A DNA stretch of 64,000 nucleotides from Halorubrum sp. DM2 (GTDB taxonomy: Archaea > Halobacteriota > Halobacteria > Halobacteriales > Haloferacaceae), in contig NZ_LR594487.1 in the NCBI RefSeq assembly GCF_901686465.1, positions 1,113,650 through 1,177,649 of the forward strand, in the 5' to 3' direction. The notes below the pieces were generated by a model. It saw only the letters and a list, made by a program, of their open reading frames with translations, did no database searches and was not told the origin of the DNA. Position numbers and translations under genes: made by a program. Positions 1 to 64,000 of this stretch are shown here, in pieces; the stretch's first letter is position 1; each line of letters starts with the position of its first letter.

Positions 1-714
1 AGTGAAAGCGACGCCGATAACGTGTTCGAAGACCAGTCCGCGAAACGCTCCGTTCGGCGTCAGTGCGAGCGATCCAGCAATCTCATCCGGAGACATACCG
101 CCCGCCAGCGACCGGAGAATCGCGAGGTCACCGCCGAGGACGCCGACGAGCAGTGCGAGGAGACCGAGTGCGATCGCGCTCCGTCGGCTCGACGCCAGCG
201 CCGAGACCGCTGCCGACAGCGACAGGTACGCGGTCCCGAAGAGAAGGACGAACGCGAGGAACCGCACGAACAGAAGCGGCGAGTCTACTCCGCTGTGCGT
301 CGCGAAGATTCCCGTGTCCGGCGTCGCAGTTATCCAGATATATAGCCCGACCAGCGCGAAGGGAAGACCCACGATCGCGACAAGCGCCGCGATACGCGCC
401 AGTAACACGCCGAGAACGTAGCCGACGGTACTCACGGGATAGGTCCGGATCACAGCGAACTCGCCGCTCGTGCCGTCCGTGAGCAGGGCACGGTACCCGA
501 GCACTATCGCGAGAAGCGGGACGAGTAGCTCTGTCGGGAGCAGAAGATCGACGACTGCTGGCACGAACCCGGTTCCCCCGCCCCCACCGACCGCGACGAG
601 TCCGCCGAGCACGATGAGAAGCCCGACCGCGAGGACGGCGTAGCCGGGAGTCCGTCGAACGGTTACCAGTTCGCGACGAAACATGGTCCCGATGTCCGCG
701 AGCAACCGACTCAT
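1..714 (-). CDS. nosY: NosY-like ABC-2 permease, partial (C-terminus beyond window)
   Basis: Only the first 238 or so codons are in the window, and the frame stays open to base 1. The translation is strongly hydrophobic with several membrane spans (about residues 20-40, 50-70, 100-120, 145-165 and 175-195) and few charges. This fits the membrane subunit of the NosDFY transporter that supports copper-site maturation of nitrous oxide reductase. The ATG at 714 overlaps the nosF stop by 4 nt (ATGA), which implies translational coupling. The identity rests mainly on context (nosD and nosF directly upstream) and topology rather than on a diagnostic motif. Confidence 0.8.
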   Translation of the reverse strand, partial: MSRLLADIGTMFRRELVTVRRTPGYAVLAVGLLIVLGGLVAVGGGGGTGFVPAVVDLLLPTELLVPLLAIVLGYRALLTDGTSGEFAVIRTYPVSTVGYVLGVLLARIAALVAIVGLPFALVGLYIWITATPDTGIFATHSGVDSPLLFVRFLAFVLLFGTAYLSLSAAVSALASSRRSAIALGLLALLVGVLGGDLAILRSLAGGMSPDEIAGSLALTPNGAFRGLVFEHVIGVAFT

Positions 715-1526
715 CGGTCCGACACCCCCGTGACGTGGACGGATTCAGACGCGGTCTCATCCACGTCCGTGGAGCCGTCGTCGCCGTCTGTGTCACCGGT
801 ATCGATATCGCTCTCAGCGCTCCCTCTATCGCTGACGACTGCGCGGTACAGGCCCTTCACGTCGTCGACCCCGTACTCGTCGATCAGGCGATCGCGGGAA
901 CCCGCTGCGGCCACGCGACCGCGGTCGAGTACGACAACGTCGTCGGCGTACGTGTCGACGAGGTCGAGGTCGTGTGAGCTGACGACGACGGCAGTGTCGT
1001 CGCTCGCACGGGCCGCTGCGGCTCGGAACGCTCGCTCGCGCATCTCCGGATCGAGCCCGCTCGTCGGCTCGTCGAGCACCGCGATCGCCGGATCGCCGAG
1101 CGTCGCCTGTGCGATCCCGAGGAGGCGTCGCATTCCACCCGAGAGCGCCGAGACGCGCCTGTCGCTCGCGTCGGCCAGTCCTACGTCCGCCAGCGCAGTG
1201 TCGGGATCGTCACCGACGAGCGCTGCGTAGAAGCCGAGGGTCTCTCGGGCCGTGAACTCACCACGGAACGGGACCCGTTGCGGGAGATAGCCGATCCGCT
1301 TGTTACTCCCGTCGTCAGTACTGCCCTCGTGAGCGTACCGTACCGCTCCAGCGGTCGGCTCAACTGCTCCTGCGAGGACGCCGAGCAGCGTCGACTTCCC
1401 AGAACCGTTCGGACCGACGACTGTGGTGACGCCGGAAGTGAGCGAGAGCGAGACCTCGTCGAGAACCCGGACCCCACCGTAGGTCCGAGTCAGGCTGACG
1501 ACCTCCGCGAGCACACGCTCACTCAT
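711..1526 (-). CDS. nosF: NosF-like ABC transporter ATP-binding protein
   Basis: A cytoplasmic ABC ATPase of 271 aa. Visible motifs are Walker A VGPNGSGKST (about residues 37-46), the signature LSGGMRRLLGIAQ and Walker B IAVLDEPTSGLDP, followed by a switch His in VVSSHDLDL. The last 40 or so residues are a low-complexity Asp/Ser/Thr tail, usual in haloarchaea. It sits between nosD and nosY with 4-nt overlaps on both sides, so the three genes form one translationally coupled operon. Its expected role is to power the NosDFY complex that delivers sulfur or copper species during Cu-Z assembly of N2O reductase. Function is assigned by operon context, since the ATPase alone is generic. Confidence 0.88.
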   Translation of the reverse strand: MSERVLAEVVSLTRTYGGVRVLDEVSLSLTSGVTTVVGPNGSGKSTLLGVLAGAVEPTAGAVRYAHEGSTDDGSNKRIGYLPQRVPFRGEFTARETLGFYAALVGDDPDTALADVGLADASDRRVSALSGGMRRLLGIAQATLGDPAIAVLDEPTSGLDPEMRERAFRAAAARASDDTAVVVSSHDLDLVDTYADDVVVLDRGRVAAAGSRDRLIDEYGVDDVKGLYRAVVSDRGSAESDIDTGDTDGDDGSTDVDETASESVHVTGVSDR

Positions 1527-3580
1527 CTGTAGTCACCCACGGGTCTGGCGCTGTTCCGATTTGTCGTATTCTGATCCGTCGTGTTCTCATTAGTCGTGTC
1601 CTGCTCGTCGGTGAGCGAGCCGAGTTCGGCTCGCCAGTCCGCGTGGATCGGTCCCTCACGTTCGGCGTCGGAACCGGTCACCGCGTCGATTCGTTCGGGA
1701 TTGTATGGCTCAGACGCCAGTATCGGGTCGATGATGCTTCCGGAGCGGGCACCGGGGACGGTGCCGCGGAGTCGATCGAGTAGAGCCGCCGCGGGCAACT
1801 CGCGCACGGTAACGGCCGATACCTCGCGGTGGAGCGCGGAATCGAGCGGTGAAGTCGGGCGATACGCTCGCTCGCCGAACGATTGCCGTCCGACGTTCGC
1901 TCCCTCCCAGTAGTTACCGCGATTGCCGTCGGCCCAGACGCGGAGCGCGCCCGCACCGGCGGCGGCGTGGTCGTCGTTTCCGACGAAGTTGTTCGCGACG
2001 ACGCGACTCGACGGGACGATCGTCGTCGCACGCGCGCCGAGCTCATTGTCGACGACCACGTTGTGTTCGTACAGCGATCCGCGCGCACTCGTCGAGAACC
2101 CGAGTTCGTTGTCGACCAGCGTGTTGTACCCGATGTACGTACGCGTTCCCGACGACTGAATTCCCGCACTAGAGTTACGCACGTCGTTGCCGACGATCGC
2201 GTTTCCTGAAGGACGGGTCATCACGGTGATCCCCGCGAACAGCTCGTTGCGGGCGGTGTTGTCCGCGACCAGCGCGTCGCCGGTGTACATGAGATGGACG
2301 CCGTACCGGTTGTCAGTGAACGTCGAGTTCCGGATGACCGAGCCGTCCGCGCGATGGAGGTAGATCCCGTCACGACCGCCCTCGAACCGGCTGTCAGTCA
2401 CGGTCACGCGCGACTCCATCCCCGTGATCCCCATGAATCCGTTCCGCCAGGTTTCGGACCCGTCGACGCGGAGGTCGCGGACGACCGCATGCGATCCTTC
2501 ACGCAACAGGAGTCCGCTCGCGTTCGTTTCTATCACGACGTCGTCGACGACGAGCCCCGGTGCGGCGATCGCTCGGATCCCGGCGTCGCCGTGGCCGTAC
2601 CCGCTCTGGATGTTCGCGTCCCACGGCTCGATCTCCTCGTCTCTGGAGGCACGCGCCGCCTCCGGGTCTCGCGTCCGGTTTCCGACACCGTCGATCCGGA
2701 GTCCCCGTATGGCGACATCGGCCGCGCGAACGGTGACGACCGATCCGTTGCCGTCGCCGGTGATCCGCGCGCCGTCACCCGCGATAGTTACGGATTCGTT
2801 GACCGTCACCGTCTCACGATACACTCCCTCTGGGACGACGACCGTCGTGTTCGACGGTGCCACCTCGACCGCTGCGTCGATCGTCGGCGCGTCCTCGCCA
2901 ACGACCACCGAAACGGGGCGGTCCGCAGTCCGTTCCGCCCTCGCGATCCGATCGTCGGCCGCCTGCCACCGATCCGGTGCGAGCGACCGCACCGTTGCCG
3001 CGGAGTCGACGTCGAACGAGCGGTTCCGGACTGATTCCCAGCCGACCGCCGATCCGTCGTGGTCAGCCGCGAACGACTCGGCCGCCTCTCGACTTCGGAA
3101 GGGGATCACGGCCTCGCCGGCCGGCGTGCGGGCGTCGCTGTCGACGACGTAGTGCGCTTCCTCGGCCGGAGTCCACCCGCCGGCTCCGGTCGCCGTGAAC
3201 AGCCCGTCGCTGGTCGTGTCCGGATTCTGGTGATCGAAGGTCTCGACGTACGCGACGAGCGGGTAGCCGAACTGGCGCTCGGTCCGTCCATCCGACAGAG
3301 ATGTCACGAACGAGCCGATCCCGTTGTATCCGACGACGTACTGTAGCTGCGAGTAGAACACCTGCGTCCGCGGGAGCGTCGCGTTTCCGGCCATCAGCTC
3401 GTCGGTCTCCGACGAGAGCCCCAGTTCGGTGGTGTCGTCGTACGCCACCGGATCGGGAACCGACTCGGCCGGATCGGCGACGAACGCGCCCGCAGTTACG
3501 ACCATAGCGAGAGCCACGACCGCGGCGACCGCGAGACGAATGCGCCGCGATCGGTCGTCATCGGGAGCGAAAACTGCCAC
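1523..3580 (-). CDS. nosD: NosD with N-terminal NosL-like domain (copper-binding periplasmic protein)
   Basis: A 685-aa exported protein. An N-terminal hydrophobic segment (about residues 12-32) acts as a signal or anchor. Residues about 60-190 resemble NosL (AHYVVDSDARTPAGEAVIPF and SREAAESFAADHDG). From about 225 to 600 there is a right-handed beta-helix of the NosD/CASH type, with an early repeat APTIDAAVEVAPSNTTVVVPE and many RV.DN.., I.NS.F and GI....A units. The C-terminal 80 residues are a linker rich in Asn/Thr. NosD acts outside the membrane with NosFY in N2O reductase maturation. Here the NosL copper chaperone appears fused in front of it. The stop overlaps nosF by 4 nt. The assignment is secure for NosD and probable for the NosL part. 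Confidence 0.9.
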   Translation of the reverse strand: MAVFAPDDDRSRRIRLAVAAVVALAMVVTAGAFVADPAESVPDPVAYDDTTELGLSSETDELMAGNATLPRTQVFYSQLQYVVGYNGIGSFVTSLSDGRTERQFGYPLVAYVETFDHQNPDTTSDGLFTATGAGGWTPAEEAHYVVDSDARTPAGEAVIPFRSREAAESFAADHDGSAVGWESVRNRSFDVDSAATVRSLAPDRWQAADDRIARAERTADRPVSVVVGEDAPTIDAAVEVAPSNTTVVVPEGVYRETVTVNESVTIAGDGARITGDGNGSVVTVRAADVAIRGLRIDGVGNRTRDPEAARASRDEEIEPWDANIQSGYGHGDAGIRAIAAPGLVVDDVVIETNASGLLLREGSHAVVRDLRVDGSETWRNGFMGITGMESRVTVTDSRFEGGRDGIYLHRADGSVIRNSTFTDNRYGVHLMYTGDALVADNTARNELFAGITVMTRPSGNAIVGNDVRNSSAGIQSSGTRTYIGYNTLVDNELGFSTSARGSLYEHNVVVDNELGARATTIVPSSRVVANNFVGNDDHAAAGAGALRVWADGNRGNYWEGANVGRQSFGERAYRPTSPLDSALHREVSAVTVRELPAAALLDRLRGTVPGARSGSIIDPILASEPYNPERIDAVTGSDAEREGPIHADWRAELGSLTDEQDTTNENTTDQNTTNRNSARPVGDYR

Positions 3581-3639
3581 ACGATAATTTCGGCTTACAC
3601 CGACTTATCGGATCTGGTGCGGCTCTCGAACGCGTAGTT

Positions 3640-3745
3640 CGGGTCAACTGCGAGACTCTCCCCCGAGAGGGTACTGTACCGGGGTGTTACGGAGAATCAA
3701 GGAGAGGGCCTCGGGCTTCAGCGCGGGGAGGGTGTTACCGTTTGA
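3640..3745 (+). mobile_element. Possible IS200/IS605-type right-end remnant beside the deoxyhypusine synthase stop
   Basis: The stretch around 3700-3735 (CTCGGGCTTCAGCGCGGGGA) resembles the GC-rich stem-forming right end that follows tnpB genes in haloarchaeal IS200/IS605 elements. No tnpA or tnpB coding sequence is next to it. It ends exactly at the stop of the deoxyhypusine synthase gene, so an element may have inserted there and later been lost. The call rests on recollection of such ends, not on an alignment. Confidence 0.33.
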
Positions 3746-4709
3746 ATACCTCTGCCACGAGGAGTGGGAAGACGAGTGTCGCCTCTGCTTCGACCTGTGT
3801 GTAGTTCGTCTGTTTCTCCTTGATTTTTCCCCAAGAGACCGCCTCGTTCGGCGGTGCACCCGATAACGATCCGTCGCCCTCCATCCCCGTCGAAATGTAG
3901 ACGACGTAATCCGCTCCTCCGCGGAAGAGGTTCGTCATGATCGCATGGTGTTTCGGCACGCCACCACCGACCGCGATGAGACCTGTCGTGTCCGCTAATA
4001 ACCCGTCCTCAATGAGTGAGTCGTAGTCATCCAGTATCTCGATACCGATGTCTGAGTCGTACCCCTGACGGTAGTAGTAGAGGAAGTTGCCGACCTCGGA
4101 GTCCGTCAGTGCCGGGCAGTACACCGGTACGTCGTTGTCTGCCGCCTGCTTCAGGACCGAGTCCTCATCGTCGAGGGTTTCGCCTAACTCGCGTGCGAAC
4201 GCCCTCGGCGTCCTGACTTTCTCTTCCGCGAAGAAGTCGTCGAAGAAGTCGTAGAGATACTCCTCAAGCCAGACGTACCGATCGGAGGGGACGAAGAGAT
4301 TACCGAGCCGATTGATTCCACGCTCACGGAGCGACGCCTCGTCTGCGTCCCATTTCCCCATCTTGAACGGCTTCGCCGTTTTGATCACGTCCTCGGTCAG
4401 CGATCCGGACGTCGTGATAAGTACGTCCACATACCCCTCTCGAACGAGGTACGCGACGGTCTCGCGCAGCCCCGACGAGATGATGTTCGACGTGAACGTG
4501 AGGTAGACGGTGGCGTCCGCCTCCTGCATGCGTTCGGCGATGTCGATGGCCTCCGCGAGTTGCGTCGCTTGGAACCCCGTCGTCGCGTAGGCGTCAAGCA
4601 TCTCGTGAAAGTCGAATTCCCCACGGAAATCGTAGCCGCGAACATTTGGCGTGTCGAGTTCCTCATCACTCCCAGGGACGACATTCGTGTGAGAGTCATC
4701 TCTATCCAT
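3735..4709 (-). CDS. dhs: Deoxyhypusine synthase
   Basis: This enzyme transfers the aminobutyl group of spermidine (or agmatine in some archaea) to the conserved lysine of aIF5A, the first step of hypusine formation. The family landmarks are clear: FTSNIISSGLRE and TTSGSLTEDVIK near residues 70-105, CPALTDSEVGN, GLIAVGGGVPKHH, and the active-site block GAPPNEAVSWGKIK, whose Lys forms the enzyme-substrate intermediate. Length is about 324 aa, normal for the family. The ATG at 4709 is preferred because it begins the family-like N-terminus MDRDDSHTNVVPGSDEE. An in-frame ATG at 4745 would add 12 unrelated residues. It is a single gene, convergent with nothing recognisable. Confidence 0.95.
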   Translation of the reverse strand: MDRDDSHTNVVPGSDEELDTPNVRGYDFRGEFDFHEMLDAYATTGFQATQLAEAIDIAERMQEADATVYLTFTSNIISSGLRETVAYLVREGYVDVLITTSGSLTEDVIKTAKPFKMGKWDADEASLRERGINRLGNLFVPSDRYVWLEEYLYDFFDDFFAEEKVRTPRAFARELGETLDDEDSVLKQAADNDVPVYCPALTDSEVGNFLYYYRQGYDSDIGIEILDDYDSLIEDGLLADTTGLIAVGGGVPKHHAIMTNLFRGGADYVVYISTGMEGDGSLSGAPPNEAVSWGKIKEKQTNYTQVEAEATLVFPLLVAEVFKR

Positions 4710-4791
4710 ACTATCGGATAGTCTGACAGCAGGTTTGAACATCACGGAATTGGCCGCTGGCCTCTCAATACACTGGAGTCTATCGCGCGTA

Positions 4792-4802
4792 GGACTTATA
4801 CC
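4792..4802 (-). promoter_or_regulatory. TATA-like box upstream of deoxyhypusine synthase
   Basis: Read on the minus strand, GGTATAAG lies about 50 nt before the ATG at 4745 and 85 nt before the preferred ATG at 4709. It is the only good TATA-like element upstream. Spacing implies a leadered transcript with either start. Confidence 0.4.
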
Positions 4803-4892
4803 ATCTGCGAGGCGAAAACACGCTTTAGTCGTGTGATGAAGCCGACAACTGGGAACTTGTCATGTTCGAATGCTCGACTGGATGTTCTATAC

Positions 4893-5616
4893 GGCACTGT
4901 CTAGTTTAGCACCCCCTCAGCTGGCGTTCGATTGTTGAGTGACTGATGGGGTCGTTGGTGATTATAATAGTGTACGAACTGTTCAAGCCATTCGCGGGCG
5001 CTTGCCCGACTGCCCACCCACGAGTTATGAAAACGGTCAATTCGGGTATGAAACCACTTTTCGATCAGTGTAGTTAACCTGACCGTTCAAGTCTAATCGA
5101 GAGAGGACAGTCCGGTAGCCGAACTGATCGACGAGAAACGTGGCGTCAAAGAGATCGTGTTTCTCACGGAGACCAGCGAGGAACGCAGCGGCTGGATCAG
5201 TGCCATGTTGTCCAAACAGCTGGACGTCGAGAATCAATTTTGTCTCGATGTCTATTGTGGCATAGGGCCAAGATAGCTCAGCATTAATTTTGATAGCAGT
5301 TTCGTCAACAGCGACCCTTGACGGCTTCGCTGTCGGCGGGTCGCCACTGCTATCAGCAACTCGATGTACCCACTGAAAGATCGCCTGATGAGAGCGTTCA
5401 ACGTCGAAGAGACGAAGAATCTCTTGTATTTCTCTGAGAGAACAACGGTCGCGTGGAGCCGGACGGCGAACGCCCTGACGGGCGTCGCCGTCCGCTCACG
5501 CTCCTAACATTCAAAATTCACCGTCTCAAGCGTCTCAGTGAGCAGTTCTTGGTTGAGCATAGACACCGAAACCAACGAACTGTTCACTTCTCAAACTGGC
5601 TTAACTTGACAGTGCC
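4893..5616 (-). mobile_element. Degenerate IS6-family insertion sequence
   Basis: Bounded by GGCACTGTCTAGTTTAGC at 4893 and, on the other side, the inverse of GGCACTGTCAAGTTAAGCC ending at 5616. The same ends occur around the 9.8-11.2 kb element, and the transposase-proximal end recurs at 55.7 kb. About 724 bp long, near the normal size of IS6 elements. No target duplication is visible in the flanks. Confidence 0.85.
4901..5560 (-). pseudogene. IS6-family transposase pseudogene
   Basis: This is a broken copy of the transposase at 10557-11236. Recognisable pieces are the N-terminal block (LLTETLETVNFE.), the middle part 5237-5037 (ILDVQLFGQHGTDPAAAFLAG, then VDQFGYRT), and the C-terminus VHYYNHQRPHQSLNNRTPAEG. 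Small deletions near 5060-5080 and point changes break the frame, so no complete DDE domain is encoded. It is transpositionally inactive unless served in trans. Confidence 0.85.
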
Positions 5617-6192
5617 GTATTTATGATACTTTCTGATGATGCTGATGTATCCCACCTAGGATGAATCCAGAGATGCTGATCGAACAGACTATTTCGGATT
5701 GTGGGACTTTCAGTCCCTGCTCAATAGGTGTCTACTCGCCGGGCCCATTCCCGGTACCCGCGTCCTCATCTAACGGCCGGTCCGTATCGACGGTACACTT
5801 TGCCCAACGATAGATCGAGTTCAGCTTGGCGTCGACGATCGGCTCGTTGAGATCGCGGTCGTAGGAAATCGTCCTTACCGAGCTGACAAGTTCTTCAGGG
5901 ATCGGTGTCTCGCGATCCTTCTCGCGCTCTGAGTAGTCGTCAAGTCGTATAGTAGTCGTTGCTGGTTGTAACCACAAGAAATCAAGTAGGATTGAAGTAG
6001 GAAGGGGTGGTTTGGGTTCTAATTGGGGCGTATCGGTAGGCGAATCACGGAATCTACTACCCCGGAGCGTAGTTCACTACCGCAACCAACAATCCGCTTC
6101 CTATGAGCGTATTCAGTAAGTCTTGATGTTGTATTTGATGCCCAACAACCACAAACCGGTGTTTTTGTTACCTCCAAGGTCGAACTCTTCAT
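5617..6192. other. Intergenic stretch with one doubtful small ORF
   Basis: Apart from the doubtful 81-codon minus-strand frame at 5732-5977, I see no gene here. The first 70 nt after the IS6 end are AT-rich and may be flank of the older insertion. The last 80 nt before rdfA are AT-rich and should hold its promoter, but no clear TATA stands out. Confidence 0.5.
5732..5977 (-). CDS. Hypothetical small protein (doubtful)
   Basis: An 81-codon frame with acidic, haloarchaeal-like composition (VRTISYDRDLNEPIVDAKLN, then DTDRPLDEDAG). It has no signal, no membrane segment and no recognised motif. The frame remains open slightly upstream of the ATG, so it may be the C-terminal end of a lost longer gene rather than a complete one. 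It lies between an IS6 remnant and rdfA. I do not recognise it. Confidence 0.3.
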   Translation of the reverse strand: MWLQPATTTIRLDDYSEREKDRETPIPEELVSSVRTISYDRDLNEPIVDAKLNSIYRWAKCTVDTDRPLDEDAGTGNGPGE

Positions 6193-6816
6193 ATGACCGC
6201 TGAAACGAGCGACACGAACACAAAGGTTGCCCGAGTAATTCGGAAGTATGATCTCGACGGCATGGGCGCAAACTTGGAGACGGCGTGGACAGGGAAGTCG
6301 GGCGAGCGAACGAGTCTGCGGAACCTCGCTGACGAATTCAATGAGGCGGTGCTAGAGGCGGCTCTTCGCGAGGCGAACGTCTCATCGGTTAGTGTGAACG
6401 TTTCAAGCACGTATGACGCTCTCCAGAGCGAATCTGGATCGTCAAAGACACGGGCACGCCGCCACCTCAAGCGTGAGGAAATCGACGTCGATGAGCTGAC
6501 TGGAGATTTCGTTACCCACCAAGCTATCCACACGTACCTCACTAAGGAGCGTGAGGCAAACTTCCCCGGGCCGAGCGACGACATGGCAGAGCGGAAGGTC
6601 GAGACTATCGAGAAACTGGAGGGTCGCGTGTCAGCCGTGGCTGAGACCGCTATCTCTTCGCTGGCAAACGCGGATGAACTGGATAATGACGGGTACGATG
6701 TACTTGTTGATGTGCGCGCTGTCTGCCCCCACTGCGGCGCAGATTTGCCGGTGGGGGAACTAATTCGTCAAGGTGGCTGCGGCTGTGGAGCAAAATCCGA
6801 AGCCACTGATGAGTAA
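6193..6816 (+). CDS. rdfA: Rod-determining factor RdfA
   Basis: A 207-aa cytoplasmic protein matching the RdfA family, known from Haloferax volcanii as needed for rod-shaped cells. The N-terminus carries the family pattern KVARVIRKYDLDGMGANLE and TSLRNLADEFNEAVLEAALR. The middle is a helical block with SGSSKTRARRHLKREEIDVD and a long region beginning FVTHQAIHTYL. The C-terminus has paired cysteines CPHCGADLPVGELIRQGGCGCG, probably a zinc knuckle. The gene is complete with ATG at 6193 and is followed 182 nt later by an SMC-related gene on the same strand, the usual partner in haloarchaeal genomes. A decayed paralogue lies at 11970-12570. Confidence 0.88.
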   Translation: MTAETSDTNTKVARVIRKYDLDGMGANLETAWTGKSGERTSLRNLADEFNEAVLEAALREANVSSVSVNVSSTYDALQSESGSSKTRARRHLKREEIDVDELTGDFVTHQAIHTYLTKEREANFPGPSDDMAERKVETIEKLEGRVSAVAETAISSLANADELDNDGYDVLVDVRAVCPHCGADLPVGELIRQGGCGCGAKSEATDE

Positions 6817-6998
6817 GTCGGGCCTCGAGTTGAGCCGTAGAGTGGGAAGATCAGTACATCGATCACGCAAACTGATGTCTATAGCGAGTCACGCCACTCT
6901 CCCGTGACTGACGGGACTTCTCTGATGAGATGTAGCAGGTGTTCACTCCATCAGAACCGCAGATTTAACACCGCGACTGCCGTTTTTCGACCATATCG

Positions 6999-8927
6999 AT
7001 GGCTCAGATCCCGAAACACGTCGTCCGTGTCGATGTCCGGAACATCGGTGGCATCGACGAGGCGTCGGTGACACTCTCCGACGGCGTCTCGATTTTGACC
7101 GGGCGAAACGCGACGAACCGGACCTCCTTCTTACAGGCGCTGATGGCCGGACTCGGTAGCCGCCAGAGCTCGCTGAAGGGCGATGCTGAGGAGGGCGAAG
7201 TGACCCTCGAACTTGACGACGAGACGCACACGCGGACGCTACAGCGCCGCGGCGACACTGTCGAGTTTGGTGGCGACCCCTACCTCGACGATCCGGAGCT
7301 GGCCGACCTGTTCGCGTTCCTGCTGGAGAACAACGAGGCGCGGCGGGCAGTGGCGCGCGGCGACGATCTCCGCGAGATCATCATGCGCCCGATCGATACG
7401 GACGCGATCGACGCGGAGATCCGCGAGTGCAAGCGCGAACGCGACGAACTGGAGTCTGAGATCGAGAAACTTGACAGCCTCGAACGCGACCTCCCCGACC
7501 TCGAAGCTGACCGCCGCGAGAAACTCGAGGAGCTGGAGGAAGCCCAAGGGGAACTGGAGTCGGTCCGGGAGGAGCTCGACGAACTCGACGCCGGCATCGA
7601 GGAGAGCCGGACGCGCGAAGAGGAGATGGAAGAGGCGTTCCAGCGGGTCCGGGATGCCCGCTCCGACCTCGACGACCTCGAGTTCGACCTCGAGACCGAG
7701 CGCTCGACGCTCTCGGAGCTGAAGGCGGAGCGTGAGGAGCTTCGAGAGACCGTCGAGGAGGCCGAGGAGCCCGACGAGAACGCGGACCAACTCGCGGGTC
7801 GCATCGACGAGCTGCGCCGCCGGAAGCGCTCGCTCGACGACGAGGTCAACGAGCTCGGCAGCGTCATCGGCTTCAACGAGGACATGGTGGATGGCTCGGG
7901 GATCGACATCGATGAGGGGATGTCCGGCGACGACCCGACCGACGCGCTGACCGCGGGCGACCAGACGGTCTGCTGGACCTGCGGGTCAGAGGTCGAGAGC
8001 GACCAGATCGAGGCGACCCTCGACCAGCTCCGAGAGTTCCGGTCCAACAAGCTCGACGAGCGCAACGAGATCCGCGCGGAGATCCAGGAGCTTACCGACC
8101 GGCAGTCGTCGATCAAACAGGCCCAACGCGAGATCGAGCGCGCTGAGGAGCGACTCGACGCGGTTGGGACGGAGATCGAGTCGACCGAGTCGCGGATCAC
8201 GGACCTCGAGGAGCAGATCAAGTCGAAACAAGAGGAGATGGAGGAGCTGGAAAAAGAAGCTGAGTCGATAGACGCCGACGGCTATGACGAGGCGTTAGAC
8301 CTTCACCGCGAGGCGAACGGGATCGAGCTCCGAATCGAGCGGCTCGAAGACGAGATCGACGAGATCGACGAGGAGATCGATGAGCGAGAGGCCGCGATCG
8401 AGCGCCGCGAGGACCTGAAGGCCGAACGCGAGGAACTCGCCGACCGGCTGACAGAGCTGCGGACGCGCGTCGACTGCATCGAGGAGAACGCGGTTGAGGA
8501 GTTCAACGAGCACATGGAGACGGTCCTCGACATCTTGGAGTACGAGAACCTCGACCGGATCTGGATCGAGCGCCGGGAGACCGAAGTCCGGGAGGGCCGC
8601 CGCAAGGTCACGCGGACTCGGTTCGATCTCCACATCGTCCGCTCGTCGCCCGACGGGACCGCCTACGAGGACACGGTCGATCATCTCTCGGAGAGCGAGC
8701 GGGAAGTGACGGGGCTCGTGTTCGCGCTCGCGGGATATCTCGTCCACGATGTCTACGAGACGGTCCCGTTTGTCCTGCTCGACTCGCTAGAAGCCATCGA
8801 TTCCGATCGGATCGCGCGCGTTGTCGACTACTTCCAGACCCACGCTGACTTCCTTGTCGCTGCCCTTCTCCCCGAGGACGCCGCCGCGCTCCCCGATGAT
8901 TATACCTACGTCGAACAGATCGACTGA
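6999..8927 (+). CDS. Archaea-specific SMC-related protein
   Basis: A 642-aa SMC/Rad50-like protein. The N-terminal head has a degenerate P-loop ILTGRNATNRTSFLQALM (residues about 31-48): the canonical GK[ST] is replaced by NRTS, as is usual in this family. Residues about 130-300 and 345-500 are long Glu/Arg-rich coiled coils. Between them lies a zinc-hook-like CWTCG (about residue 326). The C-terminal head carries LSESEREVTGLVFALAGYL as a signature-like motif and FVLLDSLEAID as Walker B. It follows rdfA in the same orientation, and the pair recurs as pseudogenes nearby. A structural role linked to cell shape or the nucleoid is an inference; ATPase activity is uncertain because the P-loop Lys is missing. 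Confidence 0.88.
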   Translation: MAQIPKHVVRVDVRNIGGIDEASVTLSDGVSILTGRNATNRTSFLQALMAGLGSRQSSLKGDAEEGEVTLELDDETHTRTLQRRGDTVEFGGDPYLDDPELADLFAFLLENNEARRAVARGDDLREIIMRPIDTDAIDAEIRECKRERDELESEIEKLDSLERDLPDLEADRREKLEELEEAQGELESVREELDELDAGIEESRTREEEMEEAFQRVRDARSDLDDLEFDLETERSTLSELKAEREELRETVEEAEEPDENADQLAGRIDELRRRKRSLDDEVNELGSVIGFNEDMVDGSGIDIDEGMSGDDPTDALTAGDQTVCWTCGSEVESDQIEATLDQLREFRSNKLDERNEIRAEIQELTDRQSSIKQAQREIERAEERLDAVGTEIESTESRITDLEEQIKSKQEEMEELEKEAESIDADGYDEALDLHREANGIELRIERLEDEIDEIDEEIDEREAAIERREDLKAEREELADRLTELRTRVDCIEENAVEEFNEHMETVLDILEYENLDRIWIERRETEVREGRRKVTRTRFDLHIVRSSPDGTAYEDTVDHLSESEREVTGLVFALAGYLVHDVYETVPFVLLDSLEAIDSDRIARVVDYFQTHADFLVAALLPEDAAALPDDYTYVEQID

Positions 8928-9246
8928 TCACCATCGTCAGGTAGGGTTCGGACAAGTAGGTTCCATGCGAAGGCGGGGGCTCGAAGACAATTTTTGACAA
9001 TATCTTCTTCAGTATTTCTAAAAAAAGTTTGAGATCTGATTGATCCGTGGTTCTACGGTGCTGTTCAGATTGCTCCGTTGAAGAGCGGTGGTCATGTGAA
9101 CTAACTATATCTGAGTCACTGTATAAGCGGTCTAGAAGCGCGATCTCGAATCAGGTGTTGCCTCAACATAGCTTAGATGGCGCTGTTCAACACAGCAGTT
9201 CAGATAATGTTTGAAAGGTGAGGCGGAGCATTTTTAAAGTGATTCA
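8928..9246. other. Non-coding stretch with transposon-end scraps
   Basis: No gene is visible. Short phrases recur within the neighbourhood, for example GGTTCCATGCGAA near 8961 and GATTCCATGCGAA near 9334. Sequences like GTTCAGATAATGTTTGA near 9200 resemble ends of IS6-type elements. It reads as layered, decayed insertion debris downstream of the SMC gene. Confidence 0.5.
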
Positions 9247-9320
9247 TGCCCGAAAACGACCGCCTCAGCGGCTGTTTAGACGAGATCAACCTAGAGTTTG
9301 TGGAGCGAGAAGCACGTAGT
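9247..9320 (+). pseudogene. IS6-family transposase N-terminal scrap
   Basis: Encodes MPENDRLSGCLDEINLEFVE, clearly homologous to the start of the transposase at 9876 (MAEFDRLSEHIAWIDLSFVE), then breaks off. It is preceded by a start region with GAGGCGGA as in the other copy. Only about 24 codons remain. Confidence 0.65.
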
Positions 9321-9426
9321 GTTCAGATAAGTTGATTCCATGCGAAAGCGAACGATCTGAGCCACTCGTTAGCAGTTTCTGATTCGGCGTTGCTGAAACA
9401 GTTTGAGAAACAGATAATTCTGCGTT

Positions 9427-9790
9427 TTATCTCACGAGAGACACGTTCAACGCTGTTCCGATTTCCATGTCGTTCGTATCTGAATTTGAGGTCGTGTTTG
9501 CGACAGGCTCATTGAAGTGAGACTGATCCATCGACGAGAATAGTTGCGTCATCAATATCGTGTTTATCACGAAGATCAGCGAAGAACCGATCTGCGAGAG
9601 CGTTATTTGTCGTTGCTCAAGCTGTGTATGGAGTAGATCGTTCATTTCTGGATCGACAGCAGCGTACAGCCCATACTGTTCATCATCAAGTCGAATCACT
9701 GTCTCATCGACCGCAACGTGATTCGGGCTCCGCCCAGATTCTGGCTGTAAATCGGCCTTGTGAACCGAGTTATGAACGGTGGACCGAACT
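9427..9790 (-). pseudogene. IS6-family transposase remnant (third type)
   Basis: On the minus strand a piece reads HVAVDETVIRLDDEQYGLYA followed by AVDPEMNDLLHTQLEQRQ, the first catalytic Asp region of an IS6 transposase. The remaining part has shifted frames but still shows IDDATILVDGSVSLQ-like content (the second Asp region) and FRYERHGNRNSVE-like content. Both ends of the gene are lost. It is a different IS6 lineage from the copies at 4.9 and 10.6 kb. Confidence 0.7.
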
Positions 9791-9875
9791 CTTTCAACAC
9801 CGGCACTGTCAAGTTAAGCCAGTTTGAGAAGGTCGCGTAAAGTTAGAGAATGAGGCGGACGAGTTCTGAGTGCTT

Positions 9876-10514
9876 ATGGCAGAATTCGACCGCCTCAGCG
9901 AACATATCGCGTGGATCGACTTGTCGTTTGTGGAGCGAGATCGAACTCCGCGCTGGGCAATTGAAGTAGGGATCCGCTGTCACTTGGCCGGTATGTCACT
10001 ACGTGAGGTAAGTAAGCATCTTGAACTGTTTGGGATCAGACGGAGTCACGTCGCTGTCCATAACTGGGTTCATAAAGCCGATCTACAGCCGATATCGACC
10101 GTTTCCGAGGATCAACTCGCGGTCGACGAAAAGATGATCCGCCTCCACGGCCAGAAGTTCTGGCTGTACGGCGCGGTTGATCCACAGACGAACGAAATCC
10201 TTCACGTGAGCCTCTATCCGACCGCAAATAAACAGACAACGCGATGGTTTCTCACCGAGCTTCACCAGCGTTATCAGCTCGATGGTATCGAATTTCTCGT
10301 CGATGACGCCGATTATCTCGGCCCAGTTCTTGCTGAAGATGGCTATCGATTTCGGGTGATTCGCCATGGAAATCGGAACGCTATCGAACGTGTCTTTTGG
10401 GAAATAGAATGACGAACATCATCGTTCGCAAATAGTTTTAGTCATGTCGCGCTAGAGACTGCTCAAAATTGGCTCGAAGCCTTCGCCGTCTACCACAATT
10501 CACGACAAACTTAA
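9876..10514 (+). pseudogene. IS6-family transposase with a single nonsense codon
   Basis: The frame from ATG 9876 encodes a typical IS6 transposase: a helix-turn-helix region (MSLREVSKHLELFGIRRSH), DDE positions in AVDEKMIRL, LVDDADYL and AIERVF, and the expected C-terminus QNWLEAFAVYHNSRQT ending at TAA 10512-10514. The only lesion is TGA at 10410-10412, where related genes would carry an Arg codon (CGA to TGA). Without it the protein would be about 212 aa, full length. The truncated product of about 178 aa loses the region after the last catalytic Glu. Confidence 0.85.
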
Positions 10515-10556
10515 CGCGAAGTTTGAGAAGTGAGCAGTTCGTTGGTTTTGGTGTCT

Positions 10557-11236
10557 ATGCTCAACCAAGAACTGCTCACTGAGACGCTTGAGACGGCGAA
10601 TCTTGAATGTTGGGAGCGTGAGCGGACGGCGACGCCCGTCAGGGCGTTCGCCGTCCGACTCCACGCGACCGGCTGTTCTCTCAGAGAAACACAAGAGATT
10701 CTTCGTCTCTTCGGCGTTGAACGCTCTCATCAAGCGATCTTCCAGTGGGTACATCGAGTTGCTGATAGCAGTGGCGACCCGCCGACGGCGAAGCCGTCAA
10801 GGGTCGCTGTTGACGAAACTGCCATCAAAATCAACGGGGAGCTGTCTTGGCTCTATGCCGCAATAGACATCGAGACAAAACTGATTCTCGATGTCCAATT
10901 GTTTGGACGACATGGCACTGATCCGGCGGCTGCGTTCCTTGCTGGTCTCCGTGAGAAACAGGATCTCTCCGACGCCACGTTTCTTGTCGATCAGTTCGGC
11001 TATCGGACTGCCCTCTCTCGATTAGACTTGAACGGTCAGGTTGACTACACTGACCGAAACCTGATCGAAAAGTGGTTTCATACCCTCAAGATGCGAATTG
11101 ACCGTTCCACCACTCGTGGGTGGGCAGTCGGGCAAGCGTCCGCGAATGGCTTGAACAGTTCGTACACTATTATAACCATCAACGACCGCATCAATCACTC
11201 AACGATCGGACGCCAGCTGAGGAGGTGCTAAACTAG
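10557..11236 (+). pseudogene. IS6-family transposase with a one-base frameshift
   Basis: A nearly full transposase (GCSLRETQEILRLFGVERSH HTH, then VAVDETAIKI, FLVDQFGYRT and LIEKWFHTLKMRIDR). After about 11104 the frame moves because one T is missing in a short run: GACCGTTCC where GACCGTTTCC would give RFHHSW. The correct C-terminus VREWLEQFVHYYNHQRPHQS ends at TAG 11234-11236 in the other frame. Before the lesion it looks identical at protein level to the truncated copy at 55187-55698. The ATG at 10557 is chosen because it matches the other copies (MLNQELLTE). A sequencing error in the T run cannot be excluded. Confidence 0.85.
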
Positions 11237-11244
11237 ACAGTGCC

Positions 11245-11969
11245 AATAATGCCTTCATGTATGCCAAAAAACTACTCTGTTCTTTTCCATTACACTCGTA
11301 AGATTGTAATACTACTCGCCGAGGTTCGTGACAGACATGTCCAGCATCCACGAATACAGTTGTAGTGAGGATCAGAGCAATTAGAAGGTACCGGCCAGCG
11401 GTGAACTCTTAGGATGAATAAATCACTCACCAACAACCGGGTTGAGAGCGTCAACGAAGAAACGGCACGGCAGCAGTGTGTTGGATACAGCATCCGAATA
11501 TCTCGAACTCTCTGCTCGCTCAATTCGCTGATCCGTACCACGTCGAGGAAAGATCCAATCTCAGACATATTGTGCGCATCTATCAGCTGTTAGGCCTTCG
11601 GTTGGGGCCTGCTGTCCGCCAGTAACAGACACTCCGTTGAGCGCAGGGATCACAAACACGATAATGTGATAGGATTCTCAGATTGACCATATATAGACTA
11701 GCAGGCCGATAGGATATCAGGTCTACAGCGAACACTGCGCAACCTCGGCTAATTCAGATTCGCTAACCGATCTGCGTGATACACAACGAGTTCACCATGA
11801 GATTCAATACCTCAGTCAGAAATCGTCTGCGTGACCAGCTAAAGACCCTCAACGACCCTAACGCAATATTCACGATTATCGAATGTTCTATCAGTATTGT
11901 CGTGAAGATGTATGGCCGCGTTATTGTGTCTACTCATGTCTCGATGGTACCAAGTATAGGGCACGCAAA
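11245..11969. other. Non-coding stretch, no gene recognised
   Basis: Only short frames occur, none with recognisable protein features or haloarchaeal amino-acid bias. Base composition is lower in GC than the flanking SMC/rdfA genes. It separates the hybrid IS6 element from the decayed rdfA copy and may be old flank of lost insertions. Confidence 0.55.
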
Positions 11970-12570
11970 TTAGTCCGTACAGCCGCAGCCAGATTTTCGG
12001 AGTAGCTCTCCGACTGGCCGATCTACGCCACAATCTGGACATACCACGCAAACATTAACGAGGACATCATAATGAGCTTGGTTGAGCTCGCCAGCCGCGG
12101 CAAGTGAGGAGAGCGTGGACTCTGTCACCGCTGTGAGCCGGTCCTGAAGCTTTTCGATCGATTCGACCTTCCGCTCATGGCGGTCCCTGTCGTCTGCTGG
12201 GAGGCTTGCGTCCCGGTCCCGCTTCAGGTACGTATGAATAGCCTAGGGCGTGACAAAGTCCGACTCGACGGCGTTCACGTCGACGTCCTCCCGCTCTAAC
12301 CGCCGCCGCGCGCGTTGTGCTAGCCTCCGTACCTGATGACAGCGCCTCGTAAGTTCCCGACACCTCGAACTCTAGCGGAGCGCCGCCAGCGTCCCGGTGC
12401 GCCACCTCCAACGCGGCCCCATTGAACTCGTCAGTCAAGTCCCGCAGGCTCGTTCAATCGCCCGGTTCGCCGGTTCATGTCGCTTCGAGGTTATGTTCCA
12501 TCCTCCTCAGATTGTACTCATCTATCACACGGGCAACCTTTGTCTACCGCCCGCCGTTCGACTGTGACAT
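11970..12570 (-). pseudogene. Decayed rdfA paralogue
   Basis: Reads from MSQSNGGR at 12570. Family landmarks are still visible: TKVARVIDEYNL, TSLRDLTDEFNGAALEVAHR and SGTYEALSS. The end has CPDCGVDRPVGELLRKSGCGC and stops at TAA 11972. Several in-frame stops (after NGGR, after NLEAT, after GEPGD) and later frame changes destroy it. It lies downstream of a decayed SMC copy on the minus strand, so the gene order (SMC then rdfA) is the reverse of the intact pair at 6.2-8.9 kb. Confidence 0.82.
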
Positions 12571-12626
12571 ACTCCCTGTTCATCGCAAGGCATTACAGAC
12601 TTAATGCCGTAATCCTAAGTGGGGGC

Positions 12627-13622
12627 TCAGTCGATGGTTTCCAGATACGCGTACTCGTTGTCGAGCACCTGTGCGTCTTCGGGCAGTAGCGTCGTGATGA
12701 GGTGGTCCAAATGGTCGCAGAAGTAGTCAATGAGGTCGACGATCCGGTTCGAGTCGATCGCCTATAGGGAGTCGAGCAAGAGGAACGGCACTGTTTCGTC
12801 GACATCGTGAAACTAGGTAGCCGGCGAGCGCGAACACCAGCCCTGTGACCTCGCGTCCGCTCTCTGAGAAGTGCTCGACCAGCTCCTCGTAGGTGCTGCC
12901 GTCCGACGCCGACCGAACGATGTGGAGGTCGAACTTAGTCCACGTGACCTTGTGGCGCCTCCCCCGGACCTCCATCTCCCGGCGCTCGATCCAGATCCGG
13001 TCAAGGTTCTCGTACCCTAAGATGTCGAGGAAGGTCTACATATGCTAACTGAACTCCTCAACGGCGTTCTCCTCAATGCGGTCGACGCGCGTCCGCAACT
13101 CCGTCAGCTGGTCGGCAAGCTCCTCGTGCTCGGCCGTCAGGTCCTCGCGGATCGACGACTATTGGTCAGTGAACTTCTGGATCTCTGCACGGACCTCGTT
13201 GCGCTTGTCGAGCTTGTCGGACCGGAGCTCCCGGAGCTGGTCGAGCGTGTCTTCGATCTAGTTCGTATCGACCTCGGACCCACAGGTCCAACAGGCCGTC
13301 TAGTCATCATTGATGAGCGCCTCGGTCGGGTCGTTTGTTTCCGCGAGGTCGATTCCGTCACCCTCGAGCATCTCCTGATTGAAGTTGATGACGCTGCCAA
13401 GTTCGTTGACGGTCTGATCGAGTGAGCGTTTCCGCTCTCGGAGTTACTTGATTCGACCGGCCAGCGTATCGGGGTTCTCAGAGATTTCTTCCATCTCTTC
13501 GAACGTCGCTTCAAGCTCCTCGCGTTCCGCCTCGAGCTGGTCTTTCGTCGACTGCTCCGTCTCGAGGTCGAATTCGAAATCATCGAGCGTCGAGCGTGCG
13601 TCGCGGTCGCGCTCTCGCGGCC
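12627..13622 (-). pseudogene. Decayed SMC-related paralogue, 5' half missing
   Basis: Minus-strand pieces match the intact protein at 6999-8927: the second coiled coil, the hook region with Cys-Trp-Thr-Cys-type content near 13285, LDRIWIERREMEVRG, SESGREVTGLVFALAGYL and a C-terminus with LLPEDAQVLDNEYAYLETID ending at 12627. Many codons have become TAG where the intact relative has GAG (for example at the Walker B region LLDSL-stop-AID). The N-terminal head is absent: the sequence is cut at about 13622 by an IS1595-type transposase fragment. Confidence 0.85.
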
Positions 13623-14087
13623 TTTCAGACCGGCAGAGACGTAGAACTCGTCAATTTCAACCGGGCCACGGAGATCGAGTGACGGCGCGTCGAGCGCTTC
13701 GGTGAAGCGCTCGACACGCCTGTGGATCGTTTTGTAGGTAACTTCGATTTCGCACTGTAACTGCCTGAGGCTCGTGTTAAACCGCAAAAAGGCGTAGATC
13801 GAGAATAACCATTTGCGGAGCGCAATCTTCGAATGAGCGAAGATCGTGCCGGTTTTATCGTTGAACGTGCGGTCGCAATCCTTACAGAGATACCGCTGAA
13901 ACTGCTCGTAGCTGCCGTTTCTGACCGTTCGGTCAGAACGGCAGCGAGGACAGGAAACACCGTCACGCCAGCGAACCTGCTGTAACAGGTCCGCTGCGAC
14001 CGATTCCGACCCAAACACATCTAGCGGAATCATCCGTGTCGGACACCGCTGACGCGGTGTCCTTGTCCTCTTCGACTCGACAGCCAC
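13623..14087 (-). pseudogene. IS1595-family transposase, N-terminal fragment
   Basis: About 155 codons from ATG 14087. They contain the zinc-ribbon of IS1595 transposases (CPRCRSDRTVRNGS ... YLCKDCDRTFNDKTGTIF), the block KIALRKWLFSIYAFLRFNTS, a helix-turn-helix and the first catalytic Asp in GPVEIDEFYVSAGLKGRE. The rest of the DDE domain is missing. The frame runs on without a stop into an unrelated frame of the SMC pseudogene down to 13137, producing a 316-aa nonsense chimera. Confidence 0.85.
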
Positions 14088-14100
14088 AGCTCAGCAGTAT

Positions 14101-14403
14101 CAACAATCTCCTACAGAAGAGCGCTATGTGAATAAATACAATCGCACCGAGAAGCCACGATACCGTCTCCGGTGATCTGACAAACGTTCGGTTATTATTT
14201 ACATTCACCTGTGCCAAATATAGGAATAATGAAGCTACTGCTATTATATACTTCCATCGGACTTCACTTTCCAGTATTGGTGGGTTCTCATCCAGTGATT
14301 CTCTAGCTGATTGCACTAAACATACCGACAGATACAGCGATACTGTCTTTGGTGGCAGTATCGCTTCGGTTTTGCTACGTCGTCGTCGAACAAAGAATCC
14401 CAA
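14101..14403 (-). CDS. Possible truncated small membrane protein
   Basis: A minus-strand frame starting MGFFVRRRRSK with two hydrophobic stretches (YIIAVASLFLYLAQV and VSWLLGAIVFIHIALF, then RRLLILL). It runs on into the IS1595 fragment in another frame and stops at 13963, so its natural C-terminus is probably lost. It may instead be chance coding in AT-richer DNA. No family is recognised. Confidence 0.25.
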
Positions 14404-14773
14404 ACGTGACCTTCAAATCTTGACGATCTAAACTGGATTTAGGTTTTCCTGAGTATTTTTGTCATCAGTGGTCTCGCAAACCATCCAGAGCTATTCTCGG
14501 GACCGTTTAGTATTACAAAATCTATTCCGTAGTATATCGAATTTCTATCCAATAATGGTGTATTCACGCTCGATACCTATTTGGCGGTCAGTAATACTGA
14601 ACCACCATCGGCCCGCGGTTCAGTGTACTGTTCCATTTGATTTGTGCGTACCGGTCGAAGACCGAAGAAGGGAGCGCCGACGGCGACGCCGGACCGGCCG
14701 GCGCGTTCGGAACCGACACGATTCGACCGACGCATTACGCTGACAGCATCGTCGGCGTCGTCGCCCGACTCGA
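14404..14773. other. Intergenic region, no gene seen
   Basis: Left half is AT-rich; the right half (about 14640-14770) is GC-rich with short CG-rich inverted stretches such as GCGCCGACGGCGACGCCGG near 14672. These may act as the transcription end of the convergent IclR gene. No reading frame with supportable coding character. Confidence 0.5.
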
Positions 14774-15541
14774 TCAGGTGTAGTTGATGTTGAGTTCGAT
14801 GACATTTGCGGCGCTTTCGAGTATTTCGGGGAGTTCTGTTCGGTATCGCTCGCCCTGGAACCGGCTCGTCGGTCCCGAGATGCTGATGGCACCCTCAACC
14901 TCGCCCTCCTTGTTGACGATCGGCTTGGCGACACAGCGCAGTCCCACGAGTCGCGCCTCGTCGTCAAAAGCGACTCCCTCTTCGCGGACACGCTCCAGCC
15001 GTTCGAACAGTTCGTCGCGGTTCGTTATGGTGTTCTTCGTCGTCTCGGGGAGTCCGTGTCGATCAACGATCTCCTCGACTCGCTCCTCGGGGAGGTGTGC
15101 CAGGATCGCCTGTCCCAGCGCAGTGTTGTGGAGGTGGACCCTGTGCCCGATGTAGGAGTCGGATTTGACCGCCTGTTCCCCGTTCGCCCGGTGGAGGTAG
15201 ATCCCCCGGCCATGTTCCTCGACGAGCAAGTTCGTCATCTCGCCGGTCTCCTCGGCGATTTTCGTCACCTCTTCTTTGGCCGACTGGTAGAGGCGCTGCT
15301 TGTGTCTGGCGTAGCCGCCCAGATCGAGCAGTCGGAGCCCGACGCGGTACGCGTTGCCCTCCCTGACGACGTACCCCTCGTGTTCGAGCGTCTTGAGGTA
15401 GTTGTGGATGCTGCTCTTCGAGAGCGCGAATTCGTCTGTCAGCTCTGTGACCGTGGCTTCGTCCCGGGCTTTGATCGCCTCCAGGATCCGGAACGTGGTC
15501 CTAGCTGTCTTGACCATCGTGGAATTGAATTCGTCTGCCAT
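14774..15541 (-). CDS. IclR-family transcriptional regulator (deoxysugar locus)
   Basis: A 255-aa DNA-binding regulator. Residues about 8-65 form a winged helix (TTFRILEAIKARDEATVTEL ... FALSKSSIHNYLKTLEHEGYV). Residues about 75-250 form the IclR effector domain (GEMTNLLVEEHGRGIYLHRA, GHRVHLHNTALGQAILAHLP, VGLRCVAKPIVNKEGEVEGA). The ATG at 15541 is preferred over the frame start at 15565 because MADEFNSTMVKTARTTFRIL matches the normal N-terminus. It is divergent from the decayed fucosidase at 15649 and stands at the edge of the sugar locus, so it probably senses a pathway acid or keto acid. Haloarchaeal IclR proteins can activate or repress; which applies here is not visible. Confidence 0.92.
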   Translation of the reverse strand: MADEFNSTMVKTARTTFRILEAIKARDEATVTELTDEFALSKSSIHNYLKTLEHEGYVVREGNAYRVGLRLLDLGGYARHKQRLYQSAKEEVTKIAEETGEMTNLLVEEHGRGIYLHRANGEQAVKSDSYIGHRVHLHNTALGQAILAHLPEERVEEIVDRHGLPETTKNTITNRDELFERLERVREEGVAFDDEARLVGLRCVAKPIVNKEGEVEGAISISGPTSRFQGERYRTELPEILESAANVIELNINYT

Positions 15542-15648
15542 AGTCGACACCAACAACCCACTCATAATAAATCTTCGTCCAGCTATTCTGTCGCGTTTCG
15601 ATCCCGCGGTCGCCTCAACAGTTATATCGGGTCAGACCTCCGTCGTAT

Positions 15649-16290
15649 GACGGACTACGAAGCGTCACGGGAGTCGCTGGAATCGGCACCGATCCCGGAC
15701 TGGTTCCGGGACGAGACGTTCGGTCTCTACTTCCACTAGGGACCGTACTCGGTCCCGACGTACGGCAACGAGTGGTACTCCGCGAGACGTACCAGCGCGA
15801 TTCACGCCACGGGCATTACGCCGAGACGTACGGGGACCGACGAGTTCGGCTACCGTGAGTTCATCTCCGAGTTCCACGGTGACGAGTTTGATTCGGAGGA
15901 GTGGGGCCAGCCTCTGTGCGGAGGTGGGTACCGAGTACGTCGGCGCGACGGCGATCCACCACGACGGGTTCGCGATGTAGGGCTCCGAGATCACCGAGTG
16001 GAACGCCGCGGAGATGGGCCCCGAACGGGACGTCGAGGTACGCGATCCTGATGGAGTGGCCCGCGGACGAGGTGGTCGATCCCGCTGCCGTCGACCTCCT
16101 CGGCACCGACGCCGCTATCGACTGGACGGCCGACATCGAGGCGAACGTCCTGCACATCTCGCTCCCCGCGACGCCGCCGTCGGGGCCGGATCACGCCTAC
16201 GTACGTCTTCTGCCCCCGAAGACAGGGCAGACGAGTCGTGCCGCCGTTTTTCGCCGGATCGCCCCTCTGTCGGGTGAGGCACAATCTTGA
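15649..16290 (+). pseudogene. Decayed alpha-L-fucosidase (GH29)
   Basis: The start MTDYEASRESLESAPIPDWF corresponds to the intact enzyme's MVEYRPTWGSLDRHPVPEWY. A stop replaces the conserved Trp of IHWG-type sequence (FGLYFH-stop-GPYSVP). Further on are REFISEFHGDEFDSEEW and out-of-frame AEMGPERD-like content. After about 16035 the sequence jumps directly to the C-terminal beta domain (AILMEWPADEV ... LHISLPATPPSGPDHAYVRLL). The catalytic core is therefore deleted and the frame broken. A TATA-like AGTTATATCG about 30 nt upstream survives. It is one of three GH29 traces in this locus. Confidence 0.85.
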
Positions 16291-16326
16291 TAACATCGGC
16301 TGTGAAACCTCTTACCCGAGTTAACT

Positions 16327-17424
16327 ATGAGCTATCGCGCAGGGATCATCGGCACCGGCGGTATCGCAGGCATGGGTATTCTCGGGATGCACGATTCGGA
16401 GGCGATCGGCAGCGAGAAGATCCGTGCCAGTCACGCGGGCGGGTACGACGCGACGAGCGACATCGACCTAGTCGCGGTCGCGGACATCGACGAGGAGAAA
16501 CTGGAGACGTTCGGCGAGGCGTGGGACATCCCGACAGAGTGTCAGTACCTCGGTCACGAGGCGATGCTCGACGCCGAGGACCTCGACGTCGTCTCCGTCT
16601 GTACGCCCTCGTTTCTCCACCACGATCACGTGGTCGACGCCGCGCGGTCGGACGCCGCTCCCGACGTGATCTGGTCTGAGAAGCCGATCGCCTCCTCGGT
16701 CACCGACGCCGAGGCGATGATCGAGGTCTGCGACGAGACCGGGACGGAGCTGGTCGTCAACCACTCGTTCCGGTTCACCGACAAGCTCCGGAAGCTCCAC
16801 GACCTCGTACAGGGGGAGGATCTGCTCGGGGAGGTCCATTCCGTCTCGACGCAGTTCCGGATGGAGCTGTTGCGCAACTCCACGCACCTGCTGGACACGT
16901 TCGTCTACCTGCTCGACGCCAGAGCCGAGCGCGTCAGCGGCTACGTCTCCGGCGAGAACGAGGCGGTCGACTCGCTGGACGCCGACCGCGATGTCGATGA
17001 TTCGGCCGGTGGGGGCTTCGCGCTGCTGGACGACGGGACGTTCGCGACGGTCGACTGTACGATCCCGCGCGACGAGTCATCGATGACACTGCAGTTCATC
17101 GGGAGCGAGGGGAAACTGTATATGAACAACGACGACGGCGAGTGGCGCTACTGGCGGCTGGAAGACGGCGAGCACATCGAAGAACCGCTGCCCGGTATCG
17201 AGGGTGCCTGGACGTGGGACGACGACTATCGAGGCGCGTTCGCCAACGCCGCCCGCCACGTCCAGTCGCTGCTCGACGGTGAGGCCGAGAACGCCTCGAC
17301 GGGACGGGAGGCGCTGCGCTCGCTGGAGATCATCGTCGGGTTCTACGTCTCGCATTACACGGGCAGTCAAGTCGACGTGCCGCTGGATCGGCCGTTGCGC
17401 GACATCGAGATCACGTCCTGGTGA
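16327..17424 (+). CDS. Gfo/Idh/MocA-family oxidoreductase
   Basis: A cytoplasmic NAD(P)-dependent sugar oxidoreductase of 365 aa. The N-terminal Rossmann fold starts at once with GIIGTGGIAGMG (residues 6-17). The family EKP motif appears as IWSEKPIAS (about 122) and the substrate-side HSFRF follows. The C-terminal alpha/beta domain ends in RSLEIIVGFYVSH. Members oxidise aldoses, inositols or keto sugars. In this locus it could be the first dehydrogenase acting on the fucosidase product, or it could handle a related sugar. It starts 37 nt after the decayed fucosidase and faces the convergent dehydratase gene at 17477. Exact substrate not determinable. Confidence 0.88.
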   Translation: MSYRAGIIGTGGIAGMGILGMHDSEAIGSEKIRASHAGGYDATSDIDLVAVADIDEEKLETFGEAWDIPTECQYLGHEAMLDAEDLDVVSVCTPSFLHHDHVVDAARSDAAPDVIWSEKPIASSVTDAEAMIEVCDETGTELVVNHSFRFTDKLRKLHDLVQGEDLLGEVHSVSTQFRMELLRNSTHLLDTFVYLLDARAERVSGYVSGENEAVDSLDADRDVDDSAGGGFALLDDGTFATVDCTIPRDESSMTLQFIGSEGKLYMNNDDGEWRYWRLEDGEHIEEPLPGIEGAWTWDDDYRGAFANAARHVQSLLDGEAENASTGREALRSLEIIVGFYVSHYTGSQVDVPLDRPLRDIEITSW

Positions 17425-17476
17425 GGGGGGCGGAGCGACGAGTGTCGGAACGAAAGGGAAGCCGTGTGGAGTGGCG

Positions 17477-18652
17477 TTACTCGTAGACGTGGACGCTGCC
17501 GGTGGCGTTGTTCTCGATGTAGTCCCAGTCGTAGTCGACGCCCAGTCCCGGACCTTCGGGTACTTCGACCATCCCGTTTTCGTCGATAGTGTCGATCATG
17601 TCCGAGTAGTCGCCCTCGTAGACCGGCGGCTGGGTGTTCGGACAGTCGGGGTGGACCAGAGCCAGTTCGTAGTAGTTCGTGTTGCGGGTCGCGGCGATGC
17701 AGTGGCGCTGGGCCGGGCCGGGCGCGTGGAACTCCACGTCGAGTCCGTGGCCCTCGGCGACGCTGACGCGCTTCATCGCGCCGGTGATCCCCCCGTCGTA
17801 CTCGGGGTCGGCCCGGACGAAGTCGGTCGATTCGGCGTCGATGAAGTCCGTGAACGGTTCCAGCCCGCGGACGTGCTCGGTCTGGAGGATCGGCGTCTGG
17901 AGTTTCTGGCGGAGCTTTCGGTGGGCGTGCTGGGAGATCCCGCCGTCTCGGTAGGGGTCCTCGTACCAGAAGAAGCCGGCCTCGTCGAGGGCGCGCCCGA
18001 GTTTGAGCGTGTCGCCGAACGTCTCCAGTTCGCAGGCCGGGTCGTGCATCAGGTCCATCCGACCGCCGACACGCTCGCCCAGCAGGCGAGCGGTCTCTAG
18101 CTCGCGGTCGAGGTCGCGTGACCCCTCGCTACCGCCCCAGCCATGGATCTTGAACGCCTGATACCCCATCTCGTGACACTCTTCGGCGAAGGCAGCGAAG
18201 TCCTCGGGCGTCTCCAGCCCGCCGTTCTCGTCGCCGTGGTACGTCGAGGCGTAGGCGGGGAACTTGGTCTGGTACGTCCCGAGTAGCTCGTGGATCGGGG
18301 CGTCGTAGTACTTCCCGGCGAGGTCCCACAGTGCGATGTCGATCGGGCCGATCCCCATGCGGTCGTACTTGCGCAGCGCGCGCTTGATCTCGCTCCAGTG
18401 GCGTTCCCGGTCCAGTGGGTTCTTGCCGACAAGGTAGTCTGCGAAGGTGTTGATCTGTGCCGCACCTGGGGAGTTGCCCCCGACGTACTCGCCGGTGGTC
18501 CCCTCGTCGGTGTGGATCTTGATCGCGAACAGCTTTCGCTCGGTTACCTCGCCCGGTTCGTACACGAGGTTGAAACCGTGCTGATCCGTGCCGACGTCTT
18601 CGATCGGATACGCGAACTCCACTGACTCGATTTTGGTAATCTCCGGTACCAT
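17477..18652 (-). CDS. Enolase-superfamily acid-sugar dehydratase (mandelate racemase subgroup)
   Basis: A 391-aa enzyme expected to dehydrate an aldonic acid to a 2-keto-3-deoxy acid; L-fuconate or L-rhamnonate is the likely substrate by context. Active-site landmarks: GYQAFKIHGWGG (second-strand Lys), metal ligands in LMHDPACE, WYEDPYRDGG and QTEHVRG, and a His-Asp pair in RADPEYDGGITG and EFHAPGPAQRH, which places it in the mandelate racemase subgroup. The ATG at 18652 (MVPEITKIES) is chosen; the longer frame adds unrelated residues. It is divergent from the binding protein at 18822, and about 170 nt of shared control region lie between. An alternative is galactonate-type dehydratase activity. 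Confidence 0.87.
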   Translation of the reverse strand: MVPEITKIESVEFAYPIEDVGTDQHGFNLVYEPGEVTERKLFAIKIHTDEGTTGEYVGGNSPGAAQINTFADYLVGKNPLDRERHWSEIKRALRKYDRMGIGPIDIALWDLAGKYYDAPIHELLGTYQTKFPAYASTYHGDENGGLETPEDFAAFAEECHEMGYQAFKIHGWGGSEGSRDLDRELETARLLGERVGGRMDLMHDPACELETFGDTLKLGRALDEAGFFWYEDPYRDGGISQHAHRKLRQKLQTPILQTEHVRGLEPFTDFIDAESTDFVRADPEYDGGITGAMKRVSVAEGHGLDVEFHAPGPAQRHCIAATRNTNYYELALVHPDCPNTQPPVYEGDYSDMIDTIDENGMVEVPEGPGLGVDYDWDYIENNATGSVHVYE

Positions 18653-18821
18653 ACCACACTGATCATTTACTGTGGTAATAAATTCAGTGATTCGTAGGTA
18701 TCTAGCTCTCTTTGATTCCCAGAAGCGAGACATCATACAGGCTGTCTCCCGACGAATATCCGCAATTAATCTCCGGTAACACAATATATATATACCATTC
18801 TTCTATACAGTTGAATTGCAT
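18653..18821. promoter_or_regulatory. Divergent control region between dehydratase and sugar importer
   Basis: For the importer there is a strong TATA element AATATATATATACC at 18783-18796, about 30 nt before the ATG at 18822. For the dehydratase, minus-strand AATTTATTACC at about 18676-18686 lies 25-30 nt before its ATG. Both suggest short or leaderless transcripts. The 12-mer TAATCTCCGGTA occurs at 18767-18778, just upstream of the importer TATA, and again at 18636-18647 inside the first codons of the dehydratase. It is a possible regulator site. Confidence 0.5.
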
Positions 18822-20279
18822 ATGGTTGACAAAGAGCGGAGACGTATGCTTAGGGCCTTTGGTGCAGCAGGAATGATTGGTCTGGCTGGTTGTAGCAGCG
18901 GGACCAATGAGACGGATACCGACGATAGCAGTACCAGTGACGGGGGTGACAGCGGCGGGACCGAGACGAGCACTGAGAGTGGATCGACAGACGAAGTGAA
19001 CTTCTGGGTGACAGCCACTTCAGGTGCGCCAAAAGAGGCCACGGATGAACTCATCCAGCGCTTCGAAGACGACCGAGGGATCCCCATCAACGATACGAAA
19101 TACGAGAACGATGCCTACAAATCGGCCGTCACGAACGCCCTGGGGACGAACAACGCACCGGACGTGTTCTTCATCTGGAGTGGGCCGAATCGCCTCGGAC
19201 GATACGTAGGCAATGAGAACGTCGTACCACTCGACGACGAGTTTTCCACCGAGGAGTTGGACGGATTCGTTCCCAGTTCGACTCGAAACGTCCAGTACGA
19301 ACCTGGTGATCTGTTGTCGTGGGGTTCGGAGGACGGCGATATGTATTCCGTCCCACACACGATGGCTGGCATCCCACTGTGGTACAACAAGAACGTTCTC
19401 GAGGACGCAGGAATCGACCCGAGCACGCTCCAGCACTCGACGGACACGACCTGGGACGAGTTCCTCGATGTTTGTCAGACAGTCCAGGATGCCGGCTACA
19501 CGCCGATCCAGTGTGGTAACCGGAACCGATGGACGATCGGACACTGGACATCAGCGTTCATGATCAAGTCTGTCGGTGTTGATAGATACCTGAACGCCGC
19601 CTTCGGTCTGGAGGGGGAAACCCTGACCAGCGATGACATGGTTGAAGGCGTCTCACGATTGGAAACGCTCTATGATGAGGAGTACTTCAACCAGTCTATC
19701 AATTCACTGAATAACAACGAAGCGGCTGCGTTGTTCTTCAATGACGAGGCCGCGTTCTGGCATCAGGGTACTTGGATTCAGGATCAGATCAGCACGCAGG
19801 CTCCGGATGGGTTCGGCGGTATCCCTGATCATATCGATTATATGTGGTGGCCGTCGTTCCCTGACCTCTACGAGAACAGCGCCAATGAGCGAGTCAGTGT
19901 CGTTCCTGATGGTACGTATGCGGTCAGTACACAGGCTCAAAACCGTGGTAACGAGAATTTCCAGAACACCATGGAATTCCTGAAGTTCTTTACCAGCGCT
20001 GACAGTATGCAGACCTGGTTCGATATGACTGGACAGCTCGTCTGTCGGCCGGGTATCTACGACAGTATCGATATGGATCCTGCTCAGGAAACTATCACGA
20101 GTACGCTCGATGGTCTCGACGCGGCGGATGCTATCGGGACGGTCTTCGACGTTGCATTCCTGCCTGAGACCACCGAAACGCTGCTATCAGGTAGCCAGAC
20201 ACTCTTCACCAACAGCTCAGCGCAAGAGGTTCTGCAGAACGCACAGGAGGCGAATGAAGAGGCTCTATCAAACGTCTGA
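18822..20279 (+). CDS. Sugar ABC transporter substrate-binding lipoprotein
   Basis: An extracellular binding protein of 485 aa (family 1 type). The N-terminus has KERRRMLRAFGAAGMIGLAG followed by Cys, a Tat-compatible lipobox LAGC, then an Asp/Ser/Thr/Gly-rich linker (residues about 25-60) typical of haloarchaeal lipoproteins. The mature part shows EATDELIQRFEDDRGI, AGIPLWYNKNVLEDAGID, TTWDEFLDVCQTVQDAG and AAFWHQGTW. The ATG at 18822 is preferred over an upstream in-frame TTG. It is the first gene of an operon with two permeases (6-nt gap, then a 4-nt overlap). The ATPase for the system is probably the distant gene at 28774. The ligand is probably L-fucose, L-rhamnose or an oligosaccharide containing it. 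Confidence 0.92.
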   Translation: MVDKERRRMLRAFGAAGMIGLAGCSSGTNETDTDDSSTSDGGDSGGTETSTESGSTDEVNFWVTATSGAPKEATDELIQRFEDDRGIPINDTKYENDAYKSAVTNALGTNNAPDVFFIWSGPNRLGRYVGNENVVPLDDEFSTEELDGFVPSSTRNVQYEPGDLLSWGSEDGDMYSVPHTMAGIPLWYNKNVLEDAGIDPSTLQHSTDTTWDEFLDVCQTVQDAGYTPIQCGNRNRWTIGHWTSAFMIKSVGVDRYLNAAFGLEGETLTSDDMVEGVSRLETLYDEEYFNQSINSLNNNEAAALFFNDEAAFWHQGTWIQDQISTQAPDGFGGIPDHIDYMWWPSFPDLYENSANERVSVVPDGTYAVSTQAQNRGNENFQNTMEFLKFFTSADSMQTWFDMTGQLVCRPGIYDSIDMDPAQETITSTLDGLDAADAIGTVFDVAFLPETTETLLSGSQTLFTNSSAQEVLQNAQEANEEALSNV

Positions 20280-20285
20280 TAATAG

Positions 20286-21230
20286 ATGAGTGCGAAAACA
20301 TCGATACAGGATATTAGAAACGGGTTCTCTTCGGCGTGGGATACTACCTCACACGTCGTTGAGGAACGGCCACACTGGCTGTTCCTCCTACCAGCGCTAC
20401 TGCTGTATGTCCCATTTCTCGCGCTCCCCGCCTTGGCGATCTTTGGTCTCAGTGGATTCCAGTGGTCCGGTCTCGGCGATATGTCGTTCGTCGGCGCTGA
20501 GAACTTTGTACAAGCAGTCGGCGATGACGTGGTCTGGAATGCCCTAATAAATAATTTCGAAGTCGGAATCTGGAGTATCGTCCTCCAGGCCGGACTTGGA
20601 CTCCTGCTGGCACTGGCGATCAACCGTTATTCTGATCGCCTCCGGCAGTTCTTCCAAGTAACGTTCCTGCTACCGATGACGTTGATGTCTGTCGCTGTCT
20701 CGTTGATCTGGTCGTACATCTACAACCCAAGCTACGGAGTGTTGTCGTCGCTGCTCGAAGCGATCGGAAGTAGCTGGAATCCCCAGTGGCTCGGTGATCC
20801 TGGTATCGCACTACTGGCAATCATCTTCGTTGCGACGTGGCAGTGGACCGGATTCCGGACGATTCTCTGGCTGGCTGGTCTCGACAGTATCGACGAGAGC
20901 GTCCTAGAGGCCGCACGTATCGATGGTGCCGGTCCCTTCCAGCGGTTCGTGTACATCATCCTTCCGCTGCTCAAGCCGGTCGCTATCTTTATACTGATCT
21001 ATACCATTGTCGGCTCGATGAACTCTTTCGTCTACTTCTGGGTGATGACCCAGGGCGGACCCGGTCATGCAACCGAAGTGATGGTGACCTGGATCTACAA
21101 GAACGCGTTCCTCCAGTCCAACTTCGGGCAGGCCGCGGCGATCAGCGTTATTCTGTTCGTCGTTGTACTGGTGCTCTCGTTGCTGAACCTTCGGCTCGGT
21201 GACCGTGAGGCAGGGGGTGCCGAGCCATGA
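20286..21230 (+). CDS. Sugar ABC transporter permease (MalF/UgpA type)
   Basis: A 314-aa inner-membrane permease with six or so membrane helices (first at about residues 35-60, last at about 280-302). The cytoplasmic coupling loop is clear: EAARIDGAGPFQRFVYIILP, with EAA and the distal Gly, followed by LLKPVAIFILIYTIVGSMNSF. It follows the binding protein by 6 nt and overlaps the second permease by 4 nt, so the three are co-translated. The conserved domain order fits the carbohydrate uptake type 1 family. Confidence 0.93.
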   Translation: MSAKTSIQDIRNGFSSAWDTTSHVVEERPHWLFLLPALLLYVPFLALPALAIFGLSGFQWSGLGDMSFVGAENFVQAVGDDVVWNALINNFEVGIWSIVLQAGLGLLLALAINRYSDRLRQFFQVTFLLPMTLMSVAVSLIWSYIYNPSYGVLSSLLEAIGSSWNPQWLGDPGIALLAIIFVATWQWTGFRTILWLAGLDSIDESVLEAARIDGAGPFQRFVYIILPLLKPVAIFILIYTIVGSMNSFVYFWVMTQGGPGHATEVMVTWIYKNAFLQSNFGQAAAISVILFVVVLVLSLLNLRLGDREAGGAEP

Positions 21231-22084
21231 GTACGGACGCCTCCGAGCCATTGCGCGAGATAGTCTCCGAGTTCGCGGACAAGCTGACACTGCTTGGCCT
21301 CTTCGTCATCGCGGGCGTGTTCCTGTTCCCAGTCGCACTGCTCGTTCTCACCAGCTTCAAATCCCGCAGTGAGATCTTCACGAATCCGCTCGCGTTCCCG
21401 GAAACGTTCCAGTTGGAGAACTACCTGAACGCGTGGACGACTGGTGGCTTCGAACAGTACTTCATCAATAGTGTGATCGTCGTCGGGATCAGCCTCGTGT
21501 TGATCCTGCTTCTGTCGAGTCTGGCGGCGTACGCGCTGGTACAGTTCGACTTTCCGGCCAACAATATCATGTTTGTCTTCTTCCTCGCCGGGTTCATGAT
21601 CCCACCGCAGGTCTTGCTGGTACCGCTCTACTCCATCATGAACGCACTCGAACTGCTCAACACCTACTTTAGCCTCATTTTCGCGTACGTCGCCTTCGGG
21701 CTGCCGTTCTCGATCTTCCTGCTCAGGCAGTTCTTCGTGACGATCCCCGATACGTATGCCGAGGCAGCTCGAATCGACGGCTGTAACGAGTTTCAGGTGT
21801 TCTTCCGGGTGTATCTCCCGCTCGCACTCCCGGCACTGGCGGCCGTCGCGATCTACCAGTTCGTCTTCCTGTGGAACGAATTCCTCTACGCAATCATCTT
21901 CATCACTGACGATGCGATGCGAACGCTGCCAGCCGGCCTCATGGCGTTCCAGGGCCAGTACTCCGCTGACTGGGCACAGTTGTTCGCTGGGATTGTCATT
22001 GCAGTCGCACCGACGGTGTTGTTCTTTCTGCTGTTCCAGCGACAGTTCATCCGTGGAATCTCGATGGGCGGGACGAAAGGCTGA
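21227..22084 (+). CDS. Sugar ABC transporter permease (MalG/UgpE type)
   Basis: A 285-aa partner permease. The start ATGAGTACGG overlaps the preceding stop (ATGA). Membrane helices begin at about residue 22 (LTLLGLFVIAGVFLFPVALLV). The coupling loop EAARIDGCNEFQVFFRVYLP lies near residue 185, and the C-terminus FIRGISMGGTKG is the typical end of MalG-type subunits. It completes the heterodimeric channel. No ATPase follows it here; the nearest fitting one is at 28774-29955. Confidence 0.93.
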   Translation: MSTDASEPLREIVSEFADKLTLLGLFVIAGVFLFPVALLVLTSFKSRSEIFTNPLAFPETFQLENYLNAWTTGGFEQYFINSVIVVGISLVLILLLSSLAAYALVQFDFPANNIMFVFFLAGFMIPPQVLLVPLYSIMNALELLNTYFSLIFAYVAFGLPFSIFLLRQFFVTIPDTYAEAARIDGCNEFQVFFRVYLPLALPALAAVAIYQFVFLWNEFLYAIIFITDDAMRTLPAGLMAFQGQYSADWAQLFAGIVIAVAPTVLFFLLFQRQFIRGISMGGTKG

Positions 22085-22421
22085 CACCTCTCTCTACCGC
22101 TCTTCGAGGGACTGTCGTAGCTGGTAACCGGGTATCGCTGATCCGTCTCAAAACTCCCTGGAACGAGTACCAGTAATTCGTTTGCGTCTCCCGATCCCGT
22201 TCCACACGTGCCACGTGAGCGGTGGCAGTGAGTCAGAACAACGCTCTGGTCTTAATCGATAGAGTTCGGTATCGGTGTCCGCAGAACCGGATCGGCCATT
22301 CGGACCGATACACGTTCTCCATTGCCTTGGAATCTACCACACTAAAAAAAACAGATGTCAGGAGTACTAGGGTACGGGAAGACCGTTACACCACCGCGAG
22401 CTGGTCTAATGGTGGACTCAT
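22085..22421. other. Convergent intergenic region, no gene seen
   Basis: Lies between the permease end and the fucosidase end (convergent). No supportable frame. A run of A residues near 22345 follows CTACCACACT and may contribute to termination on one strand. Sequence composition is normal. Confidence 0.5.
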
Positions 22422-23837
22422 CTATCGCGGGTTCTCGATTCCGTCGAATCGAATCGTGTACGCGTGGTCGTGGTCCGGTCGCTCCGGTAACTCGACCGAA
22501 AGCTGCTCGCGACACTCTGTTACCGAAATCCGCACATCCGCTGTTTCGGTCAGTAGTGCCGACGTGGGCGGGTTCGAAACGGTGACGTGAGTCGGAATGT
22601 CAAGCTGAAGCGTGTCGCCGGGCCACCCGAAGGTAATTGCGTACAGTGTGTCGTCTCGATGGGTGTATCGGACTTCTGTATCCGCGTGTTCGTCTTCGGC
22701 AACTGTCCAGGGCCGCGAACCGAAGATCGCCTCACCGTTCACGTCGAGCCACTCTCCCAGTCCTACTAGTGGCCTCCGCTGGAGTTCCGGGATTGTGCCA
22801 TCGGCGCGGGGCCCGACGTTGAGCAGGAGGTTGCCGTTCTTGGCGACGATGTCCACAAACGAGTGGATCAGTTCTGCGGTTGAGAGGTGACTGTCCTCGT
22901 CCTCGGCGGCGTTGTATCCGAATGAATGGCCGATACCACGGCACGTCTCCCACTTGTCTTCTTGAATCTCGTCGTAGGAGGTGTACTCGGGCGTGATGAA
23001 GTCACCGTGATATTCTGCGTCCGGGCCTTCGTTCTCGATGTTGATCGTCGGACCGATGGCGTCGGTCGATGCCCGGTCGTTGACGGCGACTGCCTGTCCA
23101 CGCTCGATAGCCTGGTTGTAGTAGTCCGCGATCAGTTCACGAGCGTTGAGGTGGTCGCTTTCGGCCTTGGGCACGTCGAACCAGAGCAGGTCTGGGTCGT
23201 ATTTGCGGATCAGTTCGCGGTGCTTGGCGTTCATGAAGTCGACGTACTCTGGTCCCGGTCCCCCTTGATCCTCGGCTGGTTCTCCTGGTTCGAAGTCGGG
23301 GTGGCCGAACTGACCCTCGAAGCCGGGCTGGTAGTAGTTGTAGTTGGCGTGATACGAGGCGGCGAACTTGAGACCGTACTCTCGCACCGCCTCGGCGAGG
23401 TCGCCGACGAGGTCGCGCTCGGGCCCCATCTCGGCGGCGTTGTACTTCGTGTAGTGGGAATGCCACAGCGGGAAGCCGTCGTGGTGCTCGCCGGTGAGGA
23501 CGACGTAGCCCGCGCCCACATCATCGAAGAGCGACGCCCATTCCTCGGGGTCCCAGTTCTCGGCTTCCCAGTCGTCGATAAAATCGGCGTACTCGATATC
23601 CTCGCCGTAGGTTTCCTCGTGGTACGTCTGAGTTGCCGACCCGTCTCTATACATATGATAGGGATACCACTCAGCGTACGACGAATCGTCCTCGCCGCCG
23701 ATTTCGCCGTCTGTGGGTGCCCATGCCGGGACTGAGTAGACGCCCCAGTGGATGAAGATGCCCAGTTTCGCGTCGTTGTACCACTCCGGAACTGGATGCC
23801 GATCTAACGACCCCCATGTTGGTCTATACTCGACCAT
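22422..23837 (-). CDS. Alpha-L-fucosidase (glycoside hydrolase family 29)
   Basis: A 471-aa enzyme removing terminal alpha-L-fucose from glycans. The catalytic barrel shows LGIFIHWGVYSVPAWAP (about 25-41), VLTGEHHDGFPLWHSHYTKY, AEMGPERDLVGDLAEAVREY, and DPDLLWFDVP, where the Asp after Phe is the probable nucleophile. The block NGNLLLNVGPRADGTIP is typical for GH29, and the C-terminal 100 residues form the beta domain. No signal peptide is visible, so a cytoplasmic location is likely, consistent with import of fucosylated oligosaccharides. The ATG at 23837 is chosen; the longer frame to 24119 lies in the promoter of the divergent gene. This is the only intact one of three GH29 traces. Confidence 0.94.
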   Translation of the reverse strand: MVEYRPTWGSLDRHPVPEWYNDAKLGIFIHWGVYSVPAWAPTDGEIGGEDDSSYAEWYPYHMYRDGSATQTYHEETYGEDIEYADFIDDWEAENWDPEEWASLFDDVGAGYVVLTGEHHDGFPLWHSHYTKYNAAEMGPERDLVGDLAEAVREYGLKFAASYHANYNYYQPGFEGQFGHPDFEPGEPAEDQGGPGPEYVDFMNAKHRELIRKYDPDLLWFDVPKAESDHLNARELIADYYNQAIERGQAVAVNDRASTDAIGPTINIENEGPDAEYHGDFITPEYTSYDEIQEDKWETCRGIGHSFGYNAAEDEDSHLSTAELIHSFVDIVAKNGNLLLNVGPRADGTIPELQRRPLVGLGEWLDVNGEAIFGSRPWTVAEDEHADTEVRYTHRDDTLYAITFGWPGDTLQLDIPTHVTVSNPPTSALLTETADVRISVTECREQLSVELPERPDHDHAYTIRFDGIENPR

Positions 23838-24002
23838 ACTGTATGCGTGGCGGCGTCGTATTAATATATTTCTCCAAGGTCTGCCCGATCTCTCTTGTGG
23901 TGTCCCGTCACCATCGAGATCTTGCGAAGCGTTTACGGGCCGATCACGCGGTATTCCCTCACAGGCGCATGATTTATATTGGTCGCTGTGGCGTAGTATA
24001 GT
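23838..24002. promoter_or_regulatory. Divergent promoter region, fucosidase / M81 gene
   Basis: Minus strand: an AT-rich TTAATATATTT at about 23860-23871 lies 25-30 nt before the fucosidase ATG. Plus strand: TTTATATT at 23973-23980 lies about 26 nt before the M81 ATG at 24003. Both spacings predict leaderless transcripts. The intervening 100 nt could host a shared regulator. Confidence 0.6.
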
Positions 24003-25415
24003 ATGCGAATCGCAACTGCGACAGTTAGTCACGAGACTAATACTTTCGCCGACGGACAGACGACGCTGGAGGATTTCAATACAGCAACAGACAACGATCT
24101 CTTGACTGACTTCGATCACGGGCGGTCACTCACTGGTATCGTCGACGTGCTCTCGCAGCGTGACGTCGATGTTGTTCCGACGATCGGTGCAGCGAGCCTT
24201 CCCTCGCCGACGGTTGCTCCGGAGGCCTTCGAATGGATGCGTTCAGAACTCGTTGATCGACTCGATTCGGACCTCGACGGAGTCTGTCTGGACCTGCACG
24301 GATCGATGTACGTCGATGACCAACCAGATCCGGAAGGCGCGTTACTCGCGAACATCCGTGATGTCGTTGGTCCGGACGTTCCCATTACCGCTGCACTGGA
24401 TATGCACGCGACTATCACTGAGGAGATGGTCGAACACCTAGACGGGATTGCAGGCTATCGAACCGCACCCCACACCGACGTGATCGAGACGGGTGAACGG
24501 GCTGCGGACCTTCTTCTTACCGCGCTCGACGGTGCGGACGTACAACTCGGCTGGCAACGCCTCCCGATGTTGCTCGCAGGCGAGCAGTCCGAGACGGAAG
24601 CCGAACCGATGGCCTCGCTCATCAATCGATTGCGCACTGCAGACGAGCGTGACGGCATCCTCGATGCCAACTACTTCCTCGGTTTTCCGTGGGCAGACTC
24701 CCCGTACGCAGGCTGTCACGCGCTCGTCTCCGGAACAAGTGACGTAGAGACTATGGCTGCTGACCTCGCGAAAGCCTTCTGGGAACGACGCGCGGAGTTC
24801 GACTTCACGACGGAGGCGTATCGGCCCTCTGAAGCGCTCGGTATCGCGGCTACGGAGGACAAGCACCCGGTCGTCGTTGCGGAGACGGGGGATATTCCCG
24901 GTGCTGGTGCGAGTGAGGACTTGACCGATTTCTTGGCGATGTTGTTCGAACGTGACGATCTCGGGACGCCCGTCCTCGCGGTCATTGCTGACGCCACGAG
25001 CTACGATCGCTGTGCGACTGTTACTGAAGGAGAAACTGTCGACATGGAGTTGGGCCAGCGCTACGAATTCGGTCAGCCTCTCTCCGTTACTGGAACCGTT
25101 CGTGCCCTCGGAGAATCCGATGGCGCAGGCGTAGCACGCCTCGACTGTGGTGACTGCGAGGTCCTCGTCACTGACCGTCGCACGAACTGCCACCGAGATC
25201 CGACGACGTTCGAGGCGCTCGATATCGATCTGTCCGAGTGCCGTCTCATTGTCCTCAAGAGCGGCTACCTCAGTCCCGCCTGGAAGGAGGTTGCCGCACG
25301 GCGTCTGTTTGCACTCACTGAGGGTGATACGAACCAGCTACTCGCCGAGTTGCCGTACGAGCGAATCCCGCGTCCGATCTATCCCATCGACGAGGAGATC
25401 GGGTGGTCGGCATGA
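24003..25415 (+). CDS. M81-family metallo-amidohydrolase (MlrC-like)
   Basis: A 470-aa protein of the M81/MlrC family, first described in microcystin breakdown but widespread in catabolic loci. Family marks: VSHETNTFADG at the N-terminus (residues 8-18), LDGVCLDLHGSM, LDMHATITEEM, GYRTAPHTDVIETG and a C-terminal domain with KSGYLSPAWKE. Members are zinc-dependent hydrolases, often of amide bonds, with mostly unknown substrates. Its stop overlaps the start of the next gene by 4 nt, so the two products very likely act together. Why an amidohydrolase belongs to a fucose locus is unexplained. Confidence 0.85.
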   Translation: MRIATATVSHETNTFADGQTTLEDFNTATDNDLLTDFDHGRSLTGIVDVLSQRDVDVVPTIGAASLPSPTVAPEAFEWMRSELVDRLDSDLDGVCLDLHGSMYVDDQPDPEGALLANIRDVVGPDVPITAALDMHATITEEMVEHLDGIAGYRTAPHTDVIETGERAADLLLTALDGADVQLGWQRLPMLLAGEQSETEAEPMASLINRLRTADERDGILDANYFLGFPWADSPYAGCHALVSGTSDVETMAADLAKAFWERRAEFDFTTEAYRPSEALGIAATEDKHPVVVAETGDIPGAGASEDLTDFLAMLFERDDLGTPVLAVIADATSYDRCATVTEGETVDMELGQRYEFGQPLSVTGTVRALGESDGAGVARLDCGDCEVLVTDRRTNCHRDPTTFEALDIDLSECRLIVLKSGYLSPAWKEVAARRLFALTEGDTNQLLAELPYERIPRPIYPIDEEIGWSA

Positions 25416-26587
25416 AAGCCGCGATGTGGGCCCATCCGTGGGATCTGATTGACGAGGGGCCAGAACAAGCGGCGAACCGACTTGCGGCGCTTGGTATCGA
25501 CGAGGTCAACCTCGCGACGGCGATGCACTCGGTTCAGACGCTGAACCCACACAATCCCGAGCGGAAGACTTTCTTCGCCGATGCGAGTGTGTACTTCCAG
25601 CCCGACCTCGATCACTACGGATCGATCACTCCGGACGTGAACGCGACCATGGGCGATGACGATTGGCTTGCGACGATCGCCGACGGGTTCGCTGACACGC
25701 CGGTGGACCTGAATTCGTGGTCCGCGACGTTCCACAGCAGCTCGCTTGGCCGTCAGCATCCCGAGGCGACGCTGGAATCTCCGTTCGGAGACTCGCTCGT
25801 ATGGGGACTCTGCCCGTCTAACCCTGCTGTCCAAGCGTACGGACGCGCACTGACGACGGACCTCGCTAGCCGAGACGTGTTCGGTACAATCGAAATGGAG
25901 TTGGCCGACTACCAGTACGGAACGGGGTACGGCTGGCATCACCAGGAGTGGTTCACGCGACTCGGGCCGCTCGGTGAGTTCCTTTTCGGACTCTGCTTCT
26001 GCGAACACTGTCGCGACCACGCGACGGCGGTCGGAGTCGATGTCGAAACCGCGAGAGAAAGCGCACGTTCGGGACTCAGCGCGCTCTTCGAGGGTGAGCT
26101 AGCGTACGATACTGATATCGCCGGGTGGCTAGCGGAACACCCGTCGGTCGGTCGGTACGCAGAGACTCGGCGTGAGACGTTGCTAACGCTGTTCGAGGAT
26201 TTCTCATCAATCATCGATCCCCTCGATTTCGGCTATTACTTCAAGATGGGCGGACTCGGTGACGATCGAATGGGTATCGAGCACTCCTGGAAACACGGCC
26301 TCGATCTGTACGGGTTATCCGCGGTACTTGACTCAGCCACGGTGCTCGCCTACCATCAGAACCCATCGGTCGTCCGGGACGACGTGAACGCGACACGGAC
26401 GTTCTTCGACGAACCAGTACGTGCCGGTATCCTTGCTGGAGACCCGATAGTCCATGATCAGGATGGGCTTCGTGCACAGGTGCAAGCCGCCGTCGACGCC
26501 GGTGCAAATGAGCTATCCTTCTACGGCTACGGTGTCATTCCTGATCGTAACCTCTCGTGGATTGGTGACGTGCTGAATACGGTGTGA
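25412..26587 (+). CDS. Uncharacterised TIM-barrel-like protein with CFCxHC motif (paralogue of 43490-44629)
   Basis: A 391-aa cytoplasmic protein with no characterised relative that I can name. Shared with its paralogue at 43490-44629: WAHPWDLIDEG at the start, HSVQTLNPHNPERKTFFADAS, SPFGDSLVWGLCPS, ELADYQYGTGYGWHH, LGEFLFGLCFCEHCRDHA (a CxCxxC cluster near residue 190) and a C-terminal SFYGYGVIPDRNLSWI. Alternating hydrophobic strands and helices, with acidic residues at predicted strand ends, suggest a (beta/alpha)8 barrel like glycoside hydrolase superfamily folds. ATG 25412 overlaps the M81 stop by 4 nt. A hydrolase or lyase acting on the same substrate as the M81 enzyme is an inference. 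Confidence 0.75.
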   Translation: MKAAMWAHPWDLIDEGPEQAANRLAALGIDEVNLATAMHSVQTLNPHNPERKTFFADASVYFQPDLDHYGSITPDVNATMGDDDWLATIADGFADTPVDLNSWSATFHSSSLGRQHPEATLESPFGDSLVWGLCPSNPAVQAYGRALTTDLASRDVFGTIEMELADYQYGTGYGWHHQEWFTRLGPLGEFLFGLCFCEHCRDHATAVGVDVETARESARSGLSALFEGELAYDTDIAGWLAEHPSVGRYAETRRETLLTLFEDFSSIIDPLDFGYYFKMGGLGDDRMGIEHSWKHGLDLYGLSAVLDSATVLAYHQNPSVVRDDVNATRTFFDEPVRAGILAGDPIVHDQDGLRAQVQAAVDAGANELSFYGYGVIPDRNLSWIGDVLNTV

Positions 26588-26641
26588 ACGCCGCGGTCGC
26601 TACCGGTAGATTATTTATTTACTGTTCACGAGACTCCTGAT

Positions 26642-27448
26642 ATGGTCGGTCACACCAGCTACGACTACAGCGGCGAATCGGCGATCGTTACCGGGTCGAC
26701 GAAAGGGATCGGTCGCGGCATCGCGGAGGGGCTCGCCGACGCGGGTGCCAACGTGGTGATCAATTCCCGGACCGAGGCCGACGTACAGCGAGTCGCCGAT
26801 GACCTCGACGAGCGCAGCGCGGGCGACGTGATCGGCGTGACGGCGGACATGGGCGATCCCGACGACATCGAAGCCCTCGTCGAGACCGCGATCGACGAGT
26901 TCGGGCGGATCAATCTTCTGGTGAACAACGCCGCAGTCTGGCCCCGAGAGCAGTCGCTCGTCGAGGGCTCGCTCGAAGACTGGGACTTCGCGATAGACGT
27001 GAACGTCCGCGCCCAGTACTACGCCTCGAAACTCGTGGCGTCCCACATGATCGAGGAAGGGATCGAGGGATCGATCGTCAACCACACCAGCCAGACCGGG
27101 GACCGCCGGACCGGTCGACGCGGCTTGTATGGCATCTCCAAGACCTCGATCAACGGCCTCACCTGGCGGATGGCCCACGAACTCGCGGAACACGGGATCA
27201 GAATGAACGCCATCTCGACGGATCTCACCGAGACCTACCAGGTCCACTACGAGGCCGAGATGGAAGCTGAAAACGACCCCGACCGGACGAAGGAGGACAT
27301 CCTCCGCGAATGGGGTGAGGCCCGTGCCATCGGTCGCATGGGTCAGCCCGAGGATCTGGCGAACGCGGTGCTGTACCTCGCCAGCGACAAGGCATCCTAC
27401 GTCGTCGGGACGATCCTCCGGGTCAGCGGCGGCGGCAATCTGGAGTGA
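26642..27448 (+). CDS. Short-chain dehydrogenase/reductase (sugar pathway)
   Basis: A 268-aa classical SDR. NAD(P) binding TGSTKGIGRGIA (about 18-29), LVNNAAVWPRE, catalytic Ser in the region IVNHTSQTGD and Tyr-Lys in YGISKTSINGL (about 161-165). The end GTILRVSGGGNLE is typical. A TATA-like ATTATTTATTTA lies 20-30 nt upstream of ATG 26642. In the diketo-hydrolase route two oxidations are needed, of the aldose and of the 2-keto-3-deoxy acid, and both are done by SDR enzymes in the L-rhamnose pathway of Haloferax volcanii. This gene could do either. It is immediately followed by the lactonase (4-nt gap), which favours sugar oxidation to the lactone. Confidence 0.9.
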   Translation: MVGHTSYDYSGESAIVTGSTKGIGRGIAEGLADAGANVVINSRTEADVQRVADDLDERSAGDVIGVTADMGDPDDIEALVETAIDEFGRINLLVNNAAVWPREQSLVEGSLEDWDFAIDVNVRAQYYASKLVASHMIEEGIEGSIVNHTSQTGDRRTGRRGLYGISKTSINGLTWRMAHELAEHGIRMNAISTDLTETYQVHYEAEMEAENDPDRTKEDILREWGEARAIGRMGQPEDLANAVLYLASDKASYVVGTILRVSGGGNLE

Positions 27449-27452
27449 TTCG

Positions 27453-28325
27453 ATGAAATTCGTCGACACGCACACGCACGCCTGGGGGACCGACACCGAC
27501 GAACTCCCGTGGCAGGCCGAGGTCCTGCCGCCGGGATGGGAGGGATCGTACACGGCCCGGGACCTGATCGGCGACATGGACGCGGCGGGCGTCGAGGAGA
27601 GCGTGATCGTCACGACGCCGCTGTACGGCCACGGGCCGCGCGCCAACGAGTACACGATGCGGGCCGTCGAGGCCTTCCCCGACCGGCTGTGGGGGGTCGG
27701 CCTCATGGACTTCTTCGGGGACGACCCGGAGCAGGTGCGGGCGGACCTCCGTCGGGTCGTGGGTCACGGGCGGATGCTGGGCGTCCGGATGCACGCCTGC
27801 CTCGAATACGCCGAGTACCCGACTGAACTGAACCGTACCGCCGACTGGATCCTCGACGACGCGCTCGAACCGATCTGGGCGGAGGCCGCCGCGCTCGGTA
27901 CTGCGGTGTTCATCTTTCCCAAGGCCGAACAGCTGTCGATGGTCGCCGACCTCGCCGAGGCACACCCGGACGTGCAACTGGTCGTCGACCACATGGCCTT
28001 CCCCGACGAGACGACCGCCCCCGACGGGGCTCCGTGGATCGACTTCGAGTCCGTCGCCGACCACGACAACGTCGCCGTCAAGGTGAGTTCGCTTCCGCGG
28101 TCGGCCGAGGCCGACTGGCCCTACGAGGACCTCCACGGCTACGTTCGCAACCTGGTCGAGTGGTTCGGCCCCGAGCGGCTGATGCTCGGGTCGGACTACC
28201 CCTGGATGGACGACTGGGCGAGCTACGGGGACTGCCTCTCGTGGGCCGAAGAAGCCGAGTTCCTCTCGGCGCGGGACCTCTCATATCTCTCTCACCGGGC
28301 CTTCGAGCGCGTCCACGACGTATAG
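27453..28325 (+). CDS. Amidohydrolase-family sugar lactonase (L-fuconolactonase / L-rhamnonolactonase type)
   Basis: A 290-aa metal-dependent hydrolase of the amidohydrolase_2 type. The first metal motif is FVDTHTHAWG (residues 3-12). Later come GVRMHACLEYAEYP, VVDHMAFPDETT and the final Asp region LMLGSDYPWMDDWASYG. Members in sugar loci open the 1,4- or 1,5-lactone to the free aldonic acid. ATG 27453 lies 4 nt after the SDR stop, so the two are co-transcribed and perform successive steps. The substrate is inferred from the fucosidase and mutarotase in the locus. Confidence 0.88.
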   Translation: MKFVDTHTHAWGTDTDELPWQAEVLPPGWEGSYTARDLIGDMDAAGVEESVIVTTPLYGHGPRANEYTMRAVEAFPDRLWGVGLMDFFGDDPEQVRADLRRVVGHGRMLGVRMHACLEYAEYPTELNRTADWILDDALEPIWAEAAALGTAVFIFPKAEQLSMVADLAEAHPDVQLVVDHMAFPDETTAPDGAPWIDFESVADHDNVAVKVSSLPRSAEADWPYEDLHGYVRNLVEWFGPERLMLGSDYPWMDDWASYGDCLSWAEEAEFLSARDLSYLSHRAFERVHDV

Positions 28326-28383
28326 GTCGCCGCCAGCCGGGACTGGCACAACCTTCTTTATCCACTCACTCGTTGCCGGGGAT

Positions 28384-28731
28384 ATGGCATCCGACACGGA
28401 GCGAGCGGTGTACGTCCAGCGAATCGATCCCGACCACCGCGAGGAGTATCTCGAAGCCCACGAGGACGTTCCCGAGGGCGTCTCCGACGCGATGCGTCGG
28501 GGCGGCGTCACGGAGTTCGAACTGTACGTCCGCGACGACCTGGCGGTCTGTCTCCTCGAGGCCGAGGACATCGACGCCTACCTCGATGAGGTCGACAGGG
28601 ACGATGCCGTCGAGGAGTGGGAGCGGTACGTCGCTCAGTTTAAGCGCGAGGGCGTCGATGTCGACGACGAGGACGAACCGATCCCGTTCATGGACCGGAT
28701 CTGGACGCTCGAAACGGGTGACAACGCGTAG
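28384..28731 (+). CDS. L-rhamnose/L-fucose mutarotase family protein
   Basis: A 115-aa cytoplasmic protein of the RhaM/FucU-like dimeric alpha-beta barrel fold. The N-terminal strand RAVYVQRIDPDHREEYLEAH is followed by VPEGVSDAMRRGGVTEFELY, DDLAVCLLEAEDIDAYL and the end PIPFMDRIWTLE. These enzymes speed interconversion of alpha and beta anomers of 6-deoxy sugars so the dehydrogenase receives the right form. A TATA-like TCTTTATCC lies 25 nt upstream of the ATG. It sits between the lactonase and the transporter ATPase, supporting an L-rhamnose or L-fucose pathway. Confidence 0.85.
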   Translation: MASDTERAVYVQRIDPDHREEYLEAHEDVPEGVSDAMRRGGVTEFELYVRDDLAVCLLEAEDIDAYLDEVDRDDAVEEWERYVAQFKREGVDVDDEDEPIPFMDRIWTLETGDNA

Positions 28732-28773
28732 CAGGTGACAAGATTTATCACCGTCTGTGGGGATCTCGTTCCT

Positions 28774-29955
28774 ATGGGCGACCTCGAGATCCAGAACCTG
28801 ACAAAGCGATTTAACGACGGCACCGATGGGGAGATCGTCGCCGTCGACGACGTGTCGATCACCGTCGACGACGGCGAGTTCCTCGTCCTCGTCGGTCCCT
28901 CAGGCTGTGGGAAGTCCACGACGCTGCGCTGTATCGCCGGGCTCGAATCGGCGACCGAGGGGACGATCACTCTCGGCGGTGAGGACATCACCCACAAGCG
29001 ATCGCGGGACCGCGACATCGCGATGGTGTTCCAGAACTACGCGCTGTATCCCCACATGAGCTCCCGCAAGAATATGGGATTTGGCCTCAAGATGGGAACG
29101 GACATGGGGAGCGACGAGATTGAGCACCGCATCGAGGAGACCGCGGAGATGATGGGTATCGATGACCTGCTGGACAAGAAACCCGGCGATCTCTCGGGCG
29201 GACAGCAACAGCGTGTTGCGCTCGGACGGGCGATCGTCCGCGACCCGGCGCTGTTCCTGATGGACGAACCCCTCTCGAATCTGGACGCCAAACTGCGCAC
29301 TCAGATGCGGACCGAACTCCAGAACCTCCAGTCGGAACTGGGCGTGACGACGATCTACGTCACCCACGACCAGACCGAAGCGATGACGATGGGCGACCGC
29401 ATCGCCGTGCTCGACGGCGGACAGCTCCAGCAGATCGGGACGCCGCTGGAGTGCTATCACCTCCCGAACAACCGGTTCGTCGCGGGCTTCATCGGCTCGC
29501 CCTCGATGAACTTCTTCGAGGTCACACAGGACCGGGACGCCGGGACGCTGGTCCACGACGACTTCGAACACGACCTCGACGCCGAGACCGCGGCCGAGGT
29601 CGCCGACGGCGCCGATCGCCTGACCCTGGGGATCCGTCCCGAGGACATCCGCATCGCCGCCGCCGACGACGAGAACGCTCTCACGGTCGATGTCGACGTG
29701 ATCGAGCCGCTCGGTGACCAGTCGTTCGTCTACCTCCGGCTGGGCGACGAGCTGTTCACCGCGAGCGTCGACGGCGAGGAGTACATCAAGGAGGGGGCGT
29801 CGATGGACGTGGTCTTCCCTCGGAACCGGATCCACGTCTTCGACGGTCGGACCGGCGAGGCCATCGAGAACCGCGAACCGCCGAAAGCCGCCCGCGCGGA
29901 GGCCGCCGAGTTCCAGGACTCACACTCGTTTGCCACCGGACAGAGCGACGACTGA
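28774..29955 (+). CDS. Sugar ABC transporter ATP-binding protein (MalK/UgpC type)
   Basis: A 393-aa ATPase. Walker A GPSGCGKSTT (about 41-50), Q-loop MVFQNYALYPHM, signature LSGGQQQRVALGRAIVRDP, Walker B LFLMDEPLSNLDAKLR and switch VTHDQTEAMTMGDR. The C-terminal 140 residues are the TOBE/regulatory domain (LTLGIRPEDIRI). The ATG at 28774 is chosen because MGDLEIQNLTKRF is the normal start; the frame opens at 28735. TATA-like GATTTATCA lies about 26-33 nt upstream. No other ATPase occurs in this locus, so it should energise the permeases at 20286-22084, 7 kb away. Confidence 0.93.
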   Translation: MGDLEIQNLTKRFNDGTDGEIVAVDDVSITVDDGEFLVLVGPSGCGKSTTLRCIAGLESATEGTITLGGEDITHKRSRDRDIAMVFQNYALYPHMSSRKNMGFGLKMGTDMGSDEIEHRIEETAEMMGIDDLLDKKPGDLSGGQQQRVALGRAIVRDPALFLMDEPLSNLDAKLRTQMRTELQNLQSELGVTTIYVTHDQTEAMTMGDRIAVLDGGQLQQIGTPLECYHLPNNRFVAGFIGSPSMNFFEVTQDRDAGTLVHDDFEHDLDAETAAEVADGADRLTLGIRPEDIRIAAADDENALTVDVDVIEPLGDQSFVYLRLGDELFTASVDGEEYIKEGASMDVVFPRNRIHVFDGRTGEAIENREPPKAARAEAAEFQDSHSFATGQSDD

Positions 29956-30024
29956 TCGCGATCTCCGCTCGCAGTTGTCGGCTCTCTGGCGGAGTTTTAA
30001 TAGCCGTTCTGCCAACGTGTCTGT

Positions 30025-31368
30025 ATGGCATTCGAAGATCCACTCGGAACCCTGAGCGTGTCCGAGCGTGACATCGCCGACGCCTGTGGCGAGACCCCGT
30101 TCCCGGCGATGGGCGTCGTCGAACAGGTCTGGAACACCGGCCCGATCCCGACCGGCGAGATCGCGACGCGGGCCGGCGAGGCGGTCCGGTTGCTCCCCTT
30201 CGGCGACACACCGGCGGGCGGCGAGGTCGCGCTGGGCGTCGGGAGCCGCGGAATCGCGAACTTCGCCGAGATCGTCGCCGGCGTCGTCGACGCCGTCGAG
30301 GACGCGGGCTATACGCCGTTCGTGTTCCCGGCGATGGGGAGCCACGGCGGCGCGACCGCCGAGGGTCAGACGGAGATACTGGCCGAACTGGGCGTCACCG
30401 AGGCGTCGATCGGCTGTGAGATCCGCGCGACGATGGATGTCGTCGAGGTCGGTCGGACACCCGACAGGGACGTGCCCGTCGTGGCCGATGCCAACGCGGT
30501 CGCGGCCGACGCGATCGTCCCGATCAACCGGATCAAACCCCATACGGACTTCGACGGGGCCGTCGAGAGCGGGCTCTCGAAGATGCTCGTCATCGGCATG
30601 GGGAAACAGCGCGGCGCGAAGATCGCCCACGACTGGGCAGTCGACTGGTCGCTCAGGAAAATGATCCCCGCCATCACCGAGCAGTTGCTCTCGGCCCTGC
30701 CGGTGGTCGGCGGCGTCGCCATCGTCGAGGACCAGCACGACGACACCGCGCGGCTCGAAGGCGTCCCGCCGAGTGGCTTCCTCGACCGGGAGGCGGAACT
30801 GCTCGAAGAAGCCTACGAGATCATGCCGACGATCCCATTCAGCGCCGTCGACGTGCTCGTTCTGGATCGGCAGGGCAAGGACATCAGCGGGCAGGGGATG
30901 GACACGAACGTGATCGGCCGGCGACCGTTCGCGATCAACGAACCCCAACCCGATGACCCCGAGATCAAGCGCATCTTCACGCGCTCGCTGACTGCCACGA
31001 CCCACGGCAACGCGATGGGCGTCGGGTCGGCCGACGTGATCCACGAGGACGTCGTCGCCGAACTGGACGCGGCGACGACCCTGATCAACGCGCTCACCGC
31101 GAGCACGATCCGGGGCGTTCGCCTGCCGCCCGTCGCCGAGACCGACCGTGCCGGCCTGACCGCGGCGCTCTCGACTATCGGCGTCGTCGACGAGTCGACC
31201 GTCCGCGTGCTACGCGCGCCGGACACGATGTACCTCCATCGCTTCTACGCCTCCGAGGCGCTCATCGACGAGGCCCGGGACCGTTCGGACCTCAGGGTCG
31301 TCGCGGAGCCGTCGCCGATCGCGTTCGACGACGACGGCTCCTTCACCGAGCCATCGCTCATCGAATAG
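30025..31368 (+). CDS. LarA-like lactate racemase family protein (nickel-pincer type)
   Basis: A 447-aa protein of the LarA/DUF2088 group. Family landmarks: VFPAMGSHGGATAEGQ (N-terminal His), PINRIKPHTDFDGAVESGLS followed by KMLVIGMGKQRGA (the His and the Lys region that carries the nickel-pincer cofactor in LarA) and a C-terminal domain. LarA interconverts L- and D-lactate, and homologues racemise other 2-hydroxy acids. Here the pathway's last step (31585 gene) would yield pyruvate plus L-lactate, so a racemase lets the cell use a D-lactate dehydrogenase. That link is an inference. A TATA-like TTTTAATAG lies 22-30 nt upstream. Confidence 0.8.
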   Translation: MAFEDPLGTLSVSERDIADACGETPFPAMGVVEQVWNTGPIPTGEIATRAGEAVRLLPFGDTPAGGEVALGVGSRGIANFAEIVAGVVDAVEDAGYTPFVFPAMGSHGGATAEGQTEILAELGVTEASIGCEIRATMDVVEVGRTPDRDVPVVADANAVAADAIVPINRIKPHTDFDGAVESGLSKMLVIGMGKQRGAKIAHDWAVDWSLRKMIPAITEQLLSALPVVGGVAIVEDQHDDTARLEGVPPSGFLDREAELLEEAYEIMPTIPFSAVDVLVLDRQGKDISGQGMDTNVIGRRPFAINEPQPDDPEIKRIFTRSLTATTHGNAMGVGSADVIHEDVVAELDAATTLINALTASTIRGVRLPPVAETDRAGLTAALSTIGVVDESTVRVLRAPDTMYLHRFYASEALIDEARDRSDLRVVAEPSPIAFDDDGSFTEPSLIE

Positions 31369-31377
31369 CGATCGAGG

Positions 31378-31422
31378 GGGATGTTGGACTAACGACTCCC
31401 AGGATGGCTCGTACTCTGCCAT
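31378..31422 (-). pseudogene. N-terminal scrap of a third alpha-L-fucosidase gene
   Basis: Minus strand from ATG 31422 reads MAEYEPSWESLVQHP and then leaves homology. This matches the starts of the intact fucosidase (MVEYRPTWGSLDRHP) and the decayed one (MTDYEASRESLESAP). The rest of the gene is gone and the LarA-like gene ends 9 nt away, so a deletion joined the two. Confidence 0.6.
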
Positions 31423-31584
31423 GTGACTAGTGTTCAACCCCCGACACTAATAGTTTGAGCATCCGGAGGCGTGTGACAGGCTCCAGTGGGAGACGGACTC
31501 GGATCTCGGTCGCCCGGCCGCGCCGGGGTCGATTATCGACCGTCAGTGGAAACAGTAAAGACGCTGTGACGGGACCACTTGTCT

Positions 31585-32427
31585 ATGCGAATAGGCCGTT
31601 TTCAGGCTGACGGAGAAGCACGTATCGGTCGCTTCGAAGCGGACACCGTCACCGACGTATCGAGCGAGTTCGACGACTTCCAGGACGCGCTGTCGCGACC
31701 CGACGACGCCGCCGACGCCGACGGGGGGTCGTTCGACCGGGCCGAGATCACCCATCTGCCGCCGACGACCGACCGAAACACGGTCTTCTGTGCGGCGCTC
31801 AACTACGAGGCCCACGCCGAGGAGTCGGACATCGAAGTGCCCGAGTGGCCGCTCGTGTTCATGAAGCTCCCGCGCACGCTCGTGGGCCACCGCGAGCCGA
31901 TCTCGTATCACACCCGCGTGACCGAGGAGATCGACTACGAGGCCGAACTCGCGGCGGTGATCGGGGAACCTGCCCGCCACGTCGATCTCGACGAGGCCCT
32001 CGACTACGTCGCCGGCTACACGATCCTCAACGACACCTCCGCGCGGGACCTCCAGCTCGGGCTGCAGGTCGGCGACGACGAGATGCTCGACTGGTTCTCC
32101 GGGAAGACGATGCAGTCGACGACGCCGGTCGGTCCCTCGGTCGTCGTCGACGAGATCGACGACCCGCAGGACCTCCACATCGCCTCCCGGGTCGACGGCG
32201 AGACGATGCAGGACGACAACACGGGCATGATGATTCGGACGGTGGCCGATCTGGTCTCGTTCGTCTCCTCGCGCGTGCGGCTCGAACCGGGCGACATCAT
32301 CGCGACGGGGACGCCCGAGGGCGTCGGCACGTTTCAGGACATCAAGCTCGAACCGGGCGAGACCGTCGAGATCGAGGTCGAGGGGATCGGCACCCTCGTC
32401 AACACCGTCGAAGAGGTCGAGGACTGA
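31585..32427 (+). CDS. Fumarylacetoacetate hydrolase family protein (2,4-diketo-3-deoxy acid hydrolase type)
   Basis: A 280-aa FAH-fold enzyme. FCAALNYEAHAEE leads the domain. Metal ligands lie in TEEIDYEAELAAVIGEP (Glu-x-Glu) and ILNDTSARDLQ (Asp). The family signature GDIIATGTPEGVG is present near the end. In L-fucose and L-rhamnose degradation this family cleaves 2,4-diketo-3-deoxy-L-fuconate or -rhamnonate to pyruvate and L-lactate, the last step of the route encoded here. The ATG at 31585 is used rather than the TTG at 31579. It lies alone, with an ISH-free gap of 424 nt before the next gene. Confidence 0.87.
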   Translation: MRIGRFQADGEARIGRFEADTVTDVSSEFDDFQDALSRPDDAADADGGSFDRAEITHLPPTTDRNTVFCAALNYEAHAEESDIEVPEWPLVFMKLPRTLVGHREPISYHTRVTEEIDYEAELAAVIGEPARHVDLDEALDYVAGYTILNDTSARDLQLGLQVGDDEMLDWFSGKTMQSTTPVGPSVVVDEIDDPQDLHIASRVDGETMQDDNTGMMIRTVADLVSFVSSRVRLEPGDIIATGTPEGVGTFQDIKLEPGETVEIEVEGIGTLVNTVEEVED

Positions 32428-32851
32428 CGGCCCTGACCGGTTCGTACGAGTAATATAATGAAACTATCTATTCGGTAGAGTAGACAGATTACAGATATAT
32501 CGGCCCTCGGCTGGCAGCGTACCGGATGCGTCCCGAGGCGATCGCGGCGCTGTCGGGAGTAGTCGCGTCGAGTCTGTGGATTCGACCCGTGGACCACCCG
32601 AATCGATTCCTCGATGGGTCGATGTCTCCGTCCCCGAATCGATTCCTCGATGGGTCGATGTCTCCGTCCCGCCCGACTGATCGGCGGACGGGGCCACTAC
32701 TGGCGGATTCGATGCTTCTGCCTTCGATCCTGCTAGAAAAACTCACCTCACGAGCACGTTCATCCAGATCATCAATTCATATCTACCTTTACTGTATTCG
32801 AAACTGTCAAATCTGGACTGCAAACCATTATATTCGTCCCGAAACCCACGT
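32428..32851. other. Intergenic region with a tandem repeat and an AKR promoter
   Basis: No supportable gene. It contains the 36-nt tandem duplication at 32599-32670. A TATA-like CATTATATTCG at 32826-32836 lies about 20-26 nt before the aldo/keto reductase ATG at 32852. The part from 32700 to 32830 is AT-rich. Confidence 0.55.
32599..32670. repeat. Perfect 36-nt tandem duplication
   Basis: Two adjacent copies of a 36-nt unit beginning CGAATCGATTCCTCGATGGG and ending GATGTCTCCGTCC. Each copy contains the small palindromes AATCGATT and ATCGATnnnn-type repeats. The multiple of three means it would keep a reading frame, but no gene is evident. Confidence 0.9.
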
Positions 32852-33736
32852 ATGGAGACACGCCCGCTCGGCGAGACCGGTCACGACAGCACCGTCATGA
32901 CGTTCGGGACGATCGCGCTCAACTGGCTCAAACAGGAGGGTGCGAACCAGATGGTCGAGCACGTGCTGGAATACGGGGTCAACCACTTCGACGTGGCCCC
33001 GATGTACGGCGACGCGGAGCTGAAACTCGGGCCGAAACTCCGCCAGCACCGCGAGGAGATCTTCTTCGGCTACAAGACCGAGAAGCGGGACTACGAGGGC
33101 GCGTGGCAGCGCCTCGACGAGTCGCTCGATCGGCTGGGCGTCGATACGATCGACCTCTATCAGTTCCACGGACTGGAATACGCCGACGAACTCGACGAGA
33201 TCACGGGTGAGAACGGCGCGCTGAAAGCCTTCCGCGAGGCCAAAGAAGGGAGCCTGATGGACCACATCGGGCTGACGAGTCACAGCCGGCCGGAGCTCAT
33301 CGTCGACGCCATCGACCGCATCGACGATCTGGCGTCGCTGATGTTCCCGCTCAATCCCGTCGTCGCCGGAAAGTCGGACGGCGAGCACGACTACGAGGCG
33401 GTCCTCCAGCGAGCCAACGAGGAGAACATCGGTACGCTCGGGATCAAGGCCTTCGCCGCGGGGTCGTGGCCCGACACCGACGAACTGCCCGAGCGGGACC
33501 GCCCCTTCTGCAACTGGTATCGCCCGGTCTGTGCGCCCGACGAGATTCGCGAGCGCTTCGACTTCACCGCCTCGCAGGGCCTGACGAGCGTCGTCAGCGC
33601 CGGCGATCCGAAGCTCGTGACGATGATCTGCGAGGCCGCAAAGGAGTACGGCGGGATGGACGAGGCCGCCCAGCGCTCGCTGATCGAGGCCTCGCGCCAC
33701 GACGACAGCCCGGTCCCCGAACAACTCCACCACTGA
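32852..33736 (+). CDS. Aldo/keto reductase
   Basis: A 294-aa NAD(P)-dependent AKR. N-terminal METRPLGETGHDSTVMTFGT; catalytic tetrad visible as Asp in NHFDVAPMYGD, Tyr in the same block, Lys in FFGYKTEKRD and His in LYQFHGLEY. Some AKRs (D-threo-aldose 1-dehydrogenases) oxidise L-fucose at C1, so this could be the first enzyme of the pathway while the SDR at 26642 serves the later keto-acid step, or the reverse. It is followed 4 nt later by a methyltransferase on the same strand. Its membership in the sugar regulon is likely but not proven. Confidence 0.88.
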   Translation: METRPLGETGHDSTVMTFGTIALNWLKQEGANQMVEHVLEYGVNHFDVAPMYGDAELKLGPKLRQHREEIFFGYKTEKRDYEGAWQRLDESLDRLGVDTIDLYQFHGLEYADELDEITGENGALKAFREAKEGSLMDHIGLTSHSRPELIVDAIDRIDDLASLMFPLNPVVAGKSDGEHDYEAVLQRANEENIGTLGIKAFAAGSWPDTDELPERDRPFCNWYRPVCAPDEIRERFDFTASQGLTSVVSAGDPKLVTMICEAAKEYGGMDEAAQRSLIEASRHDDSPVPEQLHH

Positions 33737-33740
33737 GGGG

Positions 33741-34457
33741 ATGGACGTTCCGAGCACGGTCACGACGGCGCTCGACGACCGCCCAGTCGAGGGCCGGCGC
33801 TGTCTCGAAGCCGGTGCCGGCGTCGGCAACACGACGGTGGGCCTGCTCGACGCGGGTGCGAGTCACGTCTACGCCATCACGAACGACCGCGAGCACGCGA
33901 TGACGACACGAGAGCAGGCCACTGCCGAGAGCGACCGACTCGCAGTCCTCGAAGCCGACCTCCGGGCGATCCCGTTGCCTGACGAGTCTGTCGATTTCGT
34001 CACTGCCCACGGCCTCTGCAACGTCCTCGATCTGGCGGCGCTGTCGACCGTAGCCGACGAACTCCGCCGCGTCGCCGCTCCGGGCTGTCACCTCGTCGTC
34101 GACGACTACGACTCGCTCCCCGAGACGGCCGCCGTCCGCGACCTCTTCGCCGTCGAGAACGCCGCCGCGGAACTGGCGACCGGTCGCCCAGCCCTGACCT
34201 TCTATCCATCGTCGTTCCTCCGCGATCTGTTCGTCGGCGAGAGCTGGACGTTCGAGCGCGAGCGGACCCTGCTCGATCCGGTTCCCTGGACTGCGAGTCA
34301 CCTCTCGGCCCACGCCGACGCGGCGACCTTGTTCGCCGCCAACTGTCCCGACGACGTGGGCGAGCGACTGGCTGAGCGGGCCGAGCGCCTCGCGACCGAA
34401 ATCGGATCGGAGTCGACTGGCCGGATGTACAGCCTCGCCTTCCGTCTGCCGGCCTAA
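33741..34457 (+). CDS. Class I SAM-dependent methyltransferase
   Basis: A 238-aa protein with the SAM-binding motif CLEAGAGVGNTTVGLLDAGA (about 21-40), an acidic loop VLEADLRAIPLPDESVDFV and post-motif AAPGCHLVVDDYD. The C-terminus is variable and gives no substrate clue. It starts 4 nt after the aldo/keto reductase stop, so they share a transcript. Codon and amino-acid use match the neighbours. Target unknown. Confidence 0.85.
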   Translation: MDVPSTVTTALDDRPVEGRRCLEAGAGVGNTTVGLLDAGASHVYAITNDREHAMTTREQATAESDRLAVLEADLRAIPLPDESVDFVTAHGLCNVLDLAALSTVADELRRVAAPGCHLVVDDYDSLPETAAVRDLFAVENAAAELATGRPALTFYPSSFLRDLFVGESWTFERERTLLDPVPWTASHLSAHADAATLFAANCPDDVGERLAERAERLATEIGSESTGRMYSLAFRLPA

Positions 34458-34890
34458 GAGGCCGTTTTCTGACTGCCATTGCGTGTATAGTGCCTGTCTC
34501 GAAATATCAACCGACGGTTGAACGACTGCCCAAACCACGCGGCGCGCGCTGTCGCGCTCTCGTGGCGCGACGGAAACTGTGCGAGGTCTTCGCGACCCAT
34601 CGGCGAGCGAATGGCTCGGAAATCGAGCGAAGCGAGTCTTCCGGTGGATGAACGAGCGGAGTAAGTGAATCGGTTGGGGAGGTGTGTGGTGCGGTGTTGT
34701 CCTGCGGTGGAGTCCTGGTGGAATGAACGGGCGAGACACGTCTGAGTGGATCTGCGCGGGCACTATCCGAACAAAGTGAGGATATCCCGCACAGAACCCC
34801 TCAGCGGGTCGAGGGCGTTCAGTTGTCGGTCACGTCATTGGTTCCGGAGCGGGGCCGACTTTGATGTACTGACCGGTCGAATTCGCACGT
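34458..34890. other. Intergenic region, no gene seen
   Basis: GC-rich left part (CGCGGCGCGCGCTGTCGCGC near 34540) with clustered short inverted stretches, then a GT-rich part near 34680. No TATA stands out close to the next ATG. No convincing reading frame. Confidence 0.5.
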
Positions 34891-35704
34891 ATGCGCCGCC
34901 GTGAACTCCTCCAGGCAGGAAGCCTCGCCACAGCCGCCGCCCTCGCTGACTGTACCGTCCCCGGCGTCTCCGGGACCAGCGAGATGACGACCCGGACGCT
35001 CGACGTGCCCGATAGGACGCCAATCGGGGTCGAGAACCAGAACGGTCGCGTCACCGTCGAGACCCACGACGCGAGTGAGGTCGAACTCGACGTGACCAGA
35101 GAGAGTTCCTTCGGGAGCGGCCGGTTCGACGAGGTCAGCGTCGAGACGGGGGCCGACGATGGAACCTACACTGTTGCCGTGTCCTACGACAACGACGCTG
35201 CCCCGGACGCGCGTCGCCGTCCATCTCGATGTCATTGTTCCGACGAGCCAGCCCGTCACCGAGGTTCGCACCGCTAACGGCGAGGTGACTATCGAAAACA
35301 CGGCCGGCGACTTGACTGGCGTCTCCCAGAACGGCGGCGTCGACCTGCAGGGGATCAACGGCTACGTCACCGCACGGACTGCCAACGGCTCGATCGATAT
35401 CGCCGACTGCGCCGGCGTCGACGGAGCCGAATCCAGCAACGGAAGCGTCGACGTGGAAATTCCGAGGATCCGCGACGAGACGACGATCCGCACCGGAAAC
35501 GGCAGCATCGACGCCGAACTCGGGAGCGAGCTCGACGCCGACCTGACTGCCTCGACAAGCATCGGCTCGATCGACGTCGAGGACCTCTCACTGGCCGATA
35601 GTTCCGTCTCGAACCGCCGCGTGACCGGCCGGCTCGGTGACGGCGGAACATCTCTGAAGATCCGAACCAGCAACGGGAGCATCGACCTGACGGCACTGGT
35701 GTAA
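34891..35704 (+). pseudogene. Frameshifted DUF4097-type lipoprotein
   Basis: Starts MRRRELLQAGSLATAAALAD-Cys, a twin-Arg lipoprotein-like signal with Asp in place of the usual Gly before Cys. It continues with GVENQNGRVTVETHDASEVE. Near 35205 one extra G in CCCCGGACG moves the frame. The original reading resumes in the other frame as TRVAVHLDVIVPTSQPVTEV and proceeds through repeats of NG.(V/I)D(V/I) such as TANGSIDIADCAG, SSNGSVDVEIP, GNGSIDAEL and SNGSIDLTAL, a parallel beta-solenoid typical for DUF4097. Without the lesion it would be about 270 aa and cell-surface anchored. Function unknown. A sequencing error is possible. Confidence 0.8.
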
Positions 35705-35740
35705 CAGAGCGATTATGTTCGACCGGAGCGACCACGGGAT

Positions 35741-36211
35741 ATGGCACGCGGATCGATCGAGGCGATCTTCGTCGCCCCGGATTCGGGCGAGCCGATGGAG
35801 GTAGTCGAGAGCGTCGAAGCCGTCGCCGGCCGCGGCCTCCGCGGTGACCGCTACTTTCGCGAGCAAGGGCTGTACGACTGCCGCGAGGAACTCCCCGAAG
35901 GGACCGACGTATCGCTGATCGAGCGCGAGGCGCTCGACGCCATCGAACGGGACCACGAGGTCGACCTGCCGGCACGGCTGACGCGACGCAACGTCGTCAC
36001 CAGCGACGTGGCGCTCAACCACCTCGTCGACCGGACGTTCCGGATCGGCGATGTCGAACTGGTCGGCGAACGCCTCTGTGAACCGTGCAGCTACATGGAA
36101 TCGCTCGCAGAGACAGAGGGTGCTTCCGAGGCACTCACGCACCGCGGCGGGCTGAACGCGAACGTGATCGAATTGGGCACGATCGCAATCGGGGACACCG
36201 TCGAGTTCTGA
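35741..36211 (+). CDS. MOSC domain protein
   Basis: A 156-aa MOSC (molybdenum cofactor sulfurase C-terminal) domain protein. Shows GSIEAIFVAPDSGEPM at the start, VAGRGLRGDRYF, VSLIEREALDAI, RLTRRNVVTSDVALNHLVDR, and the conserved Cys region GERLCEPCSYMES followed by HRGGLNANVIELGTIAIGD. Such proteins bind sulfur or the molybdenum cofactor through the Cys. It stands alone, with 36 nt to the frameshifted gene upstream, and is convergent with the chimeric gene at 36256. Confidence 0.87.
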   Translation: MARGSIEAIFVAPDSGEPMEVVESVEAVAGRGLRGDRYFREQGLYDCREELPEGTDVSLIEREALDAIERDHEVDLPARLTRRNVVTSDVALNHLVDRTFRIGDVELVGERLCEPCSYMESLAETEGASEALTHRGGLNANVIELGTIAIGDTVEF

Positions 36212-36255
36212 GCGCCCGCTCGTATTCTGGAGATCTTCGCTACGTTCAGATCTCC

Positions 36256-37524
36256 CTACTCGAACCCGAAGACCTCAACTGGTTCGTAGGGCTCTTCGAG
36301 ATACGCCACGTCGGATTCAGAAAGCGACACGTCCAGCGCCTCGACGGCGTCCTCCAAGTGTTCGATACTGGAGGTGCCGACGATCGGCGTATCGACGTGG
36401 TCGTTCTGAAACTGCCACGCCAGCGCGATCTGGGCCATCGTCACGCCCTTGTCGGCGGCGGCTTCCTGCACGCGATCGTTGATCCCCTGGCTGCCCGGTC
36501 CCTCGTGGTAGGGGGTGCCGTAGTCGATCTCGTGCTCGCCACGGGCCGTCTCGGTGAACTCCTCGTGGGGACGGGTCAGGTAGCCCGCAGCCAGGGGCGA
36601 CCACGGGAGCACACCGATGTTCTCGCGGTCGCAGATGGGGTAGATCTCGCGCTCCTCTTCGCGGTACGTGAGGTGGTTGAGGTTCTTCATCGTCTCGAAG
36701 CGCGCGAGGTTCTCGCGGTCGCTGACGTACAGGGCGCGCTGGAACTGGTGGGCGTACATCGAGGAGGCCCCGATGTGGCGGACCTTGCCCCGGCGGACTG
36801 CATCGTCCAGCGCTCGCAGGGTCGTCTCGATGGGCGTGTCGTAGTCCCAGCGGTGGATCTGGTACAGGTCGACGGTGTCCATCCCCAGCCGATCCAGCGA
36901 GTGATCGAGTTCCTGCTCGATGGTCTTCCGGGAGAGGCCCTCGGCGTTGCGGTGGTCGTTCGCGCCCGGCCAGCGCACCTTCGTGGCGACGACCTGCTCG
37001 TCACGGTCGTACTCCGCCAGCACGTCCCCGGGGATGTCCTCGCTCTCCCCCGAGGAGTAGACGTTGGCCGTGTCGAAGAAGTTGATCCCGAGGTCGATGG
37101 CTCGCTCGACCAGTTCGATCACCTCGCTGACGAACCGGTCCGAGCCGACCCGTCTCGGGAACACGAGCAGGTCGATCTCCTGGAGGAGGTAGGGCGCGAG
37201 TCCCTGCTCGATGACGCGATTGACCAGTGTCTCCACGTCCTCGGCGTGGGTGGTCCCGATCAGCCCGTGACCGGTGTTAAGTGTCTCGGCAAACGTCTCG
37301 AAGCTCTCGGACGTGTTGACCTCGGCGATGACCTCAACGTCGGGGTTGAGGTAATTACACTCGGTCATCAGATCGGCCATCGTCACTCGCCGGTGCTCGC
37401 GCTCGTACTCTCGGGTCGTCAGCGAGACGCCCGTTTCGTGTGGAATGAACACCTCTCGGGATCCCTCGTCGATCGAGATCGGCCGGTCGCGATACGGGAT
37501 AAAGGGCATGTGGGCGTTCCACAT
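36256..37524 (-). CDS. Chimeric ORF: secretion-ATPase fragment fused to truncated aldo/keto reductase
   Basis: A 422-aa frame made of two unrelated parts. Residues 1 to about 130 (MPFIPYRDRPISIDEGSREV, VTMADLMTECNYLNPDVEVI, NTGHGLIGTTHAEDVETLVN, EIDLLVFPRRVG) are an internal segment of a haloarchaeal type II/IV secretion (PilB/VirB11-like) ATPase lacking Walker A. From about residue 140 (ERAIDLGINFFDTANVYSSG) it is an aldo/keto reductase with tetrad Asp, Tyr, Lys (VVATKVRW) and His (LYQIHRWD), but without the first 35-40 residues (strand beta-1). The junction, near 37104-37134, lies in a short stretch where both families have similar V-E-L sequence. It looks like a deletion-fusion. Whether it is expressed and folds is unknown; the barrel start is missing, so activity is doubtful. 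Confidence 0.8.
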   Translation of the reverse strand: MWNAHMPFIPYRDRPISIDEGSREVFIPHETGVSLTTREYEREHRRVTMADLMTECNYLNPDVEVIAEVNTSESFETFAETLNTGHGLIGTTHAEDVETLVNRVIEQGLAPYLLQEIDLLVFPRRVGSDRFVSEVIELVERAIDLGINFFDTANVYSSGESEDIPGDVLAEYDRDEQVVATKVRWPGANDHRNAEGLSRKTIEQELDHSLDRLGMDTVDLYQIHRWDYDTPIETTLRALDDAVRRGKVRHIGASSMYAHQFQRALYVSDRENLARFETMKNLNHLTYREEEREIYPICDRENIGVLPWSPLAAGYLTRPHEEFTETARGEHEIDYGTPYHEGPGSQGINDRVQEAAADKGVTMAQIALAWQFQNDHVDTPIVGTSSIEHLEDAVEALDVSLSESDVAYLEEPYEPVEVFGFE

Positions 37525-37857
37525 TCAGAAACTACTAGTAGTCGGACCGAACGTGAGAATCGCCAGACTCCAACCGACTGGACGAAGAAAGCAATTTAAT
37601 TGTGACAGTTTCTTCGCGCCATGCTGAATACAGGGCGCGATCGGTTATTGCCCGACAAGTAGATTGCTCTCATACACGAAAAACTGGCATCATCCAATAT
37701 CTTCGGGTTAGTTGATTTGAGATATTATGGGGCAGGTTCTCGGATGCTTAACCAGATCCGATTACAAGAGCGAGTATGAAGTCATCAATTCAAAATCAAC
37801 GTTATCGGTTGTTGAACTGGATTAACATAGACGATGATCCCGATAAGTTTAGAGAAA
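37525..37857. other. AT-rich stretch without supportable gene
   Basis: Short frames exist on both strands (for example 37776-38036 plus) but lack acidic bias and known motifs. The upstream region of the chimeric ORF contains no further secretion-ATPase sequence, so the 5' part of that gene is lost. Confidence 0.45.
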
Positions 37858-38379
37858 TCACTCAACCTCACGGATTTCTTCTGATAACCATCTGTGAACG
37901 TTTGAGTTCGAAGATTTCGAGCGCAATTGATGTAATTTATCGCGCCGATTCCAGAATAGGTCATTCCCCCACCCTCCACCTCGTTCTATGGCGTTCAAAT
38001 TCTCTACTACATCATCAAGATCCCCATAACGAATGAGCATTCCATGAGCTAAATTCCACCATCCGTCGTGTTCCATGGGGGGTATACAACGTGCTAATTG
38101 CGGGGCCCGATCTTCTGGATTCACATCAACCCATTCCCATAAGGTAGATTCAGGAACTAACAGTATAGCAGGATCCTTTACATCCACTCCGGTTCCCGCT
38201 AACCAAGCTTCTAGTCGAACCCGGCTGGAGTCGGTGTCGAAGCCACCCACAACAAGTTCCCAAGCCTTCTCTGGATTTTCTTCCAATAAAGGTCTTAGGA
38301 CGATTCCAAGAATATCTCGAATTCCGGTGATTCCCCCTCTTGTTCCCAATGAACCAATGATCAGTACCTCACAAAGCAT
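37858..38379 (-). CDS. Hypothetical protein, probably a C-terminal fragment
   Basis: A 173-aa frame beginning MLCEVLIIGSLGTRGGITGI. It has Trp- and Leu-rich helical segments: LLEENPEKAWELVVGGFDTD, STLWEWVDVNPEDRAPQLAR and WGNDLFWNRRDKLHQL. The pattern suggests alpha-helical repeats, as in large helical-repeat proteins. The abrupt start next to ISH3 debris, and its lower GC than the neighbours, suggest it is the end of a longer imported gene cut by transposition. No family recognised. Confidence 0.5.
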   Translation of the reverse strand: MLCEVLIIGSLGTRGGITGIRDILGIVLRPLLEENPEKAWELVVGGFDTDSSRVRLEAWLAGTGVDVKDPAILLVPESTLWEWVDVNPEDRAPQLARCIPPMEHDGWWNLAHGMLIRYGDLDDVVENLNAIERGGGWGNDLFWNRRDKLHQLRSKSSNSNVHRWLSEEIREVE

Positions 38380-38546
38380 CCTCGGCTAGCTGTTTCTGCG
38401 GCCTGAGCTCTGTGTCGAAGCGGTTGTCCTGACGGTCTCGACGAGAGAATTACGGACGGATCGACGGGGAGCTGTCGCTGTCGGCGGCGATCAGCCGCCG
38501 ACGCGACAGCATCGCCACTCACTCCGCTGGCTTGCTCGGTCGGTGG

Positions 38547-39824
38547 TTAGCGGTGGAATCGGTTGTCAGGTGGCCGGTTCGCGGGGACGGTCCGACGCAC
38601 CGCGAGGGCCGTCCACGCAGCTCGTCGAATCATATTAATGAACTCCTTGTACGGCCACCACCAGAGGCGACGCCCGCCTCAGCGGGGCGTCGCCACATAC
38701 TCGTAGTGAAGGTACCGCCAGACATTCTGTAAGAGTAGACTCACCACGACGTACAGCAGCCGTACCGTTGGATCTCGTGTTGTGGTTGTCGCTATCGCTT
38801 GCTCAAACAACCGATAGCTCGACTCGATACCGAACCGCTTGCTGTAGTGGTATCGAGCGTCGCGTGGTGAGTCGATGAACGGCGCGTCAGCGGCGTAGCC
38901 GTGACACGCCACACCGTTCTCGTCATACTTCCCGTTCAGGTACGTACAGTCGATGTAGACGGGAAATCGACGGTCCAGCTGTGACCGTCGAGTTTCCCTG
39001 TCAGATCGTGCTGAACGACACGGCTCCATCCTTTCGAGAGCTCTTGCTGAATCGTCTTTCCCCACCGGATGATCGGGATCACGTACGCGTAGTCGTGCGC
39101 TTGAAGCAGCGTGAGGCACCTGCTGTCGTAGAATCCGCGATCGAGGTAGACGGCCGTGACCTTGGTGTCAAGGCCGTCAAGGACACCGAGAAACTCAGCG
39201 AGGACACTGCTGGCGGTATCGCCGTCTTCGAGACGGCGTACCGCCAGCGTGTAGCGTTTGTTCTTCACACGCGCGTAGAGTGTCGCGTAGGCATGGAACG
39301 CGGTGGTTCCGCGCTTTGCGACAGAGTGGAAGAGTCCATTCGTACCGTCTTCGTCACCGTAGTAGGGTCGCAGGTGGAGGTCTGCGCAGACCTCCACCTG
39401 CTCGGGGAGCAGTTCATCGAGGTTCTTCCGCAGGAGCGTGTTAGCGACTCGTTCGAGCCGATCCGGTTCGAACTTCGTCCGACGCTCTTATGTAGAAACG
39501 CGGAAAGGGGTCGTTTGCTTTTAACCAGCTCTGAATCAGCACCCCTGACACCGTCAAATCAGTGGGAAGTGGCCGAGTCGAATTCTGTCAGATCGTCTTT
39601 CCACAGCTTTGCATAAGAGCGTCGTCCGAAGATGGTAGAGGATCGTGTTCGCAGCGGGTGTGTTCTCGCTCGAAGCACAGAGCGTAGAGACAGAGGTCCT
39701 CAGCAGTGATCTCAGCGTTATTGGCTAAGGGGAGCGGAACTTCCTCGTCAAGGCGGTTGACGAGAAAGCTAAGAAGCTGGTTCTCGCAAATCTCACCGTC
39801 TGCTTGCTGCTGTTTGCTAGGCAC
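38547..39824 (-). pseudogene. ISH3-family transposase pseudogene
   Basis: Pieces in order on the minus strand: N-terminus MPSKQQQADGEICENQLLSF and LVNRLDEEVPLPLANNAEIT; then a gap or rearrangement near 39590; ERVANTLLRKNLDELLPEQV; catalytic-domain pieces RPYYGDEDGTNGLFHSVAKR and VYLDRGFYDSRCLTLLQAHD. A one-base T loss near 38970 moves to the frame PVYIDCTYLNGKYDENGV and YHYSKRFGIESSYRLFEQ. TGA at 38679-38681 interrupts before the normal C-terminus GGRRLWWWPYKEFINMIRRA ending at 38547. At least three lesions, so inactive. Confidence 0.85.
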
Positions 39825-39867
39825 ATTCGCAGCAAGCAGACGTTCTAACTAAGCGGCTTTGTGAAGT

Positions 39868-40201
39868 ACTGAGATTGAGTTTCTCACCGAGACCAGCGAG
39901 GAATGTAGCCGCTAGATCGGTGCCATGTCGTCCAAACAGCTGGACATCGAGAATCAATTTTGTTTCGATGTCTATTGCAGCACATAGCCAAGACATCTCA
40001 CCATTAATTTTGATAGCAATTTCGTCAACAGCGACCCTTGGCGGCTTCACCGTCGGCGGGTCGGTAATACTCTCATCAACTCGAGTTACCCACTGAAAGA
40101 TCGCTTAATGAGACCGTTCAACACGGAAAAGACAAAGAAACTCTTGTGCTTCTCCGAGAGAACAACTGCTCACTTCTCAAACTGGCTTAAGTTGACAGTG
40201 C
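39868..40201 (-). pseudogene. IS6-family remnant
   Basis: Contains RVAVDEIAIKINGEMSWLCA, AIDIETKLILDVQLFGRHGT and AATFLAGLGEKL, matching the transposase at 10557 but with the N-terminal part partly deleted and everything after the first catalytic third missing. One end, ending AGTTGACAGTGC at 40201, is still recognisable as the left IS6 end. It directly abuts the ISH3 remnant and the RidA gene. Confidence 0.82.
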
Positions 40202-40217
40202 TGAACCATGACGGTGG

Positions 40218-40592
40218 TCACAGGCCCGCAACGACTTCGATCTCGACCGCGATCTTGATCGGCAGGCGGGAAACCTCCATGGCGGCCCGCGCCGGATACG
40301 GCTCGCTCATGTATTGGGCGTAGACCTCGTTGACAGCCTCATAGTCGTCCATATCGGTGACGTAGACGTTCGCGTGGACGACGTTCTCCAGCGACGTGCC
40401 GGCCGCCTCGAGGATGGCGCCGACGTTCTCCAGTGTCCGTTCCGTCTGCTCGGTCACGTCGTCGGAGACGACCTCACCCGTCTGCGGATCCACGGGTCCC
40501 TGCCCAGATACGTAGACCTGTCCGTCGTCGATGATCCCCTGCGAGTACGGTCCGATCGCGTCCGGCGCGTCGTCGGTACTGACTTCCTCCAT
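40218..40592 (-). CDS. RidA-family enamine/imine deaminase
   Basis: A 124-aa RidA (YjgF/YER057c/UK114) protein that hydrolyses reactive enamine or imine intermediates to keto acids plus ammonia. Landmarks: AIGPYSQGIIDDGQVYVSGQ (about 12-31), TERTLENVGAILEAAG, NVVHANVYVTDMDDY and YPARAAMEVSRLP with the catalytic Arg. Normal length. It is the last gene of the second catabolic operon, 90 nt after the CBM9-like gene. A RidA in the operon hints that the degraded substrate carries nitrogen, since PLP or deaminase steps create enamines, although RidA is also common elsewhere. An IS6 remnant ends only 17 nt downstream. Confidence 0.93.
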   Translation of the reverse strand: MEEVSTDDAPDAIGPYSQGIIDDGQVYVSGQGPVDPQTGEVVSDDVTEQTERTLENVGAILEAAGTSLENVVHANVYVTDMDDYEAVNEVYAQYMSEPYPARAAMEVSRLPIKIAVEIEVVAGL

Positions 40593-40681
40593 AATGGAAG
40601 TAACTCCTACCGTTGCTTGTATCTTTCGTCAGCGTGTTAACGTTCGGTGGAGGGGAGACACTGTTAGAGTCAATGGGTCCG

Positions 40682-41341
40682 TCACTGGAACCGGAGCTCT
40701 CCGAACGCCGCCGGACGGTGGAAATCTGGTTCAGACGCCTCGACTGGATTCCAGGCCGCGTAGAGCGTCTCGGGAAGCTTCCGGATCCGATAGAAGTTCC
40801 CACGCCAACGCGTTCCCAGGGACGGGTCGACCGGGACGCCGGCGAGGTCAGACAACGTGTTGAACGGGAGTTCCACAGCGATCCACCAGCCCTCGTCGTC
40901 CGATCGCGGCCGCTTCGTTGGCCCGCTGATCGAGCCGCGGACCCGAACGTTGGCAGCGGCATCCGGTGTCACAAGCGTTCGGTTCGTTCGGCCCATTCCG
41001 TACCCGAGGTAGAACGTTCCAACACAGTTCACCTCAAAGTTAAAGTATGCATTACAGACATCTGGACGCGGGCTTGCGAAGAATTCGACGCAGCTGTCCT
41101 CCCACACCGACCCGTTCAGCGTCGTGGCCTCTGCGTGGCTGTGTTCATCGTTGACCGTGTAGTGCAGGTATAGCGTTTCGTCGTCGTACAGCACACGAAC
41201 GGTCGTACGCGGTCGGGAATCCGGTTGGGTCCAGAGAAATCGGTCGATCGAGACGCGATCCACACGCTCCCACGGGGTCCCTGTCGTCTCACCAACTAGC
41301 GGGACCGAGTCGTCAACCCGCTGGATCCCCGTCGTCCTCAT
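40682..41341 (-). CDS. CBM9-like carbohydrate-binding protein
   Basis: A 219-aa single-domain protein of the carbohydrate-binding family 9-like group. Characteristic phrases: TTVRVLYDDETLYLHYTVND, VWEDSCVEFFASPRPD, YFNFEVNCVGTFYLGYG, DDEGWWIAVELPF and a final WNPVEASEPDFHRPAAFGEL. No signal peptide is visible. The first codon overlaps the SDR stop by 4 nt. CBM9-like proteins are found with sugar-processing genes but their role as free domains is unclear. It supports a carbohydrate-derived substrate for this operon. Confidence 0.82.
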   Translation of the reverse strand: MRTTGIQRVDDSVPLVGETTGTPWERVDRVSIDRFLWTQPDSRPRTTVRVLYDDETLYLHYTVNDEHSHAEATTLNGSVWEDSCVEFFASPRPDVCNAYFNFEVNCVGTFYLGYGMGRTNRTLVTPDAAANVRVRGSISGPTKRPRSDDEGWWIAVELPFNTLSDLAGVPVDPSLGTRWRGNFYRIRKLPETLYAAWNPVEASEPDFHRPAAFGELRFQ

Positions 41342-42180
41342 CGATCGGTCGGCGGTTCGTCTGCCTGGTAGATCTCGTTCTCGAACGACTGCGGCAAGCC
41401 AGCCGTCAGACCGCCATCGACGACGAGGTTCTCACCGGTGATGAACCCAGAGCGCTCACTGGCCAGGAACAGTGCGGTGTCCGCAACCTCGCGCGGGCGC
41501 CCGAACCTCCCGAGAGGATACTGGTCGATCCACCGGTCGCGGGCACTCGTCTCCCCAGACCGCTCCTCCGTGCTCTCCATCTCGTCCCGGCGGTTCTGGG
41601 TCTCGATGGTCCCCGCTGAGAGGACGTTTGATCGGATCCCGTACTGGCCGTAATGCGTTGCGATGTTCCTAGACAGCGCGAGGAGCCCGCTCTTGGCCTC
41701 CGAGTAGCCCGTTAGCCCGATCCCGAAGAGCCCGTTCACCGAGCCGACGTGGACCATTGAGCCGCCATCACCAGCGATCATCGCGGGCATGACCTCGCGG
41801 GCAAGCAGGTAAGGCGCCTTGAGGTTCAACTCAAGCATCCACTCGAACTCCTCCTCGCTACACCGGTGCAGTAGATCCGCTGACTCTACTGAGCCGCCCG
41901 CGTTGTTGACGAGAACGCGGATGTCACCGAACTCCTCAATCGTTGTGTCCACGAGGTCGCGGACGGCTTCGGAATCGGTTACATCACACTCCACTGGAAT
42001 CACCTGGCCATCGTGAGCGGCATCAAGCTGGTCCGCGACGGCCGCGACATCCTCGTACGTGCGTGAACAGATTGCCACGTCGCCGCCGGCTTCGGCGAAC
42101 GCCGTTGCGATCTCCTTTCCGATACCGCGTGATGCGCCAGTCACGATCGCCGGACGGTCCGTTAGGGACAACTCGGCCAT
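41338..42180 (-). CDS. Short-chain dehydrogenase/reductase (second operon)
   Basis: A 280-aa classical SDR: TGASRGIGKEIATAF (about 14-28), LVNNAGGSVE, catalytic Ser in MVHVGSVNGLFG and Tyr-Lys in YSEAKSGLLAL (about 158-162), and the C-terminal substrate loop PLGRFGRPREVADTALFLAS with ITGENLVVDGG. Resembles gluconate 5-dehydrogenase or 3-oxoacyl reductase-like SDRs, hence a sugar acid or keto sugar substrate is plausible. Gap of 100 nt to the dehydratase upstream; 4-nt overlap with the CBM9-like gene downstream. Confidence 0.9.
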   Translation of the reverse strand: MAELSLTDRPAIVTGASRGIGKEIATAFAEAGGDVAICSRTYEDVAAVADQLDAAHDGQVIPVECDVTDSEAVRDLVDTTIEEFGDIRVLVNNAGGSVESADLLHRCSEEEFEWMLELNLKAPYLLAREVMPAMIAGDGGSMVHVGSVNGLFGIGLTGYSEAKSGLLALSRNIATHYGQYGIRSNVLSAGTIETQNRRDEMESTEERSGETSARDRWIDQYPLGRFGRPREVADTALFLASERSGFITGENLVVDGGLTAGLPQSFENEIYQADEPPTDR

Positions 42181-42280
42181 GTCAAATAAGTCTACTGTAG
42201 GAGTGATAAAGAAGGTTCCGGCGTAGACAGCGACGGGAGGGTGATGTCGCGACCGGACGCCGAACGTGACATCCGCGCCG

Positions 42281-43447
42281 CTACACTTCGTACTGGTCGA
42301 TCATCTCGCGGTCGATCTCGATCCCGAGTCCGGGCTCGTCGGGGACCCGCATGTGCCCCTCCGTGATATCGAAGGGGTCAGCAATAATGTCATCCTGCCA
42401 CGCGTAGTAGGTTGTGTCCGGCGGAAGCGAGAAACCCGGGATCCCGTGAACAGACTGGAGGATGGCCGCAGTCCGAATCCCCAGATCGAACGCGCAGTGG
42501 TGAGTGAACGGAACACCGGCATCCTCAACGATGGAGGCCTGCTGTCGGAGTCCGCTGATCCCGCCTGCAGGCGTGAGGTCAAGCACGGCGACGTCCATCG
42601 CGCCGGCCTCGGCAAGCGAGCGTAGATTGTTCGGGATGTAGGTGTCCTCATTCGGCGCGATCGGTTGCCGGAGGCGCTTCCTGAGCGTAGCCAGCGAGTT
42701 GTGTGCGTTGACCCGGATCGGCTGCTCCATATACTGGAGGTAGATCCCCGAATCCTCGAGCGCTGCACCGACGCGGACGGCCTGATCGAGCGACCAACCC
42801 TGATTCGGGTCGAGCCTGAACTCCAGCGCTCCGTCGACCTCGTCGTGCATGGCTTCGATCCGCGCTACGTCTTGTTGCCAGTCACGGCCGGCCTTAGTCT
42901 TGAGCACTGAGAAGCCGGCGTCGAGCGCTTCCTGGGCTTTAGCACGGGACTCAGCAGGCGAAAGGATGCCCAAACAGAACGCGAACTCGATGTCGCGGTC
43001 AGGCCCGAATTCACGGTCAGCCGCGTCCGCGTTCATCGCGGTGGTCTGTTCCGGCGCCGTCGAGCCGCCAAGAAGTTCGTAGACGGGCTTTCCGAGAGCT
43101 TTCCCCGCGATGTCCCAGCACGCGGTCTCGACAGCAGCAAAGAACAGTTCGACGTTCGTGTACTCGATGAACACCTGCCGGCGGAGGCGCTCGACTTCGA
43201 AAGGCGACTGGCCCTCGATCAGGGGGCCGATCCCGTCCTCGATGACGGACTCCGTGGCGTCCGCCGTCAGGAACGTCCGCATCTCACCCCAGCCGGAGAT
43301 CCCCTCGTCGGTCTCCACTTCGACGATAACGCGCTCCATCGAGTCAACCTGCCCGTGATTCGTCACGTACGGCCCGATCCCGAGCGGTTCATCGAGGTCG
43401 ACAAGCGGTACGTCTACAGTCGTAGCTGTCACAGCCGTGATTTCCAT
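42281..43447 (-). CDS. Enolase-superfamily dehydratase/racemase (second operon)
   Basis: A 388-aa enzyme. Capping domain about 1-130 (ERVIVEVETDEGISGWGEMR, AVETACWDIAGKALGKPVYE). Barrel catalytic elements: VLKTKAG (KxK, about 192), metal ligands in RLDPNQGW (Asp), YMEQPI (Glu) and APNEDTY (Glu/Asp), plus DLTPAGGISG and the His region FTHHCAFDLGI. It is distinct from the dehydratase at 17477 (different strand-2 base motif). Likely dehydrates or epimerises an acid sugar or related acid. It is 43 nt downstream of the TIM-barrel-like gene in the same operon. Substrate unknown. Confidence 0.9.
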   Translation of the reverse strand: MEITAVTATTVDVPLVDLDEPLGIGPYVTNHGQVDSMERVIVEVETDEGISGWGEMRTFLTADATESVIEDGIGPLIEGQSPFEVERLRRQVFIEYTNVELFFAAVETACWDIAGKALGKPVYELLGGSTAPEQTTAMNADAADREFGPDRDIEFAFCLGILSPAESRAKAQEALDAGFSVLKTKAGRDWQQDVARIEAMHDEVDGALEFRLDPNQGWSLDQAVRVGAALEDSGIYLQYMEQPIRVNAHNSLATLRKRLRQPIAPNEDTYIPNNLRSLAEAGAMDVAVLDLTPAGGISGLRQQASIVEDAGVPFTHHCAFDLGIRTAAILQSVHGIPGFSLPPDTTYYAWQDDIIADPFDITEGHMRVPDEPGLGIEIDREMIDQYEV

Positions 43448-43489
43448 ATTATCTTGTGTACTGCCCCCGTAAAAGAAGCTACCGTCTCC

Positions 43490-44629
43490 TCACTGGATCG
43501 TCGACGCGATCCAGTCGAGGGAGCGATTAGGAAGCAACCCGTAGTTGTAGAAGGAGACGCGGGGGATGCCCTCCTCTCGGAGCCCGTCGACGATCCGTGA
43601 GAGCGTATTCGGGTCGTCGATCGCGGGGTAGCCGGGAAGCAGCCCGACATGAATTGGTACGTCGATATCGAGACTGTCAACTACCCGGTATGATCGGAGA
43701 ACATCTTCGCGGGACGATTCGTACGTCGGGAGACAAAAGTAGTCGACATGATCGGAGAGCTGAGTAAGGTCGGCGCCGGCCATCCACTCGCGGCCGGGCT
43801 CCGGCATGCCGACGTAGTAGCCGAGTTCCGTCTCCCCTGCGGCCGACGCCAGGTCAGCGTAAAGGTCCGCAAGCGTGCGCTGGCGTACGTCCACGTAGTC
43901 GGCGACTGCTGGAGACTGCCGGAGCCACTGTTCCGGAACGATGTCGCTCGGGAGACGCCCAGCGATGATGTCGTCAAGCGCTTTGACGGACATCTGCCGC
44001 ACCCGGTCGACATCGACTCCTCGGTCCATGGCGATATTGCGGCAGTGATCACAGAAGCAGAGGCCAAACAGGAACTCACCGAGCGTCCCGAGTTCCGCGT
44101 GGATCTTCTGGTGGTGCCAACCGAATCCCGTCCCGTAAAAGTAGTCGAACGTCTCCAACTCAATCCGATTGAACGTCTCGCGAGATGCGAGGTCGGTAAC
44201 GAGTGACCGCAGATACTGCTGGGTGTCGGGGTGTGACGGACAGAGTCCGAACACCAGGTCGTCGCCGTACGGCGATGTAAGTGTCAGCTCGGGATGGGCC
44301 ATACCGAGTCGAGAGTTGTGACAGCCGATCGTCCACGATGTCAGCTTGAGGTCGTTAGTCGCAGTCGCGATCGAGTCAACCCAGTCTTCGTCCATCCCTT
44401 CGTACGGTCGCGGTCGAATCTCACCGTACTCGCCGCCCGGGTAGAAGTACGAACTTGCGTGCGCGAAGTGGGTCTTCCGCACTGGGTTGTGCGGAGAGAA
44501 CGTCTGGACAGAGTGGTAGTTCGTCGCCAGGTTCATTTCACCGATCCCGATCTCTCGAAGGCGCGACGAGACCGTGTCAATCCCCTCGTCGCGAACGTCC
44601 CACGGATACGCCCAGGTTGCAAACTCCAT
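43490..44629 (-). CDS. Uncharacterised TIM-barrel-like protein with CFCxHC motif (paralogue of 25412-26587)
   Basis: A 379-aa homologue of the protein at 25412-26587. Shared blocks: FATWAYPWDVRDEG, NYHSVQTFSPHNPVRKTHFA, SPYGDDLVFGLCPSHPDTQQ, ELETFDYFYGTGFGWHHQ, LGEFLFGLCFCDHCRNIA and VSFYNYGLLPNRSLDWI. The ATG at 44629 is chosen since the paralogue starts at the equivalent place. The Glu-rich ELETFDY block and the CxCxxC cluster are the best candidates for active-site or metal residues. Here it is encoded between the second permease (64-nt gap) and the dehydratase. I do not recognise the family. Confidence 0.78.
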   Translation of the reverse strand: MEFATWAYPWDVRDEGIDTVSSRLREIGIGEMNLATNYHSVQTFSPHNPVRKTHFAHASSYFYPGGEYGEIRPRPYEGMDEDWVDSIATATNDLKLTSWTIGCHNSRLGMAHPELTLTSPYGDDLVFGLCPSHPDTQQYLRSLVTDLASRETFNRIELETFDYFYGTGFGWHHQKIHAELGTLGEFLFGLCFCDHCRNIAMDRGVDVDRVRQMSVKALDDIIAGRLPSDIVPEQWLRQSPAVADYVDVRQRTLADLYADLASAAGETELGYYVGMPEPGREWMAGADLTQLSDHVDYFCLPTYESSREDVLRSYRVVDSLDIDVPIHVGLLPGYPAIDDPNTLSRIVDGLREEGIPRVSFYNYGLLPNRSLDWIASTIQ

Positions 44630-44693
44630 ACCCACACAGATGTGGCGGGGCAATTAAAACTCCGGTTGCGCTGAAACCGCCCGTGAGAAGCGG

Positions 44694-45539
44694 TTACTCC
44701 TTCACCGCGCCGGCTGTCATTCCTGCGACGATGTACTCCTCGAGGAACGCGAAGAGGATCAACAGCGGAATGATCCCAACGACCGAGGCCGTCAGCATCA
44801 TCCGCCAGTCCGTCTGGAGCGCGCCTACCATCGAGAAGACACCCCTGGGAACGTTGTACTTCCCGGCGTCCGTGAGGAATGTCAGGACGAACAGCAGGCG
44901 GTTCCAAGCGTACAGGAACGTGTAGGTGACACTCGCGACGAGCGCCGGCTTGGTCAGGGGCAAGACGATCTTTGTGAGGATCTGCCACTGTTCGGCGCCG
45001 TCGATCCGTGCTGACTCCTCCAGCGAAACCGGGATCGTCTTGAAGTAGCCGTACAACATCCAGACGTTGAACGGGAGCGTGAACGCGGCCGCCGGGATGA
45101 TGACAGCGAGGTAGCTATTGAACAGTCCGACGGTTGTGATGACGTCGAAGAGCCCGACGATGAGCACAACGGGGGCGAACATTTGTACAACGAGCACGGA
45201 CAGCAGGAATGTTCGCTTCCCGATAAAATCGTTCCGCGCACACGAGTAGGCGGCCGGGATAGCTAACGCGAGCGTTAGGACGACAGTGCCAATAGAGATC
45301 AGGAAGCTGTTGGCGATCCATAGGAGGATGTCCGTCTGGCTCCACACCTGGAGGTACGCCTCAACCGTGGGATCCTCCGGCACGAGCGTGGCCGGACTCG
45401 AGAAGATCTCTGACTCCGTCTTAAGCGTGCTCGAGAACATCGCGTAGAACGGGAACATCATCACACCCAGCAGCGCAATGAGCACACCGTAGAGGCGGAC
45501 TTTCCGGAGCCACGTCCGCTGTTGACCCGCCATCGTCAT
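44694..45539 (-). CDS. Carbohydrate ABC transporter permease (MalG type, second operon)
   Basis: A 281-aa permease. First membrane helix about 12-33 (LYGVLIALLGVMMFPFYAMF), coupling loop EESARIDGAEQWQILTKIVL followed by PLTKPALVA, and the end YIVAGMTAGAVKE typical of MalG-type subunits. ATG 45539 overlaps the stop of the upstream permease by 4 nt. A second ATG two codons later is an alternative start. It works with the 45536 permease, the 46483 binding protein and the 48715 ATPase. Confidence 0.93.
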   Translation of the reverse strand: MTMAGQQRTWLRKVRLYGVLIALLGVMMFPFYAMFSSTLKTESEIFSSPATLVPEDPTVEAYLQVWSQTDILLWIANSFLISIGTVVLTLALAIPAAYSCARNDFIGKRTFLLSVLVVQMFAPVVLIVGLFDVITTVGLFNSYLAVIIPAAAFTLPFNVWMLYGYFKTIPVSLEESARIDGAEQWQILTKIVLPLTKPALVASVTYTFLYAWNRLLFVLTFLTDAGKYNVPRGVFSMVGALQTDWRMMLTASVVGIIPLLILFAFLEEYIVAGMTAGAVKE

Positions 45540-46486
45540 AGTTCCTCACCTCCCCGTGTGTAGACACGCAGATACACGACTGCGAACACTAAGAGAAAGA
45601 GGAATCCAATGACGCTGAACGCTGCGCCACGGCCGAGGTTCCCGTTTTCTAGACCTACCTTGTAGATCCATATCACGAGCGTCGATGTGGTGTTGATCGG
45701 ACCCCCGCGGGTCATCGTCCAGATCGTGTCGAAGCTGACGAACGTCCAGATAGTCGATAACAGCGTCGCAATCAGGATGACGGACTTCAGCTGGGGTAGG
45801 GTGATGTACCGGAACTGGTGCCACCGCTCGGCACCGTCGATCGCTGCCGCCTCGTACAACTCCTGAGGGATGGACTGGAGTCCTGCCAGGAAGATAATCG
45901 CCATGAACGGCGTACCGATCCAGATGTCGGCCACCACAACTCCGAGCCACGCAATATCTGGGTTCCCAAGGATACCGATAGCCTGATCGGTGATTCCGAG
46001 CTTCAGCAGGACGGCGTTGATGTAGCCGTACTGCGGGTGCTCGATCCAGCGGAACACGACCGCGGAGATGGCGTAAGGGATCCCCCAAGGGATCAGGAAC
46101 GCTGTCCGGAAGAACTTCCGACCCTTGATGTCGCCCTTCAGGTGAACGGCGATCAGCAGGCCGAGCAACGTCTTCCCTGCCACGCCGATGACAACCCAGC
46201 GGCCGGTCTGCCACAGCAGCTGGTAGAACATGTCGCTGCCGAGTATCTCAACGTAGTGTTGGAGCCCGACGTACGTCTCGATCGACGAGTCGGCGGGCGA
46301 TTCGTACAGCGACAGCCGGAACGTCTCAATGATCGGATAGCCGACGACGCTCAACAGGAAGATTGCGGCGGGGGCGATCAGCAGGTACGCGCGGCTATTG
46401 TGACGGAGGTAGTCCATTCCCTGCTCAAGGCGTGAATCGGCCTGCGTCTCGGCATACTCTTCTGCAGTGCCCATTTGTGTAGTCAC
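45536..46486 (-). CDS. Carbohydrate ABC transporter permease (MalF type, second operon)
   Basis: A 316-aa membrane subunit. N-terminal cytoplasmic part with QADSRLEQGMDYLRHNSR, then helices from about residue 35. The coupling loop YEAAAIDGAERWHQFRYITL followed by PQLKSVILIATLL lies near 225. It ends with FAVVYLRVYTRGGEEL. Overlaps of 4 nt on both sides with the binding protein and the second permease show tight coupling. Confidence 0.93.
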   Translation of the reverse strand: MTTQMGTAEEYAETQADSRLEQGMDYLRHNSRAYLLIAPAAIFLLSVVGYPIIETFRLSLYESPADSSIETYVGLQHYVEILGSDMFYQLLWQTGRWVVIGVAGKTLLGLLIAVHLKGDIKGRKFFRTAFLIPWGIPYAISAVVFRWIEHPQYGYINAVLLKLGITDQAIGILGNPDIAWLGVVVADIWIGTPFMAIIFLAGLQSIPQELYEAAAIDGAERWHQFRYITLPQLKSVILIATLLSTIWTFVSFDTIWTMTRGGPINTTSTLVIWIYKVGLENGNLGRGAAFSVIGFLFLLVFAVVYLRVYTRGGEEL

Positions 46487-47829
46487 TCCATCGCGTCTTC
46501 GAGATCGGACTGCGCGTCGTTGAGAGCCTTCTGCGGGGATTTCTGCCCACCGAGGGCCTCTTGGATCGCTTGAACCATGCGGTTGTTGAACTCATTGAAG
46601 TTCGAGAGCTTCGGTCGCGCACGAGCGTACTGGCCGGCCTCGATATAGGGTGCCCAGTTCGACGATTCTTGGAAGTGGTCGCGCTCACCGACCTCCTCAA
46701 TCGTCGGCATGAACCCCTTGTTGGTCGCGTATTCGAAGTGACGGTCGGGCTCGAGGTAAAACCTCAGGAAATCTTCCGCCAGATCCTTGACCTCGGTCTG
46801 GGCGAAGATCGACACGGCGTCAATCGTGTTCAAGCTGTAGCGACCCTCGGGGCCGGCAGGCACCTGAACGATGCCGTAGTCGAAGTCGACTTCGTCGTTG
46901 TCCTTCGCGGCGTCAATGTTGATCCCCGTATAAACGTGGGCAATAACCATCCCGAGCTCGCCAGACTCGAACAGCTGACGGATATCCTGTCGAGTCGACG
47001 AGAGCGGCGAGGGCTGGGTGATCCCGTACTCTTGGTGCAGGTCGGAGTAGAGAGTGAGCGCCTCAACGCCCTCGCTAGAGTTCACGACAGGGAGCCCCTC
47101 GTCGTCGATCAGGTCCGCGCCGTGTGACCAGTGGTAGTGGTAGTACTGCGAACCCGTCTCGATGGCGGCCGCACCGGCGAGTCCCAGCGCGGGCGTGTCC
47201 GTCTCGTCTCGGATCTGTTCGCCGGCCGCGACCATATCATCCCATGTATCGAGTTGAGGGTTCTCGGGATCAAGTCCAGCGGCCTCAAACACATCCTTGT
47301 TGTAGTAGAGACACTTGTTGGATGCGGCCCATGGGGCCCCGTAGTAAGACCCCTGGTACTTGCAGCCGTCCGCCATTCCTTGGTAGAAACGATCGCCGAA
47401 CTCGCCCTCCATGAGCTCATCGATAGGCTCGAGTTCATTTTTGCCGACAAGTTGGGGGATCCACCGCGCTGGCCAGCGAGCGACATCGGGCGCCTCGCCG
47501 CCATCGACGCGGTTGTTCACCGTCTGCTGGGCGTTGTCCCAGGTGACACTTGTGAACTCGAGGGTGACATCGTGTTCCTCCTCGAACTGCTCATTGTTTT
47601 CCTCAAAGAACTCTTGAATGTTGTCCCCAACCCCCATCGTCAGGAACTGGATCGTCCGGCCATCGTCGCCGTCACCGCTTCCATCGCCATCGGAACCGTC
47701 ACCGTTGTCTGAGTCACTGTCGTCTCCCAGACAACCTGCAAACGCGAAGATGCCACCACCTCCCATCGTCTTGAGAACTTTCCGCCGGTCAATGCTTCCG
47801 TCGGTGTGCGCAATTTTGTCTATCGACAT
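46483..47829 (-). CDS. Carbohydrate ABC transporter substrate-binding lipoprotein (second operon)
   Basis: A 448-aa extracellular binding protein. Signal SIDRRKVLKTMGGGGIFAFA followed by Gly-Cys gives a twin-Arg pattern and lipobox FAGC, then an Asp/Gly/Ser linker. Mature domain features: EFFEENNEQFEEEHDVTLEF, ARWPARWIPQLVGKNELEPI, YYGAPWAASNKCLYYNKDVF (ligand-cleft region of family 1 proteins) and RQDIRQLFESGELGMV. The start of the permease overlaps its stop by 4 nt. It lies 71 nt after the creatininase-family gene. Ligand unknown, probably a sugar or sugar derivative. Confidence 0.93.
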   Translation of the reverse strand: MSIDKIAHTDGSIDRRKVLKTMGGGGIFAFAGCLGDDSDSDNGDGSDGDGSGDGDDGRTIQFLTMGVGDNIQEFFEENNEQFEEEHDVTLEFTSVTWDNAQQTVNNRVDGGEAPDVARWPARWIPQLVGKNELEPIDELMEGEFGDRFYQGMADGCKYQGSYYGAPWAASNKCLYYNKDVFEAAGLDPENPQLDTWDDMVAAGEQIRDETDTPALGLAGAAAIETGSQYYHYHWSHGADLIDDEGLPVVNSSEGVEALTLYSDLHQEYGITQPSPLSSTRQDIRQLFESGELGMVIAHVYTGINIDAAKDNDEVDFDYGIVQVPAGPEGRYSLNTIDAVSIFAQTEVKDLAEDFLRFYLEPDRHFEYATNKGFMPTIEEVGERDHFQESSNWAPYIEAGQYARARPKLSNFNEFNNRMVQAIQEALGGQKSPQKALNDAQSDLEDAME

Positions 47830-47900
47830 CTGTGCTATCCATTAATTTGCGGTTATTAATAATTTTTGGTGGTACAACGTGTCGGCAACTCCGGCCTACA

Positions 47901-48704
47901 TCATCGGTTGTACTCGTGGATCGCCGTGAATATGGCGCCCAACTCGTCGGTGACGACATCGTAGATTTGTTCGCCCTTCGCCGCACTGGCGAGTTCCGGG
48001 GCGCCGATATCGCCCGTGTTGGAGTACTCAGCGAAGGAACGGTAGATAGAGAGCTGTCCTCCTTTGAGGAGATCTCCCCCGCCCCAGTCGTAGTGCTCGT
48101 TCCAGCGCGTCCCTTTCTCAATCATTGACTCCACCACAAGATCCGGTCGGAGGTACAGCATGAGTGATGTCTCGTACTCGCCCCCGTGAGCCATACCGCC
48201 TGGCTTACTATCACGGAGGTCCGCGATCTCCGGTGCCGCGAGAGTAAAGTAGGTCGTCCCGAGAACCTCCGCGTCTGTGGTCTTCCCGAGCGTGCTTACC
48301 GTCGCATCGATGAGGGAGGCGTTCCCGCCGTGACCGTTCACGAAGCAGACTGCATCGAAACCGTTCTCTAATCCTGTCCGGCCGATGTCCTCAAGCACAC
48401 GTCTGAGATGCTCGAACTCCAGCGAGAGCGTTCCGCCGAACGAGAGGTGGTGCGGCGAGAAGCCGCACCAGACCGCTGGCGTGACAAGTACCGGTACGTC
48501 GTCCCGCAGTGACTCTGCTCCGCCGTGGACCATCGCATCCACGAGGAGCGTGTCGGTGATGACTGGGAGGTGATGGCCGTGCTGTTCCACACTCCCGACG
48601 GGGACGACAAGGACGGACCCGTCGCTCTGAGCGACATCTCGGATCGCTGCGTACGGTTTTCCAGCCCATTCCCACTCGTTCGTACCGATCGTCTCGTAGA
48701 TCAT
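47901..48704 (-). CDS. Creatininase-family amidohydrolase
   Basis: A 267-aa metal-dependent hydrolase. Landmarks of the creatininase fold: VLVVPVGSVEQHGHHLPVIT followed by DTLLVDAM (metal Glu, His and Asp), GFSPHHLSFGGTLSLEFEHL, FVNGHGGNASLIDATV and MAHGGEYETSLMLYLRPDLV. Family members open cyclic amides (creatinine) or related ring bonds and include enzymes acting on cyclitol-derived ketones. The ATG at 48704 is used; the longer frame to 49037 lies inside the ATPase gene. It is encoded between the ATPase (10-nt gap) and the binding protein, so it belongs to the operon. In the first locus the M81 gene may play the equivalent role. Confidence 0.88.
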   Translation of the reverse strand: MIYETIGTNEWEWAGKPYAAIRDVAQSDGSVLVVPVGSVEQHGHHLPVITDTLLVDAMVHGGAESLRDDVPVLVTPAVWCGFSPHHLSFGGTLSLEFEHLRRVLEDIGRTGLENGFDAVCFVNGHGGNASLIDATVSTLGKTTDAEVLGTTYFTLAAPEIADLRDSKPGGMAHGGEYETSLMLYLRPDLVVESMIEKGTRWNEHYDWGGGDLLKGGQLSIYRSFAEYSNTGDIGAPELASAAKGEQIYDVVTDELGAIFTAIHEYNR

Positions 48705-48714
48705 TGAGTCGTCT

Positions 48715-49812
48715 TCACGCCATTCGTTCCGCGGTCGCCTCAACCGGAACTCGGTCGCCCGACTCGTCGAAGAAATGAATATCCGCGACATCGAAATCGA
48801 GCGTGACCAGTTCGCCGGGATCGGGTCGGAACTCGTTGTCGACCCGGGCGATGATTTCCTCGTCTCCATCCGTGGGAGGTTTGAAGTAGAGGTAGTTATC
48901 TGCCCCCATGGGTTCGACGACATCCACAGTGGCCGAGAGCCGGCCGGTACCGTCGATCGTATACAGGTCCTCGGGGCGGACGCCAAGCGTGTAGCGTCCC
49001 GGCGGTAGCGACACGTCGAGGTCGGTCTCGAAGCCATCTCCTTGGACGGCTATCCCGTCAGAAGTCGACTCGACATCGACCTCAAAGAAGTTCATGCTGG
49101 GAGAGCCGATGAACCCGGCAACAAACCGGTTGTTCGGTTCGCTGTAACAGATTTCAGGCTCCGCGATCTGCTGGAGCTCCCCATGATTGAGGATGGCGAT
49201 CCGGTCACCCATCGTTATCGCCTCCGTCTGGTCGTGCGTAACGTAGATCGTTGAGACCCCAAGCTCCTCGTGTAGGCGCTGGAGTTCCGTCCGCATCTGT
49301 GAGCGGAGCTTCGCGTCGAGGTTGGAGAGCGGCTCATCCATCAGGAAGACGTCCGGATCGCGGACAATCGAGCGACCGAGAGCGACTCGCTGTTGCTGTC
49401 CGCCCGACAGCTGCTTCGGGTACTGGTCCAGCAGTTCCGGGATTTCGAGGAGTTCGGCCGCATCCTCGACTCGCTCATTGATCTCGGCGTCCTCAAACTC
49501 ACCCGAGAGCCGCAGGCCGAATGACATGTTCTCCCGCACGGTCATGTGTGGATAGAGCGCGTAGTTCTGGAACACCATCGCTATGTTCCGGTCCTGTGGC
49601 CGCACATCGTTGACAACCTTCGAGCCGATCCGAATTTCGCCGTTGGAAATCGTCTCTAGGCCCGCGACCATGCGGAGGGTCGTCGATTTCCCACAGCCGG
49701 ACGGGCCGACCACAACAAGGAACTCTCCGTCGCGAACCGTTATGTCAATTCCCTCAACTGCGAGTACGTCGTCATACATTTTCGTTACGTCTGACAGCTG
49801 TACTTGGCTCAT
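48715..49812 (-). CDS. Carbohydrate ABC transporter ATP-binding protein (MalK/UgpC type, second operon)
   Basis: A 365-aa ATPase: Walker A GPSGCGKSTTLRM (about 37-49), Q-loop MVFQNYALYPHMTVREN, signature LSGGQQQRVALGRSIVRDP, Walker B VFLMDEPLSNLDAKLR, switch VTHDQTEAITMGDR and a C-terminal TOBE domain (YTLGVRPEDLYTIDG). It is the first gene of the ten-gene operon and follows a promoter region shared with the divergent IclR gene. Close in sequence to the 28774 ATPase, but each locus has its own. Confidence 0.94.
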   Translation of the reverse strand: MSQVQLSDVTKMYDDVLAVEGIDITVRDGEFLVVVGPSGCGKSTTLRMVAGLETISNGEIRIGSKVVNDVRPQDRNIAMVFQNYALYPHMTVRENMSFGLRLSGEFEDAEINERVEDAAELLEIPELLDQYPKQLSGGQQQRVALGRSIVRDPDVFLMDEPLSNLDAKLRSQMRTELQRLHEELGVSTIYVTHDQTEAITMGDRIAILNHGELQQIAEPEICYSEPNNRFVAGFIGSPSMNFFEVDVESTSDGIAVQGDGFETDLDVSLPPGRYTLGVRPEDLYTIDGTGRLSATVDVVEPMGADNYLYFKPPTDGDEEIIARVDNEFRPDPGELVTLDFDVADIHFFDESGDRVPVEATAERMA

Positions 49813-49965
49813 AGTTGCCTATCGGCATCTTCATAGCGGCACATAAAAGTTTTTCGGCGGAGAACATGGTAAATGCTCGAATTCTCGCTTACAGGCTGCC
49901 GCAGTGGGTCGCAAAATATTTGATAATACCAAAAGTTAATTAAGCGGGGACAACCATTACCGTAC
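49813..49965. promoter_or_regulatory. Divergent promoter between the second operon and its IclR regulator
   Basis: About 153 nt. For the plus strand, AAAAGTTAATTAAGC at about 49931-49945 is a TATA-like element 25-30 nt before ATG 49966. For the minus strand, CATAAAAGTTTTTCGG near 49840-49855 carries an ACTTTTATG TATA-like stretch some 30 nt before the ATPase ATG. The arrangement is the usual one for an IclR protein controlling its neighbour. Confidence 0.6.
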
Positions 49966-50742
49966 ATGACCGAAGACCGAACCCCGAGGCGGATCAAGTC
50001 GGTGAGTACAGCATTTGACATACTCAAAATTCTCAGAGATGAGGAAGGTGCGACGGTGACCGAGATCGCCGAGGCAATAGATCGTTCGCCAGGAACAACA
50101 CATACCTACCTCGCGACGATGGAAGAGAAGGGGTATGTGCGGGTCGAGAACAGCGAGTATCGGGTGGGACTATTCGCTCTCCCATTGGGGGAGTACGTCC
50201 GGGCTACTTCTCGCTTGTACCAGACTGGAAAGCCTGAGATCGATAAACTGGCACAGGAGAGCGGAGAAGCAGCACACCTTGTGGTTGAGAGTCACGGCCA
50301 TGAAATCCTCCTGTACGAACAGTTTGGGCCCAATGCCGTTGGTGAAGACCTGTACACACGGATCAAAGGATACCCGCGTCGAAATCTTCACTGCTCAGCC
50401 GCTAGCAAGGCGATCCTCGCACATCTTGACGAGTCTCGCCGTTCCAAAATCCTGAATGATTACGAGTTCGTCGCACGTACACCAAACACGATCATCGACG
50501 AGGAAACGCTTCGGGCAGAACTGGAGGAAGTCCGACAAAACGGCTACGCTATAAACGACGAGGAACAGATTATGGGTGTGCGTGCAGTTGCTGCACCGAT
50601 AATCCACGAAAACACCATCTACGGAGCGATCAGCCTTTCGACACCGACAAGTCGGATGCAGGAAGACGAGTTTGTGAAGCAGGTGCCGGAACGAGTCCTC
50701 GACGTTGCAAATGTCATAGAGGTAAATATCCAGATGCCATAA
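49966..50742 (+). CDS. IclR-family transcriptional regulator (second operon)
   Basis: A 258-aa regulator. Winged helix about 12-70 (STAFDILKILRDEEGATVTE, IDRSPGTTHTYLATMEEKGY) and an IclR effector domain (GEAAHLVVESHGHEILLYEQ, LHCSAASKAILAHLDESRRS, GVRAVAAPIIHENTIYGAIS). The ATG at 49966 has a TATA-like element 25-30 nt upstream. It is divergent from the ten-gene operon and is its probable controller. Paralogous to the IclR protein at 14774, again paired with a catabolic locus. Confidence 0.93.
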   Translation: MTEDRTPRRIKSVSTAFDILKILRDEEGATVTEIAEAIDRSPGTTHTYLATMEEKGYVRVENSEYRVGLFALPLGEYVRATSRLYQTGKPEIDKLAQESGEAAHLVVESHGHEILLYEQFGPNAVGEDLYTRIKGYPRRNLHCSAASKAILAHLDESRRSKILNDYEFVARTPNTIIDEETLRAELEEVRQNGYAINDEEQIMGVRAVAAPIIHENTIYGAISLSTPTSRMQEDEFVKQVPERVLDVANVIEVNIQMP

Positions 50743-51644
50743 CGAGATTGGTGAACCGTTCGTCGACATCTAGCAGTAATAAGAGAAAATAATATAAAAT
50801 ATATCAGAATAATTAAGTATGTCTAATTCTAATTGTGTTTTAAAATTATATGAATAATTTTAATAGCTCTATATCATTTTCGAAATATAATGCTACTTGT
50901 CTGAGATATTTTTGTTATTGTCAAATTATCTCCGCGTGGTTAATGGGAGTATTACGCTCATACGTTTGTAAAGTTTGGGCGGATAATTCGGTCGCGTTAT
51001 TTTAGAAGATGAGTCGCTCAAATTTAGAGTATCCACGATCAAACCCGAATGTCTCAAGGAACGCTCTTGTGGCGGAGATTGTTGGTGAGTCATAGCACGG
51101 TTTCGAGGATAGTTTTGAGTGCTTCTTTCTCCGGTTTTCGGAACACTTCACGACGGAGCTGAAACGTTTGGAGATGTGTTGTGAGTCTGTCTTTGTGTGA
51201 CTTCTAGCTCTAGCTGAGAACTGACCAACAATCCTCTACCCAAGTGCGTCGAACGTTTTATAATCAGACTAGCATTCCTTTTGAACAAGTTGAGTAGAAA
51301 TTATATGTTGTGGATTGTTACCGCTGTGCCATTGTCTTCATGGACTTGCTCAAAGCGATAGGTGATGCTAACTCACTCATCCTGTGACTGCACTTCTGAG
51401 AGAATGGCGACTACCTCGTAATTTCTCTTCCTCTCGGCGATACAGTTGTACCCGCGGATGAGCGTGTCATAGAACAGTTCCCATACCAAAGAGCAGGGTG
51501 AACGCTGGGGTGGAATGAGCCCAACGACCCTACAAGATAATCCTTCGGTCGAATCGCTCTTTAATATCGTGTGCTCCGTTGAATCCGCAGAAGGCGACAG
51601 GATAGCGTCGCTGTAAAGGCAGTAGCGAAGCGGAAGAGCCGAAT
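50743..51644. other. AT-rich accessory stretch with faint gene debris
   Basis: No complete gene. The first 250 nt are very AT-rich. On the minus strand about 51190-51080 reads HLQTFQLRREVFRKPEKEAL, and about 51085-51000 reads FLETFGFDRGYSKFERLIF with a stop. These are possibly scraps of unrelated genes or transposases. The last 150 nt contain an inverted pair TACTCTTCCGCTTCG / CGAAGCGGAAGAG (about 51615-51670), probably the left end of the next insertion element. Confidence 0.5.
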
Positions 51645-52474
51645 GTGTCCAAGCTACTCTTCCGCTTCGTTAAGCAAGTCGCGTCCCTGACGCAAATGCG
51701 CTGTGCCGCCAGTCCAACGGTGGTGAGTGATCCGACTGGCAACGGATTTCCCGGTTGGAAACATGTGACACTCCACTTTTTGCGGGTTCACATGGATGCG
51801 ACGTACCGCGAGATCGTTGATTGGGCGAGTGAGATGGATCGGGTTCGTGGTCTGTTACAGCTGTCGCGGACAGCATTTTCCGCACCCTCAACGCTGTACC
51901 GGTCCTTCGAGAAGGTGCCCACGTCCATGTGGCGAAGGTTCCTTCGAGAGTCCGCAAAGAGCTGTGATCCGGGCTCACACGGAGCGATCGATGCTACATT
52001 TTTCGACCGTGAAACGGCATCGAGACACTACTAATACCGCTCGGATCACCACATACGCACGCTCAAAACGACGGCCCCCGTAGATACAAACTCGTGTGCC
52101 ATCCTTGATGTTCACTGTTCGGCACACTGGCCTCATGACACCCAGACTAGCCGTCGAGTGGCCGCTCGTAACACCGAGAAACTAGGAGTATAGCCGGTGA
52201 CAAAGGCTATGGCGACCAATAGCTCCGGGACGCCCTTCGTTCAGAGGGCGTCCGTCCACTCCTTCGTCACCGGCTGTTCGCTGCCTACGATCACGTACAC
52301 AACGCACGGTTGGACAGCGAATTATACGGCCAGCGCTGGATGGCCGAGACCGCCTTTTCGGCCATCAAGCGTCGATTCGGCCCCGCTGTCCACCCTCGCG
52401 CGTGGTACCGTGAGTTCCGTGAACTCGCGTTGACCGCCACAGTCTACCCCCTCGAACAAGCTCTCAAACAGTGA
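51645..52474 (+). pseudogene. IS5-family transposase pseudogene
   Basis: Begins MSKLLFRFVKQVASLTQMRC. Transposase features: LRVHMDATYREIVDWASEMD, LSRTAFSAPSTLYRSFEKVP, first Asp in GAIDATFFDRETASRHY, second Asp region LDVHCSAHWPHDTQTS with following GDKGYGD in another frame, and the C-terminus RWMAETAFSAIKRRFGPAVH, AWYREFRELALTATVY and PLEQALKQ to TGA 52474. Lesions: TAA at 52032-52034, TAG near 52191 and a frame change just after it. Clearly inactive. Confidence 0.82.
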
Positions 52475-52510
52475 TCCCCGCTCCGTCATCGGATTCAACA
52501 AAGCAATATC

Positions 52511-53449
52511 GTGGAAACAGAGATGCTCGCGCTGTTTGAGTACCTTTCCTTTGAATTTCTCGAAGAACTCGACGTATTCGCCCCGGCGGAGACGGGGCGA
52601 ACACAAGAGCTTGAGCCACCAGAGATGATGCGCGGCTTTTTCCACTGTTATTACAAGGACATTCACGGGATTCGTCCTGTTGTACGAGAACTCAACAACC
52701 CACTTTTCTGGCTTGGCTGTGAGTTCGATCGACCGCCGTTGAGAGACGCTGTCGATCGCTTCCTCACCGATCTTGAACACGTTGTTGACAAAGTCTCCGA
52801 TCACCTCGTCGGGCAGGCCACCTACCGGGGCCTGATCGACTTGACCTACTCGATCGATTCGATAGATGTGAGGACGATGCCAGCCGATCAAGATGCGTCG
52901 GAATGCTACGATCCAACAGCTGAAGAGTACTACTACGGCTACGGATGTACAATTGTTTCGACCGGGCAAAAGATCCCGATAGCAGCCGAGTTCACTGAGA
53001 GCAAACAAGCACCAGAGGAGACGGCGATGCGCGTCACGTGTGACGCGCTCGCCGTCGAAACACCGATTTGGGTGCTCGGTGACAGCGCCTACGACACACT
53101 CGATTGGCACGACTACCCGCTGAGCGCAGGAGTCGTGCCAATCGCTCCGTACAACGCACGAAATGCCGACGATCCAATGGACATCGAGTACAGGGTCGAA
53201 GACCGTGTCAAAAAACACAGCAGGGATGTGAAGCTGAAGCAATCGTCGTTAGATGAGACGTACAACCGCCGGACAGGCGTCGAACGAACCAACGACGCAG
53301 TCAAGGACTGCGGCCTCGGGCGCGAACGTGCCTGAGGCCGTGTCCATGTACGGGCACAAGTATTTCCCGCCCTATGTCTCCGCCTTGTCGTTGCGATCAC
53401 CAACTATGAACGCGGAGACAATCCGGGAAGCACAATTATCACGGTGTGA
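52511..53449 (+). pseudogene. DDE transposase with one nonsense codon
   Basis: The frame from ATG 52511 gives 274 codons of a haloarchaeal DDE transposase (DLTYSIDSIDVRTMPADQDA, GYGCTIVSTGQKIPIAAEFT, WVLGDSAYDTLDWHDY, YNRRTGVERTNDAVKDCGLG). TGA at 53333-53335 interrupts, and the same frame then continues as GRVHVRAQVFPALCLRLVVA, ITNYERGDNPGSTIITV and stop at 53447-53449, the expected end. One CGA to TGA change is the only visible lesion. I cannot name the IS family with confidence (IS4/IS5 superfamily). Confidence 0.78.
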
Positions 53450-53761
53450 CAAGATTTCTATGACACCCTCGTACCCGCGGATAGCTGGACATGTGACTTA
53501 AGATCGTGGGCTAGCAAAAGGGAATTACAAATCTACGTTTGTAACGATCAGACAAAGCATACTTACGCTGAATATTTTCAAAAGCGACCAACGAAATTTG
53601 CTCGGACTATCGAAAAGTGTGACTTGAATTGGCTCGGTGATAAGTTGGAAATAGTCGAGAACCACCTGTTACCGCTTTATACAAGTAGATTCGATGACGC
53701 CGAACTTTTGAAAAAGATAGATAGCGATACAGAACAAGATTTGAGTAGATGGGCTTATTTC
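53450..53761 (+). pseudogene. Internal fragment of an unidentified gene cut by ISH8
   Basis: The frame immediately after the transposase stop stays open for 104 codons with natural-looking sequence: FYDTLVPADSWTCDLRSWAS, RELQIYVCNDQTKHTYAEYF, LNWLGDKLEIVENHLLPLYT and ELLKKIDSDTEQDLSRWAYF, ending exactly at the ISH8 inverted repeat. It is Lys-richer than haloarchaeal core genes, suggesting transferred DNA. No family recognised; both ends are missing. Confidence 0.4.
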
Positions 53762-55183
53762 CTGTCCCGTTTCGAGTTGATAAAGTCACCGAGCAGACGA
53801 CTCGACAGAATCCGTCGGCGGCTGATGGATGCTTGAACAGCACATCGTTCTCAGGAAAAGCAACCGATGAGAAGGCGTTAATCCCATATCAGCTTCCCAA
53901 CGTAGACGAGAATCGGATAGGTAGGCGAGTGCCGCCGCTCAAAGCGGCGGCGCTCCAGTCGCCGTGAGACAAATTCAGCCGTAGGATCGTAGCGATGTGT
54001 TCCACCGTGTCCGAATTGTTCGGATCGCTTCCGGCACGCCACCCCGCAGTGGGTGGCGCTGCCGGAACCACTCGACTAACACGTACCCGATCAATGTGCA
54101 GAAAATCTCGAAGAGAACGCCATTCAACGACTGAGAGTGGAAGCTCTCGATATTTGTGTACTGCTTGAGTTCCCGGAAGAGGATCTCGATCATCGTGCGA
54201 AGCGTGTAGATACTCATCACTTCGACAGGCGCGTACGCTGACGACAACGTCGTCAGGTACGCTAGTTCCTCGCCATCAACATCTTCGAAGACGATGCGGC
54301 GGAATTGTTCGCCAGTTTCGGCAAGCTCAATCCGTTCATCACGGAGATATCGTGTTCCCTGCTCGTCGGTAATCTCGACGTCCTGGATGTGTTCCAGGAC
54401 GTCGACACGAGCGTCTGCTTGGAGGAAACAGATGAAGTCCGTTTCACGCTCTTTGAGCTCGCAAAACCGGTCATAATCGAGGTAGCCACGGTCGAAGACG
54501 TGGATTGGCGAGTCGAGGTCTGTAAAGACCTCGACATCGCTTTGGAGATGGTCGAACTGGGTCGGCTCACGCATAACGCCCGGCGTGATCGTGACGCCAA
54601 GCGGGTGCTTGGCGTCGCCATCTACACGCGCGGAAAGGTTGAGATGGAGGCCTTTCTCATCGGGATCAATCACGCGCAGAATCTCGGTGTCAAGACGTTC
54701 ACTTGGAACCGCAACTGACCTAGTGAGATTCAAATTAGTCGCGTCAGTTGCTACAACGGCACGATCAAGCCAGTCAAGTCGCTTCCGTTGGACAGCGCGT
54801 TGATGATAGAGCTGTGGTGAATGAAGCAACTCCAAGAACAGACGAACGACCGCGCGGTAGTCGCGGTCGTTCGTCAACCTAGAGAAAGTCGAGCCAGCCA
54901 TGTACGACAATTCATCATAGATGTCCGTTTTCTCGGCGAGTTCGGCAAGTGAATCAGATGGATTGACTCCTTCAAAAATAGCGACTTTGAGATGGTTGTC
55001 AAAATCGTGTTTTGTGGTGTGTGTCCCGATTTCGAAGTCGTCAGCAATGAACTCGCTGTCGACTGCGTCGAGCAGCGAGTAAAACTCAGCCCCAACAGTT
55101 GATGGAGAAACGCTGTCAGTTTGTGTATTCATTGCTCGGAACTAACGAACTCACATCGAATTTAAATAGTCGAAACGGGACAG
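53762..55183 (-). mobile_element. ISH8-type insertion sequence (IS4 family), complete
   Basis: Flanked by 14-nt perfect inverted repeats CTGTCCCGTTTCGA at 53762-53775 and its complement at 55170-55183. Length 1422 bp with one transposase gene. It interrupts an IS6 copy on its right side (the IS6 sequence continues from 55184) and an unidentified gene fragment on its left. No target duplication joins the flanks, so one side was rearranged after insertion. Confidence 0.9.
53975..55132 (-). CDS. ISH8-type IS4-family transposase
   Basis: A 385-aa transposase with an intact frame. Catalytic elements: first Asp in VVATDATNLNLTRS, second in IHVFDRGYLDYDRF, and the YREK-like region YTLRTMIEILFRELKQYTNI with the Glu. 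It is the typical length for ISH8 relatives. It sits inside intact terminal repeats, so this is the one insertion sequence in the window that looks autonomous and active. Confidence 0.92.
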   Translation of the reverse strand: MNTQTDSVSPSTVGAEFYSLLDAVDSEFIADDFEIGTHTTKHDFDNHLKVAIFEGVNPSDSLAELAEKTDIYDELSYMAGSTFSRLTNDRDYRAVVRLFLELLHSPQLYHQRAVQRKRLDWLDRAVVATDATNLNLTRSVAVPSERLDTEILRVIDPDEKGLHLNLSARVDGDAKHPLGVTITPGVMREPTQFDHLQSDVEVFTDLDSPIHVFDRGYLDYDRFCELKERETDFICFLQADARVDVLEHIQDVEITDEQGTRYLRDERIELAETGEQFRRIVFEDVDGEELAYLTTLSSAYAPVEVMSIYTLRTMIEILFRELKQYTNIESFHSQSLNGVLFEIFCTLIGYVLVEWFRQRHPLRGGVPEAIRTIRTRWNTSLRSYG

Positions 55184-55186
55184 TTT

Positions 55187-55698
55187 TCGATCAGGTTTCG
55201 GTCAGTGTAGTCAACCTGACCGTTCAAGTCTAATCGAGAGAGGGCAGTCCGATAGCCGAACTGATCGACAAGAAACGTGGCGTCGGAGAGATCCTGTTTC
55301 TCACGGAGACCAGCAAGGAACGCAGCCGCCGGATCAGTGCCATGTCGTCCAAACAATTGGACATCGAGAATCAGTTTTGTCTCGATGTCTATTGCGGCAT
55401 AGAGCCAAGACAGCTCCCCGTTGATTTTGATGGCAGTTTCGTCAACAGCGACCCTTGACGGCTTCGCCGTCGGCGGGTCGCCACTGCTATCAGCAACTCG
55501 ATGTACCCACTGGAAGATCGCTTGATGAGAGCGTTCAACGCCGAAGAGACGAAGAATCTCTTGTGTTTCTCTGAGAGAACAGCCGGTCGCGTGGAGTCGG
55601 ACGGCGAACGCCCTGACGGGCGTCGCCGTCCGCTCACGCTCCCAACATTCAAGATTCGCCGTCTCAAGCGTCTCAGTGAGCAGTTCTTGGTTGAGCAT
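55187..55698 (-). pseudogene. IS6-family transposase truncated by ISH8
   Basis: From ATG 55698 the protein appears identical to the first 170 or so residues of the copy at 10557 (MLNQELLTE to VDYTDRNLIE), then ends at the ISH8 boundary. The element's own left end (ending GACAGTGCC at 55754) is intact. The missing C-terminal third is not found on the other side of ISH8. Confidence 0.88.
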
Positions 55699-55859
55699 AG
55701 ACACCAAAACCAACGAACTGCTCACTTCTCAAACTGGCTTAACTTGACAGTGCCGGCTGCGACCCCAACCTGTAAGATACAAGCTATGTATTCACCACGG
55801 CACTGAAACCTATCAGTGTGCGAGGGTTTCAACAAGGCCGACTATACCTATGTTGATTG

Positions 55860-56078
55860 CTACTTATTGTCACTTGATGATGTGTATGCGCGAATGAGGC
55901 TTGGACCATATACTAAGCCGAATCCAACGAGAAATGAAATGGCAAAGATGAGCCCTTGCGCCAAGATCGCCTCCTGCCGACCGATAATGGACTGGATGAC
56001 AACGCCTGTACTACCGGCGAGGAAGGCAGCAATCAACAACATCGCCATCGAGTTGAATGAAGTATTGGGGAACCCCAT
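55860..56078 (-). CDS. Small two-helix membrane protein
   Basis: 72 aa from ATG 56078 (MGFPNTSFNSMAMLLIAAFL). Two hydrophobic helices, about 11-32 and 42-61 (QGLIFAISFLVGFGLVYGPS), separated by a short loop with GRQE; the C-terminus SSSDNK is polar. It may be a real haloarchaeal small membrane protein. There is no recognised family. An alternative start at the internal MAM is possible. Confidence 0.5.
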   Translation of the reverse strand: MGFPNTSFNSMAMLLIAAFLAGSTGVVIQSIIGRQEAILAQGLIFAISFLVGFGLVYGPSLIRAYTSSSDNK

Positions 56079-56212
56079 ATGACACAGAATACATCGCACT
56101 AACAGAAACTATTTGGGAAAAATTATCATCGTATGAATGGCTCACGTCGTATGTGAGCAGCGACAAGTGGACAATTCGCACTCTTCAGCGACCAGCCGTT
56201 TCAGGCGAGAGG

Positions 56213-56276
56213 CTCTGTTGGAATCCTATTCTTCAGACAGTTTCCCGTCTGAAACAGCCGGTCGATGAGATCTGCG
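56213..56276. repeat. Dispersed 64-nt repeat with hairpin, copy 1
   Basis: Closely related to 61697-61760 (a handful of differences). Both contain the stem TTCAGAC / GTCTGAA (56232-56238 and 56247-56253) with an 8-nt loop, in the context CTCTGTTG...CCTATTC...ACAGCCGGTC. It may be the end of a lost insertion element or a small mobile or terminator-like unit. Confidence 0.75.
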
Positions 56277-56339
56277 TATTGCTCAAACAGCTCTTTTCGC
56301 CTCGCATAGTCTTTTGTATGTGAGAGATTGTTATTAAGT

Positions 56340-56873
56340 ATGAAGCGCAGGAGACTGCTGGCCGCTGTCTTTACATCGGTGGCTGGTTTTGCCGGCTGTT
56401 TGAGCAACGCCAAAGAGCAGGAGACTCCAACGACCGCTTCCACTCCACTTTCGGAGTACGGTTGTCCACCGAGTAACTCCTTAGCTGAGCCTGCTATCTG
56501 CTCGCACACCGTTGATACATCATCTACAAGCGTTTATCTTCTCCCGTCGGAAACAACTGGAGATACACCCGCAGGGACTGTTGAGCTGACGCTTCATAAC
56601 GATTCACCGACTGAACTTGAGTTCAATCCCTACGAGTGGTCGATCCTGACGAAGGTATCCTCTGGATGGGAAGCTATTGAGGGAAACTCCTCTGGTAACG
56701 GTCGACTCATTCTCTCCCCCGATGATACTCAGACGTGGGCATTTGATGAGGTCGTAGGATTTATCAACGAGAGTGTGACCGTCGATTCAGGAACTTACGT
56801 AGCAGGAATCCGCGTTCCTAATCCAGAGACTTCTGATTGGGTACGGTGTATTGCCCTGTTTCGGCTCGGCTGA
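56340..56873 (+). CDS. Predicted lipoprotein, function unknown
   Basis: 177 aa. Signal MKRRRLLAAVFTSVAGFAG followed by Cys (lipobox FAGC, twin-Arg-compatible RRR), then a short Thr/Ser linker with a Cys pair (YGCPPSN ... AICSHTVD) and a beta-rich domain (TVELTLHNDSPTELEFNPYE, TWAFDEVVGF, SGTYVAGIRVP). The ATG at 56340 is used because the signal follows directly. It is probably attached to the outside of the membrane. No family recognised beyond a generic haloarchaeal lipoprotein. Confidence 0.75.
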   Translation: MKRRRLLAAVFTSVAGFAGCLSNAKEQETPTTASTPLSEYGCPPSNSLAEPAICSHTVDTSSTSVYLLPSETTGDTPAGTVELTLHNDSPTELEFNPYEWSILTKVSSGWEAIEGNSSGNGRLILSPDDTQTWAFDEVVGFINESVTVDSGTYVAGIRVPNPETSDWVRCIALFRLG

Positions 56874-56957
56874 CTCATCGGAACAGTAGTCAGTAGTTCG
56901 CCTGTATTGAGCGAACGGCTCTATTACCTACAATTATCCAGTGGTCGGGTGACCGAG

Positions 56958-57143
56958 TCAAGAGAGGAATATAAGAATCCCGACAGTAATTATCAGAGGT
57001 CCACCGATCCATCGAACCTGTCGGACTGCCGATTGGGTTGGTGTTGGATCGGTCGCACCACGCAGACGGTCGCGGGCGACGCGCTCTGGGAACAGCATGA
57101 ATAACACACCGGCTCCGACCGCAATTAGTCCGTACAATTTCAT
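56958..57143 (-). CDS. Small membrane protein
   Basis: 61 aa: MKLYGLIAVGAGVLFMLFPE, a polar Arg-rich loop (RVARDRLRGATDPTPTQSAV) and a second helix (IGGPLIITVGILIFLS). Composition and the two-helix hairpin with a positively charged loop look real and resemble small haloarchaeal membrane proteins of unknown role. Convergent with the lipoprotein gene. Confidence 0.6.
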   Translation of the reverse strand: MKLYGLIAVGAGVLFMLFPERVARDRLRGATDPTPTQSAVRQVRWIGGPLIITVGILIFLS

Positions 57144-57396
57144 CCTTTCGCGATAGTCCCTATACTCACAAAGACTTTTTCTCGTCTGGATTGTGGCGCT
57201 ACCGAGATGTGACTTACTGAAGTCGGTGTTTATAGATAATCCAAACTATACTTCGTAAACCCAACTAGGAACGCCATGAAACGACGTATCTCCGGCCAGA
57301 CTGTATTGACCGATCCGTGAGTTCCCTGTATTGAGCACTGTCGAGTGGGTGATTCACCAAAGTAGCTTTTATCATCGGTTATAGTAGCGCTGTCCG

Positions 57397-59067
57397 ATGG
57401 CACCGACACAATCCTCTCGACGTGCTGTGTACCGTCGGGTCGCCCAGACGTCCTACTACGACTGGCCAGCCTATCGTGCCACGCCACTCTACGACCGGAG
57501 TTCGACAGCTGGCCTTGCTGAAGATGTCCGGGTCCTTGCGGCCGTCTGGTTCGACCACGACGCCCACGACTCTATCGAAGCGTTCGTCGCTCACTGGCCG
57601 CTTGCCTACGTCGAATTCGACGCTCACGATCGCTACGCTGGGAGTACGACCTACGAGATGGAGACGCTATTCCGTGGGTTTCTCCTCAAGGAACTCTACG
57701 GGTGGGACCACGAAACGGCACTCTGTTCGTATCTGGAAGACCGACCCTCTCTCCGCCGTCGCCTCGAGTTCGAAACTGTCCCCGACCAGTCGACGCTCTG
57801 GCGGAGTTGGCACTATCGGTTCACCTCCGACCTCCGCGAGTGTATCGAAACTGCCGCGCGGACGATCCTCATCAAGGCGTCCGACGCTGGGGTCTCGGTT
57901 CCACGGACCCCGCCGCGTACAATTCCGCGTCGCCAGACCGATGACGACGAGACGACCGGCCCATCTACGTTCGAACGCAAACAACAGCTCACGACTCACG
58001 TCAGCCACCTCGTCTATCCGGCGTTTTCGCTCGACCGTGCGAATGGCTGTGCTATCCACGAAAACGCGTTTTGGAACCTTCAAACGTATCTCGGCCTTCA
58101 AGAGAACCTCGCTGCCAATGAGGGCGCTCGCAGCTTCCGCTACGACACGACACGCGAGCGGACGCCCCTCGGTCATAATCATCGAGACCAGATACGATCG
58201 CTATCCATCGAGCGCATCCGTGAGATGTATCGCGAGGCTGCCCAGCGACTCGTCAATCGGACGGCCCAGATGCGAAGTCTATACCAGCGTAGCTACATCG
58301 CCATCGACACGACGGAAGCCGACCCGTTCACCGGTGACCGGACGGGCCACGAAGACGAGATCATCGGCACGAAAGAGAAGACCGCCGAGTACGCCTATCA
58401 GTGGGCAACTGTTCAGCTTATCGGTGATTCTGTCCCACTGGTTCTCGACGCACGTCCCATCCGGAAGGGTGACACCCGCTTAGAGATCGTCGAAGACCTC
58501 CTCGATTCGGCAATGGGGCTCGTCAACGTTGACCGCGTGTTCATGGACCGGGAGTTCGACAGCCAGCAGATTCTCGAAGCGATAGCCGACCGGGGGGTCA
58601 CATATGTCGTACCAAAGCGGATGCACACCAGCGAGAAAGCTCAGGCCAAACGATTGCTTCAGCGCGACCAAGACCGCTACGTCACCGACCGCAAACTCCA
58701 CCTTGGTAACAACGAGTGGCACGAGACGACGCTCCAGTACCGTCGGAAGAAGAACTCAGACCGGACGGATTACGGGCAGTACGCCGTGTTCATGACCAAC
58801 GGCAACCCCAGCGCAATCACAGAATATGGGAAACGCTGGGACATTGAGCGCGGCTACAAGTCGATCAAGCGGTTCATGGCAGCGACAACGTCGAAAGATT
58901 TCGTGCTGCGATTTTTCTATTTCGCGTTTGCGTGTCTCCTGTACTCGATCTGGCGGGGGATCGACATGCTGTTCCAGTGTGAGATGGGTGGTGTGTACGA
59001 CCGTGAACCCGTTGTAACGGCGCAGAACACGCTGACATTACTCCGGCAGGAGACAGGGATCGGGTAG
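57397..59067 (+). CDS. DDE transposase, 556 aa, IS4-like
   Basis: A complete frame. The N-terminal half is helical (YEMETLFRGFLLKELYGWDH ... QSTLWRSWHYRF). The catalytic half has first Asp in SYIAIDTTEADPFTGD, second in VDRVFMDREFDSQQIL and a YREK/Glu-like block YGKRWDIERGYKSIKRFMAA. It is longer than most IS4 transposases. I see no clear terminal inverted repeats in the 200 nt either side, so it may be a stranded or host-retained transposase. The family name is uncertain. Confidence 0.8.
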   Translation: MAPTQSSRRAVYRRVAQTSYYDWPAYRATPLYDRSSTAGLAEDVRVLAAVWFDHDAHDSIEAFVAHWPLAYVEFDAHDRYAGSTTYEMETLFRGFLLKELYGWDHETALCSYLEDRPSLRRRLEFETVPDQSTLWRSWHYRFTSDLRECIETAARTILIKASDAGVSVPRTPPRTIPRRQTDDDETTGPSTFERKQQLTTHVSHLVYPAFSLDRANGCAIHENAFWNLQTYLGLQENLAANEGARSFRYDTTRERTPLGHNHRDQIRSLSIERIREMYREAAQRLVNRTAQMRSLYQRSYIAIDTTEADPFTGDRTGHEDEIIGTKEKTAEYAYQWATVQLIGDSVPLVLDARPIRKGDTRLEIVEDLLDSAMGLVNVDRVFMDREFDSQQILEAIADRGVTYVVPKRMHTSEKAQAKRLLQRDQDRYVTDRKLHLGNNEWHETTLQYRRKKNSDRTDYGQYAVFMTNGNPSAITEYGKRWDIERGYKSIKRFMAATTSKDFVLRFFYFAFACLLYSIWRGIDMLFQCEMGGVYDREPVVTAQNTLTLLRQETGIG

Positions 59068-59495
59068 CGACCATCTAAGACTCAGAGGGTGCCCCGACTC
59101 GTGAGCGGCAGCGCTCTCGTGATACTCGGTCAGTTCCCAAAATAGTTTGATGACCGACACGAGAACGCTTCAGAGGCATCGCTCAACCGGTATCCGTGTA
59201 CCGATTCAGTCGAAATCACGCATCCCACACCCGCTAAACCCGCTGTAGTCTCAACTTCCAACCTTTTCGTTAAGTTGCGAACGACACGAAACGTTCACGA
59301 CTTCTTTTTCTCACAACGAATGTCTAACAAAACATGAGGAGATATGCCAAATTCCAGCCGGTTACGTAGTAATCCACTCTTGTATTCGGTTCGACATTGG
59401 ATCCATTACGAGAAACAAGCGTACCCTATCCAATGCCGAAACGACTACAAATTACTATGAGCAAGCAGGACCACCACCACCGTAATTGATACGAC
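59068..59495. other. Intergenic region after the transposase, no gene seen
   Basis: Contains no supportable frame. GTGAGCGGCAGCGCTCTCG near 59100 can pair as a small stem. The part before 59496 is AT-rich and probably holds the promoter of the ribbon-helix-helix gene, but no clear TATA at the usual distance was found. Confidence 0.5.
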
Positions 59496-60155
59496 ATGGA
59501 ACCAATTACACTTCGACTACCATCCGACCTCCTCGAAGAGTTGGATGCTGAATCGGACGAAGCCGGATTCAGTACCCGCTCAGAATACATCCGCCATCTT
59601 CTGTTCAATCGCCCTGACCTCAGTCAACTGGCGGCCATAGAGGGATCGACAGCACCACCTGAGGCTGAACAGATCGAAGAAATTGACCAAACCGTCGGCG
59701 AGCTTACCGAACGAGTTGAAATACTCACGCAACGGGTAACTGAGTTGGAGGGGGAAACCGCTTCTAGAGGCGGAGACTCATCTACATCTCCTGTGAATTC
59801 AACATCGGAGACTCCGTCTACAGCTGGAGAATCGACTACCGAAGAACAATCCGGCGGTGGCCCTCAATCGGAGGAGGGTAACGCAGATCTTGCCGAATTT
59901 GAGCACTGGCTTGAGAGTGACGGTCCACAGAGTGATAACGCTCGCACTGTCTTGCTGGACGCTGCTAGGATTTTAGATGGGCAAGGACCGCTCAAGGCAA
60001 GCGATTTACGACAGCGACTGTTCGACCGGCATCCGGAAGCGTACGATTCTGCCGAAGCACTATGGGCATCAACGGTTGAACGCCTCTATGACGACCTTCC
60101 GGGATTCGACCGACCAGAATACGGGCAGTACACATTCAATCGAGACGATCTGTAG
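59496..60155 (+). CDS. Ribbon-helix-helix (CopG-type) domain protein
   Basis: 219 aa. Residues 1-45 are an RHH DNA-binding domain: PITLRLPSDLLEELDAESDE, then FSTRSEYIRHLLFNRPD. A heptad stretch (about 65-88, VGELTERVEILTQRVTELEG) suggests a coiled coil, followed by a Ser/Thr/Glu-rich linker. The C-terminal domain (about 125-219) is LAEFEHWLESDGPQSDNART, ASDLRQRLFDRHPEAYDSAE and LYDDLPGFDRPEYGQYTFN. It is probably an autoregulatory or plasmid/virus-type regulator. No toxin-like partner directly follows. Confidence 0.8.
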   Translation: MEPITLRLPSDLLEELDAESDEAGFSTRSEYIRHLLFNRPDLSQLAAIEGSTAPPEAEQIEEIDQTVGELTERVEILTQRVTELEGETASRGGDSSTSPVNSTSETPSTAGESTTEEQSGGGPQSEEGNADLAEFEHWLESDGPQSDNARTVLLDAARILDGQGPLKASDLRQRLFDRHPEAYDSAEALWASTVERLYDDLPGFDRPEYGQYTFNRDDL

Positions 60156-60372
60156 AACACCAGTGTCGTCTTGCGATGGTCGTAATCGTTTCACGTATTG
60201 AATTGGCCAAATCAGCACTCATTTTCTACTGAAAGTCCGGTGAGCGATTCGCGCTGTGTATCAGTCACAGCAGTTATGCCAGTGATTCGAGAGCAGTTGA
60301 TTCGGATGTACGGACTCTTCTGTTAATCCCTATGAGTAGCAGAGCAGTTCAGACAATACTGTCCATGGAGCC

Positions 60373-61146
60373 TTACTCATTGGTTTCAGACGAGTATGTT
60401 TCGCCGGGAAGAAACACAGAAAGGTCCGTATCTCGGGTTTCACGGATGAGATTATCGAACCAGCGTCGAACAGACGTGTGTAGTTCTTCTTTTGAATCAA
60501 ATCGATCGTACTGGATATTGTATCCTTTTGGCAACTCGTCAATCGTGGCACTTCCGAATGTCTCGTCAGCGTAGATCGAAACCCGCTGGCCCGGCTTGTG
60601 AGTTGTAGCGGGGTTCCCCCGTCGGAGATGGAACTCACCCAAGATCCCACCTGTCTCGGCTCCGACGCCGGTTGTCAATCCCCCACTGGTGAATAAGAAG
60701 AGCACGGCATCGCTGTGCGCTGCGAATGCCACTGATTGGGCAAGGGGATCCATCCCCGCAATTTCCGGTTCGTCTTCGCCTCGGTTCTCATTCCGTTCCT
60801 TGGCTTGTTGATGCGTGGGGATGTCGATGTCGGTGGCGATGAATGCACGGCAGTTGTGCTCGTGTCTGAGTTCCTCGCAGAAATCCCGGAGTACTTCTTC
60901 CATATTGCTATTTCCGGCAGCATCAATGTGCTTACCCGGATCGAAGAGGGGATCATCCTGGAAGGGAGTACGGAGTTTGTCAGCGTCGTCGTAGGCCTTC
61001 TCCGCGTTGAACGCAGTATACGGCCCCATCACGTAGACCGTGAAGTCGTTATGCGGGCCCAACTTTGGGGCCGTGGGCGCTTGTTCTGCGAGTATATCAG
61101 AGATCGGGCGATCGTTATATCGAAAATTCGTATCGCCATCAAACAT
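60373..61146 (-). CDS. Nucleoside 2-deoxyribosyltransferase-like protein of unknown role
   Basis: 257 aa. A Rossmann-like start FTVYVMGPYTAFNAEKAYDD, helical LRDFCEELRHEHNCRAFIAT, then MDPLAQSVAFAAHSDAVLFL, FTSGGLTTGVGAETGGILGE and FHLRRG. The order GPYTAF ... Asp/Ser ... GVGAETGGILGE is that of the nucleoside 2-deoxyribosyltransferase / SLOG-TIR-like superfamily, where the Glu is catalytic. I recall such genes in haloarchaea as an uncharacterised DUF. It is divergent from the winged-helix gene at 61282, with 135 nt between. A role in NAD or nucleotide handling is an inference. Confidence 0.6.
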   Translation of the reverse strand: MFDGDTNFRYNDRPISDILAEQAPTAPKLGPHNDFTVYVMGPYTAFNAEKAYDDADKLRTPFQDDPLFDPGKHIDAAGNSNMEEVLRDFCEELRHEHNCRAFIATDIDIPTHQQAKERNENRGEDEPEIAGMDPLAQSVAFAAHSDAVLFLFTSGGLTTGVGAETGGILGEFHLRRGNPATTHKPGQRVSIYADETFGSATIDELPKGYNIQYDRFDSKEELHTSVRRWFDNLIRETRDTDLSVFLPGETYSSETNE

Positions 61147-61281
61147 TATCTCACAGGTAACCCTGTCTCGGCAAAAGCGTGGTTATTCCTGCGACGGACC
61201 CATACTGTCAACTAAAAGCAAAGAAATTATTCATTATAGTCGGCAGATTCATATGTATCCACGCTGTACGCGCAAATAACG

Positions 61282-61671
61282 ATGTCCTCGGATTCCACTT
61301 CCACGACGACCGACTCTGATGAGGACGGTCTTGAACAGTACGTGGACGAGCAGCTGTTCAGCGGTAGTATGGGGACGCTCACGGATCATATCGCACGGAA
61401 AGCAGCGCTGGGTGATGGTCGACGATATGCTATCCTGTACTACCTGTGGGATCGTGAGGAAGTCGCACGGAAAGAACTCGCTAAGGCTGTTGACGATCCT
61501 GGATTTGACCTTACTCACCACCTCGGAGAGCTCGTTGATGCTGGCTTGATCGCTCGCGTTGGAGCTCCAGAAGATGGAGATGGTCGACAAACGTTCTACC
61601 GGGTCACACATATTGGACGGCAGGAGATAACGTCTGATGTCCAGAACATCACTGGTTCCGAACCCCAGTGA
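61282..61671 (+). CDS. Winged-helix transcriptional regulator (ArsR-like)
   Basis: 129 aa. An acidic N-terminal tail (STSTTTDSDEDGLEQYVDEQ), then a winged helix: IARKAALGDGRRYAILYYLW, EEVARKELAKAVDDPGFDLT, HHLGELVDAGLIARVGAPED, and wing TFYRVTHIGRQEI. The ATG at 61282 is the first of the frame. It is divergent from the 60373 gene and may regulate it. Ligand and target are unknown. Confidence 0.82.
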   Translation: MSSDSTSTTTDSDEDGLEQYVDEQLFSGSMGTLTDHIARKAALGDGRRYAILYYLWDREEVARKELAKAVDDPGFDLTHHLGELVDAGLIARVGAPEDGDGRQTFYRVTHIGRQEITSDVQNITGSEPQ

Positions 61672-61696
61672 CTACTTCAAACTTAACACACACAGA

Positions 61697-61760
61697 CTCT
61701 GTTGAAACCCTATTCTTCAGACAGTTTCTCGTCTGAAACAGCCGGTCAATGAGAACTGCG
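61697..61760. repeat. Dispersed 64-nt repeat with hairpin, copy 2
   Basis: Second copy of the unit at 56213-56276, same orientation, with stem TTCAGAC / GTCTGAA. It begins 26 nt after the winged-helix stop and could work as its terminator, but the whole-unit similarity suggests a mobile or element-derived origin. Confidence 0.75.
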
Positions 61761-61929
61761 GACGAATCGCTGAGACACCTACCAGTTCTCGGATCTGTTC
61801 TGAAAGCCCTACAAGATGGACAGAGTTCATCGGTCTCTGAATTGAGAAATTCAACGGTCCAGACGATGAGCGGCTGATATCTGGGATCGTGTGGATGGAA
61901 CTATACCTGTGTGTGAAGGAATGTGTGTT

Positions 61930-62421
61930 ATGAATTGGGATCTAATCGATTATCTCGGAGTGTCTCGAAGAGATGTCGGTGCGGGCATAGTGGCGGGTGG
62001 TGCCGCGGTGCTTGGTCTTGTTCTGTTTAACGGCTGGGTCTTGGGAGAGGGCAACAGGCCTCAGGGAGTTATCGCCACTACCATGTTCGTCAACTTTTCG
62101 GCATTTCCCGTCCCGATTATCGCCGTCTGTGTAGCAACCGTCGTGTGGCGTGTGATGCTACCTGATAAGCCGGCACCAGTCCGCGGTGCCTTGGCAGGCA
62201 TCGTTTCGGCACTTGGGACACTGGTTGTACTCGGGGTTTTGCAAGGTGTTCTGCGCTCTCTACGGGCGCTTTCGGTTGGAGCACTCAGTGATGTCGTCTC
62301 AGAGTTCATCGTCACTTTTGCTGTAATCGCTTTCTGGGGGAGTTTGTTTAGTGCCATTCTCATCGCTCCGCTGGGTGTGATCGGTGGATATGGCTACGAG
62401 CGGTACCTAGCCGGAAGATAG
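61930..62421 (+). CDS. Integral membrane protein, four helices
   Basis: 163 aa from ATG 61930 (MNWDLIDYLGVSRRDVG); ATG 61921 would add three residues. Four predicted helices: AGIVAGGAAVLGLVLFNGW, FVNFSAFPVPIIAVCVATVV, ALAGIVSALGTLVVLGVLQG and a long one covering FIVTFAVIAFWGSLFSAILI onward. The C-terminus is YERYLAGR. There is no signal of transporter or enzyme function. It stands alone. No family recognised. Confidence 0.7.
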   Translation: MNWDLIDYLGVSRRDVGAGIVAGGAAVLGLVLFNGWVLGEGNRPQGVIATTMFVNFSAFPVPIIAVCVATVVWRVMLPDKPAPVRGALAGIVSALGTLVVLGVLQGVLRSLRALSVGALSDVVSEFIVTFAVIAFWGSLFSAILIAPLGVIGGYGYERYLAGR

Positions 62422-62646
62422 CGGTATTGTCTGGGTTGCTGCTTCCCGGTCGTTTTCTCCAGTGTACGTTGCCAAACAACCGACCAACATCCCGTCGATA
62501 ACTGAACCGACCTGCTGTATGTTACACGCCAATTCTGATGATCCATTGATTGGTAGCAGATCTCACCGGTCACTGTATCTCCTGAAATGACCGCTCTCTA
62601 CGTCTCAATAACTCTCTTATAGCCAAATCCAAAATATCATACCAAG

Positions 62647-63390
62647 ATGGGTATTCCAACCGATGAAGAATATTTACAAGAACTCCGAGAGGAGGTAGTC
62701 AAGTTTCTCAATGAAATTGATGAAGCAATTGAGAGAGCAGGCGAGGAAAATATAGAAAGGCATCAGTTCGGATTAGTTCGAAACGTTTTGATTGATCTCG
62801 AAGACCAGTTAGACCGCCAAGAGTTCATTCATAAATTAGGGCCCGGTACTCGGACATTCAGGGCACCGTATGATGAAGAGGATGCCTATGGAAACACAAA
62901 TCGTCGGCGTAAAATGATATACATAAATCAGACTATCTTCCGCGCTTGGGGTGAAGCAACCTCCTCGTATATTGCTGGAAATTATTACGCTGCTACGATT
63001 ACGATTTCTGCTGCTTTAGAAGCCGTGTTGAAACACGAAATTGAGAAGGAGGAGGTAGATCATAATCCTTGGAAAATAACATTAGATGAAGCTGTCTCAA
63101 AAGCTCGTCACGGTGATATTGTACCTCATAATGGCGAGGTTTCAGAAGCTGCTGATAGAATCGTAAATATTCGAAACAATATCATTCATTTTAATTTTGA
63201 GCGAGGATTAGTGGAAAGCCCTATTTCTCCTCCAACAACGCAGGAACAGGAAGAGAATGATGTCTTTTTATCCATGGATGCGTTTTCCGATCAATACCAG
63301 TGCCTAGTTGCATCTATTGCGATAGTTGATTGCTACACTGTCGCAGAATATATTCATGAACAAGGTAGTGGGTCAAGTGCCCGTTCTTGA
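62647..63390 (+). CDS. Hypothetical helical protein of low GC
   Basis: 247 aa. N-terminal coiled helices (YLQELREEVVKFLNEIDEAI), a middle segment with TFRAPYDEEDAYGNTNRRRK, then a helical bundle GNYYAATITISAALEAVLKH ... NPWKITLDEAVSKARHGDI ... ADRIVNIRNNIIHFNFERGL. The last block, with RN..IHF, resembles DUF4145/HEPN-like helical domains. Codon use is much lower in GC than the neighbours, suggesting transfer from a low-GC source. Function unknown. Confidence 0.72.
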   Translation: MGIPTDEEYLQELREEVVKFLNEIDEAIERAGEENIERHQFGLVRNVLIDLEDQLDRQEFIHKLGPGTRTFRAPYDEEDAYGNTNRRRKMIYINQTIFRAWGEATSSYIAGNYYAATITISAALEAVLKHEIEKEEVDHNPWKITLDEAVSKARHGDIVPHNGEVSEAADRIVNIRNNIIHFNFERGLVESPISPPTTQEQEENDVFLSMDAFSDQYQCLVASIAIVDCYTVAEYIHEQGSGSSARS

Positions 63391-63569
63391 TTCATACATA
63401 ATCCAGAAACGAAATCCGGTCGTGTGCCGCATACACCCTCCGTATCTTGTACGGTGGTCTTGCCAGGTATCTGGCAGATTCTGATCTACTGCGCTACATC
63501 ATCCACCTGTATTGAGCAAATGAAGTCTGTCTATTTCACTCGCTCAGGCTAACAACAGAACTGGTGTGA

Positions 63570-63791
63570 TTACGCGTCGTCGGGGGGGGTTCTCGGGCAA
63601 CCAGTACCCGCCGTTGTGTTCGACGGTCTGGCCCTCTTCGACGTGCTGATCGAGCGCGTCGCCTAAACCCTCCGTGTCGCGATCCGCATGTGAGAGGACG
63701 ACGCCGATATTCGGCTTCCCGCGGTTGTGCTTGATGATTCCTCCACGACTTCGGTGAGCAGCTTCTCCGTCGACGCCTTGTAATCGCTCAT
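63570..63791 (-). pseudogene. Small frameshifted gene
   Basis: From ATG 63791: MSDYKASTEKLLTEVVEE, then a frame change near 63738 to IIKHNRGKPNIGVVLSHADR, QHVEEGQTVEHNGGYWLPEN. A further one-base excess in a run of eight G (63582-63589) separates it from the natural end PPDDA with TAA at 63570-63572. Restored, it would be about 73 aa. Two indels in homopolymer-like places could be decay or sequencing error. No family recognised. Confidence 0.5.
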
Positions 63792-63863
63792 ACCTGTCAC
63801 TAGAACTAAGAGTGTGGAAAACAGCTGGCCGGACACCAGTAGCTCTCTTCGGGACACTTTAGA

Positions 63864-63880
63864 TTACTATACTATAGTAA
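63864..63880. promoter_or_regulatory. Perfect 17-nt palindrome, possible operator or promoter
   Basis: TTACTATACTATAGTAA is a perfect inverted repeat (8-1-8) containing TATA-like sequence, in front of an open plus-strand region. It could be an operator overlapping a TATA box for a gene starting near or beyond the window end. Confidence 0.45.
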
Positions 63881-63962
63881 CAAGCAAGCGCAGCGGGGAG
63901 ACCCGCGGCGCGCAGGTGACCAGGCATGGACAAGACCACTGGCGGACACGGAAGTTGTATCG

Positions 63963-64000
63963 ATGACGAGTAACCACGTCGGCCCGATCATCTTTGGTGA
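63963..64000 (+). CDS. Possible start of a gene running off the window
   Basis: ATG 63963 opens MTSNHVGPIIFG and is still open at the end. Twelve codons are too few to judge. The palindrome 85-100 nt upstream would be its control region if it is real. Confidence 0.2.
   Translation, partial: MTSNHVGPIIFG

Follow-up and report, generated by a model that had tools for sequence, protein, structure and literature searches.

Archaeal tyrosine recombinases can integrate mobile elements into coding genes, and the targets described for them include HMG-CoA reductase, a heavy-metal efflux gene and an AsnC-type regulator (PMC8371274). A PilB-type ATPase is not among the coding-gene targets named in section 19 of that review. 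We analysed a 64,000-nucleotide stretch of the chromosome of Halorubrum sp. DM2 (hereafter the window), in which one open reading frame (ORF) joins a piece of such an ATPase to an aldo/keto reductase (AKR). The elements that we found in the ATPase genes of other haloarchaea resemble those described in the review, with insertion by an integrase, short direct core repeats and the integrase at one end (PMC8371274), whereas the window differs from the elements covered there in keeping one end only, joined to another gene. On the ATPase side, fusion residues 3 to about 136 resemble PilB/GspE/VirB11-type archaeal secretion ATPases (T2SSE, PF00437) and are 87–91% identical to proteins of genus g50 (Haloarculaceae, family f4), but the N-terminal domain, the Walker A motif and the C-terminal part of these ATPases are lacking. 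On the AKR side, the fusion shares 286 residues, including the catalytic tetrad, with a family whose solved structures include DepB (8hwn) and AKRtyl (8jwl), and is 36–37% identical to DepB; the first 37 residues of these enzymes, by contrast, are replaced by ATPase sequence.

The fusion ORF lies on the reverse strand at 36256–37524 and comprises 422 codons, open throughout. Searching Pfam with hmmscan placed T2SSE on residues 8–116 (profile positions 165–267 of 370; E = 3.8e-6) and Aldo_ket_red (PF00248) on residues 133–411, from profile position 19 onwards (E = 6.9e-68). With the frame open and both domains present, the in-frame fusion proposed by an earlier, sequence-only reading of this DNA is real. 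Base-by-base comparison with the parents revealed ATPase likeness from 37519 to 37118 and AKR likeness from 37105 to the stop codon, 37118 being the last ATPase-only base and 37105 the first AKR-only base. The 12 bp between them (37106–37117, reverse strand; CGAACTGGTCGA) form a stretch common to both parents and compatible with either, with 37111 as the sole exception. That reading had placed the junction near 37104–37134, where the two parents look alike; this range contains the 12-bp stretch, which locates the junction more sharply.

The ATPase piece (37118–37519, reverse strand) is, as had been proposed, internal and without Walker A. Its similarity starts in NAHMPFIP, a sequence that intact relatives carry immediately after GPTGVGKTTLM, so that the piece begins directly after GKTTLM; at its other end it stops about 135 residues short of the C-terminus of intact relatives. 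The AKR part (36256–37105, reverse strand) likewise bore out the description of an enzyme with all four catalytic residues and no first strand. It retains D151, Y156, K182 and H224, which correspond to D52, Y57, K83 and H125 in 41 intact relatives, where these columns do not vary. These relatives open with MEYTTLGSTGMEVSKICLGCMSFG...ELIERAID, and the fusion has lost their first 37 residues, leaving an incomplete (beta/alpha)8 barrel. In a model of the intact relative from genome G218, used as a control, the lost residues make up the N-terminal hairpin and strand 1 and begin helix 1 (strands at 3–5, 12–14 and 17–19; mean pLDDT of 92.0). The window contains a second AKR-family gene at 32852–33733.

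Judged by its sequence, the ATPase piece does not break at random at its 5' end but at an integrase attachment site that recurs in other genomes, a point that the sequence-only reading had missed. An alignment of genome G089 to the window continued beyond the ATPase piece into CTACTAGTAG, and the layout of the site is CTACTAGTAG-N12-GAACGC, with the ATPase piece of the window starting there. The attR-like site (37514–37541, reverse strand) is composed of the arm CTACTAGTAGTTTCTGAATGTG (37520–37541) and the core GAACGC (37514–37519). ATPase similarity stops at 37519, the very base where elements interrupt the gene in G003 and G089. We searched 293 genomes for CTACTAGTAG-N12-GAACGC-N-CACATG, allowing up to three mismatches, and found the pattern in six. 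The same GAACGC site past Walker A is occupied in different haloarchaeal families, with the same layout in four genomes: G003 and G089 show both ends of the element, and G236 and G411 show one end or a decayed site.

In G003, a Halorubrum, a 7.5-kb element (L163, 3973–11504) divides the ATPase gene into residues 42–490 and 480–743. At its left end CTCAACGC abuts TAGAAGTCAGCATCTACTAGTAG, and at its right end CTACTAGTATATCCTGACGATT abuts CAACGC. In G089 (L197/L159), an element of about 8.1 kb occupies the same site, with ATPase residues 3–489 on one side and 487–754 on the other, and its left arm is identical to that of the G003 element. Both attL (AACGC followed by TAGAAGTCAGCATCTACTAGTAG) and attR (CTACTAGTAGATGTTGACGATT followed by GAACGC) are visible at these integrated elements, and the joined ends would make inverted arms of 22–23 bp flanking the 6-bp core GAACGC. 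Beside attL, each carries an integrase matching PF00589 (Phage_integrase); the two are 91% identical despite belonging to two haloarchaeal families, and they also match PHROG integrase and, weakly, XerA/XerD. Common to the two elements is also a protein that matches a head-maturation protease. In G236 (L178) this site is occupied by a decayed element whose arm reads CTACTAGTAGTTACTGTATATG, and in G411 (L247) CTACTAGTAGTTATTGAATATG stands immediately before the 3' part of the ATPase. The arm in the window most closely resembles those of G411 and G236, which represent a second arm type. A tblastn search on the question of IntSNJ2, in a phage collection that may not include SNJ2, gave no match, and no viral contig matched the attachment pattern. 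The right end of an IS200/IS605 (TnpB) element was considered as a source of CTACTAGTAG on account of a hairpin and was rejected, as G003 and G089 show integrases and 6-bp core repeats with no adjoining tnpB. Rfam searches of 36000–40000 and of the G089 boundary returned nothing relevant, and literature searches with the string CTACTAGTAG returned unrelated papers only.

Upstream of the site, the window carries mobile-element DNA (37520–38360), in which the GC profile falls from about 0.63 to 0.44–0.48. The part at 37804–38361 matches DNA of G140, G010 and G034 at 83% identity, and the G140 copy lies on the Halorubrum trapanicum plasmid pCBA1232-02. A 173-aa ORF (37858–38379, reverse strand) is what remains of the C-terminal end of a 1233-aa hypothetical protein of this plasmid, with 82% amino-acid identity to plasmid proteins over residues 27–173; it had no match in Pfam, PHROG or the viral contigs. 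An insertion sequence of about 1.5 kb (38361–39872) breaks into this plasmid-derived gene at 38361; it has 17-bp terminal inverted repeats (38361–38377 and 39856–39872), and an end of it recurs many times across the genus. The transposase frames of the insertion sequence are broken and were recognized by eye from translated ORFs, with no Pfam match. Farther along lie a CBM9 gene (40685–41341) and, at 41341–49037, a series of genes with SDR, mandelate racemase, sugar-binding and creatininase domains. The CBM9 gene was present in just one other genome among 44 relatives, which gives this region the look of an accessory island.

The genome retains intact genes of both types elsewhere. The native ATPase gene, far from the window, is only 62% identical to the ATPase piece, and the native AKR gene, at C1:1419867, is only 66% identical to the AKR part, for which the best matches, 84–87% identical in amino acids, are in Haloarculaceae such as Halosimplex pelagicum, Haloarcula pellucida and Halorhabdus amylolytica. 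Because the Haloarculaceae proteins are so much closer than the native copies on both sides, neither parent gene is native to this Halorubrum, and both are nearest to Haloarculaceae. G218, a member of g50, carries a close relative of each parent, on separate contigs. Both parts lie at a similar synonymous distance, about 0.6, from their nearest sampled relatives, so both parents may have come from one unsampled donor lineage. As the sequence-only reading had observed, no further part of either parent adjoins the fusion; the search that it suggested for the missing parts revealed no closer copy anywhere in the genome, and the remainder of either parent is absent from the chromosome, the N-terminal half of the ATPase included. 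Nor did the source genome contain a matching attL with an integrase, the best integrase being 31% identical and containing a stop. We looked for the fusion in three overlapping sets of about 410 genomes in all (59 relatives, 392 genomes from the order and 52 from the genus) and found it in no other haloarchaeal genome.

We consider it likely that the fusion ORF is a chimeric scar of mobile DNA, acquired by lateral transfer. In a Haloarculaceae-type donor, a tyrosine-integrase element would have recombined its attP into the GAACGC that immediately follows the Walker A codons in a gene for a PilB/GspE-type ATPase, so that attR (CTACTAGTAG-N12-GAACGC) and the 3' portion of that gene came to lie at the right edge of the element. 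This right flank would have undergone illegitimate recombination with an AKR gene from the same host family inside the 12-bp shared stretch, with loss of the ATPase C-terminus and of the first 37 codons of the AKR and with the frame kept by chance. The product would have reached the Halorubrum chromosome by lateral transfer, and there the element would have decayed, so that part only of it remains, cut by the insertion sequence. Integration of this kind is seen in relatives and, for this lineage, is suggested by the one site; the junction points to illegitimate recombination with the AKR gene, and the identities point to transfer into Halorubrum. The proposed order is the simplest that accounts for both breakpoints, and recombination and transfer may be swapped. 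Since the ATG at 37524 sits in the arm of the element, the start codon itself would come from mobile DNA. The fusion would show the edge of an element turned into a new ORF, with both breakpoints placed within a dozen bases.

Of the two origins offered by the sequence-only reading, ectopic recombination agrees with a crossover in the 12-bp shared stretch and with a fusion that occurs nowhere else, and a single long deletion is unlikely because the G218 relatives of the two parents sit on different contigs and are not adjacent. A plain deletion between neighbouring native ATPase and AKR genes would require no more than one crossover in a short shared stretch, but the native copies lie elsewhere, intact and too dissimilar, and at its 5' end the ATPase piece breaks off at a defined point, an integrase site, all of which makes such a deletion very improbable. 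An artefact of assembly, in which unrelated pieces were stitched at the 12-bp stretch or at a copy of the insertion sequence, is quite improbable as well. The crossover does fall inside a shared stretch, and the region does have an insertion sequence whose end is repeated in the genus, but the genome is a single 3.45-Mb contig, 99.94% complete, and 12 bp are too short to fool long reads. A join of two loci of the source genome is disfavoured because the chromosome nowhere contains the remainder of either parent, and contaminant DNA would need to provide both parts together with the attachment site.

It is also conceivable, but in our estimation unlikely, that the fusion is a working new protein, in which a strand-loop-helix of the ATPase replaces AKR strand 1 and selection maintains the chimera as an active reductase. 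The open frame and the complete tetrad are consistent with this, and the ATPase piece terminates in IDLLVFPRRVGSDRFVSEVI, which might form a strand and a helix. Compared with relatives, dN/dS was low for both halves (about 0.04–0.2), with no excess of amino-acid changes on the branch of the window. Low dN/dS on both open parts fits a young fusion and also a conserved one; it mostly reflects the time before the fusion, and the frame would be retained by chance in one case of three, so neither proves function. The conserved AKR start and the P-loop are both missing, the fusion is confined to one genome, and that genome has an intact AKR of the same family. Because the P-loop and AKR barrel strand 1 are both absent, the protein, if made, would be expected to have neither ATPase nor AKR activity. 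Use of the fusion as an enzyme is unlikely, and as a gene it is probably a curiosity. An AlphaFold model of the fusion (mean pLDDT of 64.7) and a Foldseek search from it were dropped as folding evidence owing to a faulty alignment, in which the N-terminal parts of the AKR rows were misaligned to ATPase columns and residues 141–240 had no rows.

Beyond the scar proposed for the window, the ATPase gene was split at several positions in about ten of the genomes searched, apparently by several integrase families. G022 (L244, 1920–5539) and G025 (L245, 1743–6470) are split at a second site with the 12-bp repeat TACCTCAACCCC; their integrase matches PF00589 far more strongly (E values of 1e-33 to 1e-35) and has no close similarity to that of G003. 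In G019 (L246, 1723–11525), the split lies near CACGGGC and is accompanied by a relative of the G003 integrase. The ATPase halves of G009 (L252/L253) are on different contigs, one of them adjoining an integrase, and in G132 (L224) and G181 (L227) related integrases adjoin ATPase pieces broken near residues 528–537. In several haloarchaeal families, elements carrying an integrase split one and the same pilus-ATPase gene, at no fewer than three positions overall. A literature search, mostly without subscription papers, found no reports of integration in pilus ATPase genes. We tentatively suggest that the haloarchaeal PilB-type ATPase gene may serve several integrase families as a common landing gene, every family using a site of its own within a conserved stretch, and that landing might switch off the pilus, reversibly if the element is excised; the fusion in the window would then be a by-product. 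The pilus, on this suggestion, would be a likely virus receptor or adhesion organ. If confirmed, this would be a testable case of mobile elements turning off a surface organ that may admit viruses.

The attachment pattern is not confined to ATPase sites, as G164, G125 and G148 carry the arm in other surroundings. On a 99.9-kb contig of G164, three CTACTAGTAG arms lie within 8 kb (L180, 9130, 16975 and 17019), one of them followed by GAACGCCCAC and away from any ATPase gene; these arms are possibly attP sites. The only other CTACTAGTAG of the source genome, at C1:592911 (L157, 1501–1510) and 18 bases past a run of N, is possibly another integration site.
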